From contig JAQSCO010000057.1 of the NCBI GenBank assembly GCA_029945445.1, positions 542,985 to 606,984 on the forward strand: a DNA stretch of 64,000 bases. Direction: 5' to 3'. The notes under the pieces are model-generated. The model was not told where the DNA came from and ran no database searches. It saw nothing but the letters and a program-made list of their open reading frames with translations. The stretch's first letter is position 1. The number at the start of each line of letters is the position of its first letter. The stretch comes from Lacunisphaera sp. GTDB lineage: Bacteria > Verrucomicrobiota > Verrucomicrobiia > Opitutales > Opitutaceae. Positions 1-64,000 of the stretch are shown here, piece by piece. The position numbers and the translations under genes are program-made.

Positions 1-235
1 TAGTCCACGCGGTCAGCTTGTCGCCGCGACCGTGCAGGAGGTAAACCACCGGGTAACGGGTGGTGCCCGTCGCATCAAATCCGGGCGGCAGGTAGAGTAG
101 ATAGGCGAGGTCCTTGCCCAGGTGCGCCGAGGGAAACGATCGCGACTGGATCGTGCCTTCGGACTGGGGCGTGGCCGCCCGGCCCGCCGCGAGCAGACAA
201 AACACCCCCAGCGCCAAGCGGGCCAGGAAGCTCAT
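1..235 (-). CDS. Putative esterase, N-terminal fragment (runs off the window)
   Basis: The first 78 codons of a secreted alpha/beta-hydrolase-type esterase; the rest lies beyond the left edge. The start is a hydrophobic signal peptide (residues 1-20, ending near GRAA). It is followed by the stretch YLLYLPPGFDATGTTRYPVV and then VYLLHGRGD, the strand and oxyanion-region motif typical of esterase D / PF00756 proteins. The catalytic serine is not in view. Its ATG overlaps the stop of the upstream PLP-enzyme gene as ATGA (232-235), so the two are probably co-transcribed and translationally coupled. The family is recognised from the LLHGRGD region only; the substrate cannot be told. Confidence 0.75.
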   Translation of the reverse strand, partial: MSFLARLALGVFCLLAAGRAATPQSEGTIQSRSFPSAHLGKDLAYLLYLPPGFDATGTTRYPVVYLLHGRGDKLTAWT

Positions 236-2076
236 TTCACGCATTCCGCAAAGCGCGGCTGGGCCGCGGCGTGGCGGCGGTGCACGTCGGCGTAGATCTC
301 GTCGGCCGTCCGGTCGATCGCGGCGGCGGCCATGAATTTGCCGCTGAAGCCGGGGACCTCCTCGTCGATGGCGCGCGTGGCCTGGAGGAAATCACCGATC
401 AGCTCGCGCGGCGACTCGTCGCCCACGGAGATGCGGATGGTGGTCGGCGTGATGCCGGCCTCCTTCAGCGCCTCGGGGCTGAGCTCCGAATGCGAGGTGA
501 GGGCGGGACAAAGCACGAGGGTGTTGCTCTGGCCGAGCGACACCATGTGGCCGAACATCGGCGCGAGCGAATCGAAGAAGCGCTCCAGCGTGACGCGCGA
601 GATCTTAGCTGTCTCGAAGTTGATCGTGAACAGCGGCGCGGGCAGCCCGAGATAGGAGAGCCGGGCGGCGATGGCGTGGTTTGGGTCCTCGGGGTTGGCC
701 GGACCACTGACCGTGACGAGCGGGTTGCTTGCGAGCCAGCGCGCGAAGACGAGGGTGTTGATGCATTTCTTCAGCATGCGCAGCTCAAGCGTCTTCATGC
801 CGGTGAGCACCTCGAACGCCTTGTCGGAATCGAGGAACGCGCCCTTGATGTAGTAGACGTTCCAGAAAAGCGTGTCGTGCCAGCTCTTGCCGGACGGCGA
901 GGTGTCGCCCTTCGGGAGGAACATGTCCTCGTTGCGGCCGATGACGACGCCGGCGGTCGTGGTGCCGTGGCCGGTGAGATCCTTGGTGTAGCTGTGGATG
1001 ACGTAGTCGGGGCGCTCGGCCGGATCCTTCTGCTGGAGGGGGCGGACGAGGAAGGGCGTGCCGACCGTGCAGTCGCAGATGAGGGTGAGGCCGGCGGCAT
1101 GCGCCGCGGCGCAGATGCCCGGCACGTCGAGAAACACGCCGTGCGGGTTGCACGGGCTCTCGAGGTAGACGTAGACGCGGCGGCCGGCCTTGAGGCGGTC
1201 GGCGTAGGTTTTCTTCACGCCGGCGAGGGCCTTGGTGAAATCCCCCTTGGTGAACCCGTCGAAGAACACCACGCCGACGTCGAGGTTCGAGCGTTTGCCG
1301 AACCAGTCGTGCAGCAACTGGTAGGCGCCGCCGTAGATGTTGCGCGAGGAGAGGACGACATCTTGGTAGCCGACGAGGTGCGAGAGCGCGGCGTCGATCG
1401 CACCCATGCCGGAGTTGAAGTTCCACGCCATGTATTCGCCGGCCATCGGGCCCGCCTCGATGTCCACGATGTGGTTGGCGAGCGAAATGGAGGTCGGGTT
1501 CATCAGCCGCGAATAGATCTCGTGGAGGAATTCCTTTCCTTGGAAGGCGTCGTCGATCCACTCGGAGCACGCGTAGAGGTAGGTCGCGGTGCGGGTGATG
1601 ACCGGCGTGGCCGAGAAGATGGCCGTGACGTTGTCGAAGATCGGGTAGGGGCCCTTCGCCAGCATCGTCGTGTTCGAGTAGCGCAGCGACTGGTGCGTCT
1701 TGCGCGACGGGTTCTGCAGCGTGTCGAGAAGCTTCGCCAGCTGGAAGGAGAGGAACTTCTTTGCGTTGAACAGCGCGAGGCGGTCCGAGCGCGGCAGGCG
1801 GCCGAGCTCGCGCGTGGTCGCCTCCCACAGGTCCATCACGTCGCCGTGCGCGCCGTAAAGCTTCTCGGCGAGCGCGAGCAGCGGCTGGCCGGCCTCCGAC
1901 TTCGGGTCGATGTGGAAATGCGCGAGCTGCTCGAGGGCCAGCTCATGGAGCGTGGTGGCCTGGGTGGTCTTGCGGCGCGGCGAAAGCAGGCGGGCCGCCG
2001 GCGCCTCGGGCTTGGCCGTTTTCTTGGTGGGACTCGGGGTCTTTTGCATAGGCCCAACTTGCTGTGTCATAAACAC
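232..2076 (-). CDS. PLP-dependent trans-sulfuration (Cys/Met metabolism) family enzyme
   Basis: A 614-residue protein whose C-terminal ~480 residues match the Cys/Met-metabolism PLP enzyme family (cystathionine gamma-synthase/beta-lyase fold type I). The motif SYTKDLTGHG carries the likely PLP-binding lysine (K365); upstream are YLESPCNPHG and a CDCTVGTPF segment typical of the cofactor pocket. Usual family members are about 390 residues, so the ~130-residue N-terminal extension is unusual. The first ~35 residues are rich in Lys/Pro/Ala and probably disordered. Start choice is uncertain: ATGs at 2076, 2070 and 2049 are all in frame, none with a strong Shine-Dalgarno. It overlaps the downstream esterase by ATGA. 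Cytosolic. Sequence alone does not distinguish a synthase, lyase or sulfhydrylase. Confidence 0.85.
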   Translation of the reverse strand: MFMTQQVGPMQKTPSPTKKTAKPEAPAARLLSPRRKTTQATTLHELALEQLAHFHIDPKSEAGQPLLALAEKLYGAHGDVMDLWEATTRELGRLPRSDRLALFNAKKFLSFQLAKLLDTLQNPSRKTHQSLRYSNTTMLAKGPYPIFDNVTAIFSATPVITRTATYLYACSEWIDDAFQGKEFLHEIYSRLMNPTSISLANHIVDIEAGPMAGEYMAWNFNSGMGAIDAALSHLVGYQDVVLSSRNIYGGAYQLLHDWFGKRSNLDVGVVFFDGFTKGDFTKALAGVKKTYADRLKAGRRVYVYLESPCNPHGVFLDVPGICAAAHAAGLTLICDCTVGTPFLVRPLQQKDPAERPDYVIHSYTKDLTGHGTTTAGVVIGRNEDMFLPKGDTSPSGKSWHDTLFWNVYYIKGAFLDSDKAFEVLTGMKTLELRMLKKCINTLVFARWLASNPLVTVSGPANPEDPNHAIAARLSYLGLPAPLFTINFETAKISRVTLERFFDSLAPMFGHMVSLGQSNTLVLCPALTSHSELSPEALKEAGITPTTIRISVGDESPRELIGDFLQATRAIDEEVPGFSGKFMAAAAIDRTADEIYADVHRRHAAAQPRFAECVK

Positions 2077-2276
2077 AGTTGCAAGCAGGCGCTGGTCGCC
2101 GTCGCTTCATTCACCCATTTGGATTTGTGCTTTGTGACGAAGCAGAGATTTACGACTAGCGAAAGCTGCAGAGTTGCAATTGCAGGGCGTTCTGCTGGGC
2201 TCTCGTCATTCTGCCAGTGCACTACGCTGTTTAGTTGGTGCCGTGCAAGTGGAGCACCCCGACAACCAATTGATCC

Positions 2277-2927
2277 ATGACAATTTCGCGCCATTCAGCT
2301 GCTGTGGTGGCACTGCTTTGTGGCATCACTGGAACCGCGCACGCGCAGATCTACTTCACCGGCGCGCTGCAGTATTATGCGGCTAGCAACGGAGGTTACA
2401 CTGATGCTTCATTATACGACACATTTGTGCCGGCTACGGGTGCCACCACGTTTACGGTCAACGCATCCACGGGCTTCTTCTATTTACTTTCACCCGGGGC
2501 TAACACCTTTACCCTGGGCCACACTGGCGGCGCCGGCACCGGATACCAGGGACTTGGGCTTTTCTTTTCCAACACAGGAACGACGTTTACCGGTCCGTTT
2601 AGTGCCGCGCCCAATCTCGTTGTGTTCGACAACACTTTCCCGAGCACAACTTTTTCATTTCCAGCCAACGGAATACAAGTGGCTAACTACGGGGCGTTTT
2701 CGGGAGCCACGATTTACAATGGTGCGACCAGCTACCAACTGGGCGGTTATGATGTGACGGTCACGGTGTTCGATTATGATTTTGCGGCCTCTTCCACGCC
2801 AACCTTGGAATTGTTCGTGACGGCCGTGCCGGAACCGTCTGCCAGTGCGGCATTGGCTGGAGCTGCGATGCTCGGTCTCGTGGTATGGCGGCGAGCGTCA
2901 GCTCGGGCGGAATTAGGCTCCGCGTGA
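2277..2927 (+). CDS. PEP-CTERM sorting-domain protein
   Basis: A 216-residue exported protein. An N-terminal signal peptide ends near AHAQ (residue 24). The central part is rich in Thr/Gly/Phe/Tyr and low in Lys and Cys, as in PEP-CTERM surface proteins. The C-terminus has the VPEPSASA motif, a hydrophobic helix (AALAGAAMLGLVVW) and a basic tail (RRASARAE). This tripartite sorting signal is known to be processed by an exosortase; no exosortase gene is present in this window. The middle has no recognisable enzymatic motif. GC is clearly lower than in the surrounding genes. It stands alone, divergent from the PLP-enzyme gene, with about 200 bp between them. Confidence 0.85.
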   Translation: MTISRHSAAVVALLCGITGTAHAQIYFTGALQYYAASNGGYTDASLYDTFVPATGATTFTVNASTGFFYLLSPGANTFTLGHTGGAGTGYQGLGLFFSNTGTTFTGPFSAAPNLVVFDNTFPSTTFSFPANGIQVANYGAFSGATIYNGATSYQLGGYDVTVTVFDYDFAASSTPTLELFVTAVPEPSASAALAGAAMLGLVVWRRASARAELGSA

Positions 2928-3017
2928 TTGGCCGCGAGAGGAATAGCGCAGTGGGCTGGCTCCATGTGACGTGATGTTGCCCCAGCTTGTTCATGGTCAA
3001 ATATTATAGAGGCCCTC

Positions 3018-3980
3018 ATGAATACCAACCAGGCCCGGTGGCTGCTCTGCCGGTTGCAGGATGACATCCGCGACTCGCTGCGCGCGGCCCGGCACCGCGG
3101 CGTCCGGCGGCTGACCCGGGTGGCGGCCGTCACCGCGGCGGACACGATTTACGGCATCGACAAGGTCAGCGAGCGCACGGTGCTGGCTTGGTTTGCCAAA
3201 AACTGGCCGCGCCGCTGGCCGGTTGAGTTGGTGATGGAGGGACTGGAGGGCGCGGCGGTCACCTTTCCGCGCGGCACGCCGGTCGCGCAGACACGCTATA
3301 AGTGCATCCTCGATCCGATCGACGGCACGCGCGGGCTGATGTATGACAAGCGCAGCGCGTGGAGCCTTGCCGCACTGGCGCCCCAGCGCGGCGCGAAAAC
3401 CACCCTGCGCGAGATCATCGTTGCCGTGATGACCGAGTTGCCGACCAGCAAGCAGGGGCTGGCGGACCAACTCAGCGCGGTGCGTGGCGGCGGCGTGCTG
3501 GTGGAGCGGATCGACCTGCGCACGGGACGGCGCAAGAAATTTACACCACGGCCGTCGCGCGCCCGCGACGTGGCGCACGGCTTCGCATCATTCACCAAGT
3601 TCTTTCCGCCCGGCAAGGCGTGGCTGGCGGGGCGGGAGGAGAAGCTGTGGCGCCGGCTCGGCGCGGGGGTGGAAATCTTCGACGACCAATACCTGAGCAG
3701 CGGTGGACAGATCTACGAGCTGCTTATGGGGCACGACCGTTTTGTGGCGGACTTGCGGCCGCTGGCTTTTGCGCAACTGCGCGTGCGCTCGGCATTGGCG
3801 TGCCATCCCTACGACATCTGCACCGCGCTGATCGCGCAGGAGCTCGGCTGCGTTGTCACGGCGCCCGACGGGAAACCATTGCGCGTGCCGCTCGACACGA
3901 CGTCGCCGGTGGCGTGGGTGGGCTATGCGAATCAGGCGCTCGCGCGGCGCATCGGGCCGAAGCTGCGGAAAATCCTGTAG
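3018..3980 (+). CDS. Inositol monophosphatase-family protein (3'(2'),5'-bisphosphate nucleotidase-like)
   Basis: A 320-residue cytosolic protein with the metal-binding signature of the lithium-sensitive phosphatase family: VMEGLEG (E74) and, at residues 99-104, DPIDGT followed by RGLMYDKRSAW. The second family motif (WDxAAG) is replaced by CHPYDICTALIAQELGC near residue 260, which keeps an aspartate in the expected place. These features suggest a Mg2+-dependent phosphomonoesterase, but the glutamate pair before the first motif is only partly kept, so activity and substrate are uncertain. Its TAG stop lies inside a GTAG that starts a palindromic repeat region (3977-4052). Confidence 0.75.
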   Translation: MNTNQARWLLCRLQDDIRDSLRAARHRGVRRLTRVAAVTAADTIYGIDKVSERTVLAWFAKNWPRRWPVELVMEGLEGAAVTFPRGTPVAQTRYKCILDPIDGTRGLMYDKRSAWSLAALAPQRGAKTTLREIIVAVMTELPTSKQGLADQLSAVRGGGVLVERIDLRTGRRKKFTPRPSRARDVAHGFASFTKFFPPGKAWLAGREEKLWRRLGAGVEIFDDQYLSSGGQIYELLMGHDRFVADLRPLAFAQLRVRSALACHPYDICTALIAQELGCVVTAPDGKPLRVPLDTTSPVAWVGYANQALARRIGPKLRKIL

Positions 3981-4052
3981 GGCGGATCGCCGCATCCCGT
4001 CAAAGGAGGGCTCGCGTCCCTGCGAGCCGGCCCGCAGAAACGCGGGCCCTCC
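3977..4052. repeat. REP/BIME-like paired hairpin element
   Basis: The core at 4005-4052 begins GGAGGGC and ends GCCCTCC. Between them lie two hairpins: arms GGCTCGC (4009-4015) with GCGAGCC (4022-4028), and GGCCCGC (4029-4035) with GCGGGCC (4042-4048), each with a 6-nt loop. A GTAG at 3977-3980, followed by a short GGCG/CGCC stem, precedes the core. The layout matches the other GTAG-footed elements in the window. It sits between the convergent phosphatase and lipoprotein genes. Confidence 0.65.
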
Positions 4053-4140
4053 AAAAACTCGCGCTTCTCGGCCGGCCGCGGTCGGTCAGGAGTCCGACCT
4101 TTCAAAATGTGAAGGCGGGATCAGCGATCCCGCCCGGCGC

Positions 4141-4593
4141 TCAATCCTTCGACTGCTCGATGACCGCGGCCTTGCCGCCCTTGAAGACGACCCGGATGCG
4201 CTCTTCCTTCTCCTCGCGGTAGGCGTCGGCGTAGACCGGGCGATTGTAAACCCGGTAGGACCGGAGATAGGGATCGAAGTAAACACTGCGGTGATAGCCG
4301 ACGAAGGCGGTGCCCTCATAGCGGTCATAATAGGTGTTGTAGATCCACGTTGTGGTCTTGCCGTCGGCGCTGGTGGATTCGCGCTTTTGGTCCGGCTTGC
4401 CCAGCGCGAGGTAAACCATGTCCTCGTTGTAGCCGAGGTCGATGATGCCCTGCTTGATCTTGTTCTGCGTGACGGCATCGAGCCCGGCGAAGACCGCGGG
4501 TTTTTCCTTGATTCGGTCGTCGATGGACTGGCAGCCGGTCAGGAAGCCGAGGCTGGCCGCGAGCATGAAGGTGGTGAGTAGGCGTCGGTTCAT
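4141..4593 (-). CDS. Predicted lipoprotein, possibly an outer-membrane assembly-type small protein
   Basis: A 150-residue lipoprotein starting at the ATG at 4593. The N-terminus is basic, then hydrophobic, with the lipobox LTGC (lipidated Cys about residue 21). The mature part reads YNEDMVYLALGKPDQKRES and then TTTWIYNTYYDR. This pattern (helix, MVYLALGKP, short strand ending in WIY) resembles SmpA/BamE-type small lipoproteins, but that is only a similarity of style. The C-terminal half is Tyr/Arg-rich (YFDPYLRSYRVYNRPVY). It follows the copper ATPase gene on the same strand with 68 bp between them, so it may or may not belong to the metal operon. An upstream in-frame start at 4656 would place 21 residues before the signal peptide and is disfavoured. 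Confidence 0.75.
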   Translation of the reverse strand: MNRRLLTTFMLAASLGFLTGCQSIDDRIKEKPAVFAGLDAVTQNKIKQGIIDLGYNEDMVYLALGKPDQKRESTSADGKTTTWIYNTYYDRYEGTAFVGYHRSVYFDPYLRSYRVYNRPVYADAYREEKEERIRVVFKGGKAAVIEQSKD

Positions 4594-4661
4594 GACATGG
4601 AAGACCCCGGGAAAGGAAGCGAAGTTCCCCCCGCGGCCAGGGGTGTTCGGTAACACAACGG

Positions 4662-6707
4662 TTACAACCGTACCCGGCGCAGACGCAGGGCGTTGGCCAC
4701 GACCGTGATCGAGCTGAGGCTCATCGCGGCGCCGGCGAACATCGGGTTGAGCAGCCAGCCGAAAAACGGATACAGCGCACCCGCGGCCAGCGGCAGACCG
4801 GCGAAGTTGTAGGCGAAGGCCCAGAAAAGGTTCTGCTTGATGTTGCGCAGCACGGCGCGGCTCAGGTGAACGGCGCGCACCAGCGCGGCGAGGTCGCCCT
4901 TCACCAGCACGATGCCGGCGCTGTGCATGGCCACGTCGGTGCCCGTGCCCATCGCAATGCCCACGTCCGCCGCGGCCAGCGCGGGGGCGTCGTTGAGTCC
5001 GTCGCCGGCGAAGACCACGCGCTCGCCTTCGGCCTGGTGCTCGCGGACGAGTTCTTGCTTGCGGGCCGGGGTAACCTCGGCGTGAAAACCATCGAGCCCG
5101 AGCTGGGCAGCCACCGCACGGGCGGCCGCAGTGCGATCACCAGTCACCATGACAACCTTCAGGCCAAGACCCTGCAGGGCGCCGATGGCCGCGGCGGTCC
5201 CGGTCTTGAGGGCGTCGGCCAGGGCGATCACGCCCGCGTCCTGGCCGTCAACCGTCACGTTGACGAGCGTGGCCGTGGTATGGCCGGGCAACTCATAATG
5301 GGCCGGGGCGCGGCTGATCTCAACGCGGCGACCGTCCAGTTTCGCGCTGACTCCGGCACCGGGCTGCGCGATGAATTCAGTGGCTGGAGCCAGCGGCAGC
5401 CCGCGGGCCTGCGCCGCGGCGACGATGGCCCGCGCCAAGGGATGCTCACTGGCTGATTCGGCCGAGGCGGCGAGGCGCAGGAGCTCGGCTTCCGTGAAGC
5501 CGCCGGCCGGCTGGATGAAGGCGACCTGCGGATGGCCCTCGGTCAGCGTGCCGGTCTTGTCGATGAGCAGCGTGGTCGCGCCGGCGAGGCGTTCAAGGGC
5601 GGCGGCATCCTTGACCAGCACGCCGGCCTGCGCCCCGCGGCCGATGCCGGTGACGATCGAAACGGGGGTGGCGAGGCCGAGCGCGCAGGGGCAGGCGATG
5701 ATGAGCACGGCGACGGCGTTGAGCAGTCCGTGCAGCCAGCCCTGCTCCGGGGCGAACAGGCCCCACGCCAGGAACGTCACGGCCGCGATGCCGAGGACGA
5801 CGGGCGCGAACCAGGCAGAGACGCGGTCGGCCAGCCGCTGGATCGGAGCCTCGCTCTCGACCGCCTGCTCCACGAGCCGGACAATCTGGGCGAGGAGCGT
5901 GTCGGCCCCGACGCGCCGGGCGCGGTAGACGAATGACCCGGTGGTGTTCAGGGTGCCCGCACTGACGGCCCCGCCCGCGACCTTGACGACGGGCAGCGGT
6001 TCGCCGGTGAGCATCGACTCGTCGATTTCCGCGGAGCCTTCCTCGAGCGAGCCGTCAACCGGCAGGTTTTCACCGGGGCGCACACGCAGGCGGTCGCCGA
6101 TGTGCACCTGGTCGACGGGCACATCTTCCTCGGTGCCGTCCGCCCGGAGGCGGTGGGCGGTCTTGGGCGCCAGGTTCATGAGCCCGCGGATGGCCTCGTC
6201 GGTCCGGGCATGGGCGCGCTGTTCGAGGATCTGGCCGAGCAGCACGATCGTGGTGATGAAGGCCGCGGCCTCGAAATAGAGGGGGACGCCGTGTGCGCCG
6301 CGCAGCGAGACGGGGAAATGCTCCGCGAACAGCACCGCGGCGACGCTGTAGAAATACGCCGCCCCGGTGCCGGTGACGGTCAGCGTGAACATGTTGGAGT
6401 CCCGTTCGCGGATGGACATCCACCAGCGGCGGATGAACGGGGCGCCGCACCAGAAAAAAACCGGAGTCGTCAGCCCGAGTTGCAGCCAACCGTTGAGCCC
6501 GGCCGGCCAGGGGTGGAAGGCCTGCGGCCACAGCATCCCGCCCATGGCGAGCGCGAGCACGGGCACCGTCAGCGCCGCGGCCAAGTAGAGCTTCGGCCGC
6601 AGGTAGCGCTCATGCGGCAGGCCCATGTAGACCGGGTGGCCGGGCGCGGGTGCACCGGCTGGATCCGGCGTGGAGGGGCCGTGAGGGTGTGCGTGAGAAT
6701 GGTTCAT
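4662..6707 (-). CDS. Copper-translocating P-type ATPase (P1B-1 type)
   Basis: A 681-residue inner-membrane pump expected to export Cu(I) or Ag(I) from the cytoplasm. It has the CPC ion-selectivity motif in ACPCALGL (Cys339/Cys341), the phosphorylation site DKTGTLT (D383), the actuator TGE motif (SMLTGEPLP), the SEHPLA nucleotide-binding motif, the hinge GDGLNDAPAL, and a C-terminal membrane segment with YNFAGLPLAAG and MSLSS, as in Cu(I) ATPases. There is no N-terminal CxxC heavy-metal-associated domain. Instead the first 30 residues are His/Pro-rich (MNHSHAHPHGP). The start lies 9 nt after the stop of a 53-codon cysteine-rich gene, downstream of a CorE-like sigma factor; the gene order implies copper-dependent expression. 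Confidence 0.95.
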   Translation of the reverse strand: MNHSHAHPHGPSTPDPAGAPAPGHPVYMGLPHERYLRPKLYLAAALTVPVLALAMGGMLWPQAFHPWPAGLNGWLQLGLTTPVFFWCGAPFIRRWWMSIRERDSNMFTLTVTGTGAAYFYSVAAVLFAEHFPVSLRGAHGVPLYFEAAAFITTIVLLGQILEQRAHARTDEAIRGLMNLAPKTAHRLRADGTEEDVPVDQVHIGDRLRVRPGENLPVDGSLEEGSAEIDESMLTGEPLPVVKVAGGAVSAGTLNTTGSFVYRARRVGADTLLAQIVRLVEQAVESEAPIQRLADRVSAWFAPVVLGIAAVTFLAWGLFAPEQGWLHGLLNAVAVLIIACPCALGLATPVSIVTGIGRGAQAGVLVKDAAALERLAGATTLLIDKTGTLTEGHPQVAFIQPAGGFTEAELLRLAASAESASEHPLARAIVAAAQARGLPLAPATEFIAQPGAGVSAKLDGRRVEISRAPAHYELPGHTTATLVNVTVDGQDAGVIALADALKTGTAAAIGALQGLGLKVVMVTGDRTAAARAVAAQLGLDGFHAEVTPARKQELVREHQAEGERVVFAGDGLNDAPALAAADVGIAMGTGTDVAMHSAGIVLVKGDLAALVRAVHLSRAVLRNIKQNLFWAFAYNFAGLPLAAGALYPFFGWLLNPMFAGAAMSLSSITVVANALRLRRVRL

Positions 6708-6716
6708 GGAGGGAAA

Positions 6717-6878
6717 TCAGGCGGAGGAGCGACGGCGGCGAAGGACGCGGCCGAAATCCCAAAAAGCGAGGGCGAGCAGGGTATTGTAGGCGTGGCAACG
6801 GCAGCGCGGGCCGCGGTGGCACAGGCAGTTTAGACAGCCGCAGGGCGAAGTGGTGGCGGGGAGGGAGCTTTTAGTCAT
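6717..6878 (-). CDS. Cysteine-rich 53-residue peptide, possible metallothionein or copper chaperone
   Basis: A 53-codon frame on the minus strand, ATG 6876-6878 to TGA 6717-6719. Its middle holds six cysteines in CGCLNCLCHRGPRCRC (Cys13, 15, 18, 20, 26, 28), followed by a His and then a hydrophobic/aromatic and very basic tail (LRRRRSSA). The spacing CxCxxCxC recalls metallothionein-like Cu(I) or Zn sites. It lies between the CorE-like sigma gene (46 bp upstream) and the copper ATPase gene (9 bp downstream) on the same strand, which supports expression. No clear Shine-Dalgarno is visible before the ATG; a short inverted repeat (6880-6897) lies directly upstream. I do not recognise the family. 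Being short, it could be a chance frame, but six clustered cysteines in this position make a real gene likely. Confidence 0.55.
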   Translation of the reverse strand: MTKSSLPATTSPCGCLNCLCHRGPRCRCHAYNTLLALAFWDFGRVLRRRRSSA

Positions 6879-6879
6879 A

Positions 6880-6897
6880 GGATGAATGGGTTCATCC
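6880..6897. promoter_or_regulatory. Inverted repeat upstream of the cysteine-rich peptide gene
   Basis: Perfect 7-bp arms GGATGAA and TTCATCC around TGGG, placed between the sigma-factor stop (6924) and the peptide ATG (6878). It could be an operator or an mRNA hairpin near the ribosome binding site. Function is inferred from position only. Confidence 0.35.
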
Positions 6898-6923
6898 CTG
6901 CAGACGGAGCCCGGGACGGAATC

Positions 6924-7568
6924 TTACACCTCCTGCCGTTTTCCCGGCACGCAATCACAGTCGAGGCACGCGCCGTCGGCGCAGGCACCGCAGAAGGTCT
7001 GGAGTTTCTCGCGGAGATCCTTGCGGGCCCGGTGCAGGGTGACGCTGGCGCTGTTGGGCGTGATCTGCAGCGCCTTGGCCGCGGCCTGCACGGATTCGCC
7101 GTTCAGGTCGACGCGGCGCAGCAGCTCGGCGTGCACGGGCTTGAGGGTGTCCACCACGCTGCCAAGACAGGTGCAGAGCTGCGCCTCCCAGCCGGGCGGA
7201 GCGGCGGCGAGGTCCTCGCCCAAGGCGGCAATGGTCGTGCCAAAGGCATCGTTCCGACGCCGGCCGGCCGCGTGGGAGCGGTAGTGATCAATCACGGCGT
7301 TGCGCAACACTTGGTAGAACCAGGCGGTGAGTTTTGCGTCGTCCTGCAGTTCGTCGGCGCGCTTGAGTGCCTTGAGCAGGCCGTTCTGGAGGATGTCCTC
7401 CGCTTCCGCCGCGCTCCCGACGCGCGCCACCAGGAACGCCTTGAACGCGGTGCGCTGCTCGTTGAGAGAAACGGCGAGCTGGCGTTGCCCGAAATCACGG
7501 GAGCGGGAGGGGGACTGGCTCCCGGTGTGTTGCCCGGTCAGGCCGGAGAAATTGGGCCGCGCCTTCAT
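6924..7568 (-). CDS. CorE-like ECF sigma factor with cysteine-rich C-terminal metal-sensing domain
   Basis: A 214-residue ECF sigma factor. Region 2 spans about residues 35-105 (FKAFLVARVGSAAEAEDILQ, then KLTAWFYQVLRNAVIDHYR), region 4 about 138-188 (LQITPNSASVTLHRARKDLR). Two features mark it as CorE-like: a CxC (Cys132, Cys134) in the linker between regions 2 and 4, and a cysteine-rich tail CGACADGACLDCDC (Cys193, 196, 201, 204, 206). In Myxococcus CorE (group ECF44) the tail binds copper and the sigma factor works without a separate anti-sigma factor; I infer the same here. It is followed by the Cys-rich peptide and copper ATPase genes and overlaps the antiporter gene upstream by ATGA (7565-7568). 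Confidence 0.85.
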   Translation of the reverse strand: MKARPNFSGLTGQHTGSQSPSRSRDFGQRQLAVSLNEQRTAFKAFLVARVGSAAEAEDILQNGLLKALKRADELQDDAKLTAWFYQVLRNAVIDHYRSHAAGRRRNDAFGTTIAALGEDLAAAPPGWEAQLCTCLGSVVDTLKPVHAELLRRVDLNGESVQAAAKALQITPNSASVTLHRARKDLREKLQTFCGACADGACLDCDCVPGKRQEV

Positions 7569-8980
7569 TGAAAAACTCCAGCTAGCGTGAACAGAATGGC
7601 GGCGATTGCGGCGGCGCTGAAATTACGCGGTCCGGCATACGCTATATATTTTCCATGGTCGGCATGGGCGATATTGGACGACATGTTGGTCATACCGGCG
7701 ACCGGCGAGGTAACGTCACCGAAAGTTCCCCCGGTAATGACGGCGGCGACGCAAAGCGGAAGGCCTGCGCCAACCGATGCCGCCAGGGGAATGGCGAAGG
7801 GCATGATCAGTGAAGCAGACCCCCAACCTGAACCGGTGAAATAGGTCACCGCGGAAGACAACAGAAACAGCGATACCGGCACGCTCCAAGCCGGCAGGGA
7901 AGTTCCTAGCTGGAGCTTGATCAGTTCGTTCAAACCTAGGTCCTGTGAAACGGCGGCCAAGGGCCAGGCAATGCTAAGAATAACCAGAGTGGTCATGATG
8001 TCATTTCCGCCTGAGATCACATCCTCCGTCTGCTGTCGGAGGGAATATTTTTGAGCGAAGTAACAGACCGCGGTAATGGCAAGCGTGATGACCAGAGCGA
8101 CAAGCATGGCGCGATTCGGCTCCGAATCGGCGATGGCCGCCAGAATGGAGATGCTCTTGGCCTTGGGGCTCCCGAAAAACCAAAAGAAGAAGACGCTGAG
8201 AGCGATGACCGACACCATCGGAACAATCAGGTTGATCACCCTGGGCTCGATGATCGGTTTGGCTTCCTGCATGTTCATGCGCATTTTGTCGCCGTTGATG
8301 GGGTGAGTTTCCTTGGAGCTTTGGGCCGGCGGTTTGAATTTAATGAAGATGGAAGCAAAGGTGATCAACAGCACGGCGATGCTGAAGAACTCCAGGGGTA
8401 TGGCCCGCAACCAAATGCCATAGGCCGAGGTATTCCCGGCGATTCCGGCGGCCTTCAAGCCTTGGGCAACAATAGCGACGTTAAACCCCACAAACGTGGT
8501 GGCGATCGGGATGAGTTCGACCACCGGACTGGCGGTATTGTTCAGCATGAAGGCGAGTCGCTCCCGGCTGATCCGGTATTTTTCGGCCAGGGCCAGGGTG
8601 ATCGAACCAGCGCCGACAATCCGGAAGCCGCAGTCGATGAACGTCACGGGAATCAAGGCCCACATGGTGAGAAACACCCCTTTTTCGCTCTCGATGTGTT
8701 GCCCGGCTTTGGCGGAGAAGGCTGTAATTCCCCCCGAGCGTTTGATTATGCCGATCAGGCCGCTGAACAAATACAGAAACAAGAGCACCTGAAGGTTTCC
8801 CTTGTCCGTCAGGGTTTCCACAATCTTGTCCACGGCACCTTCGAATCCTCCGGTGAGGGTGGGATGCAAAAAATAACTTCCTGCCAACAATCCAATCAGC
8901 AAGGCAGGAACAATCCTATTCGACCAGATGGCTACCGCTATGGTAATCAGCGGAGGTAACAGTGAGAGCCACGTATTCAT
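7565..8980 (-). CDS. NhaC-family Na+/H+ antiporter
   Basis: A 471-residue membrane protein starting at ATG 8980 (MNTWLSLLPPLITIAVAIWS). It has about 11-12 hydrophobic segments separated by a hydrophilic loop near residues 215-240 (KFKPPAQSSKETHPINGDKM). The motifs FIDCGFRIVGAGSITLALA, LNNTASPVVELIPIATTFVG and, near the C-terminus, ITGGTFGDVTSPVAGMTNMS match NhaC/ion-transporter family proteins. Expected role: Na+/H+ or substrate/Na+ exchange across the inner membrane. Odd points: base composition is visibly more AT-rich than the neighbouring genes, it sits inside a copper-resistance island, and its stop overlaps the sigma-factor start (ATGA). An upstream in-frame start at 9043 is possible but less likely. 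Confidence 0.85.
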   Translation of the reverse strand: MNTWLSLLPPLITIAVAIWSNRIVPALLIGLLAGSYFLHPTLTGGFEGAVDKIVETLTDKGNLQVLLFLYLFSGLIGIIKRSGGITAFSAKAGQHIESEKGVFLTMWALIPVTFIDCGFRIVGAGSITLALAEKYRISRERLAFMLNNTASPVVELIPIATTFVGFNVAIVAQGLKAAGIAGNTSAYGIWLRAIPLEFFSIAVLLITFASIFIKFKPPAQSSKETHPINGDKMRMNMQEAKPIIEPRVINLIVPMVSVIALSVFFFWFFGSPKAKSISILAAIADSEPNRAMLVALVITLAITAVCYFAQKYSLRQQTEDVISGGNDIMTTLVILSIAWPLAAVSQDLGLNELIKLQLGTSLPAWSVPVSLFLLSSAVTYFTGSGWGSASLIMPFAIPLAASVGAGLPLCVAAVITGGTFGDVTSPVAGMTNMSSNIAHADHGKYIAYAGPRNFSAAAIAAILFTLAGVFQ

Positions 8981-9134
8981 AATATAGATTGTGGCGTTTG
9001 GATTTGGCTTTCCCGGATCAGCCCAAACGGCAGGATCGAACAATCAAGCGTATCGGCGTTGGCGCGATGCAATTTGGCTTCTCGTTTTTGGATCTCAGAA
9101 ATCTGCTGGCACCGTGTCGGCGAGAGGTGGGGAA

Positions 9135-9236
9135 TTATTTCTTGGACAGCTTGCTTATCACAACGACCAACAGGACCACCACCAGAGTGCCGATAACTGT
9201 CCAAAGCCACATTCCGCCGCTCCATTCTCCATTCAT
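9135..9236 (-). CDS. 33-residue single-span membrane microprotein
   Basis: A 33-codon frame, ATG 9234-9236 to TAA 9135-9137. A short polar start (MNGEWSGGMWLW) is followed by a single transmembrane helix (TVIGTLVVVLLVVVI) and a lysine-rich end (SKLSKK), the classic layout of a small inner-membrane protein with the basic end in the cytoplasm. It lies between the RND/TRASH genes and the antiporter gene, all on the same strand, in a stretch otherwise without genes. I do not know a named family. It could assist the RND pump or the antiporter, but only position suggests this. No strong ribosome binding site is visible. Confidence 0.6.
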   Translation of the reverse strand: MNGEWSGGMWLWTVIGTLVVVLLVVVISKLSKK

Positions 9237-9533
9237 CCATCCGTCTGTATGGTTCATTTACAGACCCTGCTCTGGTCGAAGCCACATTGCTATGGGGTAA
9301 AACCAGAAGTTCCCTCGCGGATTTCCCGCCGCCCATCACCGGCCCGTAGCCCCAATCCGCCGCTGTGGGTTGCCTCCCGAGCACCGGCGCATTTCCCTTT
9401 GAGAAGGCAGCAATGATTCCTGTGATTGGTTCATGAATATTCTTGTCCAGGACATTGAGGGGTCGGACTCGATCTTCTCATGTTCACCAATACGGTAGAG
9501 GTGTTTATAGTAACGTTCCCGCGTATCCGGGTA
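9237..9533. other. Intergenic stretch with no gene seen
   Basis: About 300 bp between the 33-residue microprotein start and the stop of the TRASH-like gene. It is more AT-rich than the flanking RND genes. Frames on both strands are short, start poorly and show no protein-like composition. No hairpin with a T-tract stands out. It may hold the promoter for the microprotein, antiporter and sigma genes, or degraded sequence. Confidence 0.5.
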
Positions 9534-9764
9534 TCAGCTCCCTGATTCTCTCCATTTGATCTCATCGAGCATTTGCTGAACCAGGGTCTGCCTGTGTTCC
9601 CCGCTGGCGAAGCGCGCAGGTGCGCGCTGGAACATCTCCACGCACATCGGGCAGCACAGCGCAAAGCGCCGGCCGTCGTGGTAAAGGTGCGCCGTGCCGG
9701 CGTTGCCTTCCGTGGCCTTGCCGCAGACGACGCAAATTTCATCGCGAGTGGAATCGGCACTCAT
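9534..9764 (-). CDS. TRASH/YHS-like small metal-binding protein
   Basis: A 76-residue soluble protein without a signal peptide. It has CVVCGK (Cys11, Cys14), then YHDGRRFALCCPMCVEMFQRAP (Cys37, 38, 41), the arrangement of TRASH/YHS-type zinc-ribbon domains that handle copper or other thiophilic metals. The start ATG (9762-9764) overlaps the RND pump stop as ATGA, so it is translated with the pump and probably acts as a cytoplasmic metal chaperone or sensor for it. A longer frame reaching back to 10076 lies inside the pump gene and is not needed. Confidence 0.8.
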   Translation of the reverse strand: MSADSTRDEICVVCGKATEGNAGTAHLYHDGRRFALCCPMCVEMFQRAPARFASGEHRQTLVQQMLDEIKWRESGS

Positions 9765-12700
9765 GTTTGAAGTTCCGGTTGAGCGGCGGGGCTGGCAATC
9801 GTAGCCGGGGCCGGCAGGCCGCGTTTGCGCCAGAGATAGAAGATGGCAGGGTAGACGAGCAGCTCCATTAGCGTGGAAGTGATGACGCCGCCGACCATCG
9901 GCAGGGCAATGCGTTTCATGGTGTCCGCCCCGGTGCCGTGGCTCCAAAGGATCGGCATGAGGCCCGCGATTATCACTGCGGCCGTCATGGCCTTCGGGCG
10001 CACGCGCTTCACGGCGCCGTGATAGATGGCGTCGCGCAGATCGGTGGTCGTGAGCAGCCGGCCCTTCGTTTTCCACTCCTCATAGGCCAGATCGAGATAA
10101 AGCAGCATCACTACGCCCGTCTCCGCGTCGAGCCCGGCGAGAGCGATGATACCGACCCAGACCGCAACACTCATGTTGTAGTCGAACAGGTAGAGCGCCC
10201 AGAAGGCGCCAACGAGGGAGAATGGCACCGCGAGCAAGACGATCAGCGTCTTTATCCACGACTTGGTGTTCAGGTAGATGATGAAGATGATCAGTAGCAG
10301 CGTGAGAGGCACCACGAGCAGGAGCCGCGCTTCGGCCCGCTGCATGTATTCATACTGGCCGCTCCAGAGAATACTGTAGCCAGTTGGCACCTTGATTTCG
10401 CCGGCGCGGATGGCGTCATTGACCGTCTTCTGCGCGCCGCGGACGTAGTTGCCGAGGTCGACGCCCTGCACGTCGACGTAAATCCAGGCATTCGGGATCG
10501 CCGCCTCGCTCTTGATGCCCATCGGGGCGGCGACGACGCGCACTTTTGCCAACTGGCTGAGGGGAACCTGCGCCATGGCCGAGCCACCGGTTGAGCCCAT
10601 GCCACCGCCTGCCGCCGCACCCTTGACCGGAACGAGGATTTCGCGCAGTGCTTCCAAGTTTTCGCGGTAATCGCGCTCATAACGAAGAATCACGCCGTAA
10701 CGCTCGAGCCCCTCGACCGTGGTGGTCAGCGGCATGCCACCCAGGGCGACTTCGAGCACCTGCTGCACTTCGCCCACGGTCAGGCCGTAGCGCGCGATCG
10801 CGTCCCGATCGATGTCGAATTCCACGTAGTTGCCGCCCATGACGCGCTCGGCGAACACGCTGCTGGTGCCGGGGGCGCGGCGGATCACGCCCTCGATCTC
10901 ACCGGCGATCCGCTCCAATTCGCGCAGGTCGGGCCCGGCGACCTTGATGCCGACGGGCGTCTTGATGCCGGTCGCGAGCATGTCGATGCGCGTCTTGATC
11001 GGCATCGTCCACGCGTTGGTAAGGCCGGGAATCTGCACCGCGTTGTTCAACGCCGCGGTGAGTTCGTCGATGGTGCGCCGCCGGTGGGCGAGGACCTTGC
11101 CGTTGTCGTCCTTGAGGTCGACGACCGGCCACTCCTCCTCGGGCTTCAGCATGATCGTCGTCTCGATCATGTCCATCGGCGCCGGATCGGTGGCGGACTC
11201 CGCCCGCCCGATCTTGCCGAACACATGATGAACTTCGGCAAAGGATTTGATGATCTGGTCGGTCTGCTGGATGAGTTCGCGTGCCTTCGTCGGTGAGATG
11301 CCGGGGAAGGTCGTCGGCATGTAGAGCAGGTCGCCCTCGTAGAGGGGCGGCATGAACTCGGAGCCGATGTTCTGATAGGGGAATGCCCGGCCGGCTTTCA
11401 GGGCGACTTCCTTCGCGCGGCCATCCGGTAACACACGGGCGACAATCGAATTCCAGGGAAAGAACACCCAGCCGACGATCACGGCTGCCGTAATGATCAC
11501 GGCCCAACGAAACTTGATCATCAGGTCCAGCAGTGGGTGATAGAGCCAGATCAGGAAGCGGTTCACCGGGTTCTTCTCCTCGGCCGGAATCTTCCCGCGG
11601 ATGAAGAAGCCCATCAGCACGGGCGCCAACGTGATCGACAGAATCGCCGCTGCCGCCATGGAGTAGGTCTTGGTGAACGCGAGCGGCTTGAACATGCGGC
11701 CCTCCTGCGATTGCAGCGTGAATACGGGCAGGAAGGAAACCGTGATGACCAGCAGCGAGTAGAACAGCGTCGGCCCCACCTCGATGGAGGCGTCGCGGAT
11801 GATGTCCCAGTGCGGCTTCTTGCCGGCATCACGCTCCATGTGCTTGTGCGCGTTCTCGATCATGATGATCACGGCGTCGACCATCGCGCCGATGGCGATC
11901 GCGATGCCGCCTAGTGACATGATGTTCGCGCTGAGGCCCTGCCCGAACATGACCGAGATTGAGGCCAGGACGGCGATCGGCAGGATGACGATCGCCACAA
12001 AGGAACTGCGCAGGTGCATCAGGAACAGCAGGCAGACAAGTGCGACCACGATGCTTTCCTCGATGAGCTTTTCCTTGAGCGTGCGTACCGCCCGGTCGAT
12101 CAGCGCCGTGCGGTCATAGGCGACCGTGTAAGTGACGCCCGCGGGCAGGCTCTCCATCGCCTCGTCCAGACGCGCCTTCACGGATTGGATGACCTGGCGC
12201 GTGTCGACGCCGTAACGCACGACGACGACCCCGCCCACGGTCTCACCCTCGCCGTTCAGCTCCGCGATGCCGCGGCGCATGTCGGGGCCGAGTCCCACGT
12301 TTGCCACTTCGCCCAGCAGGATCGGTGTGCCACCGGGTCCGCGGCCCACGGCGACCTTGCGCAGGTCCTCCACCGACGAGACGTAGCCTTTTACGCGGAG
12401 AATGAATTCTTTCTCGGCCATCTCCACGGAACGCCCGCCCACCTCGCCGTTGCTTCTCTGCACGGCCATGGCCACTTCGCTGATCGACAGGTTGTAGGCG
12501 TGGAGCCGGTGCGGATCGACGGTAATCTGGTATTGCTTCACGAACCCGCCGACGGAGGCGACCTCGGCCACGCCCTCGACGCTCGCGAGCTGATAGCGCA
12601 GGAACCAGTCCTGCATGGAGCGGAGCTGGGCCAGGTCGTGATTCTTGGAATTGAGCGAATACATGAATGCCCAGCCGACGCCGGTCGCATCCGGGCCGAG

Positions 12701-13084
12701 GCGGGGCGCCACGTTGGCGGGCAGGCTGCCCTGAAGTCCGTTCAGGTATTCGAGCACGCGGCTGCGGGCCCAATACGGATCCGTGCCGTCCTCGAAAATA
12801 ACGTAGACGAAGGAGAAGCCGTAGAACGAGTAGCCGCGCACGACCTTCGCCGCCGGCACCGACAGCATCTTGGTCGTGATGGGATACGTCACCTGGTCCT
12901 GCACGATCTGCGGGGCCTGGCCGGGCCACTCGGTGTAGATGATGACCTGCGTGTCCGACAGGTCCGGGATCGCGTCGAGGGGAATCCGCTGCAGGGAGTA
13001 GATGCCGCCAAAGACGAGCGCCACCGTGCCGGCCAGCACGAGGAACTTGTTCTTCAGGGAGAAATTGATGATCGCGTTGAGCAT
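9761..13084 (-). CDS. cusA: CusA-like heavy-metal efflux RND pump
   Basis: An 1107-residue inner-membrane RND transporter of the HME family. It starts with the typical NFSLKNKFLVLAG helix and has the proton-relay segment GAMVDAVIIMIENAHKHME in the TM4 region. Methionines corresponding to the CusA Cu(I)/Ag(I) triad are present: M589 (LLYMPTTF), M637/M639 (PMDMIETT) and M702 (RIDMLATGIKTPVGIKV). These support monovalent copper/silver rather than Co/Zn/Cd as substrate. It takes metal from the periplasm or cytoplasm to the TolC-type channel through the adaptor. It lies 12 bp after the adaptor gene and overlaps the TRASH-like gene (ATGA). Confidence 0.95.
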   Translation of the reverse strand: MLNAIINFSLKNKFLVLAGTVALVFGGIYSLQRIPLDAIPDLSDTQVIIYTEWPGQAPQIVQDQVTYPITTKMLSVPAAKVVRGYSFYGFSFVYVIFEDGTDPYWARSRVLEYLNGLQGSLPANVAPRLGPDATGVGWAFMYSLNSKNHDLAQLRSMQDWFLRYQLASVEGVAEVASVGGFVKQYQITVDPHRLHAYNLSISEVAMAVQRSNGEVGGRSVEMAEKEFILRVKGYVSSVEDLRKVAVGRGPGGTPILLGEVANVGLGPDMRRGIAELNGEGETVGGVVVVRYGVDTRQVIQSVKARLDEAMESLPAGVTYTVAYDRTALIDRAVRTLKEKLIEESIVVALVCLLFLMHLRSSFVAIVILPIAVLASISVMFGQGLSANIMSLGGIAIAIGAMVDAVIIMIENAHKHMERDAGKKPHWDIIRDASIEVGPTLFYSLLVITVSFLPVFTLQSQEGRMFKPLAFTKTYSMAAAAILSITLAPVLMGFFIRGKIPAEEKNPVNRFLIWLYHPLLDLMIKFRWAVIITAAVIVGWVFFPWNSIVARVLPDGRAKEVALKAGRAFPYQNIGSEFMPPLYEGDLLYMPTTFPGISPTKARELIQQTDQIIKSFAEVHHVFGKIGRAESATDPAPMDMIETTIMLKPEEEWPVVDLKDDNGKVLAHRRRTIDELTAALNNAVQIPGLTNAWTMPIKTRIDMLATGIKTPVGIKVAGPDLRELERIAGEIEGVIRRAPGTSSVFAERVMGGNYVEFDIDRDAIARYGLTVGEVQQVLEVALGGMPLTTTVEGLERYGVILRYERDYRENLEALREILVPVKGAAAGGGMGSTGGSAMAQVPLSQLAKVRVVAAPMGIKSEAAIPNAWIYVDVQGVDLGNYVRGAQKTVNDAIRAGEIKVPTGYSILWSGQYEYMQRAEARLLLVVPLTLLLIIFIIYLNTKSWIKTLIVLLAVPFSLVGAFWALYLFDYNMSVAVWVGIIALAGLDAETGVVMLLYLDLAYEEWKTKGRLLTTTDLRDAIYHGAVKRVRPKAMTAAVIIAGLMPILWSHGTGADTMKRIALPMVGGVITSTLMELLVYPAIFYLWRKRGLPAPATIASPAAQPELQT

Positions 13085-13096
13085 GCTGCCGCGAAG

Positions 13097-15163
13097 TTAA
13101 AGTTTGCTGGCACCGGCCTGGTGGTCGGTGGCGCAGGGCTCGCCGGCCGCCATCGCGGCTTTGCTCATGCCGCAACTGCCGCAGGCGTCGCTGCCGCCGC
13201 CGGATTTTTCATCGGCGAGCGTCTGGAGATAGGCGACCACCGACAAGCCCCCGATGGGGGGATGCCCGGGAGGCAGGGCCGTCACGCCCGGGCGGACGGA
13301 TGGACCGGTTGTGCCGGTTGGCGGGACAGCGGAGGCATCGATCTCTTCCCCGCACTCCAGCATCGCGGCGCCGTAATAGGGATTCCTCAACTCAGCCGTG
13401 CGCTGGAGCCAGCGGCCCGTGCCGATACCCGGGGCCATCGGGCACTGGAAGATGTGCAGCCCGGCCGTGTGATGCAGGTGATTCTCGCGCACGAGGTCGG
13501 TCACCCCGGTGCCGAAATAGGCAAAATCGCGCCGGGCGGTCTTCAGATCGGTGGGATCAGCCGGGCCATCCTTGAATTTTCCGAGCGGACCATGCGCGCC
13601 GTGCTCGTAGACCGTCAGGAATTCTGCGAGCTTCTGACGCATGACAGGCAACGCTTTCTGGTAGGCGGGCAGGTCATCCTTGGCCAGCGCGTCCGCCCCG
13701 CCGATGGTCGCGTTGGCGAGGGCCTGCAAAAGGGTGAGGGCTGGAGCGGGCAACATTGCGGCGCCGGCCATGCCGCCGACCGCCGCCGCCGGTTTTTGGG
13801 GGAGGCTCGCCTGGGACTCGCGAGGAGCAGGCATCTCGGCTGCCGGGCCGGATGATTTCAGCATCTTCTGGATCGCGTCGCGCAGCTGGCTTTCGGAATC
13901 GAGCATGAACTGCCCTGAGATGACGATGCGGTCACCGGCGACGAGGCCGGAAAGCACCTCATAGAAGTTGTCTTGGCTGCGGGCGCCGAGCTTGATCTCG
14001 CGCGGTTCGAAGCTGCCGTCAGGGCGGGCCAAAAACACGGTGTTGCTTTCACCGCTCCGCAGGACCGCCATATCGGGCACCAGCACGGCATCGTCCGCCA
14101 GCTGGGTGGTGAAACGCACGTCGACAAACATGCCGGGGCGGAGGAAGCGGTCGGTGTTGGGAAGAACGATGCGTGCCGTGGCCGTGCGGGTTTGTTCCTG
14201 CACCTGGGGCAGGAGCAGTTCGACTTTGCCATCGAATGATCGTTCCGGGCCGTAGCTGGTCCGCACGGTCGCCGGATCGCCCGTGCGCACGAATGGCAGA
14301 TCCTTCTCATAAATCTCCGCCTGCACCCAGACCGAAGACAGGTCGGCCAGCCGGTAGATGCGCTCGCCCGGTTTCATCATCTGGCCGGTGACGCCCATCT
14401 TCTCGATCACCACGCCGTCGGCGGGCGCGCGAAACACGAGCGTGCGGTGCGGTTCCTTGGTCCGGTTCAGCTCGGCGATCACATCCGCCGGCACGTCGTA
14501 CAGCTGCAGCCGGGCCAGGGCGCCGCGGGTGAGGGCCCCGCCGGCCTCGCCCTCGGCGCGCAGCGCCACGACGTAGTTGAGCTGCGCATTGTAGACGTCC
14601 GGCGCGTAGATTTCGAAGAGCGGGTCGCCCGCCTTCACCACTGCCCAGGTGGTGTTCACCAACAGTTTTTCCAGCCAGCCTTCGTATTTGGTCGTGATGT
14701 CGCGCAGGCCTTCCTCGTTGTAGGTGACGGTGCCGACGGTGCGGAATTCGCGGCGCACCGGGCCGTGCTCGACCAGGGCCGTGCGCAGGTTCATCCGCTG
14801 GATCGTCGCCGCGTCGATCTGGATGGTGGAGGCAGAGGCGTCCTCGTCCTCATAGACGGGCACCAGGTCCATGCCCATGGAATCCTTGCCGGGCTTCGGG
14901 CTCACTTCGCCGGGGTTCATCGTGGACTTGTAGTATTTGAGTTTGCGCTCGCCGGCCGCGGCGCGGCCGTTGGAATTGGCGCGGATCGGAGTCAGTTTCA
15001 TGCCGCAGATCGGGCAGTTGCCGGGCTCCTTCTTGATGATCTGCGGATGCATGCCGCAGGTGTAGAGTTGCTCGGCCGCGTTGGCGTCCGGCAGGGAGAA
15101 GCCGGCGATCAGGGCAATCACGGCGCAAAAAGCGAGGCGGATAAGAAGGACGGGCGGTTTCAT
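13097..15163 (-). CDS. cusB: CusB-like efflux RND periplasmic adaptor with added metal-binding domains
   Basis: A 688-residue secreted adaptor. After a signal peptide (residues 1-30) comes a heavy-metal-binding domain, YTCGMHPQIIKKEPGNCPIC (about 34-53), then the CusB signature KPGKDSMGMDLVPVYEDE. The barrel-sandwich/hairpin and beta-barrel domains follow (about 110-400). Residues ~470-620 form a DUF3347-like domain (HHTAGLHIFQCPMAPG and a GAAMLECGEEI end). The last 30 residues are Cys/His-containing (DACGSCGMSKAAM, then CATDHQ). The protein is longer than E. coli CusB (~400) because of these additions at both ends. It links the pump to the outer-membrane channel and may pass metal to it. Gene order channel-adaptor-pump is that of an operon. 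Confidence 0.92.
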   Translation of the reverse strand: MKPPVLLIRLAFCAVIALIAGFSLPDANAAEQLYTCGMHPQIIKKEPGNCPICGMKLTPIRANSNGRAAAGERKLKYYKSTMNPGEVSPKPGKDSMGMDLVPVYEDEDASASTIQIDAATIQRMNLRTALVEHGPVRREFRTVGTVTYNEEGLRDITTKYEGWLEKLLVNTTWAVVKAGDPLFEIYAPDVYNAQLNYVVALRAEGEAGGALTRGALARLQLYDVPADVIAELNRTKEPHRTLVFRAPADGVVIEKMGVTGQMMKPGERIYRLADLSSVWVQAEIYEKDLPFVRTGDPATVRTSYGPERSFDGKVELLLPQVQEQTRTATARIVLPNTDRFLRPGMFVDVRFTTQLADDAVLVPDMAVLRSGESNTVFLARPDGSFEPREIKLGARSQDNFYEVLSGLVAGDRIVISGQFMLDSESQLRDAIQKMLKSSGPAAEMPAPRESQASLPQKPAAAVGGMAGAAMLPAPALTLLQALANATIGGADALAKDDLPAYQKALPVMRQKLAEFLTVYEHGAHGPLGKFKDGPADPTDLKTARRDFAYFGTGVTDLVRENHLHHTAGLHIFQCPMAPGIGTGRWLQRTAELRNPYYGAAMLECGEEIDASAVPPTGTTGPSVRPGVTALPPGHPPIGGLSVVAYLQTLADEKSGGGSDACGSCGMSKAAMAAGEPCATDHQAGASKL

Positions 15164-15183
15164 GGATGGGCGGAAATTCAGGG

Positions 15184-16536
15184 TTAGACGGCGGGGCTCT
15201 CCGCGAGCAGGGGCGAACCCGCCGGGGCGGCAGCGATCATCAGAAGCAGGCCGGTGACCGCGTTCTCGCGATCCCGCAGGGCGGCCGCCCGCTCAGCTTG
15301 CATGCCGATGGCCATGAGGCGGGTCTCGGGGATCATCGCCAGGCCGGTCATGCCGGACTGGTAGCCGGCCTCGACGGAGGCGATGGTGCGATCGTAATTG
15401 GGCAGGGCAGTCTGATCGATGTAGGCGATCATGCGGTCGGACTCGCGCACCATGAAGAGCATCTGCGCCAGTTCGGCGGCCAGGTTCAACTGCTCGGCAC
15501 TGACCCGGGCGCTTGCCGCATCCCGCCGGGCCTCGGCACTGGCGATGGCCGCGGCGATTTTACCGCGCCAGATCGGCAGCGTCACGGTGGCGGTTGGACG
15601 GAGCATGAGCGGGTCGGCCTTGAGGTCAGCCATCAGGCCGAGGCTGAAGTCGGGCGTGCCGGCCTTCCGGGCGACCGCGACGCCGGCGAGGGCCATTTCC
15701 ACCATGGCGCGCATCTGGGCGAGTCCGGGATTGGATTCCTGGGTGCGCCGCCACAATTCCTCGTCCGGGGGCAGCACGGTGCTGGTGAGCGCGATCTGCG
15801 GCCAAGCCGGATCAGGGTCCGAGGCAGCGAGCCCGAGCGTCGACTTGAACGCCTGGCGGATCGCTGTGCGGCGGTCCTGGAGATTGGCGAGATCCGAACG
15901 CAGGCGGGTGACCTCACTGGCAAGCCGGATTTGGTTCTCAAGAGTGCTCATCCCGCGACCCGTGGTATAGTCTACCTGGGCCACGGCCAGGGCTTGATCG
16001 AAGGTGGTCAGCGAAGCCTCGCGCAAACGGATGACCTCGTCCTGATAGGCGAGGTCGATCCAACCCTTGCGGACATCCGCGGCGGTGCGGAGCACGGTGG
16101 AAACATAAACCCGGTAGGCGACCTGGCTGGCCGCAGTGGCCTCGCGACCCATGGCGGCGCGTTTCCCGGGGGTCATAAAGTCAAACATGAGCCCCGGCAT
16201 GAAGGTCATCAGTGTGTCGGCGATGTCTGCCTCGAACGTGAGTTTGGGATCAGGGAGGGCCCGGGCGGGCGCAATCGCCTCCATGCTGGCCCGCCAATCC
16301 TGATAGGCGCCGAAAACGGCGGGATGATTCAGCACGGCATAGCGGGCAAAATCCGCGAGCGGTGAATCCGTCCGCAGGGAAGGCAGGGCCGGCTTGATCG
16401 CGGTGGACTTGAGTTGATCCCCGATTTGTTCCACCTGATCGCGGGCCGACCGCTCGGCGGATGACGGGCCGGTGCAGCCCGCAAACAGGAGGGCAGCCAG
16501 AGTAGCAGCGATTGCGAATATACGCCGGGCGGACAT
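15184..16536 (-). CDS. cusC: TolC-family outer-membrane efflux lipoprotein (CusC-like)
   Basis: A 450-residue outer-membrane factor with an N-terminal lipoprotein signal (LLFAGC, Cys21) and long amphipathic helical repeats. The two OEP halves are visible from PKLTFEADIADTLMTFMPG and LRPTATVTLPIWRGKIAAAI. It would form the trimeric exit duct for the RND/adaptor pair encoded just downstream (20 bp gap). It follows the small secreted metal-binding protein gene by 8 bp. Length fits the family (about 420-480). Confidence 0.9.
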   Translation of the reverse strand: MSARRIFAIAATLAALLFAGCTGPSSAERSARDQVEQIGDQLKSTAIKPALPSLRTDSPLADFARYAVLNHPAVFGAYQDWRASMEAIAPARALPDPKLTFEADIADTLMTFMPGLMFDFMTPGKRAAMGREATAASQVAYRVYVSTVLRTAADVRKGWIDLAYQDEVIRLREASLTTFDQALAVAQVDYTTGRGMSTLENQIRLASEVTRLRSDLANLQDRRTAIRQAFKSTLGLAASDPDPAWPQIALTSTVLPPDEELWRRTQESNPGLAQMRAMVEMALAGVAVARKAGTPDFSLGLMADLKADPLMLRPTATVTLPIWRGKIAAAIASAEARRDAASARVSAEQLNLAAELAQMLFMVRESDRMIAYIDQTALPNYDRTIASVEAGYQSGMTGLAMIPETRLMAIGMQAERAAALRDRENAVTGLLLMIAAAPAGSPLLAESPAV

Positions 16537-16544
16537 GCGCGGCC

Positions 16545-16892
16545 TCAGCTCTTCTTTGCCTTGGCGGCAGCCTCATCGATGAGCTTGAGGTATTTGGCCG
16601 GTTCCTTGAGGAAATCCTTTTCGCAGTCCTTGCAGCAGAAGCGGACGAGGCGGTCCGGTTTGCCGTCCTGCTGGTAAACGTAGTCGATGGCCTCGCCCAT
16701 GCTGCCACCGATTTCCTCGTCGGAAACGACGCAGGTCTTGAGCGGGTATTCGGCCTTCGCCTTGGCGAGCCAGGCGGCGTCGGGCGCCGCGGGGGTCTTG
16801 GCGGCGGGCTTGTCGGCATGGTCGTGCGCGGACAGGGCGGGCGGCAGTCCGGCCGCGAGGAGCAGGGCGAGGAGGGGGAGCAGTTTTTTCAT
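16545..16892 (-). CDS. Secreted YHS/TRASH-like metal-binding protein
   Basis: A 115-residue exported protein. The signal peptide covers residues 1-22 (ending ALSA), then comes a His/Asp-containing HDHADK stretch. The core has TCVVSDEEIGG and FCCKDCEKDFLKEPAKYL (Cys54, 86, 87, 90), the motif of small YHS-like periplasmic proteins common beside Cus/Czc efflux genes. It is likely to bind copper or another metal and present it to the pump. First gene of the operon that continues into the TolC-type, adaptor and RND genes; a hairpin terminator (16929-16952) separates it from the upstream small gene. Confidence 0.8.
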   Translation of the reverse strand: MKKLLPLLALLLAAGLPPALSAHDHADKPAAKTPAAPDAAWLAKAKAEYPLKTCVVSDEEIGGSMGEAIDYVYQQDGKPDRLVRFCCKDCEKDFLKEPAKYLKLIDEAAAKAKKS

Positions 16893-16928
16893 AAGGGGAG
16901 AAGGTTGCTGGTTTGGGACAAAACACAA

Positions 16929-16952
16929 TCCAGCCGCGAGACCGCGGCTGGA
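16929..16952 (-). terminator. Probable intrinsic terminator after the 74-residue Cys-motif protein gene
   Basis: A 10-bp stem (CCAGCCGCG and CGCGGCTGG, plus one flanking pair) with loop AGAC. On the minus strand it is followed by ATTGTGTTTTGT, a moderate T-tract. It would end or attenuate transcription from the gene at 16979-17203 before the efflux operon. Confidence 0.6.
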
Positions 16953-16978
16953 CGGGTGGGGCTGATCCGCCGGGCGAA

Positions 16979-17203
16979 TCAGGATTTCTTCATGGCGCCG
17001 CAACTGCAGTTGGTGCAGGCGACGACCGGCGGGGCGGCTTCGGTCTTGGGCTGGGTGGCGGCTTGGGCGGCGGCGGCCTGCGCCCTCGCCGCGGCGCGTT
17101 CCTTCTCGGCGCGCGCCAACCAGTCGGGACCGGGACCGGCGAAGGCGAGGGTGGAGACGCCGGCGAGAACGGCGGCGGCGATGAGGAGCTTGAGGGTTTT
17201 CAT
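16979..17203 (-). CDS. Small exported protein with C-terminal CxxCxC motif
   Basis: A 74-residue protein with a signal peptide (residues 1-22, ending AFAG). An Ala/Glu/Arg-rich helical middle follows, then the C-terminal metal-site-like CTNCSCGAMKKS. The middle resembles a short coiled coil. It is the first minus-strand gene of the metal island, divergent from the sigma cassette (149 bp between starts). The Cys motif and place suggest a periplasmic copper- or silver-binding role; no named family is recognised. Confidence 0.7.
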   Translation of the reverse strand: MKTLKLLIAAAVLAGVSTLAFAGPGPDWLARAEKERAAARAQAAAAQAATQPKTEAAPPVVACTNCSCGAMKKS

Positions 17204-17274
17204 GGGGATAATCGTTTGGGCGGTGAACGGCGCACGGATTGCGCGTTGTTATCCAGTCATACACCGCCGGGCCG

Positions 17275-17292
17275 GAAATCCCTCAGGATTTC
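17275..17292. promoter_or_regulatory. Inverted repeat in the divergent promoter region
   Basis: Perfect 7-bp arms GAAATCC and GGATTTC around CTCA, followed by five Ts on the plus strand. It sits between the divergent small-protein gene and the sigma cassette, so it may be an operator; in the plus direction it also looks like a weak terminator. Confidence 0.35.
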
Positions 17293-17351
17293 TTTTTGGA
17301 GGATTCTTGAGTGGTTTCGCCTCCTGCAGTGTATATTGTTCCATCATCCCA

Positions 17352-17654
17352 ATGAACTCTCCCCGTGATTCCCTTTCCGCGGTCCTGCACCGCTGGCGGG
17401 TTGCCCCCCCCGCCGACCCGAACTTTCGCGCGGCGGTCTGGCAGCGCGTCGATGCGCGGACGCAGGAAAACTGGCCCGCCTACGTGCGGTCGCACGCCAC
17501 CGCCTGGTCCCTGGCCGCGGTGGTGATGCTCGGGGTCGCCGCCTATTCCGGCACCGCCCTGGCCCAGGCGCGAATGCGCGCCGAGCGTGAGACGATGGTC
17601 GTCAATTACCTGGTGGATCTCGACCCGCGCGTGCAGGCGGTGCTCAAGCCCTGA
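17352..17654 (+). CDS. One-pass membrane protein, candidate anti-sigma factor (CnrY-like position)
   Basis: A 100-residue protein. The first ~48 residues are a basic, Trp-containing cytosolic part (SAVLHRWRVAPPADPNFRAA). One transmembrane segment follows (about residues 51-70, AWSLAAVVMLGVAAYSG) and then a short periplasmic end. It is the first gene of a three-gene set (next start 6 bp after its stop) that ends with an ECF sigma factor, in the same order as cnrY-cnrX-cnrH of Cupriavidus. CnrY is a ~95-residue one-span anti-sigma factor, so size and topology fit. The assignment rests on gene order and topology, since such short anti-sigma factors share little sequence. Confidence 0.6.
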   Translation: MNSPRDSLSAVLHRWRVAPPADPNFRAAVWQRVDARTQENWPAYVRSHATAWSLAAVVMLGVAAYSGTALAQARMRAERETMVVNYLVDLDPRVQAVLKP

Positions 17655-17659
17655 GCGCC

Positions 17660-18139
17660 ATGCGCTACCTCCTTGGGACCTGGGCTCTCCTCGCGTTCGC
17701 CGCCGCCTCGATCGGCCTGATGTGCTTCCGGCTGAACACCGACTCCGCGCTGCATGCGGCGATCCGGCAGCGTGACGCGATGGAGTGGCTGCGCACGGAT
17801 TTTCACCTGAACGACGGGCAGTTCGCCGCGATCAAAAAATTGCACGAGGCCTACGCGCCTTCCTGCGCGGAGCACTGCCGGCTCATCCAGGAAGCGACCA
17901 GGATGCGCGACACGCTCAAGGAGGCCGGCCGCGGCGATGCGAGCGCGGTGGCGGCGGCGGAGGCCCGGGTGCAGGAACTGCGCATCCACTGCGAAACCGC
18001 CATTGCGCGGCATGTGCGGCAGGTGGCCGCGGAGATGTCGCCCGCGGAGGGCGCGCGCTACCTCGCCCTTGTCCTGCCGAAAATCGCCAGCTTCGACCAT
18101 CTGGTCGCGCCTGACCTGCACCTGAATCACCCCCGCTGA
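17660..18139 (+). CDS. Periplasmic heavy-metal sensor-like protein (CnrX/Spy-like)
   Basis: A 159-residue protein with an N-terminal membrane anchor (residues 1-23) and an all-helical periplasmic domain. The domain has conserved-looking metal ligands in LHEAYAPSCAEHCRLI (His62, Cys69, His72, Cys73), then RIHCETAIARHVRQVAAEMSP (His110, Cys111, His118, Met126). This matches the layout of CnrX/ZraP/CpxP-type four-helix sensors. It would bind metal in the periplasm and change the activity of the membrane partner encoded just before it. It is followed by the sigma factor gene after 4 bp. Confidence 0.75.
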   Translation: MRYLLGTWALLAFAAASIGLMCFRLNTDSALHAAIRQRDAMEWLRTDFHLNDGQFAAIKKLHEAYAPSCAEHCRLIQEATRMRDTLKEAGRGDASAVAAAEARVQELRIHCETAIARHVRQVAAEMSPAEGARYLALVLPKIASFDHLVAPDLHLNHPR

Positions 18140-18143
18140 ACCC

Positions 18144-18725
18144 ATGGAAGCCGACCCGGGCGCCAGCCCGAGCGACGAGGATCTGATGCGCCGCCTGCAA
18201 GGCGGCGAGGCGACGGCATTGGCAGCGCTCATGTCGCGCTGGGAAGGACCGGTGAAGCGCTTCATCTTCCGGATCGTGGGCAACACGGCCGAGGCCGAGG
18301 ACCTCGCCCAGGAGGTTTTTGTGCGCGTCTACACGAAGCGCGACTCCTACCGGGCCGGCGCGAAATTCTCGACCTGGTGCTTTTCCATCGCGGCCAACCA
18401 GGCGAAGAACCGGCTGCGCTGGTGGCGCCGCCGCCCGGCGCTGTCGCTCAACGCCTGGACCGAGGCCGGCGGGGAAACCGCCGACGAGTCGCCGGCCGGT
18501 GCGCCGGCGTCCACGGAGGCGGTGCGGCACGAGCAGATCGCCGCGGTACAAACGGCCGTCGCGGAGCTGCCGCTCGAACTGCGGACGGCGCTGGTGCTTT
18601 TTGAATACGAGGAGCTATCCGTGGCCGACATCGCGGCGGCGCTCAGCTGCACGGCGAAGGCCGTGGAAAACCGCCTCTACCGGGCGCGCCAGCGGCTGAA
18701 GCAAAGTCTGCAGCCTGCGGAGTGA
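18144..18725 (+). CDS. ECF sigma factor (CnrH-like position)
   Basis: A 193-residue RNA polymerase sigma factor. Region 2 covers about residues 28-95 (RFIFRIVGNTAEAEDLAQEV, then AKFSTWCFSIAANQAKNRL), region 4 about 130-185 (LRTALVLFEYEELSVADIAA and VENRLYRARQRLKQ). Unlike the sigma factor at 6924-7568 it has no cysteine tail, consistent with control by the separate membrane and periplasmic proteins encoded immediately upstream. Likely targets are the divergent efflux genes, but no promoter motif could be proven. Confidence 0.9.
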   Translation: MEADPGASPSDEDLMRRLQGGEATALAALMSRWEGPVKRFIFRIVGNTAEAEDLAQEVFVRVYTKRDSYRAGAKFSTWCFSIAANQAKNRLRWWRRRPALSLNAWTEAGGETADESPAGAPASTEAVRHEQIAAVQTAVAELPLELRTALVLFEYEELSVADIAAALSCTAKAVENRLYRARQRLKQSLQPAE

Positions 18726-18732
18726 GCCGCGC

Positions 18733-20070
18733 TCACTTGGCCAGATCGGCGGCGAGGGCGGTGCGCGTGTCCTCGATTTTCCAGTAGGAATCCAGCACCT
18801 TGGAGTAGGCGGGGATGGTCATCGAGAGCATCAGGCCGCCCGCCATGTTCTTGAACTGCGGTCGGGAGTTCTCGGCGGAGAAGGCGGCGGCGCGCGTGCC
18901 GAAGCTGGCCAGTTCACGGCGCTCGGCCAGGTCGGCGAGCTCTGCGGTCAGCGCGCCGTAGCGGTTGGCGGTGGCGACCGGGTTGTAGACGAAGTGGAAC
19001 AGGGCGAACAGGCCGCGCTTCCACGCGGGCCGGTGATGATCCTGGTCGCTGAACTGGGTCAGGAGGTAGTTGGTGGAGATCGCGTATTCGATCAGGAGCA
19101 TGCGCCGGGCGCCGGCGGGGCCGCCGCTCCCGCCCGCGAGCACCGCGGCGAGCCGGGCCTTGCGATCGAGCGACACCGTGGCGTGGTCGAGGATGAAGCG
19201 CGCGGTGTGCAGGCTCATCTTCTGGATGACGCGGCCGACCATGAAGCGCACGAGCGAGCGGGCCGAGGGCTCGAGCTTGCGGCCGACCTCGAGGACCGGC
19301 AGCACGGTGTCCATCGCCTCGTCGCCCTTGCCCTCGAGCGCGAGCAGGCCGGCCTCCGCGCAGGCGAGCTGCGAGGTGGAGCGGTAGGGGGCGAACTTGA
19401 TGATCGGCGCGTCGAAGCGTGCGGGCATGAGGTCGCCGAGAACCGCGAAGGAATTAAGCTCGGCCCACCACGCACGCTCCGGCAAGTTGGCCCACGCGGT
19501 GTGGAGGGCCTCGCGGTTTTTCTCCAAGTAGGCCTGCCACTCGGCGGGCTTGTCCGGGCCGGCGGCGCTCAAGGGAAATTTCGGCGAGGAATACGTGCGC
19601 GGGGCGGCTTTCCCGTCGCGCGGGGTGAAGGCGAGGGTCACGGCCCAGCTGGCCTCGGCCTGCGGGCCGGGCGGGCACAGCTCGTCCAGCGACACCGGGA
19701 AGCGGACGGTGGGTTCGTCCCAGGCCAGCCACACGAAGACGGGCGCCAGCAGAAGGTAGCCCGCGGCGAGCGACAGCCACGAGTCGCCCCAGCGCCGGCG
19801 GTGCGCGACCCAGAAAAGGCCGATGGGCACGACGATCACGAAGAGCAGGATCAGCATCCCGACGAGCTTCGGCAGTTTGGATTCCGGGGAAATCAGCGCC
19901 TCGAACGCGGTCGCGATGAAGGGCGAGACCGTGATCACGGCCAGGCCGAGCAGGAAGGTCAGCGCCCCGACCAGGCCCAGCCGGGCGAGGCCGCGGAGGC
20001 ACCGGTCAAAAAGCGAGGCCCGGGCGGGAGCGGGCGCGACGAAGGAAGGGGCCGAGTCAGGCGGGCTCAT
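18733..20070 (-). CDS. Hypothetical membrane protein
   Basis: A 445-residue protein starting at ATG 20070. It has three hydrophobic segments near the N-terminus (GLVGALTFLLGLAVITVSPF, LVGMLILLFVIVVPIGLFWV, SLAAGYLLLAPVFVWLAW). The large C-terminal part is soluble and mainly helical, with patterns such as ACAEAGLLALEGKGDEAMDT and VLPVLEVGRKLEPSARSLVR. No catalytic motif is recognised. Convergent with the sigma factor gene, 7 bp apart. Similar proteins appear to be widespread in Verrucomicrobiota, but I cannot name a function. Confidence 0.65.
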   Translation of the reverse strand: MSPPDSAPSFVAPAPARASLFDRCLRGLARLGLVGALTFLLGLAVITVSPFIATAFEALISPESKLPKLVGMLILLFVIVVPIGLFWVAHRRRWGDSWLSLAAGYLLLAPVFVWLAWDEPTVRFPVSLDELCPPGPQAEASWAVTLAFTPRDGKAAPRTYSSPKFPLSAAGPDKPAEWQAYLEKNREALHTAWANLPERAWWAELNSFAVLGDLMPARFDAPIIKFAPYRSTSQLACAEAGLLALEGKGDEAMDTVLPVLEVGRKLEPSARSLVRFMVGRVIQKMSLHTARFILDHATVSLDRKARLAAVLAGGSGGPAGARRMLLIEYAISTNYLLTQFSDQDHHRPAWKRGLFALFHFVYNPVATANRYGALTAELADLAERRELASFGTRAAAFSAENSRPQFKNMAGGLMLSMTIPAYSKVLDSYWKIEDTRTALAADLAK

Positions 20071-20221
20071 GGGGTTATGGGCAAAGGGTGAACCAAGCGG
20101 GGGGTGCCGGTGTTTCTGCCCGGCCGCGCGCCACGGCGCAACCCAATTGCCCGCGCAGGCGCCGGCGATCGCGCAGGCGCGCGTGTTGTGACTAGAAGGC
20201 CGCGCGTGAGGCGCGGCATGG

Positions 20222-21217
20222 TCAGGCGTTCTCGCGGACGGGCTCGGCCGGCGCGAGAACCACTGGCGATCGGCCCGGCGGGGTGGACTTGCGGTTCTTC
20301 GCCACGGTGATGAGGGCGACGCCGGCAATGATGACGCCGGCCGCGACGAAGATGCGCGGCGACACCGGCTCGTGCAGGATCAGCCAGCCAAGGAACACCG
20401 CGACGACGGGATTGACGTAGGCGTAGGTCGACACCTTGGCCGGCGTGCCGTGCTTCAACAGCCAGGCAAACGTCGTGAAGCCGATGAGCGAGCCGGCAAC
20501 GACAAGGTAGCCCAGCGCGATGAGCGAGCGGCTGGAAACAGCCGCAAGCTCGAAATGCCAAGGTTCGCGCAGCGCGAGGCTGACGATGACCAGCCAGACG
20601 CCACCCGTGAGTTGCTGGATGGCCGCGCCGGTGAACGGAGCGGCGGGCTGCCGCGCATAACGGATGTAGATGGAGCCCGCGCCCCAGGAAAGACAGGCCA
20701 GCACCAGCCCGCCCACACGCCACGGATCGAGGCGCCCGGCGCTTTGGCTGAGGTCGGGACCGACGAGCAGCGCCAGGCCCACGAAGCCGAGGGCCAGGCC
20801 CACGAAGGTCGCCGCCGTGGGCCGCGTGCCGCGCGTCTCGTCCTTGCCCACGACGAGCACCAGCCAGTCAAGCAGCACGATGAAAAGCGGGCTGACCGAG
20901 ATGATGAGCGTGGCGATGCCGGACGGCACTGTCTGTTCCGCCCACGCGACCATGCCGTTGCCGCCGAGCAGCAGCAGGGCGCCGATCATGGCATTGTCGA
21001 ACCACTGGCGCGGCGTGGCCCGGAAGCCGCCGGTGAGCGCGATCCACGCGGTGAGCAGGCTGCCCGCCACCAGGAAGCGCGTGCCGGCCATGAGGAACGG
21101 CGGGATCGTCTCCACCGCGACGCGGATGGCGAGGTAGGTCGAACCCCAGACCAGGTAGATGGTGACCAGGCCGGCGATGAGCGCCGCCTGTGTGGGAGTT
21201 TTTTCAGTAGTGGTCAC
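20222..21217 (-). CDS. EamA/DMT-superfamily transporter (YedA-like)
   Basis: A 331-residue inner-membrane protein with ten hydrophobic segments in two homologous EamA halves. The first half has YLVWGSTYLAIRVAVETIPP and FLVAGSLLTAWI; the second has LACLSWGAGSIYIRYARQ and STYAYVNPVVAVFLGWLILH, typical of YedA/RhaT-like exporters. The basic tail follows VAKNRKSTPP. Substrate unknown; relatives export amino acids or metabolites. The MocR-type regulator gene upstream (129 bp) is on the same strand, a common pairing for transporter control. Confidence 0.88.
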   Translation of the reverse strand: MTTTEKTPTQAALIAGLVTIYLVWGSTYLAIRVAVETIPPFLMAGTRFLVAGSLLTAWIALTGGFRATPRQWFDNAMIGALLLLGGNGMVAWAEQTVPSGIATLIISVSPLFIVLLDWLVLVVGKDETRGTRPTAATFVGLALGFVGLALLVGPDLSQSAGRLDPWRVGGLVLACLSWGAGSIYIRYARQPAAPFTGAAIQQLTGGVWLVIVSLALREPWHFELAAVSSRSLIALGYLVVAGSLIGFTTFAWLLKHGTPAKVSTYAYVNPVVAVFLGWLILHEPVSPRIFVAAGVIIAGVALITVAKNRKSTPPGRSPVVLAPAEPVRENA

Positions 21218-21346
21218 GTTGGATTCAGAGGACGGAGGAAGTGGATAATCAAAAGGTAAAGGTAAAGTTTCGGCCAGCCCGCCTACGCTCCGGTGGAACT
21301 ACGGCGCGGTAAACGGCGGAAACGGGGCGGGTTATTTGGCGCGGGG

Positions 21347-22813
21347 TCAGAGCTGCTGCTTGATCAGCTCGCCGAGCTTCGCCAGCGCGGCCTCGACTTC
21401 GTCCGACCACGGCAGGCCACAGCTCATCCGCAGGCAGTTGTTGTAGCGGTCCTTCACGGAGAAGAGTGCACCCGGCGCGGTGTTGATGCGGTGCTTGAGC
21501 GCCTCGTGGTGGAGCTTGAGCGTGTCGACCTTGGCGGGGAACTCGACCCAGATGACGTTGCCGCCCTGCGGCCGGCTGTAGCGCGTGCCCTCGGGGAAGT
21601 AGCGCTGCATCGCCTGCGCAAACAGGTGCAACTGCTGGTGGTAGGCGCGCCGGAGCGTGCGCAGGTGATGGTCGTAGCCGCCGTCGCGCAGGAATTCCGC
21701 GAGCGTCTTCTGCAGCACGATGGGCGTGCCCATGGTGTTGGTGAACTTGAGCCGCCGCACGCGCTCAAGGTAGCGCCCCGGCGCGGTCCAGCCGATGCGG
21801 AAGCCCGGCGCGAGCGTCTTGCCGAACGAGGAGCAGAGCATTACGCGGCCGTCGCGGTCCCAGGCCTTGAGGGGCTTGGGCCGGAAATCGCCGCTGTGCG
21901 TGTCGGCGTAGACATCGTCCTCGATGGCGGGCAGGTCGTATTCGCAGAGGAGGTCATAGAGTTTCTTTTTCTTTTCGTCCGGCATCAGGCTGCCGAGCGG
22001 ATTGTGGAAATTCGGCACGACGAGCACGACCTTGACGTCATTCGATTCGATGGCGTCGCGGAGTTCGTCGAGGCAGATGCCCTCGCGCGAGGAAGTCGGG
22101 ATCTCGAGCGCGCGCAGGTTGAGGCTCTCGATCATCTCGAGGAAGCCGAAGTAGGCGGGCGTCTCGATCGCGACGGTGTCGCCGGGCTTGGTGACGGCCC
22201 GCAGGCAGAGGTTGAGCGCCTCGGAGCAGCCGATGGTGACGACGAGTTCGTCGTGCGCGAGCGGCACGCCGCCCTGCAGGTAGCGCCGGGAAATCTCGCG
22301 CGTGAGCGGCTCGTAGCCCCAGTTCATGCCGAGCCGGCTGATGAGGGTGGGGTCGCGGCGGGCCACGGAGCCGAGGAGCCGCGCGAGCTTCTTGTTCGGG
22401 AAAAGGCTGTGGTGCGGGCAGGCGGCGCCGAACGGCATGAAGTCGCTGTTGGAGGAGCGTTCCATGACTTCGGCGGTGAGGTCCTTCACGCCGACGTAGG
22501 ACGGTTTGGCCATCGGCTTCGCCATGCGCGGCTCGGGGCTGAGGCAAGGCGGCCGCGGGCGCACGTAGTAACCGGATTGCGGCCGCGCCTCGAGGTAGCC
22601 GCGGTTTTCCAGGACGGTGTAGGCCTGCAACACCGTCGCAATGCTGACGCCGCGCTGCAGCGCCATGCGCCGCACGGACGGCACGCGGTGGCCCGGCCGT
22701 AGCGTGCCCTGCTCGATGAGCGACTGGAGCGAGTTGGCCAGCTCGGCGTAGAGCGGCTGCGACAACGCGGCGTCAGCCGGCTTCGCGCGGGGCGGGGTCA
22801 GGGTCTGGATCAT
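21347..22813 (-). CDS. MocR-family regulator (GntR HTH fused to aminotransferase class I)
   Basis: A 488-residue protein starting at ATG 22813. Residues ~18-85 are a GntR winged helix (LYAELANSLQSLIEQGTLRP, then VPSVRRMALQRGVSIATVLQ and YTVLENRGYLEARPQSGYYV). Residues ~110-488 are a fold-type I aminotransferase domain with VPNFHNPLGS, EDDVYAD and the PLP-lysine motif SSFGKTLAPGFRIGW. MocR proteins usually bind DNA as PLP-dependent regulators of B6, GABA or amino-acid genes, though some act as aminotransferases. Possible targets are the adjacent EamA transporter or itself. Confidence 0.9.
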   Translation of the reverse strand: MIQTLTPPRAKPADAALSQPLYAELANSLQSLIEQGTLRPGHRVPSVRRMALQRGVSIATVLQAYTVLENRGYLEARPQSGYYVRPRPPCLSPEPRMAKPMAKPSYVGVKDLTAEVMERSSNSDFMPFGAACPHHSLFPNKKLARLLGSVARRDPTLISRLGMNWGYEPLTREISRRYLQGGVPLAHDELVVTIGCSEALNLCLRAVTKPGDTVAIETPAYFGFLEMIESLNLRALEIPTSSREGICLDELRDAIESNDVKVVLVVPNFHNPLGSLMPDEKKKKLYDLLCEYDLPAIEDDVYADTHSGDFRPKPLKAWDRDGRVMLCSSFGKTLAPGFRIGWTAPGRYLERVRRLKFTNTMGTPIVLQKTLAEFLRDGGYDHHLRTLRRAYHQQLHLFAQAMQRYFPEGTRYSRPQGGNVIWVEFPAKVDTLKLHHEALKHRINTAPGALFSVKDRYNNCLRMSCGLPWSDEVEAALAKLGELIKQQL

Positions 22814-22954
22814 GGCGTGGATGGATCGAAGGGCGGAAGATAGCCGAAACTGCGGCCGTCGGGCAGCAGCAGCCTGGGCAAATTGATACCGGCACAGTTG
22901 GCAAAAATCGGTGGTGTGACCATGACAATTTTCCCGCTGCCGGGAAACGGGGAC

Positions 22955-22981
22955 AAAAAAAGACGGCCCGGAAGGGCCGTC
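22955..22981 (-). terminator. Intrinsic terminator of the DUF6268-like gene
   Basis: Perfect 8-bp stem GACGGCCC/GGGCCGTC with loop GGAA. The minus strand continues into seven Ts (seen as AAAAAAA on the plus strand). It lies 32 bp after the stop of the outer-membrane protein gene. Confidence 0.85.
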
Positions 22982-23012
22982 GGCGGGGCAGATGAATTGT
23001 GAGGTCGCAGGC

Positions 23013-23891
23013 TCAGAAGCTGGCGCGAAGGGCCACGGTGCCGTAGAGGCCGGTGTCGCCGTCGAGCCGGAAATCGCGATCGAAGTAGTCGAACTTCCGA
23101 TCGGTGACGGCGCCGAGGTCGACGGCCAGCTTGAAGCCGGAAGACAGGTTGAAATCGGCGCCCAGGCCCGCGCGCACCTCCCGGAAATCGAGATAGGTGT
23201 CGGCGAGGCGGGCGATGCCGGGGGCGGGCACGCCGCGGTTCTCGGTGACCCGGAAGCTGCCGCCAGTGAAGCCGACGCCGGCGCGCAGCGTGAGCCAGTC
23301 CCCGGTGCGCCAGCTGAAGCCGCTTTGGGGAAACCCGATGCTAAAGGTCCAGTCGGGGGCGAACTGCCAGCGCACGCCGGCAATGGGCAGGACGGGGTGG
23401 TCGGAAAAGGCATTGAGGTTGAGCCCGAAGTTCCAGGTGAGGGTGGAGCTCTGCGTGTAGTTGAGCATGGCCAGCACGGGCAGGTTCAGGCTGCGGCTCG
23501 TGAGATGCTCGAAGTCGCTGTAGAAACCGGGCCGGGCAAAAACCGCCCCGCTCCAAGTGGCGGAGAACCGGCGTTGCAGGCCGAGGTTGACTGACAGTTC
23601 CGCGAGCTTTCCGGGCAGCAGGCCGGTGGTGGCGTCAAGGTCATGCCGTTCATAAGCCAGGCCATAGATGAACATGGTGCTCGCATCGAGGCTGTGGCGG
23701 CCGGAGACGCTGAGCGAAGTGCTGAGCACCGACACCGTGCCGTAGCCGGTGCCGCCGCGCTCAAGATTTTCCTTGGACGATGAGGAAATTTCGACGTCGA
23801 GCGAGCTGAGCAGCGCGGGCCGCATCGTGGCGGACGGCTGGGCAAGGGCGGTAACGGCGAGCAAGGCCGGCAGCAGCAGGAGGGTTTTCAT
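23013..23891 (-). CDS. Outer-membrane beta-barrel protein (DUF6268-like)
   Basis: A 292-residue exported protein. The signal peptide is residues 1-17 (ending ALAQ). The mature part is a run of alternating amphipathic strands with aromatic ends (MFIYGLAYERHDL, WNFGLNLNAFSDHPVLPIAG, FAPDWTFSIGFPQSGFSWRT) and a C-terminal Phe (ALRASF), the signature of BAM-inserted barrels. I associate it with DUF6268 but cannot test this. Function unknown. It stands alone and ends at a strong terminator. Confidence 0.75.
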   Translation of the reverse strand: MKTLLLLPALLAVTALAQPSATMRPALLSSLDVEISSSSKENLERGGTGYGTVSVLSTSLSVSGRHSLDASTMFIYGLAYERHDLDATTGLLPGKLAELSVNLGLQRRFSATWSGAVFARPGFYSDFEHLTSRSLNLPVLAMLNYTQSSTLTWNFGLNLNAFSDHPVLPIAGVRWQFAPDWTFSIGFPQSGFSWRTGDWLTLRAGVGFTGGSFRVTENRGVPAPGIARLADTYLDFREVRAGLGADFNLSSGFKLAVDLGAVTDRKFDYFDRDFRLDGDTGLYGTVALRASF

Positions 23892-23963
23892 TCCGCCATA
23901 TACGGTTGGGTCTGGCCAATGGATGCGCCAGTCGGAAATCGGCGCGGCCCGAGTCCGTCTGGC

Positions 23964-24437
23964 TCAGGCGTATTGGGCGAGGGCGGGTCCCGTCAACCGC
24001 ATGATGCGCCAGTCGTCGAGCGGCCTGGCGCCGAGTTTTCTGTAGAAGCCCTTGGCGGGCTCGTTCCAGTCGAGAACCGACCACTCCATGCGGCCGCAGC
24101 CACGGGCGTTGGCGATTTTCGCGAGGTGGAGCAGCAGGGCCTTGCCGGTGCCCTGGCCGCGGAACTCGGGTTTCACGAACAGATCCTCCAGGTAGAGGCC
24201 GGGCTGGGCGAGGAAGGTCGAGTAGTTGAAGAAATAGAGCGCGAAGCCGGCCGGCCGGCCGTCGGCCTCGGCGATGACGACCTGTGCGCCGGGCGTTTCG
24301 CCGAACAGCGTGCGGCGGAGCGTGTCCTCGGTGGCGACGACCTCGTGGAGCAGTTTCTCGTAGATCGCGAGGTCGCGGATGAAAGCGAGGATGAGCGGCA
24401 CGTCGGCGGCCGTGGCGGAGCGGAGGGTGCAGGGCAT
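23964..24437 (-). CDS. GNAT-family N-acetyltransferase
   Basis: A 157-residue enzyme starting at MPCTLRSATAADVPLILAFI (ATG 24437). It has the acetyl-CoA binding motif A, LYLEDLFVKPEFRGQGTGKA, followed by LLLHLAKIANARGCGRMEW and the motif B region NEPAKGFYRKLGARPLDDW. It resembles diamine/spermidine or aminoglycoside-type GNATs, most like the SAT family, but the substrate is not clear. In-frame upstream ATGs (24461, 24575) exist; 24437 puts the first beta strand at the usual distance. Divergent from the lipoprotein gene at 24586. Confidence 0.88.
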   Translation of the reverse strand: MPCTLRSATAADVPLILAFIRDLAIYEKLLHEVVATEDTLRRTLFGETPGAQVVIAEADGRPAGFALYFFNYSTFLAQPGLYLEDLFVKPEFRGQGTGKALLLHLAKIANARGCGRMEWSVLDWNEPAKGFYRKLGARPLDDWRIMRLTGPALAQYA

Positions 24438-24585
24438 GGGCAGAGGGTGGGGCCTTTTCATTTTGGAGGCGAGTGCATCGTCGGAGACTGCTGCCCAATT
24501 GTGCGTAAATATTGCTTGGCGGTGCTTTACGGCATTGCGGGACCAAAGCGCTTCGGTTGATGTCGGAAGCAGCAATCATCCGCTT

Positions 24586-24996
24586 ATGAAAACAACCCTC
24601 TCGCCCGTTTCTCATTCCCTGCGCCGTCTGCTGGCCGCCGTCCTGCTCGGTGTTTCGCTCGCGGCACTCTCCGGCTGCATCGCCGTGGCGGCGGGTGCGG
24701 GGGCGAGCGCCGTGGCCTATGTGCGCGGCGAGCTGGAGACGAACCTCAACTACGACTACAACAAGGTCGTCGATTCCGCCCGCAGCTCGATCAAGGAACT
24801 GGAATTCGCCCGGGTCAGCGAAAACAAGGACGCGCTAAAGGCCGTCCTCGTGGCCCGCACCGCCTTGGACAAGAAGGTCGAGATCACCATCACCAACTCC
24901 GGCAAGAAACTGACCAACATCAAGATTCGCGTCGGGCTGTTCGGCGACGAGGCCTTGTCCATGTCCATCCTGGACAAGATCAAGAGCGGGATTTGA
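24586..24996 (+). CDS. Predicted lipoprotein (DUF3568-like)
   Basis: A 136-residue lipoprotein with the lipobox LSGC (Cys31) after a hydrophobic signal. The next part is small-residue-rich (IAVAAGAGASAVAYVRGELE). The rest is short alternating helices and strands (YDYNKVVDSARSSIKELEFA and VEITITNSGKKLTNIKIRVG, then FGDEALSMSILDKI). This pattern is like DUF3568 outer-membrane lipoproteins. Function unknown. Confidence 0.7.
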   Translation: MKTTLSPVSHSLRRLLAAVLLGVSLAALSGCIAVAAGAGASAVAYVRGELETNLNYDYNKVVDSARSSIKELEFARVSENKDALKAVLVARTALDKKVEITITNSGKKLTNIKIRVGLFGDEALSMSILDKIKSGI

Positions 24997-25082
24997 ACCG
25001 CCGGGACGGGGCGGGGCACCGCTTTTAAGATGAGGGATTGCAATGCGGGCGGGGGAACCTGATACCAAAGCCCTCATTTTCC

Positions 25083-26567
<1,485 letters not shown>

Positions 26568-26578
26568 GGCCATTACTT

Positions 26579-26601
26579 CACCTTATTTGGGGGATAAGGT
26601 G
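26579..26601 (+). terminator. Hairpin after the helicase gene, possible terminator
   Basis: Perfect 8-bp arms CACCTTAT and ATAAGGTG with a 7-nt loop TTGGGGG, 12 bp after the helicase stop. The T-tract behind it is short (GGTTTGAC), so termination is only likely, not certain. Confidence 0.4.
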
Positions 26602-26649
26602 GTTTGACGTGCTGGACTTGGGCGCTATTGCTTTGCAACAGAGTCAATC

Positions 26650-28968
26650 ATGCGTGCCTCCCGTCTCATCCTTCTGCTTGTCTTTATTCTGTCTGCCGGA
26701 GCACTGCAGGCCCAGACGACTTATACTTGGGATCCCAATGGCCTGACCGCGGACACGGGCACGAGTGGGGGAATCTGGGATACCAGCACGCCAAACTGGG
26801 CCAACGGCGGAGTCGCTGTCTGGTTCAATGATGGCTCTGTCCGCGCGGTGTTTCCCATCTCGCTCACCCCGGAGACCGACACATATATTGCGGGGGGCAG
26901 TTATACCATCGATGTGGCCACGGCGATTCAAACGAGAGGCATGGATCTCGGTGCAATATATTGGAATCCGAGCAGCACCACCACCTTTACCGGCGTCGGC
27001 AGCATTACCCTGACGGATTCACACATCACGGTGGAAGACACCACGGCGGCATTCAACGTTCCGCTCATCAGCACCGTCGGACTCGAACTGGACAAGTCGT
27101 TCAACACTGGGGGAACGCTGCAGCTGAACACAGCCAATCCCGGCCTGGCGGGGGTGACCACCCTGACGCGCGGCACCCTGGTCTATAATCATCCTGGCGC
27201 ACTGGGACCCGAGACCGCGGGCAATGGCATCGTGATTGGGCAAGGCACTTTGAACTTCAATTATGTCAGTGGCGGAGACTTCAGCTATTCGCTCGCCGAT
27301 CCGATCACGATTTCCGGCACGAACGAGTTCGCCCCTCACTTCAGCATCGAATTTGAAACCTATGCGAGCAGGTCGGCGACCCTCACCGGGCCGATCACGT
27401 TGCAGCAAGATGTTAAATTTCAAGGCGGGCCGCTCAACGACTACGGCTCGGCCCAGATTATTTCCACCGGGGTGATCTCCGAGTCGAGTGCCGGCAAGAA
27501 TGTGCGGATCGTAGGCGACGTCGCTTTGTCCGGCGCCAACACGTTCACGGGCAAGCTTTATCTGGGCAACGGCTACAATGACGACGGACGGGTGACGGTG
27601 CCGGTCTTTAATGATGACTTAGCCGACGGACCGTTGGGTGCCGGTTCAGGTTTGCAGTTGGGCTATAATGCCGGTGAAGGGGGCGCCCACGGTGAGGTCA
27701 TGTATACCGGAGGAACCGCCAGCAGCAACCGCACCATCCAGATTGAGGGCGATCTCGGGGTTCTCAGGGTTAGCAATCCTTCGTCCACGCTGACCCTGAC
27801 CGGCATCATTTCCGGCTCCGGTTCCGGCACTTCCCATTCTCTCGAGAAAACCGGCCCCGGGTCTCTGGTGCTTAAAGCCGCCAACACCTTCACCGGTCAG
27901 ACCAAACTCAGCAAAGGCACGCTCATTGTCGGCCACAGCAACGCCCTTGGCACCTCAAGTGGCGAAATTGAAGTCGGCCACTCCACCGACACCGCCGCCA
28001 GCGACGACCTCAGCCTGCTGTTGGAAGACCTCATCACCCTTTCTCTTCCGGTCCATGTCTACCACTATAACAACGAGGGAGGCCAGACCACGCTGGGCAT
28101 GGCGGGCAGCGGCACGTCCACCTTTGCCGGCGACGTGGTGCTGGAGAGAGACATCGAGGTGAAAGCGGACAGCGGTGGCTTGGTTAACTTCACCGGTGCG
28201 GTCAACGATCTATCCCCCGGGCCAAACATCACCAAGTCGGGAACCGGCCTGGCGGTCTTCAGTGGCGGCGTTACTCTTTCCGGTGGCGGCATCACGGTCA
28301 ACGGCGGCGAGCTGCGCCTGATCGGCGCGGTGAGCGTGGCATCGACTATTAACGTTTACGGCGGCACGACGCTTTCCGGCAATGCCACGATCAACAGGGA
28401 TGTCTTTATGGCGGGCGGTAGCTTCCTCAGTCCCGGCAACGGTCTTGGCACCATGACCATGGATTCGATCTATGTGTCCAATGGCGGCGCGGGGGGCGTG
28501 ATCAAATGGGAATTGGGCGCGCTCACCACGAGCGACACGGCCCAGTTCGACCGGATTGTCTTCACAGGGGCGGGCACCAACTCTGAGATTTATCCGACCA
28601 CCCGCCTCGATCTGGATCTTTCCCTGCTCGACCTCAGTTCGCGGCCGGGCAACGCCAATCCTGCGCTGAACGCCACATTTTGGCAGACCGAGCAGGACTG
28701 GATGGTGATTGATTTCACCAATGGCTCCGGCTCCGGCAACCTCGCGGATGGCACCCTGCATCCGCTGCTCGTCACTAACGGCGTGTGGGCCGGCGGCACC
28801 TTCGACACCTTTGTAGGCGGCGGGGCGGGGGAGTTTGCCCTCTTCACCGCGGGCGATGTCTTTCTGCGCTTCACGCCGGTCGCCGTGCCCGAGCCGGCCA
28901 CCTATGCGCTGTGGCTGGGACTGGGCAGCGCACTGGGACTGTTGCCGCGGCTCCGCCGCCGCGCCTAG
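26650..28968 (+). CDS. Autotransporter-type beta-strand repeat protein with PEP-CTERM anchor
   Basis: A 772-residue exported surface protein. The signal peptide is residues 1-22 (ending LQAQ). The long middle is built of repeated beta-strand units of the autotransporter-associated type (for example GPGSLVLKAANTFTGQTKLS and GGGITVNGGELRLIGAVSV, then GGTTLSGNATIN), forming a probable beta-helix. Near the end are VPEPATYALWLGLGSALG and LLPRLRRRA, a PEP-CTERM signal with a hydrophobic helix and basic tail. It is probably a surface adhesin or matrix protein. No passenger enzyme motif is visible. GC is lower than in the flanking genes. Confidence 0.85.
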   Translation: MRASRLILLLVFILSAGALQAQTTYTWDPNGLTADTGTSGGIWDTSTPNWANGGVAVWFNDGSVRAVFPISLTPETDTYIAGGSYTIDVATAIQTRGMDLGAIYWNPSSTTTFTGVGSITLTDSHITVEDTTAAFNVPLISTVGLELDKSFNTGGTLQLNTANPGLAGVTTLTRGTLVYNHPGALGPETAGNGIVIGQGTLNFNYVSGGDFSYSLADPITISGTNEFAPHFSIEFETYASRSATLTGPITLQQDVKFQGGPLNDYGSAQIISTGVISESSAGKNVRIVGDVALSGANTFTGKLYLGNGYNDDGRVTVPVFNDDLADGPLGAGSGLQLGYNAGEGGAHGEVMYTGGTASSNRTIQIEGDLGVLRVSNPSSTLTLTGIISGSGSGTSHSLEKTGPGSLVLKAANTFTGQTKLSKGTLIVGHSNALGTSSGEIEVGHSTDTAASDDLSLLLEDLITLSLPVHVYHYNNEGGQTTLGMAGSGTSTFAGDVVLERDIEVKADSGGLVNFTGAVNDLSPGPNITKSGTGLAVFSGGVTLSGGGITVNGGELRLIGAVSVASTINVYGGTTLSGNATINRDVFMAGGSFLSPGNGLGTMTMDSIYVSNGGAGGVIKWELGALTTSDTAQFDRIVFTGAGTNSEIYPTTRLDLDLSLLDLSSRPGNANPALNATFWQTEQDWMVIDFTNGSGSGNLADGTLHPLLVTNGVWAGGTFDTFVGGGAGEFALFTAGDVFLRFTPVAVPEPATYALWLGLGSALGLLPRLRRRA

Positions 28969-29016
28969 GCTCGCGCGACCGATTACCTGCATCGGCGGGG
29001 ATATTGAGCTTGAGCC

Positions 29017-29036
29017 ATATTCCTTCGCAGGCATAT
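29017..29036. promoter_or_regulatory. Candidate ArsR operator upstream of arsR
   Basis: An imperfect dyad, ATATTCC (29017-29023) and GGCATAT (29030-29036) around 6 nt; 6 of 7 arm positions pair. It lies 10-29 bp before the arsR start, the usual place for autoregulation by ArsR. Inferred from position and symmetry only. Confidence 0.35.
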
Positions 29037-29045
29037 AGAAGCAGC

Positions 29046-29399
29046 ATGGAGCTGGTCCAAATCTACGAATGCCTCTGCGACCGCACCCGGCTGCGCCTGC
29101 TGAACGTGCTGGCGCCGGGCCCGCTGTGCGTCTGCCACTTTCAGGAAATCCTGCGCGAGCCGCAGGTGAAGATCTCCAAGCATCTCGCCTACCTGCGGGC
29201 GCGCGGGCTGGTCGAGGTTGAGCGCGAGGGTAACTGGATGGTCTACGAGCTGCCGGCGAAACCCTCGCGCGAACTGAAGACCAACCTGGCCTGCCTGCAG
29301 GACTGCGCGCGGGAGAACCCGCTGTTCCAGCGCGACCTGGCCCGGCTGAAGAAACTGGCGCCGAAGTTCGCCGAGGCCAGCCCGGGCGGCTGCACCTGA
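29046..29399 (+). CDS. arsR: ArsR-family arsenite-responsive repressor
   Basis: A 117-residue winged-helix repressor. The trivalent-metalloid site is in GPLCVCHFQEIL (Cys28, Cys30), equivalent to the classic ELCVCDL motif. The recognition helix region is PQVKISKHLAYLRARGLVEV and the wing is EREGNWMVYELP. It would release DNA when As(III) binds. It is followed after 6 bp by the arsenate reductase gene, so the operon is arsR-arsC-acr3, a simple self-regulated arsenic detoxification unit. Confidence 0.92.
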   Translation: MELVQIYECLCDRTRLRLLNVLAPGPLCVCHFQEILREPQVKISKHLAYLRARGLVEVEREGNWMVYELPAKPSRELKTNLACLQDCARENPLFQRDLARLKKLAPKFAEASPGGCT

Positions 29400-29405
29400 A
29401 TTTCC

Positions 29406-29918
29406 ATGACCACCCAGACGCCTTACAAAGTCCTCATTCTCTGCACCGGCAACTCGGCGCGCAGCGTTCTCGGCGAGTATCTGCTGCGCGCCAAGGGCCG
29501 CGGCCGTTTCGAGGTGCACAGCGCCGGCTCGCATCCGACCGGCCGCGTGAATCCCCTTGCGGTCCGCACGCTGGCCGAAAAATACGGGCTTGATGCGAGC
29601 GACGCTCGCTCGAAGTCATGGGACGAGTTCAAGAACGTGCTGTTCGATTTCGTCATCACGGTGTGCGACAACGCGAAGGAGGCCTGCCCGATCTGGCCGG
29701 GCCAGCCGATGATCGCGCACTGGGGCTCGCCCGATCCGGCGGGCGCCGAGGGGACGGAGGAGGAGAAATACCGCTTCTTTGTGACCGTGGCCTCGCAGAT
29801 CGCCCGTCGCGTGGATCTGTTCTGCGCATTTCCCGACGACAAGTTGCTCGACGCCGTCGCCGTGCGGCACGTCGGCCAGCAGTTCAAGCTCGAAGGCGAG
29901 ACGGGCATGACGCGCTGA
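29406..29918 (+). CDS. arsC: Thioredoxin-coupled arsenate reductase (low-MW tyrosine phosphatase type)
   Basis: A 170-residue cytosolic reductase of As(V) to As(III). The P-loop is CTGNSAR (Cys13, CX5R), with the resolving cysteines Cys87 and Cys94 in [15 protein letters not shown]. This is the same triad as in the Bacillus/Staphylococcus enzymes. The [11 protein letters not shown] loop is also typical. Length is a little above the family (130-145) because of a C-terminal extension. It sits between arsR and the arsenite exporter gene (13 bp gap). Confidence 0.92.
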
Positions 29919-29931
29919 GACGGACCACGCC

Positions 29932-30999
29932 ATGAATCCCGTCGTCGCGCGCCTTTCGTTTCTCGACCGCTACCTGACCGCATGGATTTTCCTCGCGATG
30001 GTGGCAGGGGTGCTGGCCGGACGCTTCCTGCCGGGGCTCCCGCGCGCGCTGACCGCGTGGAGCGTGGGGACGACCTCGGTGCCCATCGCGATCGGGCTGA
30101 TCGTAATGATGTATCCGCCGCTCGCGAAGGTGCGCTACGAGGAACTGGGCGATGTCTTCCGCGACCGGAAGGTGCTCGGCCTGTCGCTGCTGCAGAACTG
30201 GCTCGTGGGACCGGTGCTGATGTTTGGGCTGGCGGTGATCTTCCTGCGCGATCAGCCCGATTATTTCGCCGGGCTGGTGCTGATCGGCCTGGCCCGGTGC
30301 ATCGCGATGGTGATCGTGTGGAACGACCTGGCTGGCGGCAGCCGCGAATACTGCGCGGGGTTGGTGGCGTTCAACGCGCTGTTCCAGGTCTTCGCTTTCG
30401 CCCCGCTGGCCTGGCTGTTCCTCAAGGTGCTGCCGCCGCTCGTGGGGGTCGACCTTGGGGTGCTGGACCTTTCGAGCGTCACGATCGGCAACGTGGCACA
30501 GAGCGTGTTCATCTACCTCGGGATCCCGTTCCTCGCCGGGTGGCTCGGGCGGCTGGCGCTGCGCCGCGGGCCGGCGGGCGTGGCGTGGTATGACGGCAAG
30601 TTCATCCCGTTCATCAGCCCGCTGACGCTCGGTGCACTGCTCTTCACGATCTTCGTGATGTTCAGCCTCAAGGGCGACACCGTGCTGCGGATCCCGCTCG
30701 ACGTGCTGCGCATCGCGGTGCCGCTGCTGGTGTATTTCGCGATCATGTTCAGCGCCACGTTCTGGCTCGGCGTGCGCGCGGGGGCGGACTATCCGCGGGC
30801 GGCGACGCTGGCCTTCACGGCGGCCGGCAACAACTTCGAGCTGGCGATCGCGGTGGCCGTCGGGGTGTTCGGCCTCGCGTCGGGCGCGGCGTTCGCCGCG
30901 GTGGTGGGGCCGCTGGTCGAAGTGCCCGCGCTCATCGCGCTGGTGACCGTGGCGCTGGCGTGGCAGCGCCGGCTCAACCCGGTGACCCGTCCGAGCTGA
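29932..30999 (+). CDS. acr3: ACR3-family arsenite efflux transporter
   Basis: A 355-residue inner-membrane protein with about ten hydrophobic segments. Family motifs include [15 protein letters not shown] near the N-terminus and [17 protein letters not shown] with the conserved TM4 cysteine (Cys123). TM9 has [20 protein letters not shown], also typical. It exports As(III) driven by the proton motive force. Last gene of the ars operon; its stop overlaps a strong palindrome (30998-31020). Confidence 0.93.
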
Positions 31000-31020
31000 A
31001 TGTTCGTATTACGAACATTC
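30998..31020. repeat. Perfect palindrome overlapping the acr3 stop codon
   Basis: Arms GAATGTTCGT (30998-31007) and ACGAACATTC (31011-31020), 10 bp perfect, around ATT. It lies between the convergent acr3 and SDR genes. There is no T-tract on either side, so a terminator is not clear; its symmetry is like a regulator operator. Confidence 0.55.
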
Positions 31021-31055
31021 GCCCGGGGTGATTGGGCGGGAAACCGCCTGCCGGC

Positions 31056-31829
31056 TCAGCAGGCGTAGATGCCGCCGTTGATGTCGAGCGTGGCGCCGGT
31101 GATGAAGCCGTCGTATTCGCTCGCGAGGTAGACCGCGGCGCGCGCGACATCGTCCGCATTGCCGCCGCGGCCGAGCGGAATGCCGGCGACCGTGGCCTTC
31201 GCGGACTCGGGCGTGGTGTGAGTGTCATGGAAAGTCGTGCCGAGGATGAGGCCGGGCGCGAGCGCGTTGACGCGGACGCCCAGCGGGCCGAGTTCGCTCG
31301 CGAGCGAGCGCGTGAACGTGAGCACGGCGCCCTTGGCGGTGGAATAGGCCAGCGAGCCGCCGTGGCCGCCCTTGCGGCCGGCGAGCGAAGAGAGGTTCAC
31401 AATGCTGGCGCCGCCGCCGGTCTGCGCCGCGGCGATGAGGTGCGGCGCCGCGGCGCGCGTGACGCGGCGCACGCTGCCGACATTGAGCGACATGGTCTCG
31501 GCCCAGAAGTCATCGTCGGCCTCGGCGAGACTCTTGCGCGCGAGGAGCGAGCCGGCGTTGTTGATGAGGACGTCGAGTCCGCCAAGGAATTTAACCGCCT
31601 CGGCGACGAGCCGGTTGCAACCTTCCGTCTCGGTCAGGTCGGCGCTGGCGTGGGCGTAGCGCCGACCGAGTTTTTTTGCCGCGGGCTCGACGGCGCGGGC
31701 GGCGGCGGCGCTGCGGTGGTAGTGGACGAAGACATCGCAACCGGCGGCAAGCAGGTGGCGGGTGATGGCGAGGCCGATGCCTTGGGCGCCGGCGGTGACG
31801 AGGGCGCGTTTGCCGAGGAGCTGGGACAT
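31056..31829 (-). CDS. Short-chain dehydrogenase/reductase
   Basis: A 257-residue classical SDR. Cofactor motif TAGAQGIG (residues 12-19), NNAG at 90-93, catalytic Ser (NLSS, 147/148), Tyr162 and Lys166 in YSTAK. The tail GFITGATLDINGGIYAC is family-typical. Oxidises or reduces an unknown alcohol/ketone with NAD(P). The ATG at 31829 is chosen; the frame stays open far upstream without protein-like sequence. Convergent with the ars operon, divergent from the HAD phosphatase gene. Confidence 0.9.
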   Translation of the reverse strand: MSQLLGKRALVTAGAQGIGLAITRHLLAAGCDVFVHYHRSAAAARAVEPAAKKLGRRYAHASADLTETEGCNRLVAEAVKFLGGLDVLINNAGSLLARKSLAEADDDFWAETMSLNVGSVRRVTRAAAPHLIAAAQTGGGASIVNLSSLAGRKGGHGGSLAYSTAKGAVLTFTRSLASELGPLGVRVNALAPGLILGTTFHDTHTTPESAKATVAGIPLGRGGNADDVARAAVYLASEYDGFITGATLDINGGIYAC

Positions 31830-31916
31830 GATGACGGATTTGTGACGCAGAACGGCCCGGGGCGTCAACGTTTGGCGTTGCGCGGGGCGGGGCCGGGCGC
31901 TCCGCTGGCGCCGGCC

Positions 31917-32519
31917 ATGAAACTCAACATTCCCGCCGGCGAATTCGCCGGCTACATCTTCGATCTCGACGGCACGCTGGTGGACACGATGCCGCTGCAC
32001 TACCGCGCGTGGAACCGCGCGATGCAGCACGCCGGCCTGCGCGAGGAGCTGAGCGAAGACCTGTTTTACTCGCTCGGCGGAGTGCCGACGCGGCGCGTGG
32101 CCAAGCTGCTGGCCGAGCACTATGGGCTGACGATCGATGTGGAAAAGGTTTTTCACCAGAAGGAGGCGCTGTTCCTCGAGCTCCAGTCCGAGATGAAGCT
32201 GATCGAGGCCGTGGTGGCGTTCGCCCGCCAGGCCGTGGCGCAGCGCATCCCGGTCAGCGTGGCCTCGGGCGGCCCGCGGGACATCGTGCGGCACACGCTG
32301 GAGCTGATGCACCTGAAGGATCTTTTCCCCGTCGTGGTGACACCGGAGGATGTGGCGCACGGCAAACCGGCGCCGGACATGTTTTTGCTCGCGGCCGAAA
32401 AGATGGGGGTGGCGCCGGCCAGGTGCCTCGTGTTCGAGGACGCCGCGCCCGGCATCCAGGCGGCGGAGGCGGCGGGCATGAAGTGGGTGCACGTGGCGAG
32501 CCGCGGGAAACGGCGCTGA
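31917..32519 (+). CDS. HAD-superfamily phosphatase/phosphoglucomutase-like
   Basis: A 200-residue hydrolase with the four HAD motifs: FDLDGT (Asp16, Asp18), VASGG (motif II Ser), GKPAPD (Lys150) and FEDAAPGIQAA (motif IV acidic pair). The helical cap is inserted after motif I (residues ~22-95), as in beta-phosphoglucomutase/YqaB-type (subclass IA) proteins. Probably a sugar phosphatase. It stands between the SDR and hisC genes; 80 bp separate it from hisC. Confidence 0.88.
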   Translation: MKLNIPAGEFAGYIFDLDGTLVDTMPLHYRAWNRAMQHAGLREELSEDLFYSLGGVPTRRVAKLLAEHYGLTIDVEKVFHQKEALFLELQSEMKLIEAVVAFARQAVAQRIPVSVASGGPRDIVRHTLELMHLKDLFPVVVTPEDVAHGKPAPDMFLLAAEKMGVAPARCLVFEDAAPGIQAAEAAGMKWVHVASRGKRR

Positions 32520-32599
32520 GTTACCGCGAACGGCGTAATCGCGGCGTGCGGCCCGGGTTTTGATTTGAACCGGGCCGGACAAACCGGTGGGCTGGACGC

Positions 32600-33694
32600 A
32601 TGACTTTCGCCCAGCTGGCCAACCCGGGAATCCTCACGCAGCCGGTCTACGAACCGGGCAAGCCCATCGACCAGGTGGCGCGCGAACTGGGCCTCGATCC
32701 GGCGGGCATCGTCAAGCTGGCGTCGAACGAGAATCCGCATGGGCCGTCGCCCAAGGCGGTGGCGGCGGCGGAGCGGGCGCTGCGCGAGGCGCATCTCTAT
32801 CCTGACGGCGGCTATTTTGCGCTGCGGCAAAAACTGGCGGCCAAGTGGAAGCTGGGCATGGACCAGTTCATCATCGGCGACGGCTCGAACGAACTCATCG
32901 AGCTGCTCGGCCACGCGTTCCTCGCGCCGGGCACCGAGTGCGTGATGCACCAGGCGGCGTTTGTGGTCTACAAATTGGTGACGGTGATGTTCGGCGCAAA
33001 GCCGGTCGAGGTGCCCCTCGTGAACATGCGGCAGGATTTGCGCGCGCTGGCGGCGGCCATCACGCCGCGCACGCGGCTGGTGTTCCTCGCGAGCCCGGCC
33101 AATCCGGTCGGCGCGACGAACACGGCGGAGGAGATTTTCGAACTCGTGCGCGCGCTGCCCCCGCAGGTCATCCTCGTGCTCGACGAGGCATATGTGGATT
33201 TTTTGGACAATCCGCCCGACCTGCGGCCGCTGATCGCCGCAGGACGAAAAGTGATCTGCCTGCGGACTTTTTCCAAAATCTACGGACTAGCCGCGCTGCG
33301 CATCGGTTACGGCTACGCGGCGGCGGAACTGATCGCCATCCTGCAGCGGGCGCGGCAGCCGTTTAACGTGAACGGAATCGCGGCCGCGGCGGCCATCGCG
33401 GCGCTGGACGACGATGAATTTGTGACGCGCTGCCGGCGCGAAAATCAGGCGGGCCTCGCGCAACTGGGCGACGGGTTCAAGACGCTCGGCCTGGAATTCG
33501 TGCCGGGGCAGGGGAATTTCCTCCTCGTGAAAGTGGGCGACGGCCCGCGGGTGTTCGGGGCGTTGCAGCAGCGCGGCCTGATTGTGCGGCCGGTGAAACC
33601 CTACGGCCTGCCCGAGTGGATCCGCATCACGGTGGGCACGCCCGGGCAGAACGAGCGGCTGCTCACCACGCTGGCGGAAGTGCTGCGCGCCTAA
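32600..33694 (+). CDS. hisC: Histidinol-phosphate aminotransferase
   Basis: A 364-residue fold-type I aminotransferase of histidine biosynthesis (imidazole-acetol phosphate to histidinol phosphate). It has LASNENPHGPSP, the GDGSNELIELLG segment, SPANPVGATN, VLDEAYVDF and the PLP-lysine motif RTFSKIYGLAALRIGYG (Lys226). These are characteristic of HisC, though homologues can act on aromatic amino acids. No other his genes are nearby. Its stop codon overlaps the TPR gene stop on the other strand (33691-33694). Confidence 0.9.
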   Translation: MTFAQLANPGILTQPVYEPGKPIDQVARELGLDPAGIVKLASNENPHGPSPKAVAAAERALREAHLYPDGGYFALRQKLAAKWKLGMDQFIIGDGSNELIELLGHAFLAPGTECVMHQAAFVVYKLVTVMFGAKPVEVPLVNMRQDLRALAAAITPRTRLVFLASPANPVGATNTAEEIFELVRALPPQVILVLDEAYVDFLDNPPDLRPLIAAGRKVICLRTFSKIYGLAALRIGYGYAAAELIAILQRARQPFNVNGIAAAAAIAALDDDEFVTRCRRENQAGLAQLGDGFKTLGLEFVPGQGNFLLVKVGDGPRVFGALQQRGLIVRPVKPYGLPEWIRITVGTPGQNERLLTTLAEVLRA

Positions 33695-35271
33695 GGCCGG
33701 TTGGACGCGAGGGCCGTGCGCAGCGCGGCGAGCTGGCCGGCCTGCGGGGGGAAGAAAAGATAGCGGTCGCTGCCGAGCGTGGCGTAAGCGCGGGCGAGTA
33801 TTTCCCGCGAGGGCTGGCGGGTGTGCAGGAAGCGCGCGAGGTGCGCGGGCAGCGCGGCGAGGCTGCCGGTGTCGAGCTCGAGCCGGAGCAGGTTGGTGAG
33901 CGCGGCCTGGTTGAGCGGGTCGGCCTCGACGGCGCGGCCGAGGGCGGCGAGGGCGAGGTCGCGGGCACCGAGGGCGGCGAGGCGGTTCGAGACGGCGACG
34001 AGGTGGTCGGCCCGGAGATTTTTCTGCGCGAGGAGATGGTCGAGAGGGAGGCGGGCCTCGTCCTTTTTGCCGAGGCCGTAGAGGGCGACGGCCTGGAGGC
34101 CGTTAAAGACGGAGGCAAACTGGCTGGCCCACTCCGGATAATCCCGCGCATAGTCCGTGATCAGGCCGAGGGCCGCCTGGTATTCGCCGGCCACGATGTG
34201 GGCCTCGGCGACCATGAGGGCGGGCGCACCGTTGTTTTCAGGGCGGTCGCTGAAAATCTGCTGCACGCGGCGGGCGAGGGCTGGCCGGCCGGTGGCGGCG
34301 GCAAAGTCGGCGAGCAGCAGCAGGGCGGTGGGGTCGTGCTGGAACTGGCTGAGGTAAGTCTCTAGGTCGCGGTCGAGTTTTGCCCGGTCGCCGCGTTGCG
34401 CGTGGAGACGGAGATACTCGATGCGCGGGGCCGGGGCAAGCGGGTCGCTGACGAGGCGCTCGACGATGGCCGATTCCAGCGCGCTGGTCCGGCCGAGGGC
34501 GCGGTAGTAGCTGGCGAGCAGCGCGCGGGCGCCATCATGGCCGGGTTGCAGGGCGAGCAGCGCATCCAGCCGCAAGAGGGCCAGCTCGGGGTAACCGCGT
34601 TCCCATTCAATCCGGGCGAGCAGGGTGGCGCCCTCGGCGGTGTCGCGCAGACGATACTGCATGATGAGATCCTCCGCGCGATCGTAGTTGCCGCGATAGT
34701 AGGCGGCGGTGGCGGCATAAATGGCGGCCACGGGATGGATCGCGGCGCGGCGCGGTGAGTCCAACTGCTGGCCGGCCACCTCGAGCAGCTTGGCGTCCTC
34801 CTGGAATTCGAGGAGGAAGGACAGGGTCGCTTGCAAGTAGGCGGGGTCGTCGGGCAGGTAACGGAGCCCGTCCAGCAACAGGTCGCGCGCCAGGTCGGGG
34901 CGGCGCAAGGCGAGATACAAACCCGCGAGGGTGGTGCGGCCCCCGGCGTTGGCGGGGGCCTTGGCGAGGCCCGCCCGCAACTGATACAGGGCGGCATTCG
35001 CCTCGCCCTTTTTCAGCAGATCCGCGGCGTGCGCGATGTAGTAATTCCCCTCGCTGGTGCGATACGCCGGCCAGCGGGTGGGCAGCAGCAGATCGGCATA
35101 GCGGACTGCAGGAATATGCCGGTAGTATTTCACGAACAGCCAGGCGCCCAAAACAGCGGCCAGCCACATACTCACGGAAAAGGTGAAGGCCAAGAGCCCC
35201 AGTCGTCCCCAAGGGATGCGCACCAGCGGGCCCTTTTCCCCGGACGCAAGACTGGCAGGAAGCCACCGCAT
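33691..35271 (-). CDS. TPR-repeat membrane-anchored protein
   Basis: A 526-residue protein with one N-terminal transmembrane segment (about residues 25-50, LGLLAFTFSVSMWLAAVLGA). The rest consists of tetratricopeptide-type helical repeats (GEANAALYQLRAGLAKAPAN, LALRRPDLARDLLLDGLRYL, and further). The repeats face the periplasm or cytoplasm; the polarity is not clear. It may scaffold an envelope or secretion complex. It is divergent from the exopolysaccharide export genes (173 bp between starts), so a link is possible but not shown. Confidence 0.8.
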   Translation of the reverse strand: MRWLPASLASGEKGPLVRIPWGRLGLLAFTFSVSMWLAAVLGAWLFVKYYRHIPAVRYADLLLPTRWPAYRTSEGNYYIAHAADLLKKGEANAALYQLRAGLAKAPANAGGRTTLAGLYLALRRPDLARDLLLDGLRYLPDDPAYLQATLSFLLEFQEDAKLLEVAGQQLDSPRRAAIHPVAAIYAATAAYYRGNYDRAEDLIMQYRLRDTAEGATLLARIEWERGYPELALLRLDALLALQPGHDGARALLASYYRALGRTSALESAIVERLVSDPLAPAPRIEYLRLHAQRGDRAKLDRDLETYLSQFQHDPTALLLLADFAAATGRPALARRVQQIFSDRPENNGAPALMVAEAHIVAGEYQAALGLITDYARDYPEWASQFASVFNGLQAVALYGLGKKDEARLPLDHLLAQKNLRADHLVAVSNRLAALGARDLALAALGRAVEADPLNQAALTNLLRLELDTGSLAALPAHLARFLHTRQPSREILARAYATLGSDRYLFFPPQAGQLAALRTALASNRP

Positions 35272-35444
35272 GCCGAAATTATTGGGAACCCGATTCGGAT
35301 AACGAGCGTTTATACGGGATTAACCCTAAAATTTGCAGATTTGGCGCGGGAAATGTTTCAAGTATAGGCTTGAACAGGAAAGTGATTTGCATCTTTTTAA
35401 CTGCCGGCCGTATTGATGCGCGGCCGCCTATACATCCATTACCT

Positions 35445-36563
35445 ATGAAACACTACGCACGCCTTGCGCTCCTGACCGGGCTTCTGGCCACATCCTCCCA
35501 AGCCGCTCCCTTTATGGCAGTTGGCGATAACGCCGAGCTTTTCGTAACTGCTTCCGCAGCAGTCCAGTCTGACGACAATATTTATCTGAGCTCCTCAAGC
35601 AAGAGCGACACGGTTTTCAGCTTTACGCCTGGGCTTGATTTGGTCTTTGGCAAGGGTTCGGCCACAACGGGAGACGTGTATTATCGCGAGGAAATCCGTC
35701 GATACAGCACGCATACCAAACAGAACACCGAGCTGGCGAATGTCGGTGCCACGGCCAGCTACACCAACGGAGTGACCAAGGCCAATTTCAATGCCTCTTA
35801 TAATGAAATCGCCCAAAACCAAGTCGGCGCGACGCTTTCCAGCGACATTGCGCGGAGGAACGTGACCAATCTAGGCGGAAAAACGGAGTTCGGTGTTACT
35901 GGGAAATCTTCCGTCGCGATCGGGGTGTCGTATGTCAAGACCGACTATGTTCCGACCGCATTTACCAGCAGTGACGTGGTGTCTATTCCGGTTGATTTCT
36001 TTTACCAATACAGCCCGAAACTGGAATGGAGCGCTGGCTACACCTATCGCTCAAGCAAATTGACGGGCAGCGCCATCGATAATAGGGACAATTTCTTCAA
36101 TCTGGGTGCCCGTGGTGAATTTACGCCGAAACTGACCGGGCAGGTCAAGTTCGGCTACACGCAGCGCTCCTTTGACAAAGGCGCCAATCAGTCCCTGTTC
36201 GGGATGGATGCCAATCTCACCTACCTGTATTCCGAAAAGACCACGCTGCTGTTCAACGCCAGCAATGATTTTGGCAATTCCGGCACCGGCGATAACACCA
36301 AGAACTTCACCTTGGGCGCCTCGGCCAGCAGCAAGCTCTCGGAGCAATGGTCGCTTAACGCCGGCCTGAGCCGCCGCGCAATCCAGTATCCGACCCGCAC
36401 CGATGACTACATCGAGGGGTCGATCGGGGCGGCTTATGCTTATAACCAGTATCTGAATTTCTCCGCCAACTACATCTATCGCAACAATAGTTCCAACAAG
36501 GCGAGTGCGGGCTCCGAATTTACCAATAATGTGTTCAGCCTCGGAGCCAGTGTCCGTTACTGA
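35445..36563 (+). CDS. Outer-membrane beta-barrel protein of the exopolysaccharide locus
   Basis: A 372-residue exported protein starting at ATG 35445. The signal peptide ends near SSQAAP. The body is a series of 10-12-residue amphipathic strands (YYREEIRRYSTHTKQNTEL and VDFFYQYSPKLEWSAGYTYR, then FGYTQRSFDKGA) ending in VRY, as in beta-barrel porin-2-type proteins linked to EPS export. An upstream start at 35370 would add a poor leader. It precedes the Wza-like gene by 67 bp; GC is lower than in most neighbours. Confidence 0.78.
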   Translation: MKHYARLALLTGLLATSSQAAPFMAVGDNAELFVTASAAVQSDDNIYLSSSSKSDTVFSFTPGLDLVFGKGSATTGDVYYREEIRRYSTHTKQNTELANVGATASYTNGVTKANFNASYNEIAQNQVGATLSSDIARRNVTNLGGKTEFGVTGKSSVAIGVSYVKTDYVPTAFTSSDVVSIPVDFFYQYSPKLEWSAGYTYRSSKLTGSAIDNRDNFFNLGARGEFTPKLTGQVKFGYTQRSFDKGANQSLFGMDANLTYLYSEKTTLLFNASNDFGNSGTGDNTKNFTLGASASSKLSEQWSLNAGLSRRAIQYPTRTDDYIEGSIGAAYAYNQYLNFSANYIYRNNSSNKASAGSEFTNNVFSLGASVRY

Positions 36564-36630
36564 CTAACACCCTTGACTTGCTGACGGAAGGAGGTCGCTG
36601 ATCTTCTTCCGTTTTTTATTCCCCAAGTCC

Positions 36631-37227
36631 ATGTTCTCCCGTCTTTGCCGCCTTCTGGTCTGGCTCGCGTTTCCGCTCCTGGCCGCGGGGCTTCGGGCTG
36701 AAGACCAACCGCCGGCCCCTGCGACCGACTATGTGCTGCAGCCATCCGACCTGATCAGGGTGCTTGTTTTTCAGGAACCCGATTTGTTGCGGGAAGTGCG
36801 AATCACGCAGGAATGCACCATTACGCTCCCCTTGATCGGCACCATTGATGTGCGCGACAAGACGGTGCGGCAGGCGGAAGAAATCATCCGCAGCCTTTTT
36901 GACAAAGACTACTTGGTTAATCCGCAGATCAATCTGACCGTCCTGGAATACACCCAGCGGACCGTCCAGGTGGTGGGCTCCGTGAATCAGCCGGGCGCGG
37001 TGGGGTTCCCGCCCGAGCAGAGGATGGGCCTGGTTGAGGCGATCGCCCGGGCCGGCGGGCAATCGCGCATCGCCGATTTGAAGCGCGTACAGCTGACCCG
37101 CACCAACGCCGACGGCAAGGTCGAGAATTTCACCGTCAATGTTGACAGCCTGATGAAGGGTGGTTCCGCCGAACAGTGGTTGTTGCGTAAGGGCGACGTG
37201 ATTTTCGTGCCCGAGAAATTATTCTAA
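36631..37227 (+). CDS. Polysaccharide export protein (Wza-like, short form)
   Basis: A 198-residue exported protein. A signal peptide (residues 1-23) is followed by the Poly_export domain: DYVLQPSDLIRVLVFQEPDL, ITLPLIGTIDVRDKTVRQAE, and then a SLBB-like part with VQVVGSVNQPGAVGFPPEQR. It is shorter than E. coli Wza (379) and has no C-terminal outer-membrane helix, so it may rely on the beta-barrel encoded just upstream for the outer-membrane pore. Two bp separate it from the Wzc-like gene. Confidence 0.88.
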   Translation: MFSRLCRLLVWLAFPLLAAGLRAEDQPPAPATDYVLQPSDLIRVLVFQEPDLLREVRITQECTITLPLIGTIDVRDKTVRQAEEIIRSLFDKDYLVNPQINLTVLEYTQRTVQVVGSVNQPGAVGFPPEQRMGLVEAIARAGGQSRIADLKRVQLTRTNADGKVENFTVNVDSLMKGGSAEQWLLRKGDVIFVPEKLF

Positions 37228-37229
37228 TT

Positions 37230-39458
37230 TTGATCAACATGGACACAGCGCCCAAGGCGGACAAAGCATCCGGTTCCCCCGAAGCCTACCCCTATACCTA
37301 CTACGGCACCAGCTACAGCGGCTATGGGGCGGCGGGGTATGGCGGCGACACGCAGATGCAACGCAGCATGCAGGATTACGTGCTGATCCTGCGCGAGCGC
37401 GTCTGGTATATCGTCCTGGTCTTCGCCCTCGTTTTCTCGGCGGCCGCCATCTACACCTTCACCCGCGTCCCGCTCTTCCAGTCCGTCGCCAGCGTGCAGG
37501 TGTTGCGCGGCGACCCCGTGGTCATGCAGGTGCAGGCCGTCGTGAACAATGACATCCGCTCGGCCGAGGACCTGAACACCCAGGTGAAGGTGCTCGAGAG
37601 CTTCGCCATCATCCAGCGCGTTTCCGAGCGCCTGACGGGCGAGGACCTCAAGCAGTTTCTCGCCCCCTACCAACGCGAGGGCAATACTGAGCCGGTCAGC
37701 CCGGCGGAGCAAATTTTCAAGAATCGCAAGATCGTCCCTGTGCGCCTGAGCCTCGTCCTGCAGGTGCAATACACCCATCCCGACAAGTTCGTGGCGTCGA
37801 AGGTTGCGAATCTCTTCATCGACGAATACATCGCCTACAATTCGCGCCTGCGCATCGAGGACTCCATGAAGGCGGTCGACGACCTGAAGGAGCGCGCCGA
37901 GCAGCAGAAAAAGAAGGTCGAGGAGCTGGCGATCAATCTCCAGGCCTACCGCGAGAAGAACAAGCTGGTGTCCCTCGACCAGCGCAAGGACATCGTCACC
38001 GAAAAACTCAAGGCCCTGAATGCCTACGTCACGCAGACCACCTCCCGCCTGAACGAGGCCGAGATCCGCTGGCGGCAGGTGCAGGAGCGCAAGGCCATCC
38101 CGGCCCAGTTGCTCGACCTGCCCTTCATCTCCAGCTCGAGCTTGATCAGCTCGCTCGTGCAGCAGGTCGCCGCGCAGAAAATTCTCATCGCCCAGCTGCG
38201 GGATCATTACCGCGACAAGCACCCCAAGATGATGGAGGCGATGAATTCCATCGCGCAGACCGAGAAGGAACTGAGCCGCGCCATCGACTCGACCGCCGCG
38301 ATGGTCGAGGCCGACTTCCAGACCGCCAAGCGCAACGACGAGGAGGCCCGCGCCAACCTCAGCCGGCAGGAGACCGAGTCCCTCGAGCTGGATCGCTTCG
38401 CCGTCGAATACTCGAACCTCGAGCGCGACCTCGGGATCAACGAGCACCTGCTGAACAATATCCTCGCCCGCATGCGCGAGACCTCGATGAGCAGCACCAT
38501 CGAGACCCAGAGCGCCCGCGTCATGGACCGGGCGGCTCCCTCGCCCAAGCCCGTCTCGCCCAACATTCCCCTCAATCTCGCCCTCGGCTTCCTCGGCGGC
38601 CTCGCCCTCGGCACGGCCTTCGCCTTCTTTGTCGCCTACATCGACGACCGCGTGAAGAGCTCCTTCGATATCGAGTCCGTGGTCGGCCTGCCGTTGGTCG
38701 GCATCATTCCCGAGATCAAGCGCATGGAGCAGCCGGAAAAGGCCCAGATCGTCGTCAACAACCAGGACAAGCAGGTGGTCGAGTCCTTCCTGACCCTCCA
38801 CTCCAGCCTCCGGCTCAAGGACGAGAGCAAGCGCGCCCAGTCCATCCTCGTCACCAGCACCATCCCCGGTGAGGGCAAATCCTTCACGACCACGAATCTC
38901 GCGCTCACGTTTGCCGCCCACGGCGAGAAGGTCGTCATCGTCGACTGCGATCTGCGGAAGCCGAATATCCACAAGTCATTCCGCCTCGAAAATATCAAGG
39001 GCGTGATCGACGTGTGCGCCGGCACACAGACCATCGACCAGGTGCTGTGCAAGGGCGTGCACCCGAACCTCGACATCATCCCCGCCGGCGGCCGCGCGAA
39101 GAACCCGACGCAGATCCTCAACAGCAAGAATTTCGAGCTGATGCTCTCCGACCTGCGCAAGCGCTACGACCGGATCTTCATCGACACCCCGCCGCTCGCC
39201 GCCGTGAGCGACGCGCTGATCATTCTCCCGCTCGTGGACGGGTCGCTGTTCTGCATTTTCTTCAACCGCGTCCGCCGCAAGGCCGCGCAGTTCAGCGCCC
39301 GCAAGCTGCTCGAGGTGAATGTGCCCTGCTTCGGGGCCGTGCTCAACGGCCTCAACCTCGCGGTCTCCGGCTACTACTACGCGCAGTATTACGACAAGTC
39401 CTACAAGGACTACTACGTGACGATGGCGAAGCGCGACGGCGAAGCGCCGCACCGCTGA
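37230..39458 (+). CDS. Wzc-like polysaccharide co-polymerase with bacterial tyrosine kinase domain
   Basis: A 742-residue inner-membrane protein. The N-terminus is Tyr/Gly-rich (YPYTYYGTSYSGYGAAGYGG), then TM1 (~55-75), a Wzz-like periplasmic domain with long coiled coils (~210-400), and TM2 (~445-470). The BY-kinase follows: Walker A IPGEGKS (Lys550), Walker A' VIVDCDLRKPN, Walker B RIFIDTPP. The C-terminal tyrosine cluster is SGYYYAQYYDKSYKDYY. This controls EPS chain length by autophosphorylation. ATG 37239 (MDTAPKAD) is an alternative start. No glycosyltransferases follow in the window. Confidence 0.92.
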   Translation: MINMDTAPKADKASGSPEAYPYTYYGTSYSGYGAAGYGGDTQMQRSMQDYVLILRERVWYIVLVFALVFSAAAIYTFTRVPLFQSVASVQVLRGDPVVMQVQAVVNNDIRSAEDLNTQVKVLESFAIIQRVSERLTGEDLKQFLAPYQREGNTEPVSPAEQIFKNRKIVPVRLSLVLQVQYTHPDKFVASKVANLFIDEYIAYNSRLRIEDSMKAVDDLKERAEQQKKKVEELAINLQAYREKNKLVSLDQRKDIVTEKLKALNAYVTQTTSRLNEAEIRWRQVQERKAIPAQLLDLPFISSSSLISSLVQQVAAQKILIAQLRDHYRDKHPKMMEAMNSIAQTEKELSRAIDSTAAMVEADFQTAKRNDEEARANLSRQETESLELDRFAVEYSNLERDLGINEHLLNNILARMRETSMSSTIETQSARVMDRAAPSPKPVSPNIPLNLALGFLGGLALGTAFAFFVAYIDDRVKSSFDIESVVGLPLVGIIPEIKRMEQPEKAQIVVNNQDKQVVESFLTLHSSLRLKDESKRAQSILVTSTIPGEGKSFTTTNLALTFAAHGEKVVIVDCDLRKPNIHKSFRLENIKGVIDVCAGTQTIDQVLCKGVHPNLDIIPAGGRAKNPTQILNSKNFELMLSDLRKRYDRIFIDTPPLAAVSDALIILPLVDGSLFCIFFNRVRRKAAQFSARKLLEVNVPCFGAVLNGLNLAVSGYYYAQYYDKSYKDYYVTMAKRDGEAPHR

Positions 39459-39473
39459 TTCACGGCGGGGTGT

Positions 39474-40448
39474 TCAGGCTTTCGCCGCCGCCCGCTGCAG
39501 TCGGTCATGCAACGCGACGGCGAGACCGCCCGCCGCCGCGGGTAGGGGTTCGGCCCAAATCTGCCGGTGCCCGCCCTGATCGGCGGCGCGCAACACGCGG
39601 TATAAATTCCGCGCCACCTCGGCCAGCGCACCGCGTTCGCTGAGCCAGTAGATGTCGCGCCCGGTGCGCCCGGCGGGCTTGCGCAGGAAGATTCCCGCCA
39701 CGTTATCCGGCCGCCGGCCGCGTGGGCTCCGCAGGACGAGAGGCGTGCGCGGACTGTAATGCCGCGCCAGCATCCCCGGCGCGAGCTGCCGCCCCTTCAT
39801 GGCCTTCCGCGGGGCTTGCGCCACGGGGCGGCCGAGAAATTTCGCCAGAGCCGCTGCACTCACCGCGCCCGGCCGCAAAATCCGCGGCTTGGTCGGATTC
39901 GTCAGGTCGATGATAGTCGATTCAACTCCGACCGCGCACGCGCCGCCGTCGAGCACGTGCTTGATCCGCCGGCCCAAGCCGTCGGTGACATGCTTGGCCT
40001 CGGTCGGGCTGATGTAGCCGAAAAGATTGGCACTCGGGGCCGCGAGGGGAATGTTCGCCAGCCGCAACAGGCGCCGCGCCAGCGGATGCGCCGGCGCGCG
40101 CAGGGCGACGGTATCGCCGCCCGAGGTGACGATGTCCGGCACGCAGGTTTTTTTCGGCAGCACCAGGGTGAGCGGACCGGGCCAGAAGCGCCGCGCGAGC
40201 CGGCGCGCCGCGGGATTGAACTCCGCCAGCTGCTCCGCGTGCGCGAGGTCGAGCACATGCACGATCAGCGGGTCGTTCGCGGGTCGGCCCTTGGCCTGGA
40301 AGATCGCGCGGCAGGCCCGGACGTCGAGGGCATGGGCCGCGAGCCCGTAGACCGTCTCGGTCGGCACCGCCACCAACGCGCCGCGCCGCAACGCCGCCGC
40401 CAGGCGTCGGAGGTTGCTCGGGGTGGGCGGATGGATGCGGGCGGGCAT
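39474..40448 (-). CDS. tsaC: L-threonylcarbamoyladenylate synthase (Sua5 type)
   Basis: A 324-residue enzyme that makes threonylcarbamoyl-AMP for the t6A37 tRNA modification. The Sua5/YciO/YrdC core has PTETVYGLAAHA, FQAKGRPANDPLIVHV, RFWPGPLTLVLPKK and APSANLFGYISPT. It is followed by a C-terminal Sua5 domain (RHYSPRTPLVL linker onward), so it is the longer Sua5 form rather than YrdC. ATG 40448 is used; the alternative at 40508 adds 20 residues overlapping the rpsR terminator. Confidence 0.93.
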   Translation of the reverse strand: MPARIHPPTPSNLRRLAAALRRGALVAVPTETVYGLAAHALDVRACRAIFQAKGRPANDPLIVHVLDLAHAEQLAEFNPAARRLARRFWPGPLTLVLPKKTCVPDIVTSGGDTVALRAPAHPLARRLLRLANIPLAAPSANLFGYISPTEAKHVTDGLGRRIKHVLDGGACAVGVESTIIDLTNPTKPRILRPGAVSAAALAKFLGRPVAQAPRKAMKGRQLAPGMLARHYSPRTPLVLRSPRGRRPDNVAGIFLRKPAGRTGRDIYWLSERGALAEVARNLYRVLRAADQGGHRQIWAEPLPAAAGGLAVALHDRLQRAAAKA

Positions 40449-40462
40449 GAAAATCGGGCGAC

Positions 40463-40489
40463 AAAAAAGCCGGAGCGGATGCTCCGGCT
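40463..40489 (-). terminator. rpsR terminator
   Basis: Perfect 9-bp stem AGCCGGAGC/GCTCCGGCT with loop GGAT; the minus strand continues into a run of six Ts. It lies 24 bp after the rpsR stop, on the same strand as rpsR, and overlaps the start region of tsaC. Confidence 0.85.
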
Positions 40490-40512
40490 GAACTGGCTCC
40501 GTTGGCAACGGA

Positions 40513-40707
40513 TTACAGCATCGTGAGCAGGTTGCGCGCGCTCTTGATGTTGGACGTGACCTTGCGCTGCTGCTTGGCGCTGAAGCCGGTGTATTTGCGC
40601 GGCAGGATCTTGCCGGTGTCCGTGATAAAACGGCTCATCAGCTGCGGGCTGGTGTAGGGAATCTCCTCCGGCTTGAGGGTCTGGGTCTTGGTTTCGGTCG
40701 TGCTCAT
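40513..40707 (-). CDS. rpsR: 30S ribosomal protein bS18
   Basis: A 64-residue ribosomal protein. The core has LMSRFITDTGKILPRKYTGF followed by SAKQQRKVTSNIKSARNLLT, matching the S18 motif (RFIxExGKILPRRxTGxxxKxQRxLxxAIKRAR). The N-terminal 20 residues are not conserved. A run of purines (GAAAAAGGAG) before the ATG provides a good ribosome binding site. It is not in the usual rpsF-ssb-rpsR operon here. Confidence 0.93.
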   Translation of the reverse strand: MSTTETKTQTLKPEEIPYTSPQLMSRFITDTGKILPRKYTGFSAKQQRKVTSNIKSARNLLTML

Positions 40708-40809
40708 GATTGAAAAAGGAGTCGGAAGGTTGGGAATCGGTCAGTCCCTGTCAACGGGCATTTTTAGATTGCCAAAGCCGCGTGGCGGGACTGTTTGGGA
40801 AAGTGGTTA

Positions 40810-40882
40810 GTCCCCGTAGCTCAAATGGATAGAGCACGCGTTTCCTAAACGTGTGATCCCGGTTCAATTCCGGGCGGGGGCA
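40810..40882 (+). tRNA. tRNA-Arg (anticodon CCT)
   Basis: A complete cloverleaf. The acceptor stem is GTCCCCG/CGGGGGC with discriminator A. D arm GCTC...GAGC, anticodon stem CGCGT/ACGTG with loop TTCCTAA (CCT), T arm CCCGG-TTCAATT-CCGGG. CCA is encoded (40883-40885). It reads AGG. Confidence 0.96.
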
Positions 40883-40885
40883 CCA

Positions 40886-40975
40886 GCCTTCGCTCCTTCG
40901 GAGCTACGGCTCGGCGAGCCAGCCACCGGAGCCGGCAAGATTTGCGCCACATAAAGGCGAAGGCTGCCGCGCCAT
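40886..40975. repeat. Palindromic sequence downstream of tRNA-Arg
   Basis: Contains the hairpin GCTCC-TTC-GGAGC followed by CTACGGC. Further on are a GGCTCGGCGAGCC palindrome and a CGCGCCATAGCCCGGAGGGC stretch. No coding frame of note. It looks like repetitive intergenic sequence and may act as terminator for the tRNA. Confidence 0.4.
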
Positions 40976-41005
40976 AGCCCGGAGGGCGACGGCGGGCTTT
41001 CTGTC

Positions 41006-41614
41006 CTACATCCCGCTGGGAAACGCCTTGAGGTCGATTACGCCGCTGACCCGGACCTGCTGCAGGGCCTTGCCGTATTCCTCCAGCAGGCGCAGCGCAT
41101 AGCGCAGCCGTTTGCGCTGGGTGGCGTCCTCCTTGCCGAGGTCGGCTGTGCCGTCCGGCGCCCCCAAGGTTTGCTCCACATGTTGGATGATCACGTGCTC
41201 GGGTATCCACACGAGGCGGTTGTTCTTCGTGCCGCTCATGCGCAGCTCGGCCACCGGGTAGGTGCCGCCGCGGCCGGCCGACACCGTCACAATCAACCCT
41301 GGCTTGTGACCGATCTCGTCGGCCGTGCAGTTGAGCAGGAAATTCTTCACGCCCGGCGTCGCCATGCCGCCCCATTCCGGGGTGACAATCACGAGCGCGT
41401 CGGCGGCCTTCAATTCGGCCGAGATCGGATCCCACAGCACATCGGGCGCGCCGCCGCTCGTCTCGTCCCACAGGGGCAGGGGATTGCCGCTCAGGCTGCA
41501 GAGGTGCGTTTCGGCGCCGGGGTGCTCACGGGCCAGCACCGCCTGCACATACTTCGCCACCTTGAGGGTCTGTGCTTCCTGCCGGTGGCTGCCGCTGAGG
41601 ATGAAAAACTTCAT
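41006..41614 (-). CDS. NADPH-dependent FMN reductase-like flavoprotein
   Basis: A 202-residue flavodoxin-fold protein (FMN_red family). Motifs: [20 protein letters not shown] (phosphate-binding loop), [20 protein letters not shown] (FMN isoalloxazine loop) and [15 protein letters not shown]. Probably reduces FMN or quinones with NAD(P)H. ATG 41614 is preceded by AGGTGGGGC, and that 11-bp block is tandemly repeated (41613-41634). Divergent from aroC (64 bp). Confidence 0.85.
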
Positions 41615-41677
41615 GCCCCACCTATGCCCCACCTAGGGCTTGCCTGCAAGCCGCCTTGGCTTAACCCTCCGGGCGCT

Positions 41678-42769
41678 GTGTCCAATTCCTTCGGCCAACT
41701 TTTCCGCATCAGCACCTGGGGCGAAAGCCACGGGCCGGCCGTCGGCGTGGTCATTGACGGCTGCCCGGCGCGCCTGCCGCTGACCGCCGCAGAAATCCAG
41801 GCCGACCTCGACCGCCGTCGTCCCGGCCAGAGCGACATCACCACGCCACGCAAAGAGGCCGACCAGGTCGAGATTCTCTCCGGCGTCTTCGAGGGCCTGA
41901 CCACCGGCGTGCCGATCTCCCTCGCCGTCCGCAGCACTGACCAGCGTCCGGGTGCCTACGACGAGCTGCGCGAGAAATACCGTCCGTCGCACGCCGATTA
42001 CACTTATCAGGCCAAATACGGCCACCGCGACCACCGCGGCGGCGGACGTTCCTCGGCGCGCGAGACCATCGGCCGTGTCGCGGCCGGCGTCGTCGCCAAG
42101 AAACTCCTCCACCTCGCCAGCAAGCTCGAGATCCGCGCCTACGTGACGCGCATCCACGACATCTCGGCCCCGGACATCGCGAAATTTCCCACGCTGGCCG
42201 ACGTCGAGGCCTCGTCCGTCCGCTGCCTGCATGCGGCCACGGCAAAAAAAATGATCGAGCGCATCAAGCAGGCGCGCAGCGAAGGCGACTCCGTCGGCGG
42301 CATCATCGAGTGCCGCGTGCGCAATGTCCCCGTCGGGCTCGGCGAGCCGGTGTTCGACCGCCTCGAGGCCGATCTCGCCAAGGCCATGCTCTCGCTGCCC
42401 GCGACCAAGGGCTTCGAGATCGGCAGCGGATTCGCCGGCACCTTGTTGAAAGGTTCGCAGCACAACGATCCCTTCATGGCGAAGGGCGGCAAGGTCCGCA
42501 CGACCACAAACCATTCCGGCGGCGTGCAGGGCGGCATCAGCAACGGCGAGGAACTCGTGTTCCGCACGGCCTTCAAGCCCACCGCGACGATCCTCCGGCC
42601 GCAGAAGACCGTGGATGTCCACGGCAAGAACACCGAACTGCTCGCCCGGGGTCGCCATGATCCGTGTGTCGTGCCGCGCGCGGTGGTCATCGTCGAAGCC
42701 ATGACGGCGCTCGTGCTGCTCGACCACTGGATGCGCCACGCCGCGCAGAACCGGACCTTCAAGCTTTGA
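41678..42769 (+). CDS. aroC: Chorismate synthase
   Basis: A 363-residue enzyme that makes chorismate from EPSP in the shikimate pathway. It starts at GTG 41678 ([18 protein letters not shown]), the normal position before the GESHG motif. Other motifs: [43 protein letters not shown] and [17 protein letters not shown]. Requires reduced FMN; the divergent neighbour is an FMN reductase-like gene, which may be useful but is probably coincidence. No strong ribosome binding site is visible before the GTG. Confidence 0.95.
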
Positions 42770-42774
42770 GACTA

Positions 42775-42844
42775 GTAGGGCCAGTCTCCGACTGGCCCCA
42801 TAGGATTCGCGCACGCCTTGAGGCCGGTCGAAGACCGGCCCTAC
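42775..42844. repeat. REP/BIME-like paired hairpin element (70 bp)
   Basis: Outer feet GTAGGGCC and GGCCCTAC. Two hairpins: GGGCCAGTC/GACTGGCCC (loop TCC) and GGCCGGTC/GACCGGCC (loop GAA). It lies just after the aroC stop. The same right-hand hairpin recurs at 62779-62801 with a single loop change. Confidence 0.75.
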
Positions 42845-42908
42845 TGCAGAAAGTCGCCGCCGCATCCACGGGTTGCCTTCTTAGTGCTCTTGGCGATCTT
42901 CGTGTGAA

Positions 42909-43682
42909 ATGAATTCCGTCTATTTCATCCTCGGCACGCCCGGCTCCGGTCGGCGCGCGATCGTGCGCGACCTGATCGAGAACGGCCTCGCCGCGGAGGG
43001 AAAGGCCCTCGTCCTGCTGGCCGGAACGGAGGCCGCCGATCCGGCGGACGCGAAGCTGGCGGCCCAAACGAACACGGAGGTCCGCCGCTGGCAATGGACG
43101 AAACCGGCGCTGCCGCCGGTCGACCTGCCGGCGGGCGCGACGGTATTTCTTATCGCCGACGCGCACGCCGACCCGCTCGACCAGCTGGAGGCGCTCAAGC
43201 CCTGGCTGGAGGAGCACGGCGCCGAGCTCGCGCGCATCTTCTGCGTGATGGACTGCACGCTCGCGGAGAAGCACCCGGTGCTGCGTCAGTGGTTCGACGC
43301 CATCATTCATTTCGCCGACGTGGTCTTCCTTACCCGACGTGAAGGCCTGGCCAACAAGTGGCTCAGCGACTTCATCAAGCACTACACCGGCCAGCGCTTT
43401 CCCTGCCATTTCGTGCCGGTGAAGACCAAGGGCGATCTGGCCACGCCGCTGGTGTGGCTCGATCCCACGCCGCGCCGCGTCTCGCAATATTTCGAGGACG
43501 ACTACGTCGATCTTTCCGACGTCGTGATCGAGACCGGCGACGACGAGGCCGAGGCCGGCGAAGCCGTGGAGCCCGGCGAAGAGGACGGCATCATCCCGCC
43601 GGAGCCGTATTTCGTGCGGTTGAGCAGCGGTCGCCGCGCGAAGGAAGTGCCGGACCACCGCGACTTCCTGCCGGGAAAATAA
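42909..43682 (+). CDS. P-loop NTPase-like protein (CobW-like), degenerate Walker A
   Basis: A 257-residue cytosolic protein. The N-terminus has a P-loop-like segment, YFILGTPGSGRRAIVRDLI, in which the usual GKT/S is GRR, so the catalytic lysine is missing. Later parts resemble the G3E GTPase fold (DCTLAEKHPVLRQWFDAIIH, ADVVFLTRREGLANKWLSDF). The C-terminal third is acidic (DDEAEAGEAVEPGEEDG) and ends basic. It may bind nucleotide or a metal without hydrolysis. No confident function. Confidence 0.7.
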   Translation: MNSVYFILGTPGSGRRAIVRDLIENGLAAEGKALVLLAGTEAADPADAKLAAQTNTEVRRWQWTKPALPPVDLPAGATVFLIADAHADPLDQLEALKPWLEEHGAELARIFCVMDCTLAEKHPVLRQWFDAIIHFADVVFLTRREGLANKWLSDFIKHYTGQRFPCHFVPVKTKGDLATPLVWLDPTPRRVSQYFEDDYVDLSDVVIETGDDEAEAGEAVEPGEEDGIIPPEPYFVRLSSGRRAKEVPDHRDFLPGK

Positions 43683-43734
43683 CCTGCCCGAAAAACGGCG
43701 GAATTATCGCCGACGGTTGCGCTAGGGTGCCTGC

Positions 43735-44817
43735 ATGATACAACCCGAACCTGTCATGGCCGCCCCGATCCAGTCCCTGCCCACACCGCGCACGATGTAT
43801 CGCGCGCTCGCCCGGCGCGACGCCGCCTACGAGGGCGTGTTCTACACCGGCGTGAAGACGACCGGCATCTTCTGCCGCCCGACCTGCCGCGCCAAAAAGC
43901 CCAAGCCCGAGAACGTCGAATTTTTCCCCACGATCAACGAGGCGCTGCACGGCGGCTACCGGCCCTGCCGCCTGTGCCGGCCGATGGACAGCACCAAGCC
44001 CGTGCCCGCCCTCGTCGAGCGCCTGCGCCGCGCGGTGGAGGAATCCGCCGACGGCCGCGTCTCGGACAAGGACCTCGCCGCGATGGGCGTCGAGCCCTCG
44101 ACCGCCCGCCGCCAGTTCCAGGCTTACCATGGCATGACCTTTCACGCCTACCAGCGCGCCCGCCGCATGGGCCTGGCGCTGCGCGACGTGAAGGCCGGCC
44201 AGGCCGTCATTGATGTGCAACTCGCGCGCGGCTACGAGTCGACCAGCGGTTTCCGCGAGGCGTTCACCCGTATTTTCGGCGCGCCGCCACGCGGGGCGAA
44301 GGACGGCCACTGTCTGCTCGCCCAGCGCATCGAGACCCCGCTCGGCACGATGCTCGCGCTGGCTGATGAGGCGGGCCTGCGCCTGCTGGAGTTCGCCGAC
44401 CGCCGCGGACTGGAGCGCGAACTCGCCGGCCTCCGCCGCCGGTTGCAGTGCGCCGTCGTGCCCGGCAGCAACGCGATCCTGGAGAAAATCCGCGGGCAGC
44501 TCGCGCGCTATTTTGCCGGCGAGTCGCTGGGTTTTGATCTGCCCCTTGCGCCGGTCGGTTCCGAGTTTCAGCAGCGGGTCTGGGCGGAATTGCAGCGCAT
44601 CCCGCCCGGCCGGACCCGCAGTTATGCGGAGATGGCAAAAAAACTTGGCATCCCGAAAGGTCCGCGCGCGGTCGGGCGCGCCAACGGTTCGAACATGCTG
44701 GCGCTGGTCATCCCGTGTCACCGCGTCATCAACGCCGACGGCTCGCTCTGCGGCTACGCGGGCGGCATCTGGCGGAAGCAACGCCTGCTCGAGCACGAAC
44801 GCAAACACGCCCGGTAG
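43735..44817 (+). CDS. ada: Ada: methylphosphotriester/O6-methylguanine DNA methyltransferase and activator
   Basis: A 360-residue protein with three parts. Residues ~20-85 are the zinc Ada domain with Cys47, 51, 78 and 81 (FCRPTCRAKK, PCRLC); Cys47 is the methyl acceptor and Zn ligand. Residues ~90-182 are an AraC-type HTH. Residues ~195-358 are the O6-methylguanine methyltransferase with PCHRV (Cys328). It repairs alkylated DNA and, once methylated, activates transcription. All key residues are present. Starts at 43735 or, less likely, 43756 (MAAP). Confidence 0.94.
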   Translation: MIQPEPVMAAPIQSLPTPRTMYRALARRDAAYEGVFYTGVKTTGIFCRPTCRAKKPKPENVEFFPTINEALHGGYRPCRLCRPMDSTKPVPALVERLRRAVEESADGRVSDKDLAAMGVEPSTARRQFQAYHGMTFHAYQRARRMGLALRDVKAGQAVIDVQLARGYESTSGFREAFTRIFGAPPRGAKDGHCLLAQRIETPLGTMLALADEAGLRLLEFADRRGLERELAGLRRRLQCAVVPGSNAILEKIRGQLARYFAGESLGFDLPLAPVGSEFQQRVWAELQRIPPGRTRSYAEMAKKLGIPKGPRAVGRANGSNMLALVIPCHRVINADGSLCGYAGGIWRKQRLLEHERKHAR

Positions 44818-44890
44818 GCGGAGTTAGGCCGGCGTAACAAAACTCTTGCGCCACCCGGCTCGGGACGTATCCATGACCCTTCTGTTTTTT

Positions 44891-44972
44891 GCCCGGGTGG
44901 TGGAATTGGTAGACACGCAGGTCTCAGAAGCCTGTGCCTAACCGCATGCGAGTTCGAGTCTCGCCTCGGGCA
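44891..44972 (+). tRNA. tRNA-Leu (anticodon CAG)
   Basis: Acceptor stem GCCCGGG/CTCGGGC, anticodon stem CAGGT/GCCTG with loop CTCAGAA (CAG), a class II variable arm (TGCCTAACCGCA) and T arm with GTTCGAGTC. CCA is encoded (44973-44975). It reads CUG. Followed by a strong terminator. Confidence 0.96.
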
Positions 44973-44979
44973 CCATTTG

Positions 44980-45013
44980 AAAAGTCCGCTGGCTTCCCCG
45001 CCGGCGGACTTTT
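44980..45013 (+). terminator. Intrinsic terminator of tRNA-Leu
   Basis: A 14-bp stem (AAAAGTCCGC with GCGGACTTTT, plus TGGC with GCCG) around TTCCCC, with the T-run partly in the stem. It starts 5 bp after the tRNA CCA end. Confidence 0.85.
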
Positions 45014-45031
45014 ACTTTGCGGCATTCCTCC

Positions 45032-47038
45032 GTGACCACCCCGCCGGCCCAATCGTCCCCCCGACTCCGCGACACTTGCCTCGCGGTGCTGGGCATCGTC
45101 GGCGGCGCGACCCTGGCCTACCACAACACGTTCTCGGTCCCGTTCCTGTTCGACGACAACTCCTCGATCCGGGACAATCCGACGATCCACAGCCTGATGA
45201 CGGCGTGGGCGCCGCCGGCGGCGGGCGGCCTGACCGTCAGCGGCCGGCCGTTCCTCAACTTCACCCTGGCGCTCAACCACCGGCTCAGCGGCTCCGCGGT
45301 CTGGAGCTACCACCTGCTGAACCTGCTTATCCACGTCGCGGCGGGCTGCACGCTGTTCGGCGTCGTGCGGCGGACGCTGCGGCGATTGCCGGGTGTAGGG
45401 GCGCCGCTTGACGGCGCCCGCGGGCGTCCGCAAGGGACGCCCCTCCAGTCCGGTGGCGTGAATCTGACATCGCCTGTAAACAGGCTCCTGCAAAAGGACT
45501 CATTCTGGCTCGCCCTGGCCGTCGCGCTGCTCTGGACCTTGCATCCGCTGCAGACCGAGGCGGTGACCTACATCATCCAACGCGCCGAGTCGCTCGTCGG
45601 GCTGATGTATCTGCTCACGCTGTGGTGCTTCATTCGCGCGACCGAGCCCGGCGCCGCGAAAATCTGGGGGCCGCTGGCCTTCGTGACCTGTCTGCTCGGC
45701 ATGGCGACCAAGGAGGTCATGGTCACCGCGCCGGTCATGATTGTGCTCTATGATCGGGTATTTCTGACCAACACCTGGCGCGAGGTTTGGCAGAAACGCG
45801 GACGCCTTCATCTCGCGCTGGCCGCGACGTGGCTGCTGCTCGGCTGGCTCGTGCTCAGCACCGGCAATCGCGGCGGCACCGCGGGGCTGGGCGGCGAAGT
45901 CTCGCCGTGGGCCTACGCGCTCACGCAGATCGGCGCCGTGGTGCACTACCTCCGGCTCGCGGTCTGGCCGCAGCCGCTGGTCTTCGATTACGGCAAGGCG
46001 CTCGCGGGCGGATGGGGCGACGTCTGGTGGCAGGCCCTCATCCTGTTTCCGCTCGTTGCCGCCAGCTTGTGGGCGGCGTGGCGCGGCCGTGCGGCGGGCT
46101 GGTGCGGCCTGTTTTTCTTTGCGGTGCTGGCGCCGAGCTCGAGTTTCGTGCCGGTCGTGACGCAGACCATGAACGAGCACCGGGTCTACCTCGCGCTGGC
46201 TGCAATCGTGACCTTGGCCGTGACGGGACTTTACGTGGCGTGGGGACGGCGAAGCTTCGCCGTCTTCGCCGTGCTGGCTATCGCGCTCACGGCCGCAACC
46301 GTGCGTCGCAATCACGATTACCGCACCGAACTCGCCTTATGGGAGGACACCGTGCTCAAGCGCCCCGGCAATGCGCGCGCATTTGGCGCGCTGGGGGCCA
46401 TCCACCAGCGCGAGGGCCGGCTCGACCAGGCGCTCGCGGCGCTGCAGGAGGCGGTGCGGGTCGCGCCGCGCTCCGCCGAATCGCACAACAACCTCGGCAA
46501 TGTCTGGATGAAACTCGGCCGCTGGGAGGACGCCCGCCGGGGTTTTGCGCAAGCCTTGGTGCTCAAGCCGGACGATCCGTTTGCCTTGAACAATCTTGGC
46601 AACGCACTCCTCCAGCTCGGCCGCGGGTCGGAGGCGATCACCCGGTTCGAGGCCGCGCTGCGGGCCAAGCCTGATTTTGCGGAGCCGCGCTACAACCTCG
46701 CCAACACCCTCGCGCAGGCCGGCCGCCCGGCCGAGGCGGCGACCCACTACGAGGCCTTCCTGCACGCGCACCCGCACGATGCCGAGGCGCGCTCCAATTA
46801 TGGCAGTGTCCTGCAGGAACTCGGCCGCGCGGAGGACGCCATCACGCAGTTCGAGACCGCGGTGCTGCTGCGGCCCAACGATGCCCGGCTGCACAACAAT
46901 CTCGGCGTGGCGCTGGCCCAGGCCGGCCGGCCGGCCGAGGCCCTCGAGGAATTCCACGAAGCGGTGCGGCTGGATCCGAATTTCCAGGAAGCGCAGATGA
47001 ACGCCGCGCGCGCGGCGCGGGCGCTGGGCAACCGCTGA
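45032..47038 (+). CDS. TMTC-like membrane protein with C-terminal TPR repeats, in-frame repeat insertion
   Basis: A 668-residue protein from GTG 45032 (TTG 45017 is an alternative). The first ~420 residues hold about 10 hydrophobic segments with the DDN motif (FLFDDNSSIRDNPTI) and HPLQTEAVTYI, as in TMTC/O-mannosyltransferase-like (GT-C) proteins. Residues ~435-660 are TPRs (GNARAFGALGAIHQREGRLD and repeats with NNLGNVWMKLGRWEDARRGF). Codons from 45395 to 45446 match a GTAG-footed repeat element and lie in a loop near residue 122, in frame. Function in glycosylation is inferred from family. Confidence 0.8.
   Translation: MTTPPAQSSPRLRDTCLAVLGIVGGATLAYHNTFSVPFLFDDNSSIRDNPTIHSLMTAWAPPAAGGLTVSGRPFLNFTLALNHRLSGSAVWSYHLLNLLIHVAAGCTLFGVVRRTLRRLPGVGAPLDGARGRPQGTPLQSGGVNLTSPVNRLLQKDSFWLALAVALLWTLHPLQTEAVTYIIQRAESLVGLMYLLTLWCFIRATEPGAAKIWGPLAFVTCLLGMATKEVMVTAPVMIVLYDRVFLTNTWREVWQKRGRLHLALAATWLLLGWLVLSTGNRGGTAGLGGEVSPWAYALTQIGAVVHYLRLAVWPQPLVFDYGKALAGGWGDVWWQALILFPLVAASLWAAWRGRAAGWCGLFFFAVLAPSSSFVPVVTQTMNEHRVYLALAAIVTLAVTGLYVAWGRRSFAVFAVLAIALTAATVRRNHDYRTELALWEDTVLKRPGNARAFGALGAIHQREGRLDQALAALQEAVRVAPRSAESHNNLGNVWMKLGRWEDARRGFAQALVLKPDDPFALNNLGNALLQLGRGSEAITRFEAALRAKPDFAEPRYNLANTLAQAGRPAEAATHYEAFLHAHPHDAEARSNYGSVLQELGRAEDAITQFETAVLLRPNDARLHNNLGVALAQAGRPAEALEEFHEAVRLDPNFQEAQMNAARAARALGNR
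45395..45446. repeat. REP/BIME-like element inside the TMTC-like coding sequence
   Basis: Begins GTAG and ends CTCC. Hairpin 1: GGGCGCCG (45399-45406)/CGGCGCCC (45412-45419). Hairpin 2: GGGCGTCC (45422-45429)/GGACGCCC (45435-45442). Read in frame as codons with no stop. Confidence 0.7.
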
Positions 47039-47049
47039 GCGTGCTGCCG

Positions 47050-47119
47050 GTAGGGCCGCCGCTTGCCGGCGGGCCGCCTTGCGGACGAATACCGGCACGG
47101 CGGCAAGCGCCGGCCCTAC
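47050..47119. repeat. REP/BIME-like element (70 bp) between the TMTC-like gene and xylB
   Basis: Feet GTAGGGCC and GGCCCTAC. The 22-nt end arms pair at 20 of 22 positions (my count). Same length as the copy at 42775-42844. Located between convergent genes. Confidence 0.75.
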
Positions 47120-47130
47120 AAGAGTGTGAC

Positions 47131-48633
47131 TCAACCGAGCCGCTCGAAAGTCTCGCGCAGCGTCAGGCTCAGTTTGTCCTGCCGGGCCTGCATTTCTGCA
47201 TAGACGGCGCGGTGCGCCTTGTTCGGGGCGCAGCGGGTGCTCTCGTTGACGGCGACGGTCTTGGCCGCGAGCGCGGCCAAGGTGGGCTTTTCGCCGCGCC
47301 GCCAGCCGTCGCACCAGGCGGCCTGCAGGGCGCCGCCGAGGGCCGCGCCCTCGTCCTCGACCATCGCGACGACGGGCACGCCGAAAATGTCGGCCATGAT
47401 CTGGCGCCACACCGCGGACTTCGCGCCGCCGCCGGTCAGGCGGATTTCCTTCGCCTTGACACCGAGCTTTTCCAGCCGGCGCAGGCCGTAGTTCAGGCCG
47501 AGGGTCACACCCTCCATGCCGGCGCGGGCGAGATGGCCGGAGGTCAGCGTGCGGCGGTTGAGGCCGTAGAGCACGCCGGTGCCGCGGGGCACATTGGGTG
47601 TGCGCTCGCCGTCGAGGTAGGGGACGAGCGTGAGTCCGCTGGCGCCGGCGGGTGCACCGGCGATCGCGGCCTCGAGCGCGGCGTGGTCCCAGCCGAAGAG
47701 CGCGCGGAACTGCTCGGTGACGAGCGTGAGGTTCATGGTGCAGAGCAGCGGCAGCCAGCCGCCGGTGGACGAGCAGAACGCCGCGATCTCGCCCTGCGGG
47801 TCGACGACGGGCTTTTTGCTAAAGGCATAGATGGTGCCGCTGGTGCCGAGGCTCGCGGTGACGACTCCGGGTGAGACGTTACCGGTGCCGATGGCGCCCA
47901 TCATGTTGTCGCCGCCGCCGGCGCTGACGACGACTTCGGGCGAAAGGCCATACTTGCGTGCCAGCTCCGGGCGCAGCGCCCCGGCGGCCTCGTGCGATCC
48001 TGAGATCGGCGGCAGCCAGTCGGCGAGATTCCGGTCGATCGCGGCCGTCGCCTCACGCGACCAGGTGCGCTGGCGCACGTCGAGCAGTGCCGTGCCGGAG
48101 GCGTCGCCGGGTTCCATGAAGTAATTCCCCGTGAGGTGGAAGTTCAGGTAGTCATGCGGCAGCAGGACGTGGCGGAGTTTTTTGAAATTAGCGGGCTCAT
48201 GACGCTTCAGCCAGAGAATCTTCGGGGCGGTGTAGCCGGGCAGGAAGGGCAGGCCGGTGCGGCGGATGACCGCCTTGGTGCCGCCGAGCTTCTTGGTGAG
48301 CAGCGCGCATTCCGCGACCGTGCTGGTATCGCTCCAGAGCTTGGCCGGACGGATGACAGTTCCATTTTCATCGAGCGGGACAAAGCCGTGCTGTTGACCG
48401 GAGACGCCGATGCCGCGCACGCGCGAGCGGTCGATCTTGGTGGCGACCTCGCTGATGACGGCATCGAGCGCGGCGGTCCATTCCTGCGGATGCTGCTCCA
48501 TGTGGCCGGCCGACAGGCCGGCGATGAGCGTGTGCGGCGCGCGGGCTTCGGCGACGACGCGCCCGGTGTCGAGGTCGAGGATGACCGCCTTGGTGCTCTG
48601 GGTGCCGCTGTCGATGCCGAGATAAAGGCTCAT
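47131..48633 (-). CDS. xylB: Xylulokinase
   Basis: A 500-residue FGGY-family kinase that phosphorylates D-xylulose with ATP. Starts at MSLYLGIDSGTQSTKAVILD (ATG 48633), with GHMEQHPQEW, GVSGQQHGFVPLD, LPHDYLNFHLTG and GGGDNMMGAIGTG motifs typical of XylB, and LTGGGAKSAVWRQIMAD at the C-terminal domain. No xylose isomerase gene is nearby. An earlier in-frame start (48690) is poor. The deoA gene lies upstream on the same strand (81 bp gap). Confidence 0.93.
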   Translation of the reverse strand: MSLYLGIDSGTQSTKAVILDLDTGRVVAEARAPHTLIAGLSAGHMEQHPQEWTAALDAVISEVATKIDRSRVRGIGVSGQQHGFVPLDENGTVIRPAKLWSDTSTVAECALLTKKLGGTKAVIRRTGLPFLPGYTAPKILWLKRHEPANFKKLRHVLLPHDYLNFHLTGNYFMEPGDASGTALLDVRQRTWSREATAAIDRNLADWLPPISGSHEAAGALRPELARKYGLSPEVVVSAGGGDNMMGAIGTGNVSPGVVTASLGTSGTIYAFSKKPVVDPQGEIAAFCSSTGGWLPLLCTMNLTLVTEQFRALFGWDHAALEAAIAGAPAGASGLTLVPYLDGERTPNVPRGTGVLYGLNRRTLTSGHLARAGMEGVTLGLNYGLRRLEKLGVKAKEIRLTGGGAKSAVWRQIMADIFGVPVVAMVEDEGAALGGALQAAWCDGWRRGEKPTLAALAAKTVAVNESTRCAPNKAHRAVYAEMQARQDKLSLTLRETFERLG

Positions 48634-48714
48634 GGGTGGACGCCCAACCTGGGCGAGGCGCCCGCGACCCGCAAGGCTGGTCGCAGTCAAACTATATACT
48701 GCGGCGACGGGCGC

Positions 48715-50043
48715 TTACTTGAGCAGGTCCTGGATCAGCGGCTCCAGCGTTGGCGCCGTGGGCGTGAACTTGACGGCCTCGCGGATGAGCGCCTCGGCGC
48801 GGGCGCCCTTGGCGTCGTCGTTGATGTGCAGCGTGCAGAGCAACGTGCCGGGGACGACGGGCTCGCCGATCTTGATGAGGTCGGCGATGCCGACGGCGTG
48901 GTCGACCTTATCCGTCACGGCCGCGCGGCCGCCGCCGAGAGCCATGATGGCGTGTCCGCACTTGAGCGCGTCGACCTCGCTGACGAAGCCCTTGGCGTCG
49001 GCCGGTGCCTTGACGGAGAGGAGTTTCTTTGCGGCCGGGAGGATCTTGTAGTCATCGACCACCCTTGCGTCGCCACCCTGTGCGATGCACATCTGGCGGA
49101 ATTTCTCGAGCGCCGAGCCGTGGGCGATGGCGGCTTTCATTTTCACGAGGGCCTCGGCCATGTCCTTGGCGACTCCGCCGAGGACGAGCATGTGACCGGT
49201 GAGGGCGTAGGTGACCTCCATCAGGTCGGCGGGGCCGCGGTCCTTGAGGCACTCGATAGACTCGATGACCTCGGTGGTGTGGCCGGCGGCGCGGCCGAGC
49301 GGCTGGTTCATCGCGGTGAGCTGGGCCCAGACGGGTTTGCCGGCGGCCTTGCCGACGTCGACCATGGCGCGGGCGAGGGCGAGGGCGTCCTCCTTCTTTT
49401 TCATGAACGCGCCCTTGCCGAACTTCACGTCGAGCACGAGCGAGTCGATGCCCTCGGCGAGTTTCTTGCTCATGATGCTGGCGCAGATGAGCGGGATGCA
49501 CTCGACGGTGCCGGTGACGTCGCGGAGCGAGTAGAGTTTGCGGTCGGCGGGAACGATCTGCGGGGTCTGGCCGATCATGGCGGCGCCGACCTTCTGGAGA
49601 ATGGCGCGGAACTCCGGGACGGTGAGCTGGACCTTGAAGCCCGGGATCGCCTCGAGCTTGTCGAGCGTGCCGCCGGTATGGCCAAGGCCGCGGCCGCTCA
49701 TCATCGGGACCTTGAGGCCGCAGGCGGCGGCGAGCGGGGCGAGGATGAGCGAGACCTTGTCGCCCACGCCGCCGGTCGAGTGCTTGTCGACCTTGGCGCC
49801 GGGAATGTCGCGCAGGTCGATCACGTCACCCGAGCGCATCATGGCGTCGGTGAGCCACGCCGTTTCCTGCGGCGTCATGCCGCGCCAGAAGATGGCCATG
49901 AGCAGCGCGGTGGCCTGGTAGTCGGCGAACGACTTGCCGTCGCTCACGCCGCGGGCGAAGAACTCGATCTCGTCCTTGGACAGGGCGCCGCCGTCGCGTT
50001 TCTTGATGATGATGTCCTGCGGGAAAAATGCCGGGGTGCTCAT
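48715..50043 (-). CDS. deoA: Thymidine/pyrimidine-nucleoside phosphorylase
   Basis: A 442-residue enzyme that phosphorolyses thymidine (and perhaps uridine) to base and (deoxy)ribose-1-phosphate. Signature KHSTGGVGDKVSLILAPLAA (from about residue 87), SGRGLGHTGGTLDKLEAIPG, and LDVKFGKGAFMK. Length fits the family (~435). It lies between the molybdopterin oxidoreductase and xylB genes on the same strand; a pentose/nucleoside salvage pairing with xylB is plausible. Confidence 0.93.
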   Translation of the reverse strand: MSTPAFFPQDIIIKKRDGGALSKDEIEFFARGVSDGKSFADYQATALLMAIFWRGMTPQETAWLTDAMMRSGDVIDLRDIPGAKVDKHSTGGVGDKVSLILAPLAAACGLKVPMMSGRGLGHTGGTLDKLEAIPGFKVQLTVPEFRAILQKVGAAMIGQTPQIVPADRKLYSLRDVTGTVECIPLICASIMSKKLAEGIDSLVLDVKFGKGAFMKKKEDALALARAMVDVGKAAGKPVWAQLTAMNQPLGRAAGHTTEVIESIECLKDRGPADLMEVTYALTGHMLVLGGVAKDMAEALVKMKAAIAHGSALEKFRQMCIAQGGDARVVDDYKILPAAKKLLSVKAPADAKGFVSEVDALKCGHAIMALGGGRAAVTDKVDHAVGIADLIKIGEPVVPGTLLCTLHINDDAKGARAEALIREAVKFTPTAPTLEPLIQDLLK

Positions 50044-50066
50044 GGGGGATGGGGGATTGAAATGGT

Positions 50067-50708
50067 TCAGGCGTAGCGCTCTTCCTTCCAGGGGTCGCCG
50101 ACGTTGTGGTAGCCGCGCACCTCCCAGAAGCCGAGGCGATCCTCGGCGAGGAAGGTGAGGCTCTTGACGAATTTCGCGCCCTTCCAGGCGTAGAGCTTGG
50201 GGATGATGATGCGCGCCGGGCCGCCGTGCTCGCGCGGGACGGGCTCGCCCGCGAACTTCGTGGCGACCAGCACGTCGTCATCGAGGCACCACGAAAGCGG
50301 GACGTTGGTCGAGTAGCCGTCGTAGCTGGTGCAGTAGACGAACTTCGCCTCCGGCTTTGGTGCGACCAGCTCGAAGAGGGTGGTGAAGGCCACGCCGCTC
50401 CACTCGCAGTCGTATTTGCTCCAGGTGGTCACGCAGTGGAAGTCGCTCACGTCGGTCACCTGCGGCAGCGCGTTGAATTTCGCCCAGTCGAGCACGGCGG
50501 GTTTCTCGACCAGGCCGTCGAGCGTGAGGCTCCAGTCGGCCAGCGGTATCTCCGGTTGCACCCCGAGGTCGAGCACCGGGAAGCGGGTCGTGAGCTTCTG
50601 GCCGGGCGGCAGGCGGCCGGGCGCGGCGACATCACGGGGCTGGAAGCCTTTCGCCAGCTGCTTCTCGGCCCACTTCTGCTTGGCCTCGATGTAGCGCTCC
50701 TTGGACAT
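50067..50708 (-). CDS. Sulfite oxidase-like molybdopterin oxidoreductase
   Basis: A 213-residue cytosolic protein with the sulfite-oxidase molybdopterin domain. The likely Mo ligand is Cys92 in DFHCVTTWSKYDCEWSG. Other motifs: SYDGYSTNVPLSWCLDDDVL and EHGGPARIIIPKLYAWKGAK. Similar to YedY/MsrP catalytic subunits but shorter and without a Tat signal, so it may act in the cytoplasm. Substrate unknown. 23 bp upstream of deoA. Confidence 0.88.
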   Translation of the reverse strand: MSKERYIEAKQKWAEKQLAKGFQPRDVAAPGRLPPGQKLTTRFPVLDLGVQPEIPLADWSLTLDGLVEKPAVLDWAKFNALPQVTDVSDFHCVTTWSKYDCEWSGVAFTTLFELVAPKPEAKFVYCTSYDGYSTNVPLSWCLDDDVLVATKFAGEPVPREHGGPARIIIPKLYAWKGAKFVKSLTFLAEDRLGFWEVRGYHNVGDPWKEERYA

Positions 50709-50752
50709 GGGTTAAAAGAAATAGCCCGGCCGGAGGCTTAGGCAAGCGGCTC

Positions 50753-51313
50753 TTAAAACACCGACTGGGACGGCGGCACCGGCGGCATCGTGAGCGCCTC
50801 GGTGACGAGTTGGATCTTGCTCCGGTAATACAGCGCGAGCCCGCCCTGGTAGATGATCGAGGCGAGCGCCACGGAAATATAGAGGGCGAGAAACATCTGG
50901 TGCACCAGCGGCACGATGTCGGCGCGATTGAGGCCGGCCTCCTTGAGCATGGCCTCCATGTCGGGGGTGAGGTTGGACAGCATGTTCTCGGCGTCGAAGC
51001 TGCCGAGCCGGCTCGCGCAGTAAGCGAGGATCAACCCGAGCAGGAGCATCTGGGAGCGGATCAGCCATTTCATGCCGGTGACATCGCGCTTCCGCAGCAG
51101 GCGGTGGCCGTGGACCTCCAGCCAGCCGAGGCCGCCGACCAGCAGCCCGAGCCCCACGCTGAGCCAGTCGCCCATCGCCAGGGCGACCAGCCCGCCGAGC
51201 CCGGCCACGAGCACGACGCTCCAGCCGTTGATCCGGGAGAGGCCGGTGACGCGCTTGAGCGCCTTTTGCGGCGGGGTGGGCGCGGGGGCGGTCATACGGT
51301 TTGACTTTGCCAT
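50753..51313 (-). CDS. Hypothetical inner-membrane protein
   Basis: A 186-residue protein with four hydrophobic segments (WSVVLVAGLGGLVALAMGDW, SVGLGLLVGGLGWLEVHGHR, MLLLGLILAYCASRLG, FLALYISVALASIIYQGGLA). The loop between the last two is polar (ENMLSNLTPDMEAMLKEAGL). No functional motif. ATG 51295 (MTAPAPTP) is an alternative start. Divergent from hrpA with 37 bp between starts. Confidence 0.65.
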   Translation of the reverse strand: MAKSNRMTAPAPTPPQKALKRVTGLSRINGWSVVLVAGLGGLVALAMGDWLSVGLGLLVGGLGWLEVHGHRLLRKRDVTGMKWLIRSQMLLLGLILAYCASRLGSFDAENMLSNLTPDMEAMLKEAGLNRADIVPLVHQMFLALYISVALASIIYQGGLALYYRSKIQLVTEALTMPPVPPSQSVF

Positions 51314-51350
51314 TCGGGAGCGGGCAAGGAATCTAAAAATTCACCTATAA

Positions 51351-54300
51351 ATGTCCGCCCGCGCGAACAAACCCTGGCCTTTCCGCATCGAGTATCCGCC
51401 CGAGCTGCCCATCAGCGCCCGGGCGGACGAGATCGTCGCGGCCATCCGCGACCATCAGGTGCTGATCCTCGCGGGGGAGACCGGCTCGGGCAAAACCACG
51501 CAGATCCCGAAGATGTGCCTCGTGGCGGGCCGGGGCGAGCGCGGGCGCATCGCCTGCACGCAGCCGCGGCGCGTGGCCGCCACCTCGGTCGCCCGCCGCG
51601 TGGCGGAGGAACTGAACGTCACCTACGGCCGCGAGGTCGGCTGCAAGATCCGCTTCGCCGACCAGACCACGGACGCGACCGTCATCAAGTTCATGACCGA
51701 CGGCATGCTGCTCGCCGAGCTGCAGGCCGACCCGGAACTGCGCGCTTACGACACCATCATCGTCGACGAGGCGCACGAGCGCTCGCTCAACATCGACTTC
51801 ATCCTCGGGCATCTCCGCCGCCTGCGCCTGCGCCGGCCGGAGCTGAAGATCGTCATCACCTCGGCGACGATCGATACGGAGGCGTTTTCCAAGGCCTTCG
51901 ACGGCGCGCCGATCATCGAGGTGTCGGGCCGCGTCTATCCGGTGGAGGTCATCTACTCGCCGATCGACGAGATGAAGGGCGACCCATCCTCCGCCAAGGC
52001 TACGGAGGGCAAGCAAGGTGAATACACTTACCTCGACGCGGCCGTCGAGGCGGTCGAGCGCGTGCTGCTCGAGAGCAGCGCCGGCGACATCCTGGTCTTC
52101 CTGCCCACCGAGCGCGACATCCGCGAGGCGCGCGACCTGCTCGAGGGCCGGCGGCTCGGGCGCCTCGAGGTCGTGCCGTTGTTCGGCCGGCTGACCAATG
52201 CCGAGCAGCAGCGCGTGTTCGCGCCGACGCAAAGCCGCAAGATCGTCGTCGCAACCAACATCGCCGAGACCTCGCTGACGATTCCCGGCATCCGCTTCGT
52301 CATCGACACGGGTCTGGCGCGCTTCAGCCGCTACGTGCCGTCGAGCCGCACGCGCCGGCTGCCGGTCGAGGCGGTCTCACAAAGCAGCGCCGACCAGCGC
52401 AAGGGCCGCTGCGGCCGCGTGAGCGACGGTGTGTGCATCCGGCTTTTTTCCGAGCAGGACTTCAACGACCGGCCGCGCTTCACCCAGCCGGAGATCCAGC
52501 GGAGCAACCTCGCGGATGTCATCCTGCGCATGAAGGCGTTCGGCCTCGGCGACATCGAGGAGTTCCCCTTCCTGAACGCGCCGCCGGCCAAGGGCATCCG
52601 CGCCGGTTACGCGCTGCTGCACGAACTCGGCGCGATCGACGAGCTCGGGGCGCTGACCGACGTCGGGCACGACCTGGCGCACCTGCCGGTGGACCCGACG
52701 GTCGGCCGGATGATCCTGCAGGGGCGCACCGAGAAGGCGCTGCGTGAGGTGTTGATCATCGCGGCGGCGCTCAGCATCCAGGATCCGCGCGAGCGGCCGC
52801 TGGACCAGAAGGAGAAGGCCGACACGGCGCACCGGCGCTTCAATCATCCGGATTCCGATTTCCTCGCGCTGCTGGCGATCTGGGAAGACTACCACGACCA
52901 GTTCGAGGCCATGACGCTCGGCAAGCTGCGGAAGTTCTGCACGACGCACTTCCTGTCGTTCATGCGGATGCGCGAGTGGCGCGACGTCTATGCGCAGCTG
53001 GTCGACACGCTGGAGGGGCGCGAGGGTTTCCCGCGGACCTCGATCTACGACGGCGCGAAGCAATGGCAGGACGTGAAGGTCGCGCTCGGCACGCCGGCCT
53101 ACCGTTCCATCCATCGCGCCATCCTGGCCGGCCTGCTGGGCAACATCGCGACCCGCACCGACGAGGGCGACTACCACGCGACGCACGACCGGCGCGTGAA
53201 TGTTTTCCCGGGCTCGGCGTTGTTCGAGAAGAGGGAACAGATCAGAAACCCGCCCGGAGGTCGGGTTCCACCTTCCAAGACACCCCCCAAGGCCAAGGTC
53301 GCGAAATGGCTCATGGCGGCGGAGATCATGGAGACGGCCCGGGTGTATGCACGCACCTGCGCGCGCATCGATCCGCAGTGGGTGCTTGATCTCGGCGCCC
53401 ACATCATACGCATCGCGCACAGCGAGCCGTTCTGGAACGCCGAGGCCGGCCGCGTGCTCGTGAAGGAGCGCCGCCGGCTCTACAACCTCGAGCTGGAGAC
53501 GCGCTCGGTCGGTTACGGGAAGATCAACCCGCTGCACGCGACGGAGATTTTCATCCGCGAGGGGCTGGTCGGCGACACGATCACGTGGCCGTTCGACTTC
53601 ATCGCGCACAACCGCCGCGTGCGCGACCGGGCGGAGACGCTGCTCACCCGCACGCGCAGCGCGGGCTACATGAACCTCGACGAGGCGGTCTACCAGTTCT
53701 ACGCGGCGCAGTTGCTGGTAGGGGCCGTTGCCCCCAACGGCCCTTCTGCGGATCCCAGGGCGGTTGAGGGCAACCGCCCCTACCTCGGCATCAGCAGCGT
53801 CCCCGAGCTCATCGACTTCGTGCGGCACCAGCAGGCGACGCAGCCGAAGTTCCTTTTCCTGTCCGAGGCCAACCTGCGGCCGTCGGTCGACGTCGAGCAC
53901 GATGCGGCGGATTTCCCGGAGGCCCTGCCCGTTGACAACCGCGTGCTCCCGCTGGCCTATACTTACCAGCCAGGCAAACCGGAAGACGGCGTCACGGTGC
54001 GCGTGACGATCGCCGAGGCCGGGACGCTGACCGCCGCCGCGCTCGACTGGGCGGTACCGGGACATTTGCCCGAGAAGGTGGAACTGCTGCTGAAGGCGCT
54101 GCCGAAGGAGCAGCGGCGCAGCCTGATCCCGCTGACGGAGACGGCGCAGAAATTGACGCGCGATCTCGCGCTGATCAGTGCCCGGCCCAAACAGCCAACC
54201 CTGGCCGAGGCGCTGGCCGAACTGCTGTCGCCGCGGCTCGGCGTGAAGATCGACCCGGCCTTGTGGAGCGACAAGCCGCTGCCCGACCATCTGCGCGTGC

Positions 54301-55370
54301 GCGTCGAGATCGTGGACAACCAGGGAAAGGTCGTGGGCGCCTCGCGCGGCCTGGTGGAACTCCAGACGCAGCTGCACGGCCGGCGCCGCGAAGTGAGCCA
54401 GCACGCGGCGACGGTCGACAACAGCGCGTGGCGCGCCGCGCGGGCCAAGTGGGAAGGCGAACCGGCCGGCGATTGGAAGTTCGGCGACCTGCCCCAGCAA
54501 ATCACCGTGAGCGAGCATCACGGCGTGCCCGTGCACGCCTATCCCGGACTGAAGGCGATGCCCGCCGGCGTCGCCGTGCGGTTGTTCGCCACGCCCGAGG
54601 AATCCGCGGCGGCCACCCGCGCGGGCCTCGGCAAACTCTTCGCCACGCAACTGCGCCACGACCTCGGCTGGCTGGAGAAGGATCTCAAGGCGCTGCGGCT
54701 GCTCGGTCCGCTGGCGGTGACGCTGACGACCCCCGAGGCGCTGCAGTCGGACGCGCTGGCCTCGGTCGTGCGTTGGGTCGGCGGGCGCGAGGTGCAGCCG
54801 CTGCACGCGGCGGCGTTCGCCAGGAAACTGGAGGAGGCGAAGCGCGACCTGCGCGGGTTGGTGCCGAGGCTCAGCGACGGGTTGAAGGAAATTTTCACGC
54901 TGCGGCTCGCGCTGGAGGTGCACAAGGCGCCTTACCCCGGCCTGGCCGCGGACCTCGCTGCGCTGCTGCCGCCGGACTTCCTCAAGACCACGCCGTTCGA
55001 GCGCGTGCCGCAGCTGGCGCGGTATCTGAAAGGCATGCAGGCGCGGGCCGAGCGTTGGAAGCGCGATGCTGCCAAGGATGAGTCCCGGGCGAAGGAGCTC
55101 GCGCCGTTTACCGCCGCCCTGAAAAAACTCGGCCCCGCGGCCGGCGACGTGCGCTGGCTGGTCGAGGAATTCCGCGTGAGCCTCTTCGCGCAGGAGCTCG
55201 GCACGGCCGAGCCGGTGTCGGCGGTGCGGCTCGAGCGGGCCTTGCAGGAGGTCGCCGGCCTGGCCGGCCCGGTGCCCTCGCCAAAGCCAGCCGCGATTGC
55301 GCCGGTGACGGGCAAAAAAGGCGCGCCGCTCAAGAGCCTCGGCTCGCTGGACCAGCTTTTCCGCAAGTAA
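51351..55370 (+). CDS. hrpA: ATP-dependent RNA helicase HrpA-like, with two in-frame repeat insertions
   Basis: A 1339-residue DEAH-box helicase. Walker A GETGSGKTT (Lys48), DEAH (Asp139-His142), TSATID, VFLPTERDIREA, TNIAETSLTIPG and QRKGRCGR are all present, followed by HA2, OB-fold and DUF3418-type C-terminal domains. The length suits HrpA (~1300). Two short segments look inserted. One, at 51987-52008, gives PSSAKATEGK; the other, at 53718-53783, is a 66-bp GTAG/CTAC element read as exactly 22 codons (from residue 790). Both keep the frame. Confidence 0.93.
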   Translation: MSARANKPWPFRIEYPPELPISARADEIVAAIRDHQVLILAGETGSGKTTQIPKMCLVAGRGERGRIACTQPRRVAATSVARRVAEELNVTYGREVGCKIRFADQTTDATVIKFMTDGMLLAELQADPELRAYDTIIVDEAHERSLNIDFILGHLRRLRLRRPELKIVITSATIDTEAFSKAFDGAPIIEVSGRVYPVEVIYSPIDEMKGDPSSAKATEGKQGEYTYLDAAVEAVERVLLESSAGDILVFLPTERDIREARDLLEGRRLGRLEVVPLFGRLTNAEQQRVFAPTQSRKIVVATNIAETSLTIPGIRFVIDTGLARFSRYVPSSRTRRLPVEAVSQSSADQRKGRCGRVSDGVCIRLFSEQDFNDRPRFTQPEIQRSNLADVILRMKAFGLGDIEEFPFLNAPPAKGIRAGYALLHELGAIDELGALTDVGHDLAHLPVDPTVGRMILQGRTEKALREVLIIAAALSIQDPRERPLDQKEKADTAHRRFNHPDSDFLALLAIWEDYHDQFEAMTLGKLRKFCTTHFLSFMRMREWRDVYAQLVDTLEGREGFPRTSIYDGAKQWQDVKVALGTPAYRSIHRAILAGLLGNIATRTDEGDYHATHDRRVNVFPGSALFEKREQIRNPPGGRVPPSKTPPKAKVAKWLMAAEIMETARVYARTCARIDPQWVLDLGAHIIRIAHSEPFWNAEAGRVLVKERRRLYNLELETRSVGYGKINPLHATEIFIREGLVGDTITWPFDFIAHNRRVRDRAETLLTRTRSAGYMNLDEAVYQFYAAQLLVGAVAPNGPSADPRAVEGNRPYLGISSVPELIDFVRHQQATQPKFLFLSEANLRPSVDVEHDAADFPEALPVDNRVLPLAYTYQPGKPEDGVTVRVTIAEAGTLTAAALDWAVPGHLPEKVELLLKALPKEQRRSLIPLTETAQKLTRDLALISARPKQPTLAEALAELLSPRLGVKIDPALWSDKPLPDHLRVRVEIVDNQGKVVGASRGLVELQTQLHGRRREVSQHAATVDNSAWRAARAKWEGEPAGDWKFGDLPQQITVSEHHGVPVHAYPGLKAMPAGVAVRLFATPEESAAATRAGLGKLFATQLRHDLGWLEKDLKALRLLGPLAVTLTTPEALQSDALASVVRWVGGREVQPLHAAAFARKLEEAKRDLRGLVPRLSDGLKEIFTLRLALEVHKAPYPGLAADLAALLPPDFLKTTPFERVPQLARYLKGMQARAERWKRDAAKDESRAKELAPFTAALKKLGPAAGDVRWLVEEFRVSLFAQELGTAEPVSAVRLERALQEVAGLAGPVPSPKPAAIAPVTGKKGAPLKSLGSLDQLFRK
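51987..52008. repeat. Short palindrome inside hrpA (PSSAKATEGK segment)
   Basis: Arms CCTCCG (51988-51993) and CGGAGG (52003-52008) around CCAAGGCTA. It is read in frame and appears between the first helicase domain and the next conserved part, in a variable loop. Confidence 0.55.
53718..53783. repeat. REP/BIME-like element (66 bp) inside hrpA
   Basis: Starts GTAG, ends CTAC. Two perfect 9-bp hairpins with 4-nt loops: GGGCCGTTG (53722-53730)/CAACGGCCC (53735-53743), and GGGCGGTTG (53758-53766)/CAACCGCCC (53771-53779). The first base is codon position 1, so it adds exactly 22 codons with no stop. Confidence 0.85.
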
Positions 55371-55430
55371 GCGGGCCGGTTTTTGCGGTTGTGAGCGCGG
55401 GGCCGCGGCCTATGTTCCGGTCATACCCCC

Positions 55431-55874
55431 ATGAATACCTCCATCTCAACCCTGCTCGAAAGCAAGGGTGGTGCGTTGCGCACCGTGCCGTCCACCGTAA
55501 CCGTGGCTGATGCCGTGCAGGAAATGAACCGGCACAAGATCGGCGCCATCCTCGTCATGAACGACGCCAGCCTCGCCGGGATTTTCACCGAGCGCGATGT
55601 GCTCACCCGCGTCGTCGCGGGCGACCTCGACCCGAAGACGACCCCGATCACCAAGGTGATGTCGGCCAATGTGCTGACGATCGCGCCGACCGCGACGGTG
55701 CAACAGGTGATGGACCTCTTCGCCGACCGGCGCTGCCGCCACCTGCCGGTGGTGGAGGACGGCCGGTTGCGCGGATTGATTTCGATCGGCGACGTGTCGC
55801 GCTGGGTGGCCAACTCGCACCGCGCCGAAGCCGAGTCGCTGCGGCAATACATTTCCGGCGGATTGTCCACCTGA
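55431..55874 (+). CDS. Two-CBS-domain protein
   Basis: A 147-residue cytosolic protein consisting of a CBS pair. CBS1 has [20 protein letters not shown] and [18 protein letters not shown]2 has [20 protein letters not shown] and [20 protein letters not shown]. Such stand-alone pairs bind adenosyl ligands and regulate partner enzymes or transporters. It follows hrpA by 60 bp; partner unknown. Confidence 0.9.
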
Positions 55875-55941
55875 GATACCGCGCCGCGCCGGGGAGAATT
55901 CCCTTGCGAGCAGGGTGGGCGCGGTGGTTTCTTTGCCGTGC

Positions 55942-57735
<1,794 letters not shown>

Positions 57736-57795
57736 GCGGCTCGATCCCCGCAGGTTTTGCGCACAGGGCACGCTTTCAATCTGGAATGTCATTCC

Positions 57796-57853
57796 GGGCG
57801 GAGCGAAGGATCCAGTAGCGGGTGCGCCGCCTGATGGATTCCTCGCTCCGCCC
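57796..57853. repeat. Intergenic palindrome with 11-bp perfect arms
   Basis: Arms GGGCGGAGCGA (57796-57806) and TCGCTCCGCCC (57843-57853), extended by AGGATCC/GGATTCC with one mismatch. It lies in the 175-bp gap between the hybrid kinase and dienelactone hydrolase genes. Preceded by TGTCATTCC. Confidence 0.65.
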
Positions 57854-57910
57854 AGGAGCGACAGGTATTCTTAATTGGATATTTTGAAGACCAGCCTTAG
57901 GTTTGCCGGC

Positions 57911-58717
57911 ATGAACCCATCCCGATTTTTCCTCGCCGGCCTCGCCGTGGGCGCGGCCGTTGCCCTGAACGCCAAGCTGATCACCAAGCCGGTCGCGTAT
58001 GAACACGCCGGCGTGAAGCTCGAGGGCTACCTGGCCTATGACGACGAGAAGGCCGCTGCGGACAAGAAGGCACCGGGTGTGCTCGTGGTGCCCGAGTGGT
58101 GGGGCCTGACCGACTATGCGAAGGGCCGCGCCGAGCAGCTCGCGAAACTGGGCTACGTGGCGTTCGCCGCCGACATGTATGGCGCGGGGATCACGACGAC
58201 CGACGCCAAGAAGGCGGGCGAGCTCGCCGGCCCGTTCTACGGCAAGCCCCTCATGGCCGAGCGGGCGCAGGCCGGGCTCGACCAGCTGCTCGCGACGGGG
58301 CTCGTGGACGCGCCGCGCGTCGCCGCCATCGGTTACTGCTTCGGCGGCGCGACGGTGCAGGCGCTGGCCTACAGCGGCGCGCCGCTCGCCGGCATCGTGA
58401 GCTTCCACGGCAGCCTGATCCCGCCCCCGGCCGACGCGGCCGCGAAGAACAAGGCGAAGATCCTGATCTGCCACGGCGCCGTCGACGGCTTCGTGAGCCC
58501 GGAGGCCATTGCGGCCTTCACGAAGGGCATGAACGACGGCAAATTCGACTACCAGTTCATCAGCTACGCCGGCGCGGTGCATGCGTTCACCAATCCCGGG
58601 GCGGACGAACTCGGCAAGCTCAACCACATCCCGGTCGCCTACAACGCCGCTGCCGCCAAGCGCTCGTGGTCGCACATGCGGTCGTTCTTCGGGGAAATCT
58701 TCGCGGTGAAGAAGTGA
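57911..58717 (+). CDS. Dienelactone hydrolase-family protein
   Basis: A 268-residue alpha/beta hydrolase starting with a signal-like hydrophobic stretch (residues 1-20), so probably exported. The DLH triad is present: Cys143 (GYCFGG), Asp192 (CHGAVDGF), His224 (GAVHAFTN). PEWWGLTDYAKGRAEQLAKL is also typical. Substrate unknown. It overlaps the next gene by GTGA, forming a three-gene operon with two 4-bp overlaps. Confidence 0.9.
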   Translation: MNPSRFFLAGLAVGAAVALNAKLITKPVAYEHAGVKLEGYLAYDDEKAAADKKAPGVLVVPEWWGLTDYAKGRAEQLAKLGYVAFAADMYGAGITTTDAKKAGELAGPFYGKPLMAERAQAGLDQLLATGLVDAPRVAAIGYCFGGATVQALAYSGAPLAGIVSFHGSLIPPPADAAAKNKAKILICHGAVDGFVSPEAIAAFTKGMNDGKFDYQFISYAGAVHAFTNPGADELGKLNHIPVAYNAAAAKRSWSHMRSFFGEIFAVKK

Positions 58718-59079
58718 GCCGGCTCACCGCCTACCTCCATCCCAAGTGCAGCACCTGCGAGCGCGCCCGGCGGTGGCTGCAGGCGCGCCGGGTGGCGTTT
58801 GTGGAAAAGGACATCCGCACCACGCCGCCTTCGCCGGCCGAGCTGCGCACGATGCTGGCCGCGCTCGGCGGGGAACGGCGCCGGCTGTTCAACACCTCCG
58901 GCCTGGAATACCGCGGCCAGGGGCTGGCGGCCAGACTGCCCGCCCTGAACGACGCGGAGGCGCTGGGCCTGCTCGCGGGCAACGGCATGCTGGTGAAGCG
59001 GCCGTTTGTGCTCGGGCCGGGCGTGGGCCTGGTGGGATTTGACGAGACCGCCTGGGCGGTTACCTTGGGCGCGAGGTGA
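58714..59079 (+). CDS. ArsC/Spx-like thioredoxin-fold protein
   Basis: A 121-residue protein from GTG 58714. It begins LTAYLHPKCSTCERARRWLQ with CxxC (Cys12, Cys15), then RRLFNTSGLEYRGQGLAARL, LLAGNGMLVKRPFVLGPGV and GFDETAW, the pattern of ArsC/YffB/Spx-like proteins. The second half keeps the KRP and GFxxxxW motifs. Probably a glutaredoxin-like thiol enzyme rather than a true arsenate reductase. GTGA overlaps at both ends indicate coupling. Confidence 0.85.
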   Translation: MSRLTAYLHPKCSTCERARRWLQARRVAFVEKDIRTTPPSPAELRTMLAALGGERRRLFNTSGLEYRGQGLAARLPALNDAEALGLLAGNGMLVKRPFVLGPGVGLVGFDETAWAVTLGAR

Positions 59080-59615
59080 TCAACGAGGCGGCCAACCGGA
59101 TTGAAGTGAAGCTGCGCGAGCTCGCGCAGTTGTTCAACTCGATGGATCCCTCGCCGTTCATCGACCGGGATCTGGACGCCGCGGCGGAGGAGTTCATTGT
59201 CGGTTGGGCCCGGGAATTGCCGCACAAGGCGGAGTTGGAGCTGGTCGTCCATCTCGCCGCGCTCCCGCCGCCGGACCGGGCGGCCGGCACGGAGGAGGCG
59301 GTGCGGCATTATTTCGCCAGTCGCGCCGTGATCAAGCACCGGGAGCTCCGCCTGCTGATGCGCCGGGGGCGGACGAGCCTGATGGTCGGGCTGATATTCC
59401 TCGCGGTGTGCTTCGGACTGGGGGAGCTGGTGCCCGGGGGGCGGATCGGGCCTTGGAGTGAGTTCGTGAAACTCGGGCTGCAGATCGTCGGCTGGGTCGC
59501 GATGTGGCGTCCGTTGGAGGTGTTCCTCTATGATTGGTGGCCCATCCGGAGCGATCAGCGGCTCATGGAGCGGCTCGCCCGCATGAAGGTGCGGCTCATT
59601 CTGCCGGCGGCCTGA
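59076..59615 (+). CDS. Hypothetical membrane protein
   Basis: A 179-residue protein from GTG 59076. The N-terminal ~100 residues are helical and acidic/basic (NRIEVKLRELAQLFNSMDPS and ELELVVHLAALPPPDRAAGT). Two transmembrane segments follow (SLMVGLIFLAVCFGLGELVP and FVKLGLQIVGWVAMW). No known motif. Last gene of the GTGA-coupled set. Confidence 0.75.
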   Translation: MINEAANRIEVKLRELAQLFNSMDPSPFIDRDLDAAAEEFIVGWARELPHKAELELVVHLAALPPPDRAAGTEEAVRHYFASRAVIKHRELRLLMRRGRTSLMVGLIFLAVCFGLGELVPGGRIGPWSEFVKLGLQIVGWVAMWRPLEVFLYDWWPIRSDQRLMERLARMKVRLILPAA

Positions 59616-59677
59616 GCCCGCGGCGGAATTATTCCTGTAACTTTCCGCGCCGGGTCGTGTTTTCCAGATACCACCCT

Positions 59678-60619
59678 ATGAAATCCCTGATTCCTCTGCT
59701 CACGCTGGGGGCCCTGCTGGCGGCGCCGGCGGTGCTCTCGGCCAAGATCACGCGCACGGTTGAAAAGACCTTCACGGTCCAGCCTGGCGGCAACTTCAAG
59801 GCCTCGACCCAGGGCGGCGACATCACCATCCGGACCGCCGATACGCCCGAGGTCCGCATCACGGCCAAGCAGGTCATCCGCGCCTCGTCGGAAAAGGAAG
59901 CGGACGAAATCCTGGAAGACCTCGCGATGACCTTTGAGCAGAACGGCAACGATGTTGTGGCCGAGGCCAAGTATGAGAAGGGCCGCATCGGCATGCACTG
60001 GGGCAGCTGGCCGCCGGTCCAGGTCAGCTTCACGGTCACGGTGCCGAAGAATTTCAACCTCAACCTGAACACGTCCGGCGGCGACATCGCCGTGGCCAGC
60101 CTGAAGGGCGACGTCCGCGCCCGCACCAGCGGCGGCGGGCTGAAGTTCGACCGCATCGACGGCGACATCGACGGCCACACCTCGGGCGGCGACATCGTCC
60201 TGACCGAGGGCACGGCCCGCGCCAAGCTCGGCACCTCCGGCGGTGACATCCAGATCGACCGGGCCGGCGGCCCGACGGAGGTTTCGACCTCGGGCGGGGA
60301 CATCACCATCAATTCCGTCGCCCAGCTCATCAGCGCCACCACCTCGGGCGGCAACGTCAAGGCGGTCCTCACCGAGGCCATCAAGCAGGATACGCTGCTC
60401 AGCACCTCCGGCGGCGACGTGCGCGTGCGCGTCGTCAAGGGCGCCGGCTTCCAGCTCGACGCGAGCACCTCGGGTGGCGACGTCAATGCCGAGGGCCTGA
60501 CCCTGACCATCGACAAGGGTGGCGTGGGCAAGAGCCGGCTGGTCGGCAGTGTCAATGGCGGCGGCCCGCGCCTGAAGCTCCGTTCCAGCGGCGGCGACAT
60601 CACGATCAAGACCGACTGA
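59678..60619 (+). CDS. DUF4097-like exported beta-repeat protein
   Basis: A 313-residue protein. Signal peptide to about residue 22 (ending LSAK). The mature chain is a regular ladder of turns marked by TSGGD or SGGD/SGGN units about every 17-22 residues (TSGGDIAVASLKGDVRARTS, TSGGDIVLTEGTARAKLG, and so on), a DUF4097/adhesin-type right-handed beta structure. Periplasmic or outer-membrane; function unknown. It is 62 bp after the previous gene. Confidence 0.82.
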   Translation: MKSLIPLLTLGALLAAPAVLSAKITRTVEKTFTVQPGGNFKASTQGGDITIRTADTPEVRITAKQVIRASSEKEADEILEDLAMTFEQNGNDVVAEAKYEKGRIGMHWGSWPPVQVSFTVTVPKNFNLNLNTSGGDIAVASLKGDVRARTSGGGLKFDRIDGDIDGHTSGGDIVLTEGTARAKLGTSGGDIQIDRAGGPTEVSTSGGDITINSVAQLISATTSGGNVKAVLTEAIKQDTLLSTSGGDVRVRVVKGAGFQLDASTSGGDVNAEGLTLTIDKGGVGKSRLVGSVNGGGPRLKLRSSGGDITIKTD

Positions 60620-60688
60620 TTTTCACCAGACAAACACTGACTGGTGTGGGTGCAAAGGAAGCCAGCGCGCGAGCGCTGGCTTCCCTTT

Positions 60689-61846
60689 TCAGGGGGCCGC
60701 CGGCGGGGCCGACATTATCCGGGGCCGGTAAAACCGGTGCTCGACCAGATAATAACAGGCCACGGTGGCGCCCGCGGCAGCCAGCAGGGTGACGGCGAGT
60801 TGGACGAGGTAGTTTTCGCACCCGGCGACCCGCAGGAGGAACCAGGTGGTGATGAGCATGACCGGGGTGTGCACGGCGTAGAGCGAGTAGCTGATGGTGC
60901 CGCCGTAGCAGAGGGTCCCGACGATCTGTTGGCGCCGCCAGGTGCCGTGCCGTTCCTCAAAAGTGAGGACCCACAGCAGGGCCACCACGCAGACGAGCCC
61001 CCACATGGCCTGCTTGATCAGGTTCAGCCCGTAGAAAGGCGTCACGGCCTTGACCAGCAGGAACCCGATCCATGCGATGAGCACCCACCAGCCGGCCAGG
61101 CGCCAGCGGCGGGCGACAAATCCGTGGGCGGCCAGTGCGCCCGCGAACCAGAACAGGCCGAGCATGAAGAGGCTGTTGAAGGCCCAATACGGGCTGAAGC
61201 CGAGGCGCAGCAGCCCGATCGCGAACGCATGCATGAGGACGAAGCCCAGGCCCAGCGCCCGCCAGCGCCCGTCCATGGCGAGCCGGTGGAAAAACGGGTA
61301 GGCCGCATACATCACGATCTCGGCCGCGATGGTGTTGAGGATGTAGTTGCCCACGAAAATCTCCTCCGGATAGAAGCCCGCGATGGCGAGGAAGCGCACG
61401 ACGATGTGGGGGAGCGGGGCCTGCGCATGGAATTGCAGCAGCGCATTGCCCGTCGGCCACCACCACTCGAGGCCGACCAACAGCAGGCCGAGCAGGCTGG
61501 CCACCCAGTAGACGGGCATGATGCGCAGGAAACGACGCCGGTAATAATCGCCCGCCGGCAGGGTGCGGTTGCCGTGGGCCAGCCGCCATTCCGCCGGGTA
61601 GTGGATGCAGAATCCGCTCAGGACAAAGAAGGCCAGCACGGCCGGATGGTGGCCGCCGGTCGGCCACGTCGTGAAGATCAGCCACTCATGGCAGTTTTGC
61701 AGGAAGGCATGGATGAAATTCTGCCCGGCGCCCACCGGCGCAAAGGCGCACCACAGGTGCCAGTGCGACAGGAAGACCACGATGGCGCAGCCGCCGCGCA
61801 GGGCGTCGAGCGACCAGAAACGGGCAGGCGCAGCGGGCTTTTCCAC
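60689..61846 (-). CDS. Acyltransferase 3 family membrane protein (OafA-like)
   Basis: A 385-residue membrane O-acyltransferase, start GTG 61846 assumed because SLDALRGGCAIVVFLSHWHL then begins near residue 10 as in the family. ATG 61942 would add 32 residues and overlap the tatD start on the other strand. Motifs: ALRG, SHWHLW, FFVLSGFCIHYP and RRRFLRIMPVYW. About 10 transmembrane helices. It would acetylate a surface glycan or similar. No sugar genes adjoin it. Confidence 0.85.
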   Translation of the reverse strand: MEKPAAPARFWSLDALRGGCAIVVFLSHWHLWCAFAPVGAGQNFIHAFLQNCHEWLIFTTWPTGGHHPAVLAFFVLSGFCIHYPAEWRLAHGNRTLPAGDYYRRRFLRIMPVYWVASLLGLLLVGLEWWWPTGNALLQFHAQAPLPHIVVRFLAIAGFYPEEIFVGNYILNTIAAEIVMYAAYPFFHRLAMDGRWRALGLGFVLMHAFAIGLLRLGFSPYWAFNSLFMLGLFWFAGALAAHGFVARRWRLAGWWVLIAWIGFLLVKAVTPFYGLNLIKQAMWGLVCVVALLWVLTFEERHGTWRRQQIVGTLCYGGTISYSLYAVHTPVMLITTWFLLRVAGCENYLVQLAVTLLAAAGATVACYYLVEHRFYRPRIMSAPPAAP

Positions 61847-61940
61847 GCAGACGAAGCTTGGGGCGTGAGTGGCGCCAGCAAGTTCATTTTGCAGGCGCGA
61901 AAGCGCTGGCGTCCGGTTTCGCCCGGGCTTCAATCGCGGC

Positions 61941-62735
61941 ATGGGCTTGATCGACACGCATACGCACCTCGACTCCTTCGCCAAGCGCGGGGAGTTGCCG
62001 GCGATCCTGTCGCGGGCGCAGGCGGCCGGGCTCGAGGCCATGGTGGCCATCGGCACCGACACGGACGACTGGACGCTCTATCGCGACCTGGCCCGCGAAC
62101 ATCCGGGGGTCATCCACCATACGGCTGGCCTGCACCCGTGCAGTGTCGGCGAGGACTGGGCCGGGCGTGTTGCGCAACTGGAGGCATTCTGGGGTGGGAC
62201 CCTCCGTCCGGTCGCGCTGGGCGAAATCGGTCTCGACCGTTTCCATTTGCCCAAGGATGCAGCCGAGGCGGAGAAGATCTTCGGCTGGCAGCGGGCGGCG
62301 TTCCTTGAGCAGCTAAGGCTCGCCAAGAAACTCGGCTGCCCGGTGGTCATCCATTCGCGCAATGCTTTCCGCGAATGCGTCGAGATGATCGATGCTTCCG
62401 GCGTCACATGGAGCCGGGTGGTGTTCCACTGTTTCACCGAGGGTCCGCTGGAAATGGCCGAGCTCACGAAACGCGGCGGCTATGGGTCATTCACCGGTGT
62501 GATTACCTACAAGAGCGCCGAGATGGTGCGCGCGGCGGCGCTGGCGCAGGGCTTGGACCGGCTGATGATCGAGACCGACGCGCCCTATCTGACACCCATG
62601 CCGCACCGCGGAAAGCCCAACGAGCCGGCCTACCTGAGGCTCACGGCCGAGTTCTGCGCCGGGGCGTTTGGGGTGAGTTACGAGAAGCTGGCGGAAGTCA
62701 CGACCGCGAATGCGAAACGAGTTTTCGGGCTTTAG
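61941..62735 (+). CDS. tatD: TatD-family metal-dependent hydrolase
   Basis: A 264-residue enzyme with the TatD metal motifs DTHTHLD, GEIGLDRF (Glu bridging), HSRNAF and VFHCFTEG, and ETDAPYLTPMPHRGKPNEPA. Probably a DNase or related hydrolase. Divergent from the acyltransferase gene, convergent with the HPr gene across the composite palindrome at 62735-62830. Confidence 0.93.
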   Translation: MGLIDTHTHLDSFAKRGELPAILSRAQAAGLEAMVAIGTDTDDWTLYRDLAREHPGVIHHTAGLHPCSVGEDWAGRVAQLEAFWGGTLRPVALGEIGLDRFHLPKDAAEAEKIFGWQRAAFLEQLRLAKKLGCPVVIHSRNAFRECVEMIDASGVTWSRVVFHCFTEGPLEMAELTKRGGYGSFTGVITYKSAEMVRAAALAQGLDRLMIETDAPYLTPMPHRGKPNEPAYLRLTAEFCAGAFGVSYEKLAEVTTANAKRVFGL

Positions 62736-62830
62736 CCCGCTAATCACGCGAATAGACGCGAATCGCTAAAATGAAAAAGGCCGGTCAAAGACCGGCCCTA
62801 CATTAGCGTTAATTCGTGTGATTCGCGGGC
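62735..62830. repeat. Composite nested palindrome between tatD and the HPr gene
   Basis: Outer arms 62735-62759 and 62806-62830 pair at 21 of 25 positions (my count). The inner REP-like hairpin is GGCCGGTC (62779-62786)/GACCGGCC (62790-62797) with CTAC. On the minus strand the inner hairpin is followed by TTTTTCATTTT, so it can also end transcription of the HPr gene. Confidence 0.6.
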
Positions 62831-62837
62831 AGTTGTC

Positions 62838-63134
62838 TTACGCCTCGTCGAACTTCTTGGCGAAGAGCGCCTCGAGTTCGGCCAGCATCTGGGGGGCGTC
62901 CTCGCCCGTGGCCAGGAACTTGACCTTCGTGCCCTTGGCCGCCGCCAGCATCATGAGGCCCATGATGCTCTTGCCGTTCACCTGCTCCTCATCCTTCTCC
63001 ACGAAGACCTCCGCCTTGAACTTATTGGTGACACGCACGATCATGGCCGCCGGACGGGCATGGATGCCCATCTTGTTCTGCACGAGGAGTTCCTTCGTGT
63101 GGGTGCCGGCTGATGTGGTGTCACTCTTTTCCAT
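62838..63134 (-). CDS. HPr-family phosphocarrier protein
   Basis: A 98-residue cytosolic protein with the phosphorylation site His25 in KMGIHARPAAMIV, and the regulatory Ser56 in VNGKSIMGLMMLAAAKGTKV. The N-terminal ~12 residues are extra. It would be phosphorylated at His by EI of a PTS or PTS-like chain, and at Ser by HprK, if present; neither is in this window. ATG 63134 is chosen; an earlier frame start (63173) is less likely. Confidence 0.92.
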   Translation of the reverse strand: MEKSDTTSAGTHTKELLVQNKMGIHARPAAMIVRVTNKFKAEVFVEKDEEQVNGKSIMGLMMLAAAKGTKVKFLATGEDAPQMLAELEALFAKKFDEA

Positions 63135-63214
63135 TGCGATTGGGCTGGTGGTTCGGATTAAAGGATAACGCAAAAGCCGGTCGCACCCCGGCTTGCAATC
63201 ACAAAGACCCCCGC

Positions 63215-63958
63215 ATGCCCGCCTTTGCCATCATCGTTCCGTGCCGTTTGGAGTCGACGCGCTTCCCGCGTAAATTGCTGCATCCGATTAAGGGCAAGCC
63301 GCTTGTGCTGTGGGTGGCGGAGCGCATCACGGCCCAGGCACCGGACTATCCGCTCTGGTTCGCCGTTGACCACGAATTGCTCGCCCAATGCCTCGAGGGC
63401 GCGGGTTTTCGGGCGATCATGACCTCCGCCAGCCACCCCAGCGGGACGGATCGGATCGCCGAGGCCAACCGCACCGTCCGGGCCAGCTACGTCCTCAATG
63501 TGCAGGCCGACGAGCCCTTGGTCAGCGGTGGCCAGCTTAACGCCCTCGCCAAGCTCATCCAGGGCGACTGCCCGATGGCGACGCTGTGCACCCCCTTCAA
63601 GCGTGTGGTCGACTTCTACAACACCAACCAGGTGAAGGTCGTCATGAACTCGACCGGCCGGGCGATGTATTTCTCCCGGTCCCGGATGCCTTACTCGCGC
63701 GACCTCGGCCTGACCGTCGACGACACCTGGGTGAAGGCGAATCCCTGCTACAAGCACCTCGGCCTTTACGCCTACAAGGCGGACTTTCTCGAAAAATTCG
63801 TGGCTATGCCGCCGGGCCAGCTCGAGCAGATCGAAAAACTCGAGCAGCTGCGCGCGATGGAGGCGGGCTATCCGATCGCCATCGCGGTGACCGACGACCC
63901 GACCATCGGCGTTGACACGCCGGAAGATGCGAAGAAGTTCGAAGCCCACCTGGGGTAG
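63215..63958 (+). CDS. kdsB: 3-deoxy-manno-octulosonate cytidylyltransferase
   Basis: A 247-residue enzyme that activates Kdo as CMP-Kdo for lipid A core synthesis. Motifs: IIVPCRLESTRFPRKLL, SHPSGTDRIAEANR, VLNVQADEPLVSGGQL, and CYKHLGLYAYKADFLEKFV. Indicates LPS with Kdo, hence an outer membrane. Divergent from the HPr gene (80 bp between starts). Confidence 0.94.
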   Translation: MPAFAIIVPCRLESTRFPRKLLHPIKGKPLVLWVAERITAQAPDYPLWFAVDHELLAQCLEGAGFRAIMTSASHPSGTDRIAEANRTVRASYVLNVQADEPLVSGGQLNALAKLIQGDCPMATLCTPFKRVVDFYNTNQVKVVMNSTGRAMYFSRSRMPYSRDLGLTVDDTWVKANPCYKHLGLYAYKADFLEKFVAMPPGQLEQIEKLEQLRAMEAGYPIAIAVTDDPTIGVDTPEDAKKFEAHLG

Positions 63959-64000
63959 GATTTTTCACCACGAAATACACGAAACACACGAAAACTCAGA
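63959..64000. repeat. ACGAAA-type direct repeats at the window end
   Basis: CACGAAA is repeated three times (CACGAAATA, CACGAAACA, CACGAAAA). No gene. It resembles short intergenic repeats common in this lineage; possibly the start of a larger repeat beyond the edge. Confidence 0.4.

Follow-up and report, generated by a model that had tools for sequence, protein, structure and literature searches.

How a strongly palindromic segment came to lie, in frame, inside the gene of an RNA helicase is the question raised by the hrpA locus of Lacunisphaera sp., which we analyzed within a 64,000-nt stretch of DNA (hereafter the window). The segment runs in the order of GTAG, a perfect hairpin with a 9-bp stem and a 4-nt loop, a 14-nt spacer, the mirror hairpin and CTAC (53718–53783); it starts at the first position of codon 790 and is free of stop codons, so that the 1339-residue frame stays open. 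The coordinates, the feet, the two perfect stems with their loops, the length of 66 bp, the codon-position-1 start and the lack of a stop given in a preliminary description of this DNA were all exact. Both arms carry the unpaired GTAG tag at the hairpin foot that marks GTAG REPs, and both stems and loops fall inside the ranges given for these repeats in the part of PMC3733652 considered here (stem 5–13 bp, loop 2–20 nt). Folded together with 10-bp margins, the element beat 200 of 200 dinucleotide shuffles (z = −4.71, DNA parameters), and the predicted fold is a single long hairpin, because the two arms also complement each other. The pattern of these arms, which define family A, matched the window twice at up to three mismatches, both times within the hrpA element, and shuffles gave 0 matches. 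An Rfam search over the window yielded two tRNAs only, with no match at the element.

Table 1. Features of the hrpA locus in the window, and recognized repeats at the same loop of hrpA in genomes of the genus.
Feature	Location	Strand	Details
hrpA, ATP-dependent RNA helicase	51351..55370	+	1339 aa, open frame; TIGR01967 1213.3 bits, cut-off 722.75
Repeat E core, second repeat in hrpA	51993..52013	+	Read as AKATEGK (aa 215-221); 7 genome matches at <=2 mismatches
Single family C arm, third repeat in hrpA	53247..53272	-	Read as NPPGGRVPP; 2 mismatches; C arms at same site in several relatives
Family A GTAG REP dimer	53717..53784	+	66 bp from GTAG to CTAC, 68 bp with outer G and C; codons 790-811, read as VGAVAPNGPSADPRAVEGNRPY
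First arm of dimer: GTAG, 9-bp stem, loop CCCC	53718..53743	+	
Second arm of dimer, inverted: GTAG, 9-bp stem, loop CCCT on - strand	53758..53783	-	
GTAG palindrome pair outside hrpA	45394..45447	+	Resembles family F (3 and 4 mismatches)
Family A at loop	G000, G017, G009, G005		Arm patterns; DNA divergent in G017, G009, G005
Family B at loop	G018, G020		Arm patterns; G020 contig ends inside insert
Family C at loop	G012		Arm pattern
C arm with repeat E inside dimer, at loop	G010, G011		DNA patterns
Repeat E within another insert, at loop	G015		DNA pattern

The element belongs to a dispersed family. In the host genome (G000, 4.17 Mb in 66 contigs), 16 separate places matched it with a best E of ≤2.9e-7 each, and the next place reached only E 0.53. 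No open frame spanned the element and its flanks at 11 of these places, and the hrpA copy alone passed the coding test (1/16), with one further place (L005) scoring 0.09, just below the limit of 0.10. In calibration, 5% of real-gene windows scored <0.05 and the best wrong-strand frame had a median of 0.09; because the test passes just 35 of 60 arms within hrpA, this count, like that of 8/40 given below for another genome, could be an underestimate, with errors possible in single cases. When two contigs of the host genome, 1.17 Mb together, were scanned for GTRG-hairpin dimers irrespective of family, 24 were found; six order-2 Markov copies, three for each contig, contained none. According to gene calls by a codon model built for this analysis, 18 of the 24 dimers, all families included, are intergenic, one lies at a gene edge and five lie inside predicted genes, namely hrpA, a gene for a metallophosphatase/5′-nucleotidase-like protein, two Ser/Thr kinase genes and one doubtful case. 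As a population the dimers are therefore mostly intergenic, as is typical of GTAG REPs. The genic dimer at C60:258865 was set aside as probably no real repeat, its arms being unlike the others.

Further repeats were observed in passing. In each of the two Ser/Thr kinase genes (C60:507435–509057 and C60:528187–531846, in L264 and L265), a related dimer of the GTGG type is read in frame (VERxDP...ALGSARST) downstream of the part encoding the kinase domain. Within the window, the GTAG palindrome pair outside hrpA (GTAGGGGCGCC..., arms 82% complementary) is similar to family F, the repeats found around a RAYT-type match at another place in the genome, and repeated GGGCGGCGACATC-type coding units (families D1, D9 and D14) at 59794–60614 probably belong to a repeat protein.

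To place the insert in the protein, Pfam domains and a predicted model were compared. Pfam assigned residues 28–357 to the helicase domains, 587–685 to OB_NTP_bind and 699–1299 to DUF3418 (PF11898). In the model, which covers residues 640–960 and was built on 51 sequences (mean pLDDT 83.6, pTM 0.59), the insert lies between two helices with a pLDDT of about 50. The insert probably sits in a flexible DUF3418 loop, away from the helicase domains, and its initial assignment to an 'essential-type helicase motif region' has to be given up, as Pfam and the model both put it outside those domains, in a low-confidence loop. Solved structures of HrpA exist.

Comparison across the genus revealed empty, filled and differently filled forms of this loop. 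Relatives with hrpA include Lacunisphaera, Opitutus and Opitutaceae; the genus set comprised 21 genomes, the host included, and hrpA covered the site in 18 of them (no covering match in G008, G013 and G019). The site is empty in five (G001, G003, G004, G007 and G014) and filled in 13, in line with the predicted absence of the insert from the HrpA of many close relatives. Between fixed points the filled site measures 135 bp and the nearest empty ones 66 bp; the net gain of 69 bp exceeds the element's own 66 bp, and therefore one flanking codon differs too. Besides the recognized fillings (Table 1), that of G016 resembles a decayed C by eye only, with no arm match at the site and no C match in the genome, and the inserts of G002 and G006 match no arm pattern and hence no recognized family; the latter two may be relics, because both genomes are without A, B, C or Y1_Tnp matches. 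The reading frame remains open in the insert-bearing hrpA genes of G017, G009, G005 and G012. Matches to families A, B and C occur in 15, 12 and 14 of the 21 genomes, respectively, and the recognized fillings mostly come from families dispersed in their own host, with 61 A matches in G017 and 64 in G005, 23 B in G018, and 75 C in G012 and 73 in G011, counts in which both strands of one copy may be included. The empty-site genome G004, counted in the same way, still holds 9 A, 19 B and 58 C matches, which indicates that the elements are not scarce there. Among relatives below about 50% identity the stretch is mostly 57–72 bp long, that is, of the empty form, with exceptions of 90 bp (L090) and 111 bp (L087, Vibrio), and none of the distant HrpA proteins compared has the 22 residues, whose conservation there would, according to the preliminary description, have spoken against an insertion. 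The dispersed copies together with the empty sites in relatives bear out its view of a REP/BIME-like element inserted in frame.

In an HrpA protein tree from which the insert regions were removed (70 of 74 distinct sequences retained), filled, empty and different-family states interleave. G020 (family B) and G016 are sisters with a support of 1.0, and so are G005 (family A) and G015, although the latter pair has a support of only 58 in the nucleotide tree. The empty G004 pairs with G012 (C) and the empty G007 with G011 (C and E) in both protein and nucleotide trees.

The loop is not the only place in hrpA that holds repeats. Two more in the same gene, the repeat E core and the family C arm (Table 1), had been overlooked earlier; repeat E is also nested in family C dimers in hrpA of G010 and G011. 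We searched hrpA genes with the arm patterns of families A, B, C, F and G plus repeat E, and all matches came from A, B, C and E. Across 46 hrpA genes, some of them partial, there were 77 arm matches, versus 1 with reversed patterns. At 37 loci with flanks, 60 arms fell within the 134 kb of hrpA and 9 within the 245 kb of flanking DNA, a roughly 12-fold difference in density. Both counts are tilted towards hrpA by A, B and C patterns partly taken from hrpA inserts, and the excess includes insertions common to related species by descent. The matches cluster at aa ~212, 433, 637, 790–808, 1145–1150, 1260 and 1307–1314 (window numbering), and at the same 37 loci 35 arms in hrpA and 2 in the flanks passed the coding test. 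Less open to the bias of patterns taken from hrpA inserts is the count in the complete genome G012, where hrpA makes up ~0.1% of the sequence and contains 3 of the 39 listed places of family B (42 matches reported). The alignment shows hrpA inserts at several of the same loops in another complete genome. Within hrpA, family A is read in a single frame (8/8 and 9/9 arms) and B nearly so (15/15 and 14/15), with less uniformity for C (13/15 minus arms) and E (8/11 plus arms); a uniform reading frame was dropped as a mark of selection, since a second frame for B occurs in other genes (L325 and L331).

Other conserved genes of G012 also host such repeats in frame. Eight of 40 further loci (six with A and 34 with B, the latter being the listed places outside hrpA minus one beside a RAYT-type match) passed the coding test, and the host proteins match RlmD, Mfd, a TatD-type nuclease, NAD synthase, an FMN-dependent dehydrogenase, UvrA, an RsmB/F-type methyltransferase and WD40 repeats, where some scores fall short of the curated cut-offs and the locus ends truncate the frames of Mfd and UvrA. 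These hosts fit the leaning to DNA and RNA enzymes published in PMC3733652, as far as the part compared goes.

That arms are denser in hrpA than in the DNA around it could also mean that the inserts are selected and not merely tolerated: hairpins in the hrpA mRNA would let translation sense the helicase's own activity, an autoregulation for which the gene collects them. The use of several sites and families in one gene would fit this, as would the tendency, described for other species in the consulted part of PMC3733652, for intragenic REPs to occur in nucleic-acid genes. We nevertheless consider such autoregulation unlikely, as the insert is missing at this site in 5/18 genus genomes, the G002 and G006 inserts there match no arm pattern, the loop is predicted with low confidence, as disorder would give, and unrelated enzymes carry such inserts too. 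Far less probable is an ancestral HrpA segment that is merely palindrome-like and was never inserted; the presence of the same family at the site in four genus genomes would agree with it, but the dispersed copies, the empty sites in close relatives and the other families at the same point do not. An assembly or binning artefact, conceivable for a 66-contig draft, is just as improbable, given that G017, G009 and G005 have this family at the site in divergent DNA, that hrpA of the single-contig G012 has inserts too, and that the frame is open in those genes.

We conclude, with a probability of roughly 0.88, that the segment is a GTAG-tagged REP dimer, a BIME/REPIN-like miniature element of a family dispersed in an Opitutaceae-type genome, which was inserted in frame into a flexible helix–helix loop of the DUF3418 region of HrpA. 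The element would have moved through single-stranded DNA by means of an IS200-like (HUH/Y1) RAYT transposase and landed in frame in the flexible loop, so that its 22 residues would be translated; selection would then remove out-of-frame or harmful inserts and keep those in tolerant loops, and the 22-residue peptide is probably without function.

Candidate transposases are widespread in the genus, with 85 RAYT-type (PF01797, Y1_Tnp) matches in 16 of the 21 genomes, including five in the host genome, three of them over the cut-off. In G012, family B dimers lie on both sides of a RAYT-type match that is weak (22.8 bits) and passes the cut-off only together with neighbouring matches. In the host genome, GTAG arms of family F, six in number, lie on both sides of another match (30.2 bits; L298, G000:C45:80000–83500), likely a REP–RAYT unit of this genome. 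Family A was seen on both sides of a RAYT-type match at none of the five G000 matches and 28 other genus loci inspected, of the 85 genus matches; in G009 one family A dimer is located ~1.7 kb from such a match, on one side. By analogy, it is plausible that family A was moved by a RAYT.

The interleaving of loop states may have a further source, to which the sequence next to the insert points. The serine pair 3′ of the insert is encoded as AGY-AGY in 11 of the 12 filled genus members with sequence (TCC-AGC in G009), and the same site reads TCN-GCN (four) or TCN-TCC (one) in the five empty genomes. For a 117-bp tract (aa 813–852), which was picked after this codon pattern had been noticed, 17 sequences, the partial L066 left out, rejected the gene tree (AU p 0.003) and did not reject monophyly of the filled alleles (0.41), which the rest of hrpA rejects (1.6e-6). 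Among 65 overlapping windows along the gene (L061 and L065 left out too), three had AU <0.05 for the gene tree (uncorrected), all of them touching the insert, and the next lowest values came from windows at two other repeat sites (aa 201–249 and 1280–1318). When residues alone were used, the signal peaked at the insert, with aa 1280–1319 nearly equal. When third positions alone were used, windows at or beside the insert ranked near the top and the gene tree was rejected by 0 of the 7 best; majority-residue third positions gave one nominal rejection (AU 0.03, uncorrected) among the seven best windows. The signal is therefore mostly one of residues and first and second positions, and the synonymous-site test is weak. 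These results suggest an exchange of a ~300-bp hrpA tract between species, which is perhaps partly behind the filled, empty and differently filled loop. The two readings are an exchange of short hrpA tracts and an adaptation of the flanks to the insert; we lean towards the former, short of claiming it. Tentatively, and at slightly less than even odds, hrpA of Opitutaceae may be a genuine hotspot, in which unrelated REP families landed independently in the same surface loops, turn over and move between species as short hrpA tracts, the protein keeping a fossil record of successive REP families.

Repeats of this kind within genes have been described. The part of PMC3733652 considered here reports intragenic GTAG REPs, with the highest numbers in Opitutus terrae and RNA helicases among the hosts, suggests that intragenic REPs are tolerated in linkers or loops, and describes different REPs at about the same recB site in two Xanthomonas species; the earlier remark that coding insertion is rarely noted outside Rickettsia was overstated in view of this paper. 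The hrpA element shares with these repeats the GTAG foot, stem and loop in range, frequent inverted dimers, dispersed copies, in-frame copies encoding 20–30 residues, RNA helicase hosts, double insertions in one gene and even the bacterial family (Opitutus terrae). What sets the present case apart is that a single gene was traced through many species and showed empty sites, several families at one loop, further loops in use and an excess over flanks, whereas recB is the only same-site case in that part of the paper. With REPINs and BIMEs mobilized by RAYTs it has in common two inverted REP arms, dispersal, and RAYT-type matches flanked by repeats in the genus (B and F), but the element is coding here and the pairing with a RAYT was seen, at the loci inspected, for B and F, not for A. 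Rickettsia palindromic elements, likewise palindromic inserts read in frame in proteins thought to be functional (as the consulted text of PMC3733652 has it), differ in sequence and belong to another phylum. Among the articles listed in our literature searches, none came up that described several REP families replacing one another at a single loop within a genus, or an excess in hrpA, and no listed title dealt with repeats in hrpA. The 'RNA helicases in O. terrae' of PMC3733652 may include hrpA. Measured against the part compared, in-frame GTAG repeats in this bacterial family are known, and what is new is the same-loop turnover of several REP families.

In-frame palindromic elements offer a traceable route for mobile DNA to new protein sequence. 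With empty, filled and differently filled sites of one gene in many species, the rates of REP insertion, decay and replacement would become measurable in a way that intergenic copies hardly allow. The surplus of repeats in hrpA further poses the question of whether insertion, tolerance or selection is what makes a gene a host.
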